This document shows positions 1-22,591 of a stretch of 22,591 bases of DNA, piece after piece (the first letter of the stretch is position 1; each line of letters opens with the position of its first letter). A program made the translations under genes and the position numbers. The DNA comes from a virus. A model generated the notes under the pieces. The model saw only the letters and a program-made list of their open reading frames with translations, had not been told where the DNA came from and made no database searches. The stretch is taken from positions 1 through 22,591 of IMG/VR virus record IMGVR_UViG_3300030102_000169, one strand, 5' to 3'.

Positions 1-21
1 GCCATATTTCCTCCTTATGTG

Positions 22-2550
22 TTATGGGTTATTAGCTTCTAGTGTTGTTATTCTAGCTTCTAATTCTTGAATTGTTTTAACCAGTAAAGGTACTAATTTA
101 GATTGGTCAATGTTTTGATATTTAGGATTACCATCAGCATCTACATCATCTTTAGTTCCATGTATTGCTTCTGGTACTACAGAAGATACTTCATGTGCAA
201 TAAATCCATCAAGTGTTGTATCTGCATCAGATATGAAATTAAATCTTTTTGGTTGTAATTGTTTTAGTCTTTCAGTTGCATTATTTAAATCAACTACGTT
301 TTCTTTCAATCTATAATCAGATGAAGTTCCATAAGTTGTTGTTGAGCCATTTGTAGTAATACTTCCAACTTGACCACTACCTAAAAATTGAACTAATACA
401 CCAGAGTTGGGTCTTTTAATAATAGATGCTTCATGTCCAGAATCTGTAGAAGTTGTTTCTATAAATGCTCCTACTACTGCACCAGTACCACCAACTGCTG
501 ATAGTCTATAACTTGAACTTGGAGAAGTTGTACCAATTCCAACAACTCCATCATGGCTGATACGAACAGCTTCTGCAACACTAGAATTATCTCCAGTTAT
601 AAATGCTAAACCAGTTTTATCGCTAGTACCAGTATCTACAGCATTAATTGAAGCAAAAACTCCATTAGTTCCAACAGACCAACCTATATTTCTTCCATAA
701 TCGCCAGTTCCTTGTGGTGCTTCTAATATTAATTGATAATCTGAAGGTGTTGTTGATATAGTTGAACTGTCACCAGAACCAGAACCTAAATCAAGTTTTG
801 CTCTAGGCGATGAAGTTCCGATACCTACATTTCCAGAATTTTTAAATACTGCTACTGGTGAAAAAGTATCGTTACTTGCATCAGCATCAGTGCCACCAAC
901 AGAAATTTCTAATGCTTGGTCAACATTTTCTTGAACTGCAATTTGCCAATTATGTTTTGATGAGCTAGTTGTTTCAAAAGTTATTTCTGGTGAACTATCT
1001 TCTATAAATACATTTCCTTTAATATGAAGATTATCATCTGGAGAACTTGTATTAATACCAATTTTTCCAGATGAGGTGATACGCATACGTTCTGTAGCAT
1101 TTCCAGAAGTTCCTCTAGTTCCAAAAATTAAAGAATGATTAAAATTTGAAGTATAATTACCTTCTGCTTGAACAAAAGCACCTAAATAATCTGTATTTCC
1201 ACTTAAACTTGAAAAACCAATTCCAAAAACTTCATTTACTGTGCCAATGTCGTTATTAGTTAATTTAATAAAATTAGAACTATCTGCTGTTGGGTCTGTG
1301 CCAACTGTACTTTCTAATATATTAACTCTTGCACTTGGCGATGTAGTTCCGATACCAATTTTTCCGTCATTTAGAATTGTAACAACTGAATCTGATACTG
1401 TTGCATTGCTATCGTTAGCTGTACTATTTTGTACTATATGTAATTTACCTCTTGCAAAAGTTGTCCCATCATCTTCTAAAATCATACCAGTTTTAAAAAA
1501 TCCAGGATTTGAAGCGGAAGTTTTAAATAAAATTCCTGATGTATCTCCAACATTTCCAGTATTTTCTTCTACATATATAAAAGCACTATCAGTATCCGAG
1601 ACTGTAAGTTTAGCAGGTACAGTTGAAGTTCCAATACCAACATTACCAGTTGAATGAACTACTCTCATTCTTTCTGTAGCACTTGTGCCAGTATTAAAAG
1701 TTAAATCTGCATTTTGAAAATTAATTAATTGAACTCTGTTATCTCCTTGTACTGCAAACGCACCATGTAATGTTGAGCCTTTTGCTAATTCATAACCTGC
1801 ATTATTTGTACCAGATAAAGTGACAGCATTATTAAATGAATTTAAGTTTGGAGATGTAATTCCAATACCAACGTCTCCAGATGAATCGATACGCATAGCT
1901 TCAGTTGAACCATTGACTTGAAAAAACATTTGACCAGTACCACCAGTATTGGCTCTAAAACCAAAATCTCCACTACTTGTCATTCTTACTTGACCAATGT
2001 TTCCATCATTGTTATCAAAATTTATAAATGGATTATTTGCATCTGCTGTATTTGTATCAATATGAAGAGGTGCACTTGGCGATGAAGTTCCAATACCCAC
2101 CAACCCTGCCGATGAAATACGCATACTTTCTGAATTAGCTGTTGAGCTGAAAAAACGAAAAGCATCACTTGAGGCTTCATTTCCAACAAACCATTTACTT
2201 GAATCATTTTCTTTAAATTCTACGTTTGCATTACGATTAGATGCAGAGTCTATTTCTAATGCCATATTAGAATTAGCAGTTGAACGTATTCTAGCTGGTA
2301 CACTATCAGAAGAAATTACATCTAATAGATGTTCTGGTGAAGTAGTTCCGATACCAACTCTTTCTGAGCTGTCTATAGTTATAGCAACCGATGTTGCATT
2401 GTCATCGATCCCTGCTGAAGTAAATCCAGTAACCGAACCTGCGATAGCTAATGTAGCTCCACTAGGTATAGAAAAGGTGTCACCACTGTCACCTAACGTG
2501 ACAGTAGTGCCTGATCTTGGACTGAGTTTATTTACTTTTACTTCACTCAT
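22..2550 (-). CDS. Tail fibre with C-terminal S74 intramolecular chaperone domain
   Basis: An 842-residue receptor-binding fibre or tailspike-like protein. The N-terminus (about 1-45) is a short collar of the kind that opens marine phage fibres. The middle is built from at least eight diverged repeats centred on VGIGTTSP-like turns, the first near residue 65, usually followed by a short beta strand (LHI, LDV, LDL). Residues 743-842 form an intramolecular chaperone domain of the peptidase S74 family: SDYRLKEN, then GFIAHEV, then a terminal helix ending ITTLEANNP. In that family the domain trimerises the fibre and then cuts itself off at the conserved Ser-Asp, here near residues 744-745. The ATG overlaps the stop of the preceding small gene (ATGA), which suggests coupled translation. 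It is the last structural gene before the left edge. The host receptor cannot be read from sequence. The fibre call is firm; the exact enzymatic activity of the body, if any, is unknown. Confidence 0.88.
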   Translation of the reverse strand: MSEVKVNKLSPRSGTTVTLGDSGDTFSIPSGATLAIAGSVTGFTSAGIDDNATSVAITIDSSERVGIGTTSPEHLLDVISSDSVPARIRSTANSNMALEIDSASNRNANVEFKENDSSKWFVGNEASSDAFRFFSSTANSESMRISSAGLVGIGTSSPSAPLHIDTNTADANNPFINFDNNDGNIGQVRMTSSGDFGFRANTGGTGQMFFQVNGSTEAMRIDSSGDVGIGITSPNLNSFNNAVTLSGTNNAGYELAKGSTLHGAFAVQGDNRVQLINFQNADLTFNTGTSATERMRVVHSTGNVGIGTSTVPAKLTVSDTDSAFIYVEENTGNVGDTSGILFKTSASNPGFFKTGMILEDDGTTFARGKLHIVQNSTANDSNATVSDSVVTILNDGKIGIGTTSPSARVNILESTVGTDPTADSSNFIKLTNNDIGTVNEVFGIGFSSLSGNTDYLGAFVQAEGNYTSNFNHSLIFGTRGTSGNATERMRITSSGKIGINTSSPDDNLHIKGNVFIEDSSPEITFETTSSSKHNWQIAVQENVDQALEISVGGTDADASNDTFSPVAVFKNSGNVGIGTSSPRAKLDLGSGSGDSSTISTTPSDYQLILEAPQGTGDYGRNIGWSVGTNGVFASINAVDTGTSDKTGLAFITGDNSSVAEAVRISHDGVVGIGTTSPSSSYRLSAVGGTGAVVGAFIETTSTDSGHEASIIKRPNSGVLVQFLGSGQVGSITTNGSTTTYGTSSDYRLKENVVDLNNATERLKQLQPKRFNFISDADTTLDGFIAHEVSSVVPEAIHGTKDDVDADGNPKYQNIDQSKLVPLLVKTIQELEARITTLEANNP

Positions 2551-2762
2551 TTAGATTCAGTCTTAACCTCTTCTTCCTTCATTTCTTCAGGTAGATGTTG
2601 TTTTAATATATCTAAGTAATGTTTTAACAAGATATCGTTATGGCTAAATCTAACCTTTAACTGATTTTGATCTTGGTTTATTACTTGGATATTATTCAAC
2701 GCAACTTTACCTTCATCAGAAAGTTTAGTTTCATCGTACTTTTTATCGTCTATAGTTATCAT
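2547..2762 (-). CDS. Small phage protein, DUF6447-like
   Basis: A 71-residue protein beginning MITIDDKKYDETKLSDEGK, followed by an amphipathic helical stretch and a Glu/Lys-rich tail. The opening (a short beta hairpin with VTIDGKEYD-like residues, then LSDEAK) resembles the small phage family DUF6447 as I remember it; this has not been searched. Function unknown. The Shine-Dalgarno AAGGAG lies 6-7 bases before the ATG. The stop overlaps the start of the S74 fibre gene by four bases, so the two are probably translationally coupled, which hints at a fibre-assembly or virion-related role by position only. Confidence 0.7.
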   Translation of the reverse strand: MITIDDKKYDETKLSDEGKVALNNIQVINQDQNQLKVRFSHNDILLKHYLDILKQHLPEEMKEEEVKTESK

Positions 2763-2780
2763 ATTTTCTCCTTAAAATTA

Positions 2781-3035
2781 CTATATACTATCTTGTTCAG
2801 CTTTGAAAGTTTCATAGTCAGCTTTTACTTTATCTGTCCAGACTACATTACATATACCTTGAATATCCGCATGTTCATTAGATATATCTGCATCTGGCAT
2901 CAAAGAATGTCTATGATACTGTCTTGATAATTCGTTGCCATCTTCAATAATTACAGTATCCGTTCTTACTTGAACGCATTTGTATTTTCCGACCACTTCG
3001 ATTTTACCAATCTGTGTCTCTTTAGTTATTGCCAT
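2781..3035 (-). CDS. Hypothetical protein between the two fibre genes
   Basis: An 84-residue acidic soluble protein with no membrane segment or signal peptide. The first half looks like a small beta domain (alternating hydrophobics in IGKIEVVGKYKCVQVRTDTV). The second half carries a His/Asp-rich loop and a C-terminal helix. A good AAAGGAG site precedes the ATG by about 6 bases. Proteins of this type are common beside fibre genes in marine phages, but I do not recognise a function. It lies in the short interval between two fibre genes together with the 71-residue protein, in the position of a fibre accessory or assembly factor (inference). Confidence 0.68.
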   Translation of the reverse strand: MAITKETQIGKIEVVGKYKCVQVRTDTVIIEDGNELSRQYHRHSLMPDADISNEHADIQGICNVVWTDKVKADYETFKAEQDSI

Positions 3036-3058
3036 TGTTTTCTCCTTTGTTATTAAAA

Positions 3059-5410
3059 TTAACTATCTGTTCTATAATAACCAGCTCCGTATAATATTGT
3101 TGGATTTAAGTTTGACCAATCACTAGCATCGAGTGTAGTTAAATTATTACTACTTCCTGTACCTGTTGAATTTTTAATTCTAACTTTAAAAGTTGTAGCA
3201 TTTTGATCTGGTATAATTACTGCTGATTCTATTCCTAAATCAATTCTTGAACCTGCTGCTAATCCTATTGCTCCTCTTCCTGCTTGTGCAGTAAACGGAA
3301 ATGCACTAAATGTAATATCTCCACTTCCACCAGAAAAACCAGATGTTTCAATATAAAATTCATAATAAACTACGTTACCTATTTTAGTATATTTACCAGC
3401 CCGTTCAGCATAGGTAACAGAAAGAGTGCCTCCTGCTGTAGCTATATCCGGTGTCCAAGTTCCTTCTTCGTAATCGTCTAATTTGTTTGCTGAACCTGTG
3501 CCACCAAGAAATGCACCACCGGATAAATAGATGTCTTTAAATCTTGTTGCACTTCTTCCTAAATCTATGCCTGCATCTCTTGCATTATTATCTGTTTGCC
3601 AAGGTAAAATAGAACTTATATTATCTGCAAATAAAACAGCAGTATTACCATCTCCTATACCTGATTGTATTCCACCAGAAGAAAATACTATACCAACTGT
3701 TGAATTATCTTTTCTAAATTCTAATATTGTTCCATCAGATGTTTTTCTATCTAGGAACATACAAACATTACCATCTCTTCTAGAAACTATTGTTCCTGTT
3801 CCTTCTAATTCTAATCCAGTGTTAGTAGCTGTAGTATCAGTTCTTCCTATTAATAAAGTTCCTGATGTATTAAAAGTTAATCTTGTTGCTGAAGCTGTGT
3901 AATCAAATAAACCAAATTCTCCACTTGTTGGTGTAAAGAAACCATAAGTTCTACCACCACCAGTATTCTGTAATAATAATCTTGCTGAACCACTGTCTGC
4001 AATTTGTAAAGTTTTTGCAGTTCCACCTTGTACTGATGTAGTTCCTACCATTAAATTTCCAGAACTATCAATCCTAGCTTTCTCTGAACCATCAACGCTG
4101 AATGTTATATTTGTTCCAGATAAAGTATTATTGTTATCTGCTTTTAATTGTAACCAACCTGCATTAGCATCTATTCTTGCAACAGCATCACTATCGCCAG
4201 TATCAACAGTTTGAATTATTGGATCTGTTGTACGTATGTCTAAAATTTTACCTGGCGATGAAGTTCCAATACCAACTTTTCCGTCTGATGTAATTCTAAA
4301 TTTTTCGCTATTATTTGTTGCAATTCTAAAATCTGCATCTTCAAATAAATATAATTGACCTACTGTACCATTAAAACCAACTCTAAATCCATCACCAACT
4401 GCAGTCCCAGTCCCGCTTGTGTAAAAATTCATTTGAGAATTTGAACTGTCAAAAATATTTAGTTTTTGATTAGCAGCAGTAGTTCCGATACTAACTTTTC
4501 CGTCTGATGCAATACGCATGACCTCTGCATTTCCTGTTCTTCCATTACCAGAACGACTAGCAGTTTCAAATTTTAAATTTCCATCATCATAAGTTAAACT
4601 AAATAAACCATTACCAGATGATTCAAATCCTGTGTCTTCAAAAAATAATGAAGAAGAAGCTGAACCAGAAACTGTTAAATTATTAGAAGAAATATTTATT
4701 GGAGATGCAGTTCCGACACCGACATTACCAGACGAATCAACACGAACACGTTCTGTATTATTAGTTTGAAATGTTAAAGAACTATTTTTAACTTGATTAA
4801 TACGCATTAATCCAGCAGATGAGAAATTGATACTTCCCATAGCACCAGAGCCATCTCTAAGTGATATTGATGGTGTGGCATTAACTCCATGAGAACCACC
4901 ATCTTGAATAATTAATGTAGGCTCTGAACTAAATAAATGAAGTGTACTTAATGGACTCGCTACACCAATACCAACTCTGTCATTTGAACTATCAACTTTT
5001 AATGTGCTTGTATCAACTGTTAAATCTCCTGAGAAAGTTCCTGTTCCTGTAATATTTATATTTCCTGTGCCTGTAATATTGTTTGAGTTTAAATCTAAAT
5101 TCCCACCAAGTTGAGGCGTGGTATCCGTTACAATATCAAAGCCTGTAACTACACTATCTATAAAATTTACTGTGTTTGCAGATGTATCTATTGTTGCAAA
5201 AGTTATATCGTCTGAGCCATCAAAAAATTTAATTGTTAAAGAGTTTGAACCAGCATTTGTTGTGTCTAACCAAAGTGTTCCTGTTGTTGCACTAGCTGGT
5301 CTTGATGTTCCTGAGTGCATAGAATTTAAAGCACTAAAACTATCATTCATAGTAGTTCTGAATGTACTAAATGCTTGGTTATTAATTGTTATTTGTGAAA
5401 CTTGTGCCAT
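3059..5410 (-). CDS. Tail fibre protein with VGIGT repeats
   Basis: A 783-residue fibre. Residues 1-90 form an N-terminal attachment region (NNQAFSTFRTTMNDSFSALN, then TGTLWLDTTN and IKFFDGSDD). The body has about six diverged repeats of the same VGIGTSSP type as the neighbouring 842-residue fibre, often preceded by VRVDSSGN or FRITSDGK. The C-terminus differs: it lacks an S74 domain and instead carries, from residue 644, a LDDYEEGTWTP block followed by YTKIGNVV. That block recurs in marine phage fibres and probably caps or tips the trimer. The gene starts one base after the stop of the J-like tip gene. It probably binds the host surface or connects the tip to the distal fibre. Fibre identity is firm; order within the virion is inferred. 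Confidence 0.85.
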   Translation of the reverse strand: MAQVSQITINNQAFSTFRTTMNDSFSALNSMHSGTSRPASATTGTLWLDTTNAGSNSLTIKFFDGSDDITFATIDTSANTVNFIDSVVTGFDIVTDTTPQLGGNLDLNSNNITGTGNINITGTGTFSGDLTVDTSTLKVDSSNDRVGIGVASPLSTLHLFSSEPTLIIQDGGSHGVNATPSISLRDGSGAMGSINFSSAGLMRINQVKNSSLTFQTNNTERVRVDSSGNVGVGTASPINISSNNLTVSGSASSSLFFEDTGFESSGNGLFSLTYDDGNLKFETASRSGNGRTGNAEVMRIASDGKVSIGTTAANQKLNIFDSSNSQMNFYTSGTGTAVGDGFRVGFNGTVGQLYLFEDADFRIATNNSEKFRITSDGKVGIGTSSPGKILDIRTTDPIIQTVDTGDSDAVARIDANAGWLQLKADNNNTLSGTNITFSVDGSEKARIDSSGNLMVGTTSVQGGTAKTLQIADSGSARLLLQNTGGGRTYGFFTPTSGEFGLFDYTASATRLTFNTSGTLLIGRTDTTATNTGLELEGTGTIVSRRDGNVCMFLDRKTSDGTILEFRKDNSTVGIVFSSGGIQSGIGDGNTAVLFADNISSILPWQTDNNARDAGIDLGRSATRFKDIYLSGGAFLGGTGSANKLDDYEEGTWTPDIATAGGTLSVTYAERAGKYTKIGNVVYYEFYIETSGFSGGSGDITFSAFPFTAQAGRGAIGLAAGSRIDLGIESAVIIPDQNATTFKVRIKNSTGTGSSNNLTTLDASDWSNLNPTILYGAGYYRTDS

Positions 5411-5411
5411 A

Positions 5412-8270
5412 TTATGTAATGATTTTACCTACTCCTTTTGCAAAAAAATCAAATGTTCTGTCTATACTTGTACCAGACGAATTAAAAAATTCAATAGTAA
5501 AGCCAGATGCAGTTTTATTAGTTATCAAAAATCTGTCGCCTGATGCCATATTTTGACCAGAAATATTTAATGATGGGCTTGATGCAAAAGCTGAATTATA
5601 GGTTACAGCTTTACCACCTGTACCACTAGATATATCTGCACCAGATTCAGTTCTTTCTTCTAAACTAGCTGTAATAGATAATTGAGATATTAACTGTCTA
5701 GCTTCATTATCTGATGAAGTAAATGAAACTCTAAATTTAAAAAATCTACCAACGTATTCGCCTGAGTTAAAAGAAGTAAAAGCACTATAAGTGACATTAT
5801 CGTCACTTGTTGCGATCTGTAATATTGCATCACTATTTTGTGTAGCTGTTCCATCAAAAGGGTCTGGTGTTCCAGCGTCTATAAAAGTAGATGAATCTGG
5901 TCGTCCTGTATCTATATATTCTGCAACTTGATCTGTTACAATTGAAACATTTGCATCAAACTTAGCTTGTAATTTACCAGAAAAATTTATTTGATTTGCA
6001 AAGTCATAAGTCCCAGAACTAGGTACTGTTGTATTAGGATTGCCAAGTGTACCTGATGCTGTAAGCCCTAAATGATTAACTGAATCTATACTTGCTACTT
6101 CTACATTTGATTTAGTACCAGAAAATGTAGTGTGTTCATTTATTGTAGTTTGATTAACATAATTAACAGTTGATATACTAGATTTAATAACTGTTTCTAC
6201 AAGTGATAGATTACCTCTTTTATCTTGGGCTTTAATTAAATAACTACCAGCTTGAAAAGGTACTGTTGCAGATGTACCTGGTCTTGCAATTTTACTTACA
6301 ATAGTTTTTGATTTTGCCCATAAAGGATTAACAATATTTGGAGTGTATTTTATAATATAATAAGCTAAATCAAGATCACTTACTGCGTCCCAAGAAAGTG
6401 TTGCAGAATTACCTACAACATTTATTGAAAAATTTTGAACATTAGCTGGTGGTGCAGATTGACCAACTACTGTATGATTTGTTGAAACAAAGCCTGATCT
6501 AACACCAGCAGTATTTACATATCTTGCTCTAATATTATAAGTTGTACCATCTTTAACATTTAAAACTTCAAAAACAGTATTTTTACCAGAACCAACTTGT
6601 TTAAAAGTACCACCACCATCTTCGGAAATTTCAACTTCATAATAATCAAAAAATGAATCATCTACAATTGCTAAATCTGACAGAGTGATTGTCATTTTAG
6701 TTATAATAACTCCATCATTATATTCAATTATTTCATCAGTAATTACAGGAGTTGCACCTACTGTTTCTGATAAATTTATTGTACTAAATGGGTTCGGTAA
6801 TGTTGTTGTAGGTGTAGATGAAACTTGTGATTTAGATGCCCAAGTATAATGTGAGTTTTGATGCTCAACTAAATTTAAAGCAATAGTATAATCTTCATTA
6901 AATGTAATTGATAAAACTCTAAAATTTTTAGCACTAAATCCAAGTGAGGAGTGTGTGATTGCAACAATATCGCCTATTGCTAAATCGTATGCGTTAAAGT
7001 CTGCTGTAATTTGTAATACCAATGCTTCTCTTGATCTTCTTAAAATAATTTCTGCCATTTCTTCTGCTTGGTATGGAGATGTTAATGTAGGAAATTCTCC
7101 TCTAAATTCTAATAAAACATTTCCATCTGATATTTTCATTGTTGCATGTCTATCTGCACTTGGTAAACTACTATCGTCTGTAGGTGGAAATTGAACTTCA
7201 TCTACTTGGAAATTTCTATCTGGATTTATAAAACTTACAATTACCCTATTATATTTAGAATTTTTATCTGGGCTTGATAATACATATCCACCTATGATAT
7301 TATCCTCTGTCAAAGTTATTGATGCTGTGCCTGTTGTTTCAATAATTAGTTTATATTTACCTTGCGTATAAGGTAGATAACCTCGACAACCTTTTATAAG
7401 TTCTCTTAAATTGTCTATAATTTTTCTATTTGTATCTAAAGCATAATTTGTATCAAATATATTTATATCACTTGCACCAGAATAAGGAGTTACCTGTGTT
7501 TCACAAATAACTGAGGCATCATAAAAACTTTGTAAATCAATATCAGATGTAGTTAATCCTTTTCCATATCTATCGTTTGTTAAATAATCTAAGATACACC
7601 AAGCTGGATTTGTTTTAAAAGATGCAGTTTGTGCAACTAAACTTGAATTATAACTTACAACTTTTTTACCTTTTAATTTAACTTTTACTTGTGGTATTGC
7701 ACCAAACATATCTTGATTCCATTTAAATTTTAAAGCTAAATAACAAATACCTCTTAATCTATGGTTAGCACCCCAATTAGAAATAAATGTTAATAAACTA
7801 GAAGCTATCTGTGAGTCTGTACCAAAAAAAGGTTGAACTCTAATATATGGAACACCATCTTTATAAAAGTTACTATCACTACTTGCAACATCTACCTCAG
7901 TTCCATCAGATAAAGAACTAGCCCAAGTTACTAACTTGTCATCTACTAATATTTGTTCAATAGAATTTATTTCTCCCTCACATAAAACTAGAGCCATATA
8001 TAGGTCAGAATTATTTGTGCCAGAAGTTTCTAAAAATATTCTAGTTCCACCGAGCATTCTTTCGCCATAAATTACTGGGATTGAAGCGTCATTCGATTGT
8101 TTGTTAAGTAAAATACCTTTTTCGTAATTATCCATTGGCGTATCGCCAAAAGAAGCATCAAAAGTAGGAAATGATGGAGTAATCCAAGAAACAGCTTTTT
8201 GAACTACATTGACAGCAGTTTTAACTACACTTTTTACAGCTTTTTTAATTGACCTTACTACACCACCCAT
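5412..8270 (-). CDS. Tail tip protein, lambda J-like / host specificity protein
   Basis: A 952-residue tip attachment protein. Residues 1-30 are Lys/Val-rich and amphipathic, a usual start in this family. Residues 64-75 (IPVIYGERMLGG) are the J-family signature found where the hub domain begins. The next segment, with CEGEINSIEQILVDD, and the later GKGLTTSDID around residue 230 fit the hub/third domain. Residues about 505-690 hold two fibronectin type III-like modules, the second opening PPANVQNFSINVVGNSATLS. The C-terminal 250 residues are beta-rich and probably join the fibres. Known J-type proteins form the central tip that contacts the host during infection. The start overlaps the stop of the preceding gene by one base (TAATG) and the stop lies one base before the first fibre. 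It is shorter than lambda J (1132 residues) but otherwise ordinary. Confidence 0.86.
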   Translation of the reverse strand: MGGVVRSIKKAVKSVVKTAVNVVQKAVSWITPSFPTFDASFGDTPMDNYEKGILLNKQSNDASIPVIYGERMLGGTRIFLETSGTNNSDLYMALVLCEGEINSIEQILVDDKLVTWASSLSDGTEVDVASSDSNFYKDGVPYIRVQPFFGTDSQIASSLLTFISNWGANHRLRGICYLALKFKWNQDMFGAIPQVKVKLKGKKVVSYNSSLVAQTASFKTNPAWCILDYLTNDRYGKGLTTSDIDLQSFYDASVICETQVTPYSGASDINIFDTNYALDTNRKIIDNLRELIKGCRGYLPYTQGKYKLIIETTGTASITLTEDNIIGGYVLSSPDKNSKYNRVIVSFINPDRNFQVDEVQFPPTDDSSLPSADRHATMKISDGNVLLEFRGEFPTLTSPYQAEEMAEIILRRSREALVLQITADFNAYDLAIGDIVAITHSSLGFSAKNFRVLSITFNEDYTIALNLVEHQNSHYTWASKSQVSSTPTTTLPNPFSTINLSETVGATPVITDEIIEYNDGVIITKMTITLSDLAIVDDSFFDYYEVEISEDGGGTFKQVGSGKNTVFEVLNVKDGTTYNIRARYVNTAGVRSGFVSTNHTVVGQSAPPANVQNFSINVVGNSATLSWDAVSDLDLAYYIIKYTPNIVNPLWAKSKTIVSKIARPGTSATVPFQAGSYLIKAQDKRGNLSLVETVIKSSISTVNYVNQTTINEHTTFSGTKSNVEVASIDSVNHLGLTASGTLGNPNTTVPSSGTYDFANQINFSGKLQAKFDANVSIVTDQVAEYIDTGRPDSSTFIDAGTPDPFDGTATQNSDAILQIATSDDNVTYSAFTSFNSGEYVGRFFKFRVSFTSSDNEARQLISQLSITASLEERTESGADISSGTGGKAVTYNSAFASSPSLNISGQNMASGDRFLITNKTASGFTIEFFNSSGTSIDRTFDFFAKGVGKIIT

Positions 8271-8656
8271 TATCTTTGCCTTGTTATAATTTTTCTAACT
8301 TTATCATTTTCTATTCTTAACCATGTAAAGTTTTTGTTTAAATAAATAAATTCTTTAGCTTTATTGATACACCAATAAAAAATGTTTCTTACATTTTCTA
8401 AAGCTATCAAAAATACAAATACAAGATTGTTTCCACTATTCCATTCTGATAATTCAATAATTCCTGTTGTTTTAAATTTTTCTAAATTACTATCTGATAA
8501 AAAAGCCCAATTAGTAAAACCTATTAGCTTTTTGTCTTTATAATGTTTTTTATATTGATTTAAATTTATACTTGGTTCTAAATAGGTTTCTAAATCTTTA
8601 TCTGTTAAATGATTATAATGATTATAGTTTCTGTATAATGAAATAATATCTTGCAT
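8270..8656 (-). CDS. HlyC-like (RTX toxin lysine-acyltransferase family) protein, catalytic Asp apparently absent
   Basis: A 128-residue protein that aligns by eye with HlyC-type toxin-activating acyltransferases, a branch of the GNAT fold. Shared points in order are: a histidine near residue 13 or 16 at about the place of HlyC His23; P28-x-I30 followed by N33-Q34-Y35 (HlyC P-A-I-Q-A-N-Q-Y); GFTNWAFLS at 46-54 (HlyC CSWANLS); EWNSG at 71-75 (HlyC DWTSG); and WLRI at 112-115 (HlyC AIRV). The HlyC catalytic Asp92 would fall at Phe82, so the enzyme may be inactive or act differently. The gene overlaps both neighbours by one base and sits directly before the tip protein, where many siphoviruses and gene transfer agents have a NlpC/P60 peptidase. 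It has no peptidase motif. A tail-tip or host-modifying role is possible. Family assignment is by recalled motifs, so moderate. Confidence 0.6.
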   Translation of the reverse strand: MQDIISLYRNYNHYNHLTDKDLETYLEPSINLNQYKKHYKDKKLIGFTNWAFLSDSNLEKFKTTGIIELSEWNSGNNLVFVFLIALENVRNIFYWCINKAKEFIYLNKNFTWLRIENDKVRKIITRQR

Positions 8657-9222
8657 TATTTTCTACCCCATTTAATATCTTGTACCATTTCTGATGAGAA
8701 ATCCATTCCTACATCTCCTGTGAAAAATCTTTGCTGTGATGTGTTGTTAGTTTTACGACCAGATTTTTTGTCAAAGTCTGCCCAATGAGATACTATTTTT
8801 AAATTTAATAAACTTTCCTTTTTAGTTTCGTTTATATCAAAACCATCTATTGTACCTTTATAAAGAAGTATTGGGTCAGCAATAAGAGCATTTGAACTAT
8901 CTAATATTCCTCTGTGGATAGTTACAGAGTCATTCATTACATTCTCATTTAAAACTACTGAAATAAAAGTTGTATTAGCACCAGATAATGTAAGGTTTAA
9001 TGTACCCTTTGTTATATCTGTTTGTTCGTCAAAACCAGATATATCTAAAATAAAATCACTTGCAGTATATGTAAATGTAGAACCAGAAACAGAAGAAGTT
9101 AAGGGAAAAGAGCAATCAGTAATATTTACAGGGGTAGAAAAACCAATAGTTATAAGGTGTACAGGTCTAATATCATTTGTTGCTAGTTGGTTCTTTACTG
9201 CTGTCGTTAAGTTTCTCGTCAT
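8656..9222 (-). CDS. Minor tail protein, DUF2163 / gpL-like
   Basis: A 188-residue distal tail protein. The N-terminal MTRNLTTAVKNQLA followed by RPVHLITIGF, the central DISGFDEQTDITKG and the C-terminal QRFFTGDVGMDF with a final IKWG match the layout of the DUF2163-type tail proteins that sit between tape measure and tip in gene transfer agents and marine siphoviruses. In that position it joins the tail tube to the hub. It has one cysteine only, so it does not carry the iron-sulphur cysteine set of lambda gpL. GAGGAA lies immediately before the ATG, supporting this start even though it overlaps the preceding 76-residue gene by 50 bases. Confidence 0.72.
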   Translation of the reverse strand: MTRNLTTAVKNQLATNDIRPVHLITIGFSTPVNITDCSFPLTSSVSGSTFTYTASDFILDISGFDEQTDITKGTLNLTLSGANTTFISVVLNENVMNDSVTIHRGILDSSNALIADPILLYKGTIDGFDINETKKESLLNLKIVSHWADFDKKSGRKTNNTSQQRFFTGDVGMDFSSEMVQDIKWGRK

Positions 9223-9403
9223 GTTCCTCGTAGGTTGTTCTAATTATGTTCTCCGACCCTTTTAACATAATAAAATTAAATTTGCTATCAGGTTTCTTGA
9301 AGTCTTTAAGATCGTTTGTATTTGTATTTATTTGATCTTCTGTAACAATAGCCTCTGCAACAAACTCAGCACTAATTAAATGCGTAATTTTATATTTTTT
9401 CAT
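9173..9403 (-). CDS. Hypothetical distal-tail region protein
   Basis: A 76-residue protein with an N-terminal beta-like stretch (MKKYKITHLISAEFVAEAIV) and a polar Asp/Lys/Asn-rich remainder that ends in a disordered tail. I recognise no family. It starts with a one-base overlap (TAATG) with the preceding tail gene and its last 50 bases overlap the following gene in a different frame, longer than any other coding overlap between recognised tail genes here. By position it may be a small tail assembly factor; this is inference. Confidence 0.62.
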   Translation of the reverse strand: MKKYKITHLISAEFVAEAIVTEDQINTNTNDLKDFKKPDSKFNFIMLKGSENIIRTTYEEHDEKLNDSSKEPTSNK

Positions 9404-10023
9404 TAAAGTGCTTCTTCTACATCTAATTCAAACTGATATAATAAATCTCCATCTTTTGTTGCACCAACAGAACCAAACTCTTGAACATTGCTAGTTAAGT
9501 AAACTGTAAACGGAACATTGTCATAAGTAACAACTTCATTATCTGCCAAAGTATTAATTAAAGGTGGTTCTATTGTTAGTGTAGAAGCGTTACCACTTGG
9601 AGAAACATCTGCAACAATCATATATACTTTTGAATGATTAGCGAACTTAATAAAATCTCCACTTTTAAAAGCATTAGGATTATTGTTTTGGTGTCCGTCT
9701 ATTGATATTGAAGTTGCACCAACTGAATGAGAACCAACAACTTGTATAGTTCCTGTTTCATTACCTCTAGCGTTTTTTACTTCTGGTGGAATTATTGTAA
9801 AGTTTTCTTTGCCTGATCTTTGTTTTACAATAAAAGCCATTAACTCTCCATAAACATCATTTCTTTTTGCTGTTATAATTTTAGCAGTGAAACCAAACCT
9901 TTGACCATCTATTTGTCTTGCTAATTTTTTACCACTATCTGTTAATGAAAGAATTGTATCTTGTGTTGATTTAATTCCCATAGTTGAAAATTTGGCATTT
10001 GATATTGGAAACGCACCTGACAT
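9403..10023 (-). CDS. Distal tail protein just after tape measure
   Basis: A 206-residue beta-rich protein. It contains SGKKLARQIDGQRFGFTAKI near residues 30-50, FIVKQRSGKENFTIIPP near 64-80, a middle DGHQNNNPNAFKSGDFIKFA block resembling a small barrel, then SKVYMIVADV and LTIEPPL. Proteins with this arrangement are common in marine siphoviruses directly after the tape measure, and the outer parts resemble minor tail/distal-tail proteins of the DUF2460 or gpM position. The central insertion between the two tail-tube-like halves looks like a separate barrel. It overlaps both flanking genes by one base. Likely role: forming the tail end that receives the hub. The structural role is likely; the exact family name is uncertain. 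Confidence 0.72.
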   Translation of the reverse strand: MSGAFPISNAKFSTMGIKSTQDTILSLTDSGKKLARQIDGQRFGFTAKIITAKRNDVYGELMAFIVKQRSGKENFTIIPPEVKNARGNETGTIQVVGSHSVGATSISIDGHQNNNPNAFKSGDFIKFANHSKVYMIVADVSPSGNASTLTIEPPLINTLADNEVVTYDNVPFTVYLTSNVQEFGSVGATKDGDLLYQFELDVEEAL

Positions 10024-11798
10024 TATATTACTGACCCTCTACCTTGTTCATTTACAGATTGATTAATTAATGATGATATAGTTCCTCTTGATCTAAATAG
10101 CAATTCTTCAAAACCAGAAGCGTCAACTGTGTTAATATTAAAATTAACTGTTGTTGCACCACCACCTGTACCTCTTGCTGATTGTGTGATTTGTCCTGTT
10201 TGATTAGGTACAAATAATTCAGGACCTTGTTCTCCAACTATAATCGGTTGACCTTTTGATACAGCACCACCTTTTGCAAATCCAAAAAAACCACCACCAC
10301 CACCCATAGCCATAAGAATAGCTTGAAGTGCAATTTGTCTTTTTAATGATGATTCTTGTGCTTTCATTTCATTTAATTTCTTTTTTTGTAATGCTATATC
10401 AATTAACATTCTTGCAGTAAGTTCAATAAAGTGTGCTAATAAATTTACTAATACTTGTTGTACTATTTTTTTAAATGTTTCAGCTAAATTTTTTCCAAGT
10501 ATAACTGATTCAGCTATTGATTTTGATACTTTTTTAAGACCCTCATTCATACTTCTAGCAATTATTTCTCCAATATCAAAAAATTTATTTCTCATTTCTT
10601 CTAATACTGTTTCATTTACATCTGTTATTACTTGTTTAAAGATTTTACCTTGTAATATTATTTTATCCATGAAAGTTGATTTAGGTATTTTTTTTGTAAT
10701 TGTCATTCCCTCGTGTATTTTACCACCAGGTATTTCAGGGAATTTTCTTTCATTTTCTAATAAACCTATTTCTCTTAATTTTGCAACTATCTTATCTAAT
10801 TGTGAAAGTAATAAAGATGCACCACCAATAATTATATTAGCTTTTGTTGCCATGTTAAATCTTCTCATAGCAACTGTTGCAACACCAATAGCAGAAGCAA
10901 GATTAAGAAAGAAGTTAATAAGTTTAAATGCAATTAAAATTTTTAATGAAGTAATAATTAACTCTAAATTATCTTTAAGAAATTTTAATGTACTTGCTGT
11001 GACTTGTATTGCTGTACTTAAACCAGCACCAATCATAGCACCAAATTCTGCTATTTCTTTTCTATTAAGTTCAACAGTTTTTTTTAAATCTCCAAGATTA
11101 TCTTTTAATGCACCAAAAAATCCTTGTGCGACTTCTACTTGAAAAATAAAGAAAGCATCTTTTAAGTTAGTGATAGTTCCAAATAATGTTTGTGATAAAT
11201 CATCAATTAAATTTCCAAACTCTCCACCTGTACCAAATGCGTTTTTTAATCCTAATATTGATTCTTTAGTATTTACTCTAACACCCTCTTTAAAACCAGC
11301 CATAGCTTTAACACCTCTTTCTCTAAAGAGTTCAGCTGATGATATACCAGCACTAAATGATCTTTGAATTTGTAATGAAGCTAAAGCAAAATCCCCACCA
11401 AGAATGGTTGCTGTATTACCTGTAATTTTTAAAAGTTCTTCAAATGATACACCAGATTCTTCTGCTGTTTTTCTAACTGTAGCAAGTGCAGTTATACCTT
11501 GTTGAATATTTTTAAGTTCAAATGGTGTGCCTGATGCAAAATCAGTAACTTCTTTTAATGCTTTTTTACCCTCTTTTGCTGAACCAAATAAAGCATTTAA
11601 TTGAACTTCAAGATTTTCTATTTGTATTCCAGCATTTACAAAGCCTTTAATAACAAGACCAGCACCCAAACCTATAAAAGCATTTCTTAAATTAAATACT
11701 GATCTTTTAACTCTTTCTAAGCTAGTTTGGACATTATTTAAAGCTTGTTTGGATTTATCTTTTGCTACAATATCTATATTAAGTCTTTGATTTGCCAT
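10023..11798 (-). CDS. Tape measure protein
   Basis: A 591-residue tail length determinant, chaperoned by the products of the gene just upstream. Residues 1-45 form the usual start (LNIDIVAKDKSKQALNNVQ then a helix). Residues 60-190 match the tape-measure N-terminal domain (LNALFGSAKEGKKALKEVTD, ASGTPFELKNIQQGI, ELLKITGNTATIL, FRERGVKAMAGF). Residues 275-312 are strongly hydrophobic. From about 385 to 480 the protein is helical, followed by a Gly-rich hydrophobic segment. Near residue 505 comes FAKGGAVSKGQPIIVGEQGP, the standard tape-measure tail motif. At about 1.5 A per residue the tail should be near 90 nm. There are two bases between the frameshifted chaperone stop and this ATG, which suggests coupled translation. 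Confidence 0.9.
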   Translation of the reverse strand: MANQRLNIDIVAKDKSKQALNNVQTSLERVKRSVFNLRNAFIGLGAGLVIKGFVNAGIQIENLEVQLNALFGSAKEGKKALKEVTDFASGTPFELKNIQQGITALATVRKTAEESGVSFEELLKITGNTATILGGDFALASLQIQRSFSAGISSAELFRERGVKAMAGFKEGVRVNTKESILGLKNAFGTGGEFGNLIDDLSQTLFGTITNLKDAFFIFQVEVAQGFFGALKDNLGDLKKTVELNRKEIAEFGAMIGAGLSTAIQVTASTLKFLKDNLELIITSLKILIAFKLINFFLNLASAIGVATVAMRRFNMATKANIIIGGASLLLSQLDKIVAKLREIGLLENERKFPEIPGGKIHEGMTITKKIPKSTFMDKIILQGKIFKQVITDVNETVLEEMRNKFFDIGEIIARSMNEGLKKVSKSIAESVILGKNLAETFKKIVQQVLVNLLAHFIELTARMLIDIALQKKKLNEMKAQESSLKRQIALQAILMAMGGGGGFFGFAKGGAVSKGQPIIVGEQGPELFVPNQTGQITQSARGTGGGATTVNFNINTVDASGFEELLFRSRGTISSLINQSVNEQGRGSVI

Positions 11799-11800
11799 TA

Positions 11801-12327
11801 TTAAAATTTCCTTGCTTCTGCTAGTGATTGTTTTGTTTTATACTGTTCTTCTTCTTTTTTCAAGTATGCTAACCACAAATGATAATGGCTAACAGGCATA
11901 TCAAGAACTTCTTGTATTGTTATGTGTAGTCTGTCTGCAACAATTAAAAGCGACCTTATTTCAGGGTCGCTATTTACTTTTTTTCGGCTTCCTCAAATGA
12001 GGTATCTAAAAGAATTTTATTGGCTACTTCGGATATGACATTTGAATCTGCTTTTTTTCTTAATGCAAATTTATCTTCTGGGCTAAAGGCTTTTATCATT
12101 TCGCCTTTATCATTTTTAACTTGCAACTTCATTATAAGCAAATCAACAAGAACAGTTAAGTCTTGAAAATTGTTAGACTTCTTAAAGATAATGTTTTTTT
12201 CTTCAAGGGTTAATGGTTCAGAATAGAATACACTAGCTTTACCATGCTCGTCTTTCCACTCCTCAACTTCAATAGTAATAGTTTTAAGAGTTTCAAAATG
12301 AGATTTAACTCTATCAATAACTGACAT
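11801..12327 (-). CDS. Tail assembly chaperone, -1 frameshift fusion (gpGT-like) form
   Basis: A product of 175 residues made by slipping back one base at the end of the short chaperone gene. Residues 1-117 are shared; residues 118-175 come from the -1 frame and begin VNSDPEIRSLLIVADRLHI, then DMPVSHYHLWLAYLKKEEE. The HLWLAYL stretch is typical of the T part of tail chaperones, which contacts the tail tube subunit. The -1 frame has no start of its own in the right place, is open to a TAA at 11801-11803, and fills the otherwise empty interval before the tape measure. Lambda G/GT shows the same arrangement. Frameshifting efficiency is not knowable from sequence. Confidence 0.82.
11949..11983 (-). 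promoter_or_regulatory. Programmed -1 ribosomal frameshift signal
   Basis: Read on the minus strand, the heptamer A AAA AAG (11983-11977) lies in the correct frame (GAA AAA AAG TAA). Five bases later a perfect 7-bp stem AGCGACC (11971-11965) pairs with GGTCGCT (11955-11949) around a 9-base loop. A AAA AAG is the strongest known bacterial -1 slippery sequence (E. coli dnaX), and a hairpin 5-9 bases downstream is the usual stimulator. The zero-frame stop is inside the spacer. Confidence 0.88.
11974..12327 (-). CDS. Tail assembly chaperone, short (gpG-like) form
   Basis: A 117-residue cytoplasmic chaperone by position between tail tube and tape measure. It is charged and helical, with LDTSFEEAEKK at the end. 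In lambda-like tails the short protein and its frameshifted longer form wrap the tape measure and recruit tube subunits. The zero-frame ends in codons GAA AAA AAG TAA, so the slippery site is the very last thing read before the stop. A weak ribosome-binding site precedes the ATG (no clear purine run), while the preceding tail tube gene has a good one, consistent with the low amounts expected. No other function fits as well. Confidence 0.8.
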   Translation of the reverse strand: MSVIDRVKSHFETLKTITIEVEEWKDEHGKASVFYSEPLTLEEKNIIFKKSNNFQDLTVLVDLLIMKLQVKNDKGEMIKAFSPEDKFALRKKADSNVISEVANKILLDTSFEEAEKK

Positions 12328-12336
12328 AAATTAGGA

Positions 12337-12723
12337 TTATACAGTACCTATAGTTAAAGCACCTGTTCCTTGAAAAGTTACAGTTCTTGAAATAATTGCG
12401 TCCATTGAGTTATTAACTGACATTCCTGTAACAATTCCTGTTCCTGTAAAACTTCTGTCTCCACTTGCATCACCCTCAGGTAATAAAATGAAAGATATTG
12501 AAGCACCAGCAATTAAACTTGTTTGTGGTGTATCTGTTTCATCAAAGTGCATTTCTAAAGTACCAGAGAATGATGTTCTACCAGCAACAAATGATTTAGT
12601 TGCATCTGATAAAGCTGTATCCTCTACTACATCTCCTGTTGTTTCAAGTGTAAAGCTAGTAAGTTCTCCTACTGCTGTTCCACCAGCTTTTACAACTCCT
12701 TCTTTTCCATGATGTGTTGCCAT
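12337..12723 (-). CDS. Major tail tube protein
   Basis: A 128-residue tail tube subunit. It opens MATHHGKEGVVKAGG, continues with VGELTSFTLETTGDVVEDT, then AGRTSFSGTLEMHFDET and ends with RTVTFQGTGALTIG. This sequence of beta strands, with the conserved central loop and SFSGTLEM strand, is that of short phage tail tube proteins (TP901-1/lambda gpV N-domain type). It lacks an Ig-like C-terminal decoration. AAGGAT lies about 6 bases before the ATG. Its place between the tail terminator and the chaperone pair is as expected. A tiny gene overlaps its first 34 bases in another frame. Confidence 0.88.
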   Translation of the reverse strand: MATHHGKEGVVKAGGTAVGELTSFTLETTGDVVEDTALSDATKSFVAGRTSFSGTLEMHFDETDTPQTSLIAGASISFILLPEGDASGDRSFTGTGIVTGMSVNNSMDAIISRTVTFQGTGALTIGTV

Positions 12724-12854
12724 TTTTTATCCTTTTTACTTTTAGATTGTTGTTGTTTTTCTTGCTTATAGCCTAAACTTAAAAAATGTTCAAGATTAGA
12801 TTCATTAATAGTTATCTCTGAATTATCTTTATATAATTTAATATCTTTAGCCAT
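12690..12854 (-). CDS. Small protein (54 residues) overlapping the tail tube gene start
   Basis: An open frame of 54 codons, MAKDIKLYKDNSEITINESN then LEHFLSLGYKQEK, with a Gln/Lys-rich tail. A clear AAAGGA lies 5-6 bases before the ATG. It fills the interval between the acidic 70-residue gene and the tail tube gene and runs 34 bases into the latter. The first 30 residues look like a compact fold with a conserved-looking LYKDN...IT, NLEHFLSLG pattern that resembles short phage proteins I have seen near tail genes; this is from memory. Function unknown. The ribosome-binding site and the exact filling of the gap make it likely real. Confidence 0.62.
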   Translation of the reverse strand: MAKDIKLYKDNSEITINESNLEHFLSLGYKQEKQQQSKSKKDKKWQHIMEKKEL

Positions 12855-12862
12855 AAGTCCTT

Positions 12863-13075
12863 TTACATTTTATCTTCTTCTTCGTCAATATCTTCTTCAT
12901 CTTCTTCAAAATCATCTTCAAAATCTTCTTCCCAATCTTGACTATTATCTTCTTGGTTTTCTTTTAATTCTGCTAGTAAATCTTTTACTTCTTCACAAAG
13001 CATAGACTCTTTATCATGTAATTTTTCTATCTGATCTATTTTCTTTTCTATTCTGTTTATAATTTTTGTTGTCAT
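12863..13075 (-). CDS. Small coiled-coil protein with acidic tail
   Basis: A 70-residue protein. Residues 1-38 are a charged helix (KIINRIEKKIDQIEKLHDKE) likely to form a coiled coil. The last 30 residues are almost all Asp and Glu, with a few Trp/Phe. AGGAGA precedes the ATG and overlaps the TAG stop of the upstream tail terminator gene. Its strongly acidic end could mimic nucleic acid or bind a basic virion protein; that is speculation. It sits between tail terminator and tail tube, a position where several siphoviruses have a small unknown gene. It could also be a tail assembly factor. Confidence 0.68.
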   Translation of the reverse strand: MTTKIINRIEKKIDQIEKLHDKESMLCEEVKDLLAELKENQEDNSQDWEEDFEDDFEEDEEDIDEEEDKM

Positions 13076-13083
13076 TTATTCTC

Positions 13084-13524
13084 CTATGGTGTTCCAGCTT
13101 GATACTCGTACATACATCTAATAGTCATTCTTATACCACCAACAGGAAACAAAGAACCCTCGTCAGTTTCTACTTGTACTACTTCTGTATCAAGTGCGTT
13201 GTTACTTCTTGTAATATCAGTTTCTAATGCAGTTTCAATAGCTGTTATTAATTGATTTCTTTTTGTATCAATATTAGCTTCTGCACCTTTAACAAATCCA
13301 AGTACAACAAAATCAATAGTACCATGTCTTGTTTTTGCACCACTTCCCAATTCAGAATCATCTCTGTTTTCTTCTGATGTTTGAACTATTACTGCTGGAT
13401 ATTGTTGCTCTGATAATTCATCTAATAAAAAAGGTTGTCTTGTTGCTTTTCTAATTGTTATTGGGCTAGATATAGCTGATATGGTTGATAATAAATTACT
13501 TGCTATGTTTTCTCTTACACTCAT
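13084..13524 (-). CDS. Tail terminator / tail completion protein (gpU-like)
   Basis: A 146-residue protein. It opens MSVRENIASNLLSTISAI, followed by ITIRKATRQPFLLDELSEQQYPAVIVQTSEE, a charged insertion and then GTIDFVVLGFVKG and a final beta strand RMTIRCMYEYQ. This is the layout of siphovirus tail terminator proteins, which form the ring that stops tube growth and joins to the head. The start overlaps the stop of the preceding neck gene by four bases (ATGA). Placement between the neck protein and the tail tube agrees. I see no unusual features. Confidence 0.8.
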   Translation of the reverse strand: MSVRENIASNLLSTISAISSPITIRKATRQPFLLDELSEQQYPAVIVQTSEENRDDSELGSGAKTRHGTIDFVVLGFVKGAEANIDTKRNQLITAIETALETDITRSNNALDTEVVQVETDEGSLFPVGGIRMTIRCMYEYQAGTP

Positions 13525-14003
13525 ATTCTTGCTTTCCTAAATTCTTTTGCAACAAATCTGTTAAATTGTTTTCTTATTATATTAGCTGTTTTATCATTAA
13601 ATCCAAAAAATTCACGCTTTGTTTTTCCTAATACTTGGTTAAATACAGCCCTTTGACGCATTTGAGAATTACTAAAATTTATACTGATTTTATTAGTCCC
13701 TGTTTTTCTTATTGTTTTTGTAGATGGTGTTAATGCACCTAACATTCTACCAGAATAAAATAAATCTACTTTTGTTGCTCTACCCTCTCTTTGTAATTTT
13801 TTTAAATAACCTTGAGAGTATGGTGCAAAAGGGATATTTCTAAAATCAATACCTTTTTGTGTTTTGGTTCTAATTATATCTAATAATTGAAAACCAGCTT
13901 GAAGTAATGCTTTAGAAAATATGCTTTTGAATTTTTTTTGTATTCTTGAATATCTTTTTTGTATTAGATTTGCATTAGTTTTAATCTTTAAATCTAAAGC
14001 CAT
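13521..14003 (-). CDS. Head-tail joining / neck protein, HK97 gp10 or Mu gpG type
   Basis: A 160-residue, very basic protein. Key parts are RIQKKFKSIFSKALLQAG and LLDIIRTKTQKGIDFRN, GIPFxPYSxxY-like residues (IPFAPYSQGYLKK), LFYSGRMLGAL, and TKREFFGFND near the C-terminus. These match the virion morphogenesis / HK97 gp10 family, where the PREFFG-like motif and the SGRML motif are conserved. In known systems it completes the neck before the tail terminator binds. It overlaps the connector gene by one base and the tail terminator by four. High confidence for family, moderate for which exact role in the neck. Confidence 0.8.
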   Translation of the reverse strand: MALDLKIKTNANLIQKRYSRIQKKFKSIFSKALLQAGFQLLDIIRTKTQKGIDFRNIPFAPYSQGYLKKLQREGRATKVDLFYSGRMLGALTPSTKTIRKTGTNKISINFSNSQMRQRAVFNQVLGKTKREFFGFNDKTANIIRKQFNRFVAKEFRKARI

Positions 14004-14488
14004 TATCTAGTCAATCTTCTAAATCCGTGTAAAGGTTCTCTTTCGTTTGCAACAATAGTTCCTGATGAGTCAACATCATATTCAACACCATCTTCTAATA
14101 TCATTCTCCACTCGATATTGTATTGACCCATATAATATTCTTGCATTCTTTCAAATCTATCTTTTTCTGTTTCTGGTCTAAATTTTGTTAATGCTGGTAA
14201 ATAAAATCTTCCAAGAAATAAATATACTCCAGCTCTTTCAAACTGATCTAAATTAACTTTTGTATTAACCATTTCAGCAGTATTTAAAACTGTAATATCT
14301 GTAAATATATTTGTTTTATATACAGGCCACCACTCTACTCGTAACTGTCTTAAAATATCATTAGTGGTTTGTGCTAAAAAATTTGTTGTTTCTGTAGCAG
14401 TTGTAGATATACCAAAATCAAACGCATCAGGTTGATATTTCAAAACATCTGATGTGGTAATAACATTAGCACCTGTATAATTAGCCAT
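14003..14488 (-). CDS. Head-tail connector / adaptor protein
   Basis: A 161-residue protein with an N-terminal flexible part, helices around LAQTTNDILRQLRVEWWPVY, FERAGVYLFLGRFYLPAL and RFERMQEYYMGQYNIEWRMI, and a short C-terminal DGVEYDVDSSG strand. The repeated aromatic helices and its place directly before the HK97 gp10-like gene fit a head-completion adaptor (gp6/gp15-type), the ring that sits under the portal. I do not see a single decisive motif, so the call rests mostly on position and helical layout. Confidence 0.65.
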   Translation of the reverse strand: MANYTGANVITTSDVLKYQPDAFDFGISTTATETTNFLAQTTNDILRQLRVEWWPVYKTNIFTDITVLNTAEMVNTKVNLDQFERAGVYLFLGRFYLPALTKFRPETEKDRFERMQEYYMGQYNIEWRMILEDGVEYDVDSSGTIVANEREPLHGFRRLTR

Positions 14489-14491
14489 AAT

Positions 14492-14614
14492 TTATTTCCA
14501 AATTAAATAAGCAATTATTAAAACTAGAGGTATAGAATACATTGGATTATTCTTAGCTTTTACCCAAACCCATTTTGACCATTTTCTAGCTTTCATCATT
14601 ATTATTTTATTCAT
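14492..14614 (-). CDS. Small single-span membrane protein within the head operon
   Basis: A 40-residue open frame starting at 14614 (ATGAATAA overlapping the stop of the preceding gene) and ending three bases before the next ATG. The N-terminal half is basic with tryptophans (KARKWSKWVWVKAKNN). The C-terminal half (MYSIPLVLIIAYLIW) is a hydrophobic helix long enough for a short membrane span; by the positive-inside rule the N-terminus would be cytoplasmic. No strong ribosome-binding site is seen, so translation would rely on coupling. Function unknown; a membrane protein is unexpected among capsid and neck genes. It could be an extra holin or host-interaction peptide. Confidence 0.55.
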   Translation of the reverse strand: MNKIIMMKARKWSKWVWVKAKNNPMYSIPLVLIIAYLIWK

Positions 14615-14846
14615 CTTTTTTCTTTCTTGTTTTTCTTTTTTTTTTAAGAGGTATTACTTTTGATTCATTTTCAAAAGTTTGGTCAACTTCTTTAATATTT
14701 TCTTTTACACTATCTTGTTGTAGTTTAAAACCTCTAAAATCATACATACCTTTATTAGTTTCATAATCTAATTCAGTTCTTTTTATTGTTTTGTTACCTC
14801 TTTTAAGAGTAACCATTTTTTCATTTGATAATACTAATTTTACCAT
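14607..14846 (-). CDS. Small basic protein after the major capsid gene
   Basis: A 79-residue protein with MVKLVLSNEKMVTLKRGNKT as a beta-like N-terminus, a central helix and a very basic C-terminus (PLKKKRKTRKKKDE). A perfect AAAGGAGA lies five bases before the ATG, so it should be well expressed, after a hairpin downstream of the capsid gene. The position between capsid and connector is that of decoration or head-completion proteins in other phages. The basic tail could contact DNA or the capsid. I do not recognise the family. Confidence 0.66.
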   Translation of the reverse strand: MVKLVLSNEKMVTLKRGNKTIKRTELDYETNKGMYDFRGFKLQQDSVKENIKEVDQTFENESKVIPLKKKRKTRKKKDE

Positions 14847-14865
14847 TGTATCTCCTTTGTTAGTT

Positions 14866-14889
14866 GCGAGGGCAGTTTCCCACCCTCAC
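14866..14889 (-). promoter_or_regulatory. RNA hairpin downstream of the major capsid gene
   Basis: On the minus strand GTGAGGG (14889-14883) pairs with CCCTCGC (14872-14866) over seven base pairs, one a G-U pair, around a 10-base loop. It begins 11 bases after the capsid stop. It is not followed by a T run, so it is not a standard terminator. It may protect the 3' end of the capsid message or lower read-through. Confidence 0.5.
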
Positions 14890-14900
14890 AAAGTATCCTA

Positions 14901-15746
14901 TTATTGGATTGATGAATCGAAGTGTAATTCAACACCATAAGAGTCATGAATTTCGCCAACACCATATACTGATGTAGCAACAATTTCGTCTGCTCTTAAA
15001 CTCGCATCTCTTTGAGTTTCAATTTTAACATCTTGCATCATTGCAATTGCTAGTGCATCTCTGTGGAAAGCACCACCTTTGTAATCTCCAGCATTTCCTG
15101 TGTTAGAAATATTTGAAGTTTCAAAGATTGGCATACCAGCTAATCTACCAACAAAACCTGATCTTAATGCTTCGTTTGCTAAATCATTTGCGTTTGCGTT
15201 TGCAAAAGTATTAGTTAAACCAGCTTTTAGATCGAAAGCGATTTTAGGGTGTAGCACAACTGCACAATCGTCAATGTTAAGAGCATTTTCTCTTAAAGTT
15301 GAAAGTGCGTTAAAAATAGATGCTGATGCAATTGCACCTGTTCCATCTCCTACTGCACTTGAAAAGCCATCAAACAATGCAGTTAAATCTGCGTCTTGTT
15401 TTCTTGCTAGTGCTTCTCCAAACAATTTACCAATATCTCCAGCCACATTTCTTGGTGCTGAGTTTCTTGCTAAGTCTGTTAGAGTAGTCATAACACCAAC
15501 CTCAGATGCAGTAATAGTTACTGAACTTGGGTTGATTGCTGTGTTTGATAAATCAGTTGCTTCTGATACTGCCGCCGCACTTACTTGTGCATAAACAGGA
15601 ACTTCAACTGCTTTACCACCACCTGTGATAGCATAGTTTTTAACTAAGTTTCTCATGATGGATTTTTCAGAAGCTACGAATTGTGCTTCTGCAACTATCT
15701 CTGTGTATAGTTCCGATAGCGTAGAACTTGTACTTTCGTTTGCCAT
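14901..15746 (-). CDS. Major capsid protein, HK97 fold
   Basis: A 281-residue capsid subunit. The N-arm (STLSELYTEIVAEAQFVASE, then IMRNLVKNYAI) leads to GGGKAVEVPVYAQVSAAAVSE, a central TLTDLARNSAPR spine, ALxRKQDADLTALFDGF, the P-domain VVLHPKIAFDLK, GFVGRLAGMPIFETSNI and a final QRDASLRADEIVATSVYGVG strand. The order and the HPKIAxDL and LAGMPIxE motifs are typical of HK97-fold capsid proteins of marine siphoviruses. It is short, without a visible delta domain; a separate scaffold is encoded just upstream. G+C is slightly higher than in its neighbours, as expected for the most abundant protein. Confidence 0.9.
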   Translation of the reverse strand: MANESTSSTLSELYTEIVAEAQFVASEKSIMRNLVKNYAITGGGKAVEVPVYAQVSAAAVSEATDLSNTAINPSSVTITASEVGVMTTLTDLARNSAPRNVAGDIGKLFGEALARKQDADLTALFDGFSSAVGDGTGAIASASIFNALSTLRENALNIDDCAVVLHPKIAFDLKAGLTNTFANANANDLANEALRSGFVGRLAGMPIFETSNISNTGNAGDYKGGAFHRDALAIAMMQDVKIETQRDASLRADEIVATSVYGVGEIHDSYGVELHFDSSIQ

Positions 15747-15764
15747 TTTAATTACCTATTAAGT

Positions 15765-16466
15765 TTAATTATTTAATTTAATCTCAACAGCACCTGAATC
15801 TCGTTTCTTCCTATATTCTGCATAAGCCTTACGATCTTCTGGTTTTGTTAAGTCTAAGTCCTGTAGGTTAAAAGGTTTAACAGTTTGACCACCGATAGCA
15901 CTCTGACTTCCTGAACCAGACAAAGACCCTTGACGGAAATGTGGGTTGCTATCTAAGAACTCCTTAACTCGATCTTCAATTGTAAGTAGTTCTCCTTTTG
16001 CGTTATATCGTACATTAGAATGATTATCAACTATTTCTATACGACCATCATCATTATACTTAACTTCATCTTTTAAAAGAGAAACAACTTGTTGTGCGTT
16101 AATAGATTTTTCTTTGTTAGCAATCGAAAGTATTGAATTATCTACTTTTTCTTTTTTGATTTGCTCTTTAACTTTAGCAAGTTCTTGTTCTTTTTCAGAT
16201 AATCTTTCTTGCATAATCTTTTCAAGATCAGCTTTTGTTTTAGCTTCTTTAAGTTGTTCTTGTTTTAAGATTTCTTGTTTTTGTTTTTCTTCTTCTTGAA
16301 GTTTTTTCTCATACTTAGATTTCTCTGCTTCAAGTCTTGTTTTGATTATGTTGTCTAATTGTTCTTGTGTAAAAGTATTTTGTTTTGGTGTTTCTACTTT
16401 TACTTCTTCTTTTGGTGTTTCTGTTGCTTGTACTTCTGGTGCAACGTTTGTTTGTTCTTCGGACAT
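15765..16466 (-). CDS. Capsid scaffolding protein
   Basis: A 233-residue protein dominated by a long Glu/Lys/Gln-rich coiled coil (about residues 34-115) preceded by an acidic disordered region with VAPEVQATETPKEEVKVE. After the coil come INAQQVVSLLKDE, a small folded part, then a Gly/Ser-rich linker (SLSGSGSQSAIGG) and a basic C-terminal helix (DRKAYAEYRKKRDSG) that would bind the capsid. This layout, and the position directly before the capsid gene, are those of DUF4355/gp20-type scaffolds. No protease motif is present. GGAGAA precedes the ATG by about 5 bases. Confidence 0.83.
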   Translation of the reverse strand: MSEEQTNVAPEVQATETPKEEVKVETPKQNTFTQEQLDNIIKTRLEAEKSKYEKKLQEEEKQKQEILKQEQLKEAKTKADLEKIMQERLSEKEQELAKVKEQIKKEKVDNSILSIANKEKSINAQQVVSLLKDEVKYNDDGRIEIVDNHSNVRYNAKGELLTIEDRVKEFLDSNPHFRQGSLSGSGSQSAIGGQTVKPFNLQDLDLTKPEDRKAYAEYRKKRDSGAVEIKLNN

Positions 16467-16480
16467 TTGTTCTCCTATTG

Positions 16481-17473
16481 TTATATTATTAGTTCGCCTT
16501 GTTCGTCATACCAATCAGGATTGACGTAAGACCATTGATGACGACAATTGTAACCACCACGAACAACAAGAGGATTGCCAGATTTTTTGCCTGACCAACT
16601 TCTACTTGTCCAAAGTTTATTGACTTCATCAATTGTGAAAAGTCCATCTTTTCGTTTAGGTTTTATTACACCATTTATTATCTTTCTGCAAATATCTCTT
16701 GTGGTAGGAATTACATCTCCATAATATTTAACTAAAGTTAAACCAGCGTCCTGAGATTTGTTAAAGTTCAGGGTTGCATCAAAATCTCTTAGTGAATCGT
16801 TAAGTATTTGACCAGCATATCTTTTCATGTTTTCTCCAGCCCTATCTCTTGCAAACTTAGATTGTAGAGTTTGTATAGACTTATCAACTAGTGCTTGTTT
16901 TGATTTATCAAACTTATTATCATTTATATAATTAACTAATCTTTGTATTTCTGGGTCATCTGAACTAGCATAGATACCATTTATTGTTTGTCTTAGTTCT
17001 TTTTCTAATACTGCAAACTCACTACCAACTAATGTGTTTTGATAAACTTTTTCTGATAGTCGTCTTGTAAATGTATTAGATACATCTTTGAACTGAGTAA
17101 AATATTGTTGTTTTAGATTTTGTACTAATGCTAGATCGCCTTTAGTTAGTTCTTGAAACTCTACAGGAATATTACCAATTCTTTTAAATGCTTTTTCTAT
17201 TCGTTTAGCTTGTTTATTAAAACCCTCTCTAACAACTGTATCTGACCATTTAAGATATTCTTTTTCTAAGATAGCTTTTATCTTTGGCCTTATTGCTATG
17301 GCTGATTGTAGTTCAATTAACTTACCATCTGTTAAAGGTAATCTTGAAGCAGTAGCAACTACTTCTCGTTCTATTCTGTCTAAAGTTTTAATTAATGATT
17401 TGTAATATTCTGCTTCTGCAAGTTCTATTTGCTTGATTCGATAAAGGGTTACGTCTTTTACAATATCTGCCAT
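16481..17473 (-). CDS. Minor head protein, SPP1 gp7 / Mu F type
   Basis: A 330-residue head morphogenesis protein. The first 200 residues are helical. Residues about 255-325 match the conserved C-terminal domain of this family: TTRDIC (C262), later NPLVVRGGYNCRH with C310-R311-H312 and WSYVNP. The C...CRH arrangement is a known metal-binding-like signature of Mu F-like proteins. In SPP1, gp7 binds the portal and remains inside the head. Its usual neighbour is the portal gene; here a plus-strand gene of 70 residues is inserted between them. No clear ribosome-binding site is seen before the ATG, so it may have weak initiation. Confidence 0.8.
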   Translation of the reverse strand: MADIVKDVTLYRIKQIELAEAEYYKSLIKTLDRIEREVVATASRLPLTDGKLIELQSAIAIRPKIKAILEKEYLKWSDTVVREGFNKQAKRIEKAFKRIGNIPVEFQELTKGDLALVQNLKQQYFTQFKDVSNTFTRRLSEKVYQNTLVGSEFAVLEKELRQTINGIYASSDDPEIQRLVNYINDNKFDKSKQALVDKSIQTLQSKFARDRAGENMKRYAGQILNDSLRDFDATLNFNKSQDAGLTLVKYYGDVIPTTRDICRKIINGVIKPKRKDGLFTIDEVNKLWTSRSWSGKKSGNPLVVRGGYNCRHQWSYVNPDWYDEQGELII

Positions 17474-17521
17474 TTGTTCTAATTTTGTTCTATTTAGATT
17501 TTAAAAAAGTTAATAAATACG

Positions 17522-17594
17522 TTGTACATAAAAACTTATCTTTTGTACATGGATTTTCTTTAATGATTATTCAATTAGATTAAATTGATATTAT
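17522..17594 (+). promoter_or_regulatory. Putative promoter/operator region of the plus-strand gene
   Basis: The interval holds TTGTACAT at 17522-17529 and again at 17543-17550, exactly 21 bp apart (two helical turns); each contains the palindrome TGTACA. A dyad TCAATT N6 AATTGA spans 17571-17588. A -10-like TATTAT (17589-17594) follows, about 29 bases before the start codon. A convincing -35 is not seen at the usual distance. The arrangement suggests a regulated promoter, but no transcription start is proven. Confidence 0.4.
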
Positions 17595-17622
17595 AAATTA
17601 ACAAAAAAAAAGAGGAGTAAAA

Positions 17623-17835
17623 ATGAGTAAATCAAAAGAGTTATTAAAACATTTGTATGATGAGTTAGATTGGGTTTTAGATGATAAAATCAAATTTTTC
17701 AAAAAATCAAAAGATGAAGATGACGAAATACATTTGTCTTATTTAATATGGTTAAAATCAGAGGTTAAAGATTATTTAAAAATAAAAAAAACTAATAAAA
17801 TTATAGAAGAAGCTAATAAATCTATAAAACACTAA
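17623..17835 (+). CDS. Plus-strand moron-like small gene, function unknown
   Basis: A 70-residue, highly charged helical protein (MSKSKELLKHLYDELDWVLD, then FFKKSKDEDDEIHLSYLIWL and a Lys-rich C-terminal helix). It has no signal peptide, membrane span or helix-turn-helix that I can recognise. It is the only convincing plus-strand gene in the window and lies between portal and minor head protein, opposite to the direction of the operon. GAGGAG sits 5-6 bases before the ATG. A regulatory region lies upstream and an intrinsic terminator 45 bases downstream, so it is an independent transcription unit. That is the pattern of a moron, a gene that phages express from the prophage or in early infection for the host's or the phage's benefit. 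Its role (superinfection exclusion, anti-defence, regulation) cannot be read from sequence. Confidence 0.78.
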   Translation: MSKSKELLKHLYDELDWVLDDKIKFFKKSKDEDDEIHLSYLIWLKSEVKDYLKIKKTNKIIEEANKSIKH

Positions 17836-17879
17836 AGAGGAAAATTAATTATGCCTGATTGGTAGTTTATAATAAATAT

Positions 17880-17906
17880 AAGGCCATCTTTAAGGTGGCC
17901 TTTTTT
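17880..17906 (+). terminator. Intrinsic terminator of the plus-strand gene
   Basis: On the plus strand AAGGCCATC (17880-17888) pairs with GGTGGCCTT (17894-17902), nine pairs with one G-U, around loop TTTAA, followed by a run of T up to 17906. The T run overlaps the stop codon of the convergent portal gene (17905-17907). On the minus strand the hairpin is followed by a mixed A/T stretch, so it would be weak for the structural operon. Confidence 0.85.
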
Positions 17907-19317
17907 ATATCTGCTCTTGCTCTACTTCTTGATCTTCTTGTGCTGGTTCGTCTTGTGTAAATTGACCTACTTCTGATGCTTGGTCTATCTCATCAAATAT
18001 ATCATTTAGTTTTTCATCATCATCAACAACTGCTCTAGCAATTTCTTTATCAACTTCTTTAGCAAAAGTTGGAGAACCAATGTTTAATGCTTTAGCTTGT
18101 TGGAAGTAAACAAGATCACTTGCATAATCTCTGATGTTAAATGAATCAGGATAGTTTATTTCTCCATCAAATGTAGTATTTTGAAACATAGCATATAATC
18201 TAAATAGTTGTTCTTCTGCTATTTGTAAGTTGTCAGCTTTTTCAGATAGTCTAGCATTTAATAATTCAAATTCTGTTTGTAGTGCAACACCAGATGTAAT
18301 CCCTGTCTTTTGAGTTCTTACTGCTCCTGTGTGTGCTATTCTATTTATAGAATCTACTTTGTTATTTATAGACTCCATAATAGCTGTTAAGTTCTGGCCA
18401 GATGGTTGTAACAAATAAGGTTTTAAATTTGGTTCCATTTCGTCTGGCATTTCAATTACTGCACCAGCACCAGCACTTGCATTTACACTTGGAGTTTTAA
18501 CTAATGATGGGTGGTTAGTTAATCTTATAAGTTGTTCCATTTCAGAGTATTCGTTGTAGATAGCTTTTTGTAAATCAGCAATATCAGTTAAATCTGATTG
18601 GCCAATTCCTCTTTTGTGAGATTTAGAATTGTATAAAATAACTGCTGGTATTTTGCCAATCATATTAGGTACAGTATCTATTATTCTAGGTTCTTCTCTT
18701 TCTTCCATGTAGATAGTATCTATTCTGTCAGGATACCAAATTCTCATGTATGTGCCACCTTGTTTATCAACTTCTTCTCTTACTTTTAAATAGTTAAGTT
18801 CATACTTACCATTTACTTGTCTTTGAAAGTTCCAATCTAAAACATTCTCAGGAGTTACAATTGACAAGTATGGTCTAATATCTTGATCTAATTCTTCTGC
18901 TCTAGTGTTTGTAGTTACATTTGGTTTATCTAACATCATAAAACAATGACCATAAATAGACGCATAGTTTTGTGCTTGTTTAATTACTGAGTTTAAATTG
19001 TTACCCTCTAAATCAGCATCTTTTAAAAAGTTTTGTAATGATGGTTCGTCTTGCATAGAACCAAAATCTCTACTTGGTCTAACTCTAAAAAGGAATGATG
19101 AATAAATTTGAATTATATTTTTACAATGATTATCGCATGGAGTGTTAGCAAGTCTTTGATTAAACTCGTTATCTAATTCTAAGTTATATCTGTTTAAATA
19201 TTGACCTACCATATAGTCAAAGCCACCATTATATGATCTAATATAATATTCCCAATTGTTAATTGTTTCAGAATAGTCTTTGTGGGTGTCTATTGCTTGA
19301 TTTCTAGTGTATGCCAT
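17905..19317 (-). CDS. Portal protein
   Basis: A 470-residue portal, the dodecameric ring at the head vertex through which the terminase pumps DNA. Key parts are an N-terminal helical clip region (DYSETINNWEYYIRSYNGG), CDNHCKNIIQIYSSFLF near residues 60-80, QAQNYASIYGHCFMMLDKP, a central beta part with YLSIVTPENVLDW, IGKIPAVILYNSKSH, ADLQKAIYNEYSEMEQLIR as the stem helix and TQKTGITSGVALQTEFELLN. The C-terminus is acidic (QDEPAQEDQEVEQEQ). The length and order fit portals of the SPP1-like/DUF1073-DUF4055 types. It starts three bases after the terminase stop. Its stop lies inside the T run of the convergent terminator. Confidence 0.85.
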   Translation of the reverse strand: MAYTRNQAIDTHKDYSETINNWEYYIRSYNGGFDYMVGQYLNRYNLELDNEFNQRLANTPCDNHCKNIIQIYSSFLFRVRPSRDFGSMQDEPSLQNFLKDADLEGNNLNSVIKQAQNYASIYGHCFMMLDKPNVTTNTRAEELDQDIRPYLSIVTPENVLDWNFQRQVNGKYELNYLKVREEVDKQGGTYMRIWYPDRIDTIYMEEREEPRIIDTVPNMIGKIPAVILYNSKSHKRGIGQSDLTDIADLQKAIYNEYSEMEQLIRLTNHPSLVKTPSVNASAGAGAVIEMPDEMEPNLKPYLLQPSGQNLTAIMESINNKVDSINRIAHTGAVRTQKTGITSGVALQTEFELLNARLSEKADNLQIAEEQLFRLYAMFQNTTFDGEINYPDSFNIRDYASDLVYFQQAKALNIGSPTFAKEVDKEIARAVVDDDEKLNDIFDEIDQASEVGQFTQDEPAQEDQEVEQEQI

Positions 19318-19320
19318 AAA

Positions 19321-20556
19321 TTACTTCATTGTCCATCTTGTAGGAGAGTGAAATCTTGCCTGAGTAGTTAATGGTTTTAAGTAGTCGATCATATAACCAA
19401 GTGCGTCATTCATATGGTCGAATCCATCTTCCTTGTCAGGAATATTTGTATTCTCCTTGTATATTTGTCTTTGTAAACCTTTTATCAATGTTTTGCAAGA
19501 ATGTGAAACAAAAATATGTCTTTCTCCTTTAGAATCTTTGAGTCTACTATTAACAGCATTGACTCGATCTCGTACTGCTGGGTGTTTATGTTTTACCTTA
19601 ACTTTAAATCCAGCGTTTTGTAAAATAGATAAATCAGTTCTACCACCAGCAGATGTTTTACGTTGTTTAGATGCTGGGTCAGGATATATAAAGATTTGCA
19701 TTTTAGAACCATATCTATCTCTTATTTCTTGCACCATTTCATCTGTATTAGAACCATAAATAATTATCTCATCTACAAAATAAACTTTATCTTTTTCTAT
19801 TTGGCCAACACAAGCTGACATTGGGTCAACGTTAAAGTCCATTCCTATATGTAAAGGTTTTTCCCAATCTATTTGACGTTTAACAACATTATCTACAGGG
19901 TGGAAGTTATAATAAACACTACCAGCATAATTTTCGAATGTACCCTCAAACTCCTGTCTAAAAGTTCTAATATCAATATCTTGTTTAGCTTGTTCTATTT
20001 CTTCTGGTGTAACCATACCACCTTGAATAGTTGTATATTGGAAGCTATCCCATTCTTCATCTTGTTTACCTTTTAAATAAAGTTCATAAGACCAATTACC
20101 ATACCCTTTAGGAGTACCACAAAATAATACATGACCTAATCTGTCAGATATACTTGCTCTTAATACCTCATACCAAGTTCGCTTATCTATATCTGCAAAT
20201 TCATCTAATATTAAAAAGTCTAATCCTGTACCTCTAAGACTATCATAATTATCAGCACCCTTTAATGATATTTGACTATTTGTTTTTCTAATAGTTATTG
20301 TCATTGTAGTTTCGTTAATATCCTCAATCCAATTAAATTGATTAAGCATTTCTTTTAAAGTTCCCCATACAATCTCTTTGGCCATTTTAAATGTAGGTGC
20401 TACATACCAAATCTTTCTATTTGGCTGACAAGCATATTTCATCATTTCAGTTACAGCTAGATAAGTCTTACCAAATCTACGACCTGATATAAGAACTCTA
20501 AATCTTGCTTTACTTGTTGAAACTTTATGTTGGTGTTTCGTTAGTGTTATTTTCAT
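19321..20556 (-). CDS. terL: Terminase large subunit (TerL)
   Basis: A 411-residue packaging motor counted from the ATG at 20556; an upstream in-frame TTG at 20604 is possible but unlikely, because the conserved part begins KITLTKHQHKV right after the ATG. ATPase motifs are Walker A SGRRFGKT (24-31), Walker B FLILDEF with D118 and E119, and motif III FCGTP (145-149). The RNase H-like nuclease has GMDF (D240), DE at 262-263 and FDHMND (D380, D384), which together can bind two metal ions. It cuts concatemeric DNA and drives it into the capsid. Its N-terminus overlaps the previous small gene by 32 bases. No small terminase is seen next to it. Confidence 0.93.
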   Translation of the reverse strand: MKITLTKHQHKVSTSKARFRVLISGRRFGKTYLAVTEMMKYACQPNRKIWYVAPTFKMAKEIVWGTLKEMLNQFNWIEDINETTMTITIRKTNSQISLKGADNYDSLRGTGLDFLILDEFADIDKRTWYEVLRASISDRLGHVLFCGTPKGYGNWSYELYLKGKQDEEWDSFQYTTIQGGMVTPEEIEQAKQDIDIRTFRQEFEGTFENYAGSVYYNFHPVDNVVKRQIDWEKPLHIGMDFNVDPMSACVGQIEKDKVYFVDEIIIYGSNTDEMVQEIRDRYGSKMQIFIYPDPASKQRKTSAGGRTDLSILQNAGFKVKVKHKHPAVRDRVNAVNSRLKDSKGERHIFVSHSCKTLIKGLQRQIYKENTNIPDKEDGFDHMNDALGYMIDYLKPLTTQARFHSPTRWTMK

Positions 20557-20746
20557 TACAGAAGTAAGAGATATACAGTTTTTCTTGATTAAATTTTTGC
20601 TCAAATTCAGTAGTAACTTTTATCGTAACAGATGCACCAGCCCTTACGCAATCTGACCAAGTATTAAAATTAATAGGGTGTATTGATGGTGTATTACAGA
20701 ACCCTGTTATTGCAGAGCATAGTGTATAAGCTAAAACAAATTTCAT
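20525..20746 (-). CDS. Small cysteine-containing protein upstream of terL
   Basis: A 73-residue protein that starts MKFVLAYTLCSAITGFCNTP and ends with YISYFCNENN. Four cysteines (about residues 10, 17, 33 and 63) are spread across it. The start resembles a secretion signal only weakly. Small proteins of this pattern are seen directly before the terminase in many marine phage genomes, from memory; their function is unknown. Its stop overlaps terL by 32 bases and its ATG overlaps the preceding stop by one base (TAATG). It is not a helix-turn-helix protein, so it does not look like a small terminase. Confidence 0.68.
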   Translation of the reverse strand: MKFVLAYTLCSAITGFCNTPSIHPINFNTWSDCVRAGASVTIKVTTEFEQKFNQEKLYISYFCNENNTNETPT

Positions 20747-20958
20747 TACTCAACTATTAGCTTTTTTATAGATAAACTTCCATCTATATTTTTTTCAAGT
20801 TCAGCCATAGACCTTATACATTGATATTTTATATTTGATTTAGCTGATCGTTTGGCTATACGAGAACCTTTAAGACACTCAGACATTGATGTTTGTATTC
20901 GTGCTTCTTTTATCTCTCCATTTATAATCATAAGTAAAGCTACTACTAATTCTGTCAT
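20746..20958 (-). CDS. Small conserved-type phage protein
   Basis: A 70-residue protein with a hydrophobic start (MTELVVALLMIINGEIKEAR), then ECLKGSRIAKRSAKSNIKYQC, giving two cysteines 22-23 residues apart. It resembles, from memory, a small family that accompanies terminase genes of marine phages. Function unknown. The N-terminal hydrophobic stretch is short for a membrane span. Its ATG overlaps the stop of the upstream 39-codon gene (ATGA), so these small genes appear to be translated as a coupled series. Confidence 0.68.
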   Translation of the reverse strand: MTELVVALLMIINGEIKEARIQTSMSECLKGSRIAKRSAKSNIKYQCIRSMAELEKNIDGSLSIKKLIVE

Positions 20959-21074
20959 AACTGAGTCCTAAAACAAAACAGTTCAAATATATCTATTGAA
21001 AACAAATATCCTAGATAAAAAGAACCTATTAATAAAATTGATAAAAATATAGCAATTAAAATTTTATCCATCAT
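20955..21074 (-). CDS. Small single-span membrane protein (39 residues)
   Basis: An open frame of 39 codons, MMDKILIAIFLSILLIGSFY then LGYLFSIDIFELF. Residues about 5-27 form a hydrophobic helix. It begins two bases after the stop of the coiled-coil protein gene and ends with an ATGA overlap with the next gene, so it fills an interval that would otherwise be empty. No ribosome-binding site is obvious. Small size plus a single span suits a holin or an accessory lysis peptide, but no endolysin is in the window, so this remains a guess. Confidence 0.55.
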   Translation of the reverse strand: MMDKILIAIFLSILLIGSFYLGYLFSIDIFELFCFRTQL

Positions 21075-21076
21075 AT

Positions 21077-21445
21077 TTAATATGCCTTACCATTTGCAAA
21101 TTCTCTTTGTTTATCTTTTAATTTTTCAACATCTCTTTGTAATTTTTCAACTTGGTCTTTGAGAAACTGTATATTAACTTTATTAGTCATGTTTTGCTCT
21201 TGGGTAGTTTCTAATTTTTCTACAGTTTTGTATAAGTCCTCTATCAACATAAACTGTTCTTGGTCTATTGGTTTTTGTGTACTAGCCTCAAGTAAATCTT
21301 GTTCAAATAATTGGTTCTTAGTTTCTAAATTATTAACTCTTTCTATTACACCAAAATAAGCCCAAACACCTACTGCAACTGTACCTATAATTGCAATAAG
21401 ATTTCTTAATGGTAACGCAACAGATGTATTCTCAGATATTTTCAT
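21077..21445 (-). CDS. Membrane-anchored coiled-coil protein (possible holin or spanin-like role)
   Basis: A 122-residue protein counted from the ATG at 21445; an in-frame GTG at 21460 would add five residues. Residues about 12-33 (LRNLIAIIGTVAVGVWAYFG) are a membrane span, and the remaining 85 residues are a long charged coiled coil (VEKLQRDVEKLKDKQREF near the end). The stop of a 27-codon membrane peptide overlaps this ATG (ATGA), favouring the ATG start. A short cytoplasmic N-terminus, one span and a periplasmic coiled coil would fit an i-spanin or a holin-associated protein, but similar small proteins in marine phages are unassigned. Endolysin is not in the window. Confidence 0.7.
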   Translation of the reverse strand: MKISENTSVALPLRNLIAIIGTVAVGVWAYFGVIERVNNLETKNQLFEQDLLEASTQKPIDQEQFMLIEDLYKTVEKLETTQEQNMTNKVNIQFLKDQVEKLQRDVEKLKDKQREFANGKAY

Positions 21446-21525
21446 AATGGTTTTACACACAATGCTAAAAACACAAAACCTAAAATTAACATACCTGTAA
21501 AATAATAGTTCATAATCCTACCCAT
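21442..21525 (-). CDS. Minute membrane peptide (27 or 23 residues)
   Basis: An open frame of 27 codons from the ATG at 21525, or 23 from the ATG at 21513, reading MNYYFTGMLILGFVFLALCV then KPL. It is almost entirely one hydrophobic helix. TAGGA lies just before the inner ATG but only two bases away, so the outer ATG is also possible. It begins one base after the upstream stop and overlaps the start of the coiled-coil gene (ATGA). The tight packing argues for a real gene; the size makes it uncertain. Confidence 0.45.
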   Translation of the reverse strand: MGRIMNYYFTGMLILGFVFLALCVKPL

Positions 21526-21526
21526 A

Positions 21527-21691
21527 TTATTTAGCAACCTTGCCTTTGTTAATACCCTTTTTAATTACATAATCTCTAGTACCATAAGCACCATGCTCTA
21601 CTTCTTTTTTTAAATTGATAAACAGTTGCATCTCTTTCCATTTTTTTTGACTATCCTTAGAAAATTTATCTAAAATTTTAGTATCTCTCAT
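21527..21691 (-). CDS. Small basic protein (54 residues)
   Basis: An open frame of 54 codons, MRDTKILDKFSKDSQKKWKE, then NLKKEVEHGAYGTRDYVIKK and a basic end. It has an AAAGGA site 6-7 bases before the ATG, the best ribosome-binding site of this cluster. The first half is helical. The end resembles a nucleic-acid-binding tail, but no motif is decisive. It begins one to two bases from the end of its upstream neighbour. Function unknown. Confidence 0.6.
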   Translation of the reverse strand: MRDTKILDKFSKDSQKKWKEMQLFINLKKEVEHGAYGTRDYVIKKGINKGKVAK

Positions 21692-21692
21692 A

Positions 21693-21836
21693 TTATTCCT
21701 TTGGATAGTTCATTCTGTTATCAGGAGAATCTACATTGATATTTTTTTTCTTATTAGTCTTAACTAACATATTATATAGACCCTCAAAAAAGTTATCAAT
21801 TACTTCACAACATCTTATAAAAAATCTATCAATCAT
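21693..21836 (-). CDS. Small hypothetical protein (47 residues)
   Basis: An open frame of 47 codons, MIDRFFIRCCEVIDNFFEGL followed by a Lys/Asn-rich half. The N-terminal 25 residues form an amphipathic helix with two adjacent cysteines (9 and 10). The ATG overlaps the stop of the 90-residue gene (ATGA) and the stop lies within one base of the next ATG, so it is probably translated by coupling. Short phage proteins opening MIDRFF are familiar to me from marine phages, with no known function. Confidence 0.55.
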   Translation of the reverse strand: MIDRFFIRCCEVIDNFFEGLYNMLVKTNKKKNINVDSPDNRMNYPKE

Positions 21837-22105
21837 ATCTTAAAACCTTTTTTCCATGATTGAATTGCCCAATAGGCTGGAGATAAATTCTTTTGACCTT
21901 TTACTTTAGCAAGTATTGGTCTAAATCTTGCAAAAAAACTGCGTTGTCGAGCTGGTATATTTTTCTTGATAGTCATTGTTTTGCTACCAAAATTAACTTT
22001 CTTAACTCTGCCTGTGCTTTTATCTCTTACAAATACTTTAAACTTCTTAACATCTCCACGCATGGGTTTGTTAAGTTTTACAGTTTTATTTTTATATTTA
22101 GCCAT
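21833..22105 (-). CDS. Small basic phage protein of the MAKYK-KLNKP type
   Basis: A 90-residue basic protein opening MAKYKNKTVKLNKPMRGDVK, then KKFKVFVRDKSTGRVKKVNFG, and ARQRSFFARFRPILA, then SPAYWAIQSWKKG. The order (KLNKP, KxFVxVxD, KKVxFG, RxSFxAR, YWxxxxW) matches a small protein family of marine T4-like and T7-like phages as I remember it. In those relatives the region after SFRARH carries cysteines (roughly HxC...YWxC); here the His and Cys positions are replaced by Phe, Pro and Ile. Function unknown; in relatives it is thought to be virion- or DNA-associated. No clear ribosome-binding site. Confidence 0.65.
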   Translation of the reverse strand: MAKYKNKTVKLNKPMRGDVKKFKVFVRDKSTGRVKKVNFGSKTMTIKKNIPARQRSFFARFRPILAKVKGQKNLSPAYWAIQSWKKGFKI

Positions 22106-22125
22106 AAGGCATAAATATCACAAAA

Positions 22126-22335
22126 TTATCTCTTAAAATACCTTTTTCTCCAATCGTGACAAACGTAAGTATCCTTAACACCTTTAGCTCCCCACCTACC
22201 ACAGAATGACCACTTGTTACTGTATAGTCCACAATCTCCACAGCTATTGCCATGAAGTGCTTTTGTAAATGATTGAGGTAGAGAAAAATCTATTACCTCT
22301 CCATTTGGATAAAAGTTTGATCTTTTTTCACTCAC
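22126..22335 (-). CDS. Four-cysteine protein, HiPIP-like or zinc-binding pattern
   Basis: A 69-residue protein with Cys at 32, 35, 45 and 59 (CGDC, FCGRW, VCHDW). The pattern CxxC-x9-C-x13-C with aromatic residues next to the third and fourth cysteines resembles the small high-potential iron-sulphur-like proteins found in many phages and could also bind zinc. The start is GTG and overlaps the upstream stop (GTGA); no upstream in-frame ATG exists. It probably folds around one metal or cluster. Role unknown. Confidence 0.65.
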   Translation of the reverse strand: MSEKRSNFYPNGEVIDFSLPQSFTKALHGNSCGDCGLYSNKWSFCGRWGAKGVKDTYVCHDWRKRYFKR

Positions 22336-22505
22336 GATTTTATTAAAGTATTTAGTGCTTTTACAATTTCTAATGCTTTATTTAATTTTCTAAGTGCAAT
22401 ATCTCTTTGTATCTTAGCTTGATCGCACTCTAATCTAGCTTGATCTCTCTGTTGTCTTAATTTTAAAAATGTATTTTCTCCGATTATATTACTTTCCTTG
22501 TCCAC
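22332..22505 (-). CDS. Small helical protein (57 residues)
   Basis: An open frame of 57 codons from a GTG at 22505, VDKESNIIGENTFLKLRQQR then QARLECDQAKIQRDIALRKL and a final hydrophobic helix. Heptad spacing of Leu/Ile suggests a coiled coil. GAAAGG lies about 9 bases upstream. The stop overlaps the next GTG start (GTGA), which supports coupling. It overlaps the end of the preceding gene by 17 bases. Unknown function. Confidence 0.5.
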   Translation of the reverse strand: MDKESNIIGENTFLKLRQQRDQARLECDQAKIQRDIALRKLNKALEIVKALNTLIKS

Positions 22506-22591
22506 GATATTTTGCCTTTCTTTGTCTACGTTTGTTTTTATTCATTGTACTTGTAATTGGTCGTCTGCCAATAGAAGTACCTTTTTCTGTT
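22489..22591 (-). CDS. C-terminal fragment of a small basic protein (cut by window edge)
   Basis: The last 33 codons of a gene whose start lies beyond 22591. It reads TEKGTSIGRRPITSTMNKNK followed by RRQRKAKYRGQGK and TAA (22491-22489). The very basic, Gly-ended tail with SIGRRP, TSTMNK and YRGQG is familiar from short marine phage proteins and looks like a nucleic-acid-binding end. Function unknown. Confidence 0.6.
   Translation of the reverse strand, partial: TEKGTSIGRRPITSTMNKNKRRQRKAKYRGQGK

Follow-up and report, generated by a model that had tools for sequence, protein, structure and literature searches.

An antisense slot for exchangeable small genes between the portal and minor head genes of HTVC111P/HTVC202P-type pelagiphages

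Why does one small plus-strand gene lie between two minus-strand head genes of a phage, and what might its product do? The question arises from a 22.6-kb virus record, analysed here over its full length (the window), in which a 70-codon gene (ORF70) is found between the portal and minor head genes and is opposite in orientation to both, as an earlier note on this DNA had described. Head and tail gene order in the window agrees with that of four isolates, and the best relatives of its portal are the Pelagibacter phages HTVC111P (96% amino acid identity), HTVC202P, HTVC112P and HTVC026P. The window is an HTVC111P/HTVC202P-type pelagiphage with SAR11 as its host group. The features at the junction are listed below.

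16481-17473, minus strand: minor head-like gene (putative MuF), 330 aa, assigned from position and relatives
17474-17492, minus strand: constant flank, serving as minor head leader; sense-strand sequence TAGAACAAAATTAGAACAA
17474-17622, plus strand: conserved upstream module (type C), 4 differences in 149 nt from HTVC202P
17522-17549, plus strand: TTGTACA-14-TTGTACA pair, operator- or promoter-like, kept in 4 of 4 ORF70 cassettes
17612-17617, plus strand: GAGGAG ribosome-binding site of ORF70, by direct reading
17623-17835, plus strand: ORF70, the slot occupant, 70 aa; homologues are HTVC202P gp29 and genes in L001 and L002
17851-17865, plus strand: micro-ORF M(P/S)DW-stop, 4 codons, with its own GAGG site
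17880-17902, plus strand: intrinsic terminator, followed by a T tail up to 17906 that enters the portal stop codon
17905-19317, minus strand: portal gene (phrog_145, 1.6e-61; Pfam SPP1_portal)

The 'gp7/MuF' name of the 330-aa protein is putative and derives from its position and a C-terminal motif; no Pfam match was found behind this label.

ORF70 is not a chance reading frame, since it has relatives in HTVC202P (gp29; 89% amino acid identity, at the same junction and in the same relative orientation) and in two IMG/VR contigs, with dN/dS values of 0.12-0.16 in all three pairs that point to purifying selection. The gene was found solely in this slot, in four phages; a profile-based search for distant relatives gave no more than the same two loci, and ORF70 was absent from the bacterial and archaeal genomes searched. 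Its ribosome-binding site and the intrinsic terminator were confirmed as the earlier note had read them, the terminator having a folding energy of -14.2 kcal/mol (z -4.5) that none of 200 shuffles equalled; an Rfam search of the region gave nothing informative. The upstream region that had been called regulatory-looking was borne out by its two TTGTACA copies and by its conservation, as the 149 nt upstream of ORF70 hold 4 differences between the window and HTVC202P against a dS of 0.32 in the gene, where about a quarter of synonymous sites differ (Fisher p 4e-5), and are more conserved than the synonymous sites. Among the loci compared the TTGTACA pair was limited to ORF70 cassettes, and no other IMG/VR contig had it at the pattern used. 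A scan of the plus strand at 17474-17622 gave no sigma-70-like promoter at a 9/12 threshold; the unit presumably has a promoter. The micro-ORF is kept behind ORF70 in all four cassettes although the surrounding sequence varies, and was missing from every other cassette and locus compared.

Junctions of relatives were collected from IMG/VR and isolates through two protein scans (portal and minor head) and one pattern scan, the last biased toward occupied alleles. This set held 105 distinct junction alleles, 52 empty and 53 occupied. The portal scan gave 24 occupied and 51 empty loci among 75, and the minor head (MuF) scan gave 27 occupied and 41 empty among 68 new loci. The junction had previously been held to be normally contiguous, which is correct for about 60-70% of relatives, the rest being occupied. 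Empty alleles have 3-4 nt from portal stop to minor head start (TAATGAATG or TAGATGAATG) while occupied alleles span 278-793 nt, and with no intermediate lengths the junction is bimodal. The slot is empty in the isolates HTVC112P and HTVC026P, is filled by ORF70 in HTVC202P and by an unrelated 152-aa gene in HTVC111P.

The slot holds one reverse-oriented small gene, rarely two, and every called occupant runs antisense to the head genes. BLAST clustering gave 29 groups of occupants; with one artefact removed, about 28 unrelated families remain. A second reverse ORF called in L001 and L002 was rejected as an artefact of reading through the terminator. Coding constraint in the other families is mostly clear, albeit weaker, with dN/dS from 0 to 0.58 where measurable. 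The earlier note had proposed this comparison, and it shows the unit to be present, absent or replaced by unrelated genes, always antisense; relatives do not all carry the same gene at the same place, and a conserved late gene is ruled out because ORF70 is absent or replaced in relatives. Base composition also sets the unit apart, with a GC content of 20.9% in the slot and 20.2% in ORF70 in comparison to 31.3% in the window, and a mean of 25.8% in occupied slots in comparison to 31.3% in portals.

Although their genes are unrelated, the cassettes share signals. The occupant ribosome site is GGAGAG in 41 of 52 first genes and GAGAGAG in 5. Upstream modules were classed as type A in 37 occupied alleles, type B in 8, type C (the window's) in 4 and other in 4, where one allele scored as other (L134) is a ninth type B module. 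Searching IMG/VR for an exact 17-mer of module A gave 54 stretches, of which 48 lie at this slot while six fall in unrelated sequence. A terminator stem stands directly behind the portal stop in 43 of the 53 occupied alleles; ten lack the shared terminator, including L043, whose junction was mis-set owing to a divergent portal end. One stem pair occurs as G-C, as C-G (in 4 of 4 ORF70 cassettes) or as A-T, always intact; the stem co-varies. On the other side, the coupled portal/minor head start (TAATGAATG) of empty alleles is replaced in occupied alleles by an SD-poor leader, TAGAACA(A/T)AATTAGAACAA, and positions 17474-17492 of this leader are common to type A and type C cassettes whose content is otherwise unrelated. 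The slot is therefore either empty or filled with a reverse small gene, usually between an upstream GGAGAG-type module and a terminator abutting the portal stop. An antisense unit with its own terminator would uncouple expression of its gene from that of the late head operon.

Recurrence of the upstream module and terminator around differing genes could alternatively mean that the transcript or the spacing matters and not the protein, in which case the cassette would be an element placed between portal and minor head as antisense or as spacer. Cassette gain does alter the leader of the minor head gene, and it may in this way alter translation of the minor head protein. This explanation is hardly probable, as the dN/dS of ORF70 given above is accompanied by conservation of its protein and ribosome site, and roughly half of the alleles have no spacer at all.

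Turnover at the slot is fast. On the two sides of the slot, the window matches the sister phage IMGVR_UViG_3300012920_000680 at 98.6% identity (4.7 kb) and at about 96% (4.5 kb), yet the two carry unrelated genes between the terminator and the TAGAACA(A/T)AATTAGAACAA leader. The terminator (17880-17906) marks the left boundary of the exchanged segment and the leader (17474-17492) its right boundary, where homology to the sister phage picks up again. When slot state was mapped on the portal tree, at least 25 changes were required, 13 of them forced by well-supported branches, and placement was near random; the three ORF70 carriers included in the tree did not group together. ORF70 genes are 89-92% identical in comparison to 82-86% for the carriers' portals; this closer likeness of the cassettes than of the portals beside them fits horizontal movement. 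Whole cassettes are thus gained, lost and swapped between near-identical phages, and homologous recombination, acting on the conserved flanks and modules, would account for this exchange.

Some slot families also occur elsewhere in these genomes. One family (L033), which includes HTVC026P gp07 (82%), was found in the left, early-type operon of eight further contigs near HTH, exonuclease and HNH genes, and several contigs have another family (L007) at places other than the slot, for the most part among similar neighbours. In the same contigs we also found homologues of the L008/L022, L115_2 and L130_2 families, as well as of the gene that fills the slot in HTVC111P. In total, about six of the 28 slot families are shared with the early-type operon region in this small sample, and their copies there lack the slot modules; ORF70 itself was not found in the early operon. 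The left operon is probably early, judging from its gene content. With about six of its families recurring in the siblings' early operon, the slot appears to draw on early accessory genes.

In the siblings' left operon (L207-L226) the promoter-proximal part is itself variable; it consists of small genes that have GGAGAG sites, and it shares several families with the slot. The slot modules are unlike the siblings' early promoters, and copying of the upstream modules from these was considered and rejected (best z about 3 in 36 comparisons, and inconsistent). Two further genes are annotated in antisense orientation, HTVC111P gp45 (L084, 18179-18331) and HTVC112P gp41 (L085, 19123-19269), each lying between the tail chaperone gene and the tape measure gene; they represent either a second slot or a misannotation opposite a frameshifted chaperone extension. 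A tblastn search of phage records with three occupants gave no match.

Precise occupied and empty alleles at one site would also fit a mobile gene that is selfish and does no more than tolerate the site, for instance a homing endonuclease or a small transposable unit. This is highly improbable, as about 28 unrelated families use one site and one set of flanking modules, some of the same families occur in the early operon without those modules, and no endonuclease or transposase family was matched at a convincing score; a homing endonuclease in particular was rejected.

The product of ORF70 had been called unrecognised, and it remained so in our searches, which gave no profile or Pfam match, no significant fold match and, against sequences of solved structures, one chance-level match. 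The AlphaFold model built from three sequences (pLDDT 85.6) is a two-helix hairpin of residues 3-27 and 32-68, and ORF70 is predicted to be a soluble helical-hairpin protein. Two-helix hairpins are a generic fold. Foldseek searches of viral models and the PDB returned nothing below E 0.46, and an Acb2/Tad1 hairpin protein was found at rank 45 (E 2.0, probability 0.21) among many generic hairpins. PADLOC anti-phage defence profiles gave no match for ORF70 and three marginal matches for other occupants (E 0.016 or worse), known anti-defence families matched no occupant, and the occupants gave neither an informative family match nor a convincing transmembrane segment.

Of the functions commonly ascribed to such inserts, membrane-based superinfection exclusion is disfavoured because ORF70 has no hydrophobic segment (maximum Kyte-Doolittle mean over 19 residues of 0.31), and a membrane-type exclusion protein was rejected accordingly. 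A host-benefit role in lysogeny is less likely because no integrase of the tyrosine or serine type could be recognised in four complete isolates, where neither Phage_integrase nor Resolvase gave a match. That a prophage expresses the unit as a moron, for lysogenic conversion or to exclude superinfecting phages, is therefore improbable on both grounds, and also given that ORF70 is absent from the bacterial genome collection, even though antisense accessory units in late operons are typical of temperate phages (PMC7067206) and the isolates have annotated HTH regulators.

In our preferred reading, the portal/minor head junction is probably a hypervariable moron slot in which ORF70, one of about 28 families, likely acts in counter-defence or host takeover. 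The occupants are present in some phages and absent from others, are exchanged fast, encode small soluble products and have families in common with the early-type operon; this would be the look of counter-defence or host-takeover genes, and for ORF70 such a role is most likely. Its helical hairpin would bind and inhibit a host factor, as may be expected for fast-turnover genes with slot-mates in the siblings' early operon. Weighing against this reading are the scan that called no sigma-70-like promoter for the window's unit, the unlikeness of slot modules and the siblings' early promoters, the failure to find ORF70 in an early operon or to match any occupant to a known anti-defence family, and the ten occupied alleles that lack the shared terminator. 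Alternatively, the occupant of the same slot may serve the physiology or regulation of infection, for instance by acting on transcription or translation in the host or on the early-late switch, and not against defence or takeover factors. The paired TTGTACA sites do suggest tight regulation, in the early operon some families have regulators as neighbours, and the failure of every occupant to match an anti-defence family would also suit a regulatory role. This alternative is nevertheless unlikely, as rapid turnover with about half of the alleles empty is a better fit to a conditional, host-dependent benefit than to a regulatory step of the core programme.

The term moron is said to come from the HK97/HK022 genomics of Juhala et al. 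in 2000. We use it as in PMC7067206, and file ORF70 as a moron-type unit, as the earlier note had done, on its position between genes that are adjacent in relatives (52 empty alleles), its own terminator and its base composition. Like phage morons, the unit is an extra gene between adjacent genes, antisense to the late operon, with its own terminator and lower GC. It differs from classical morons in that one site is reused by many families with largely constant flanking modules, and in that a promoter is presumed for the window's unit and the isolates yielded no integrase. P2-like phages and P4-like satellites have hotspots (PMC9122126) that are likewise fixed sites with exchangeable accessory genes, but these carry known anti-phage systems in temperate phages, whereas the slot holds single small genes in a late operon. 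Archaeal virus anti-defence genes (PMC11065993) resemble the slot in that many unrelated small genes follow a recurring upstream sequence; they are expressed immediately after infection and two have been validated, while the slot genes are candidates for such a role. HTVC010P-type pelagiphages (PMC10504331) also have a hypervariable region, which holds virion and lectin proteins, unlike the antisense small genes found here in another type of SAR11 phage. The open literature searched, which did not include the original paper on the isolates, gave no description of this slot, which is not proof of novelty.

Few organisms in the sea are as abundant as SAR11 bacteria and their phages. To our knowledge, little is known of how SAR11 resists phages or how the phages respond. 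The families of the slot can serve as a list of candidate proteins for counter-defence or takeover, to which pattern searches may add. A bolder view, put forward tentatively, is that the slot is a dedicated plug-in expression site, used by SAR11 phages to pass among one another a large stock of counter-defence proteins that are as yet uncharacterised and of which some have copies in the early operon. If this were true, the constant flanks of the slot would serve as bait for anti-defence genes directed against still unknown SAR11 defences.
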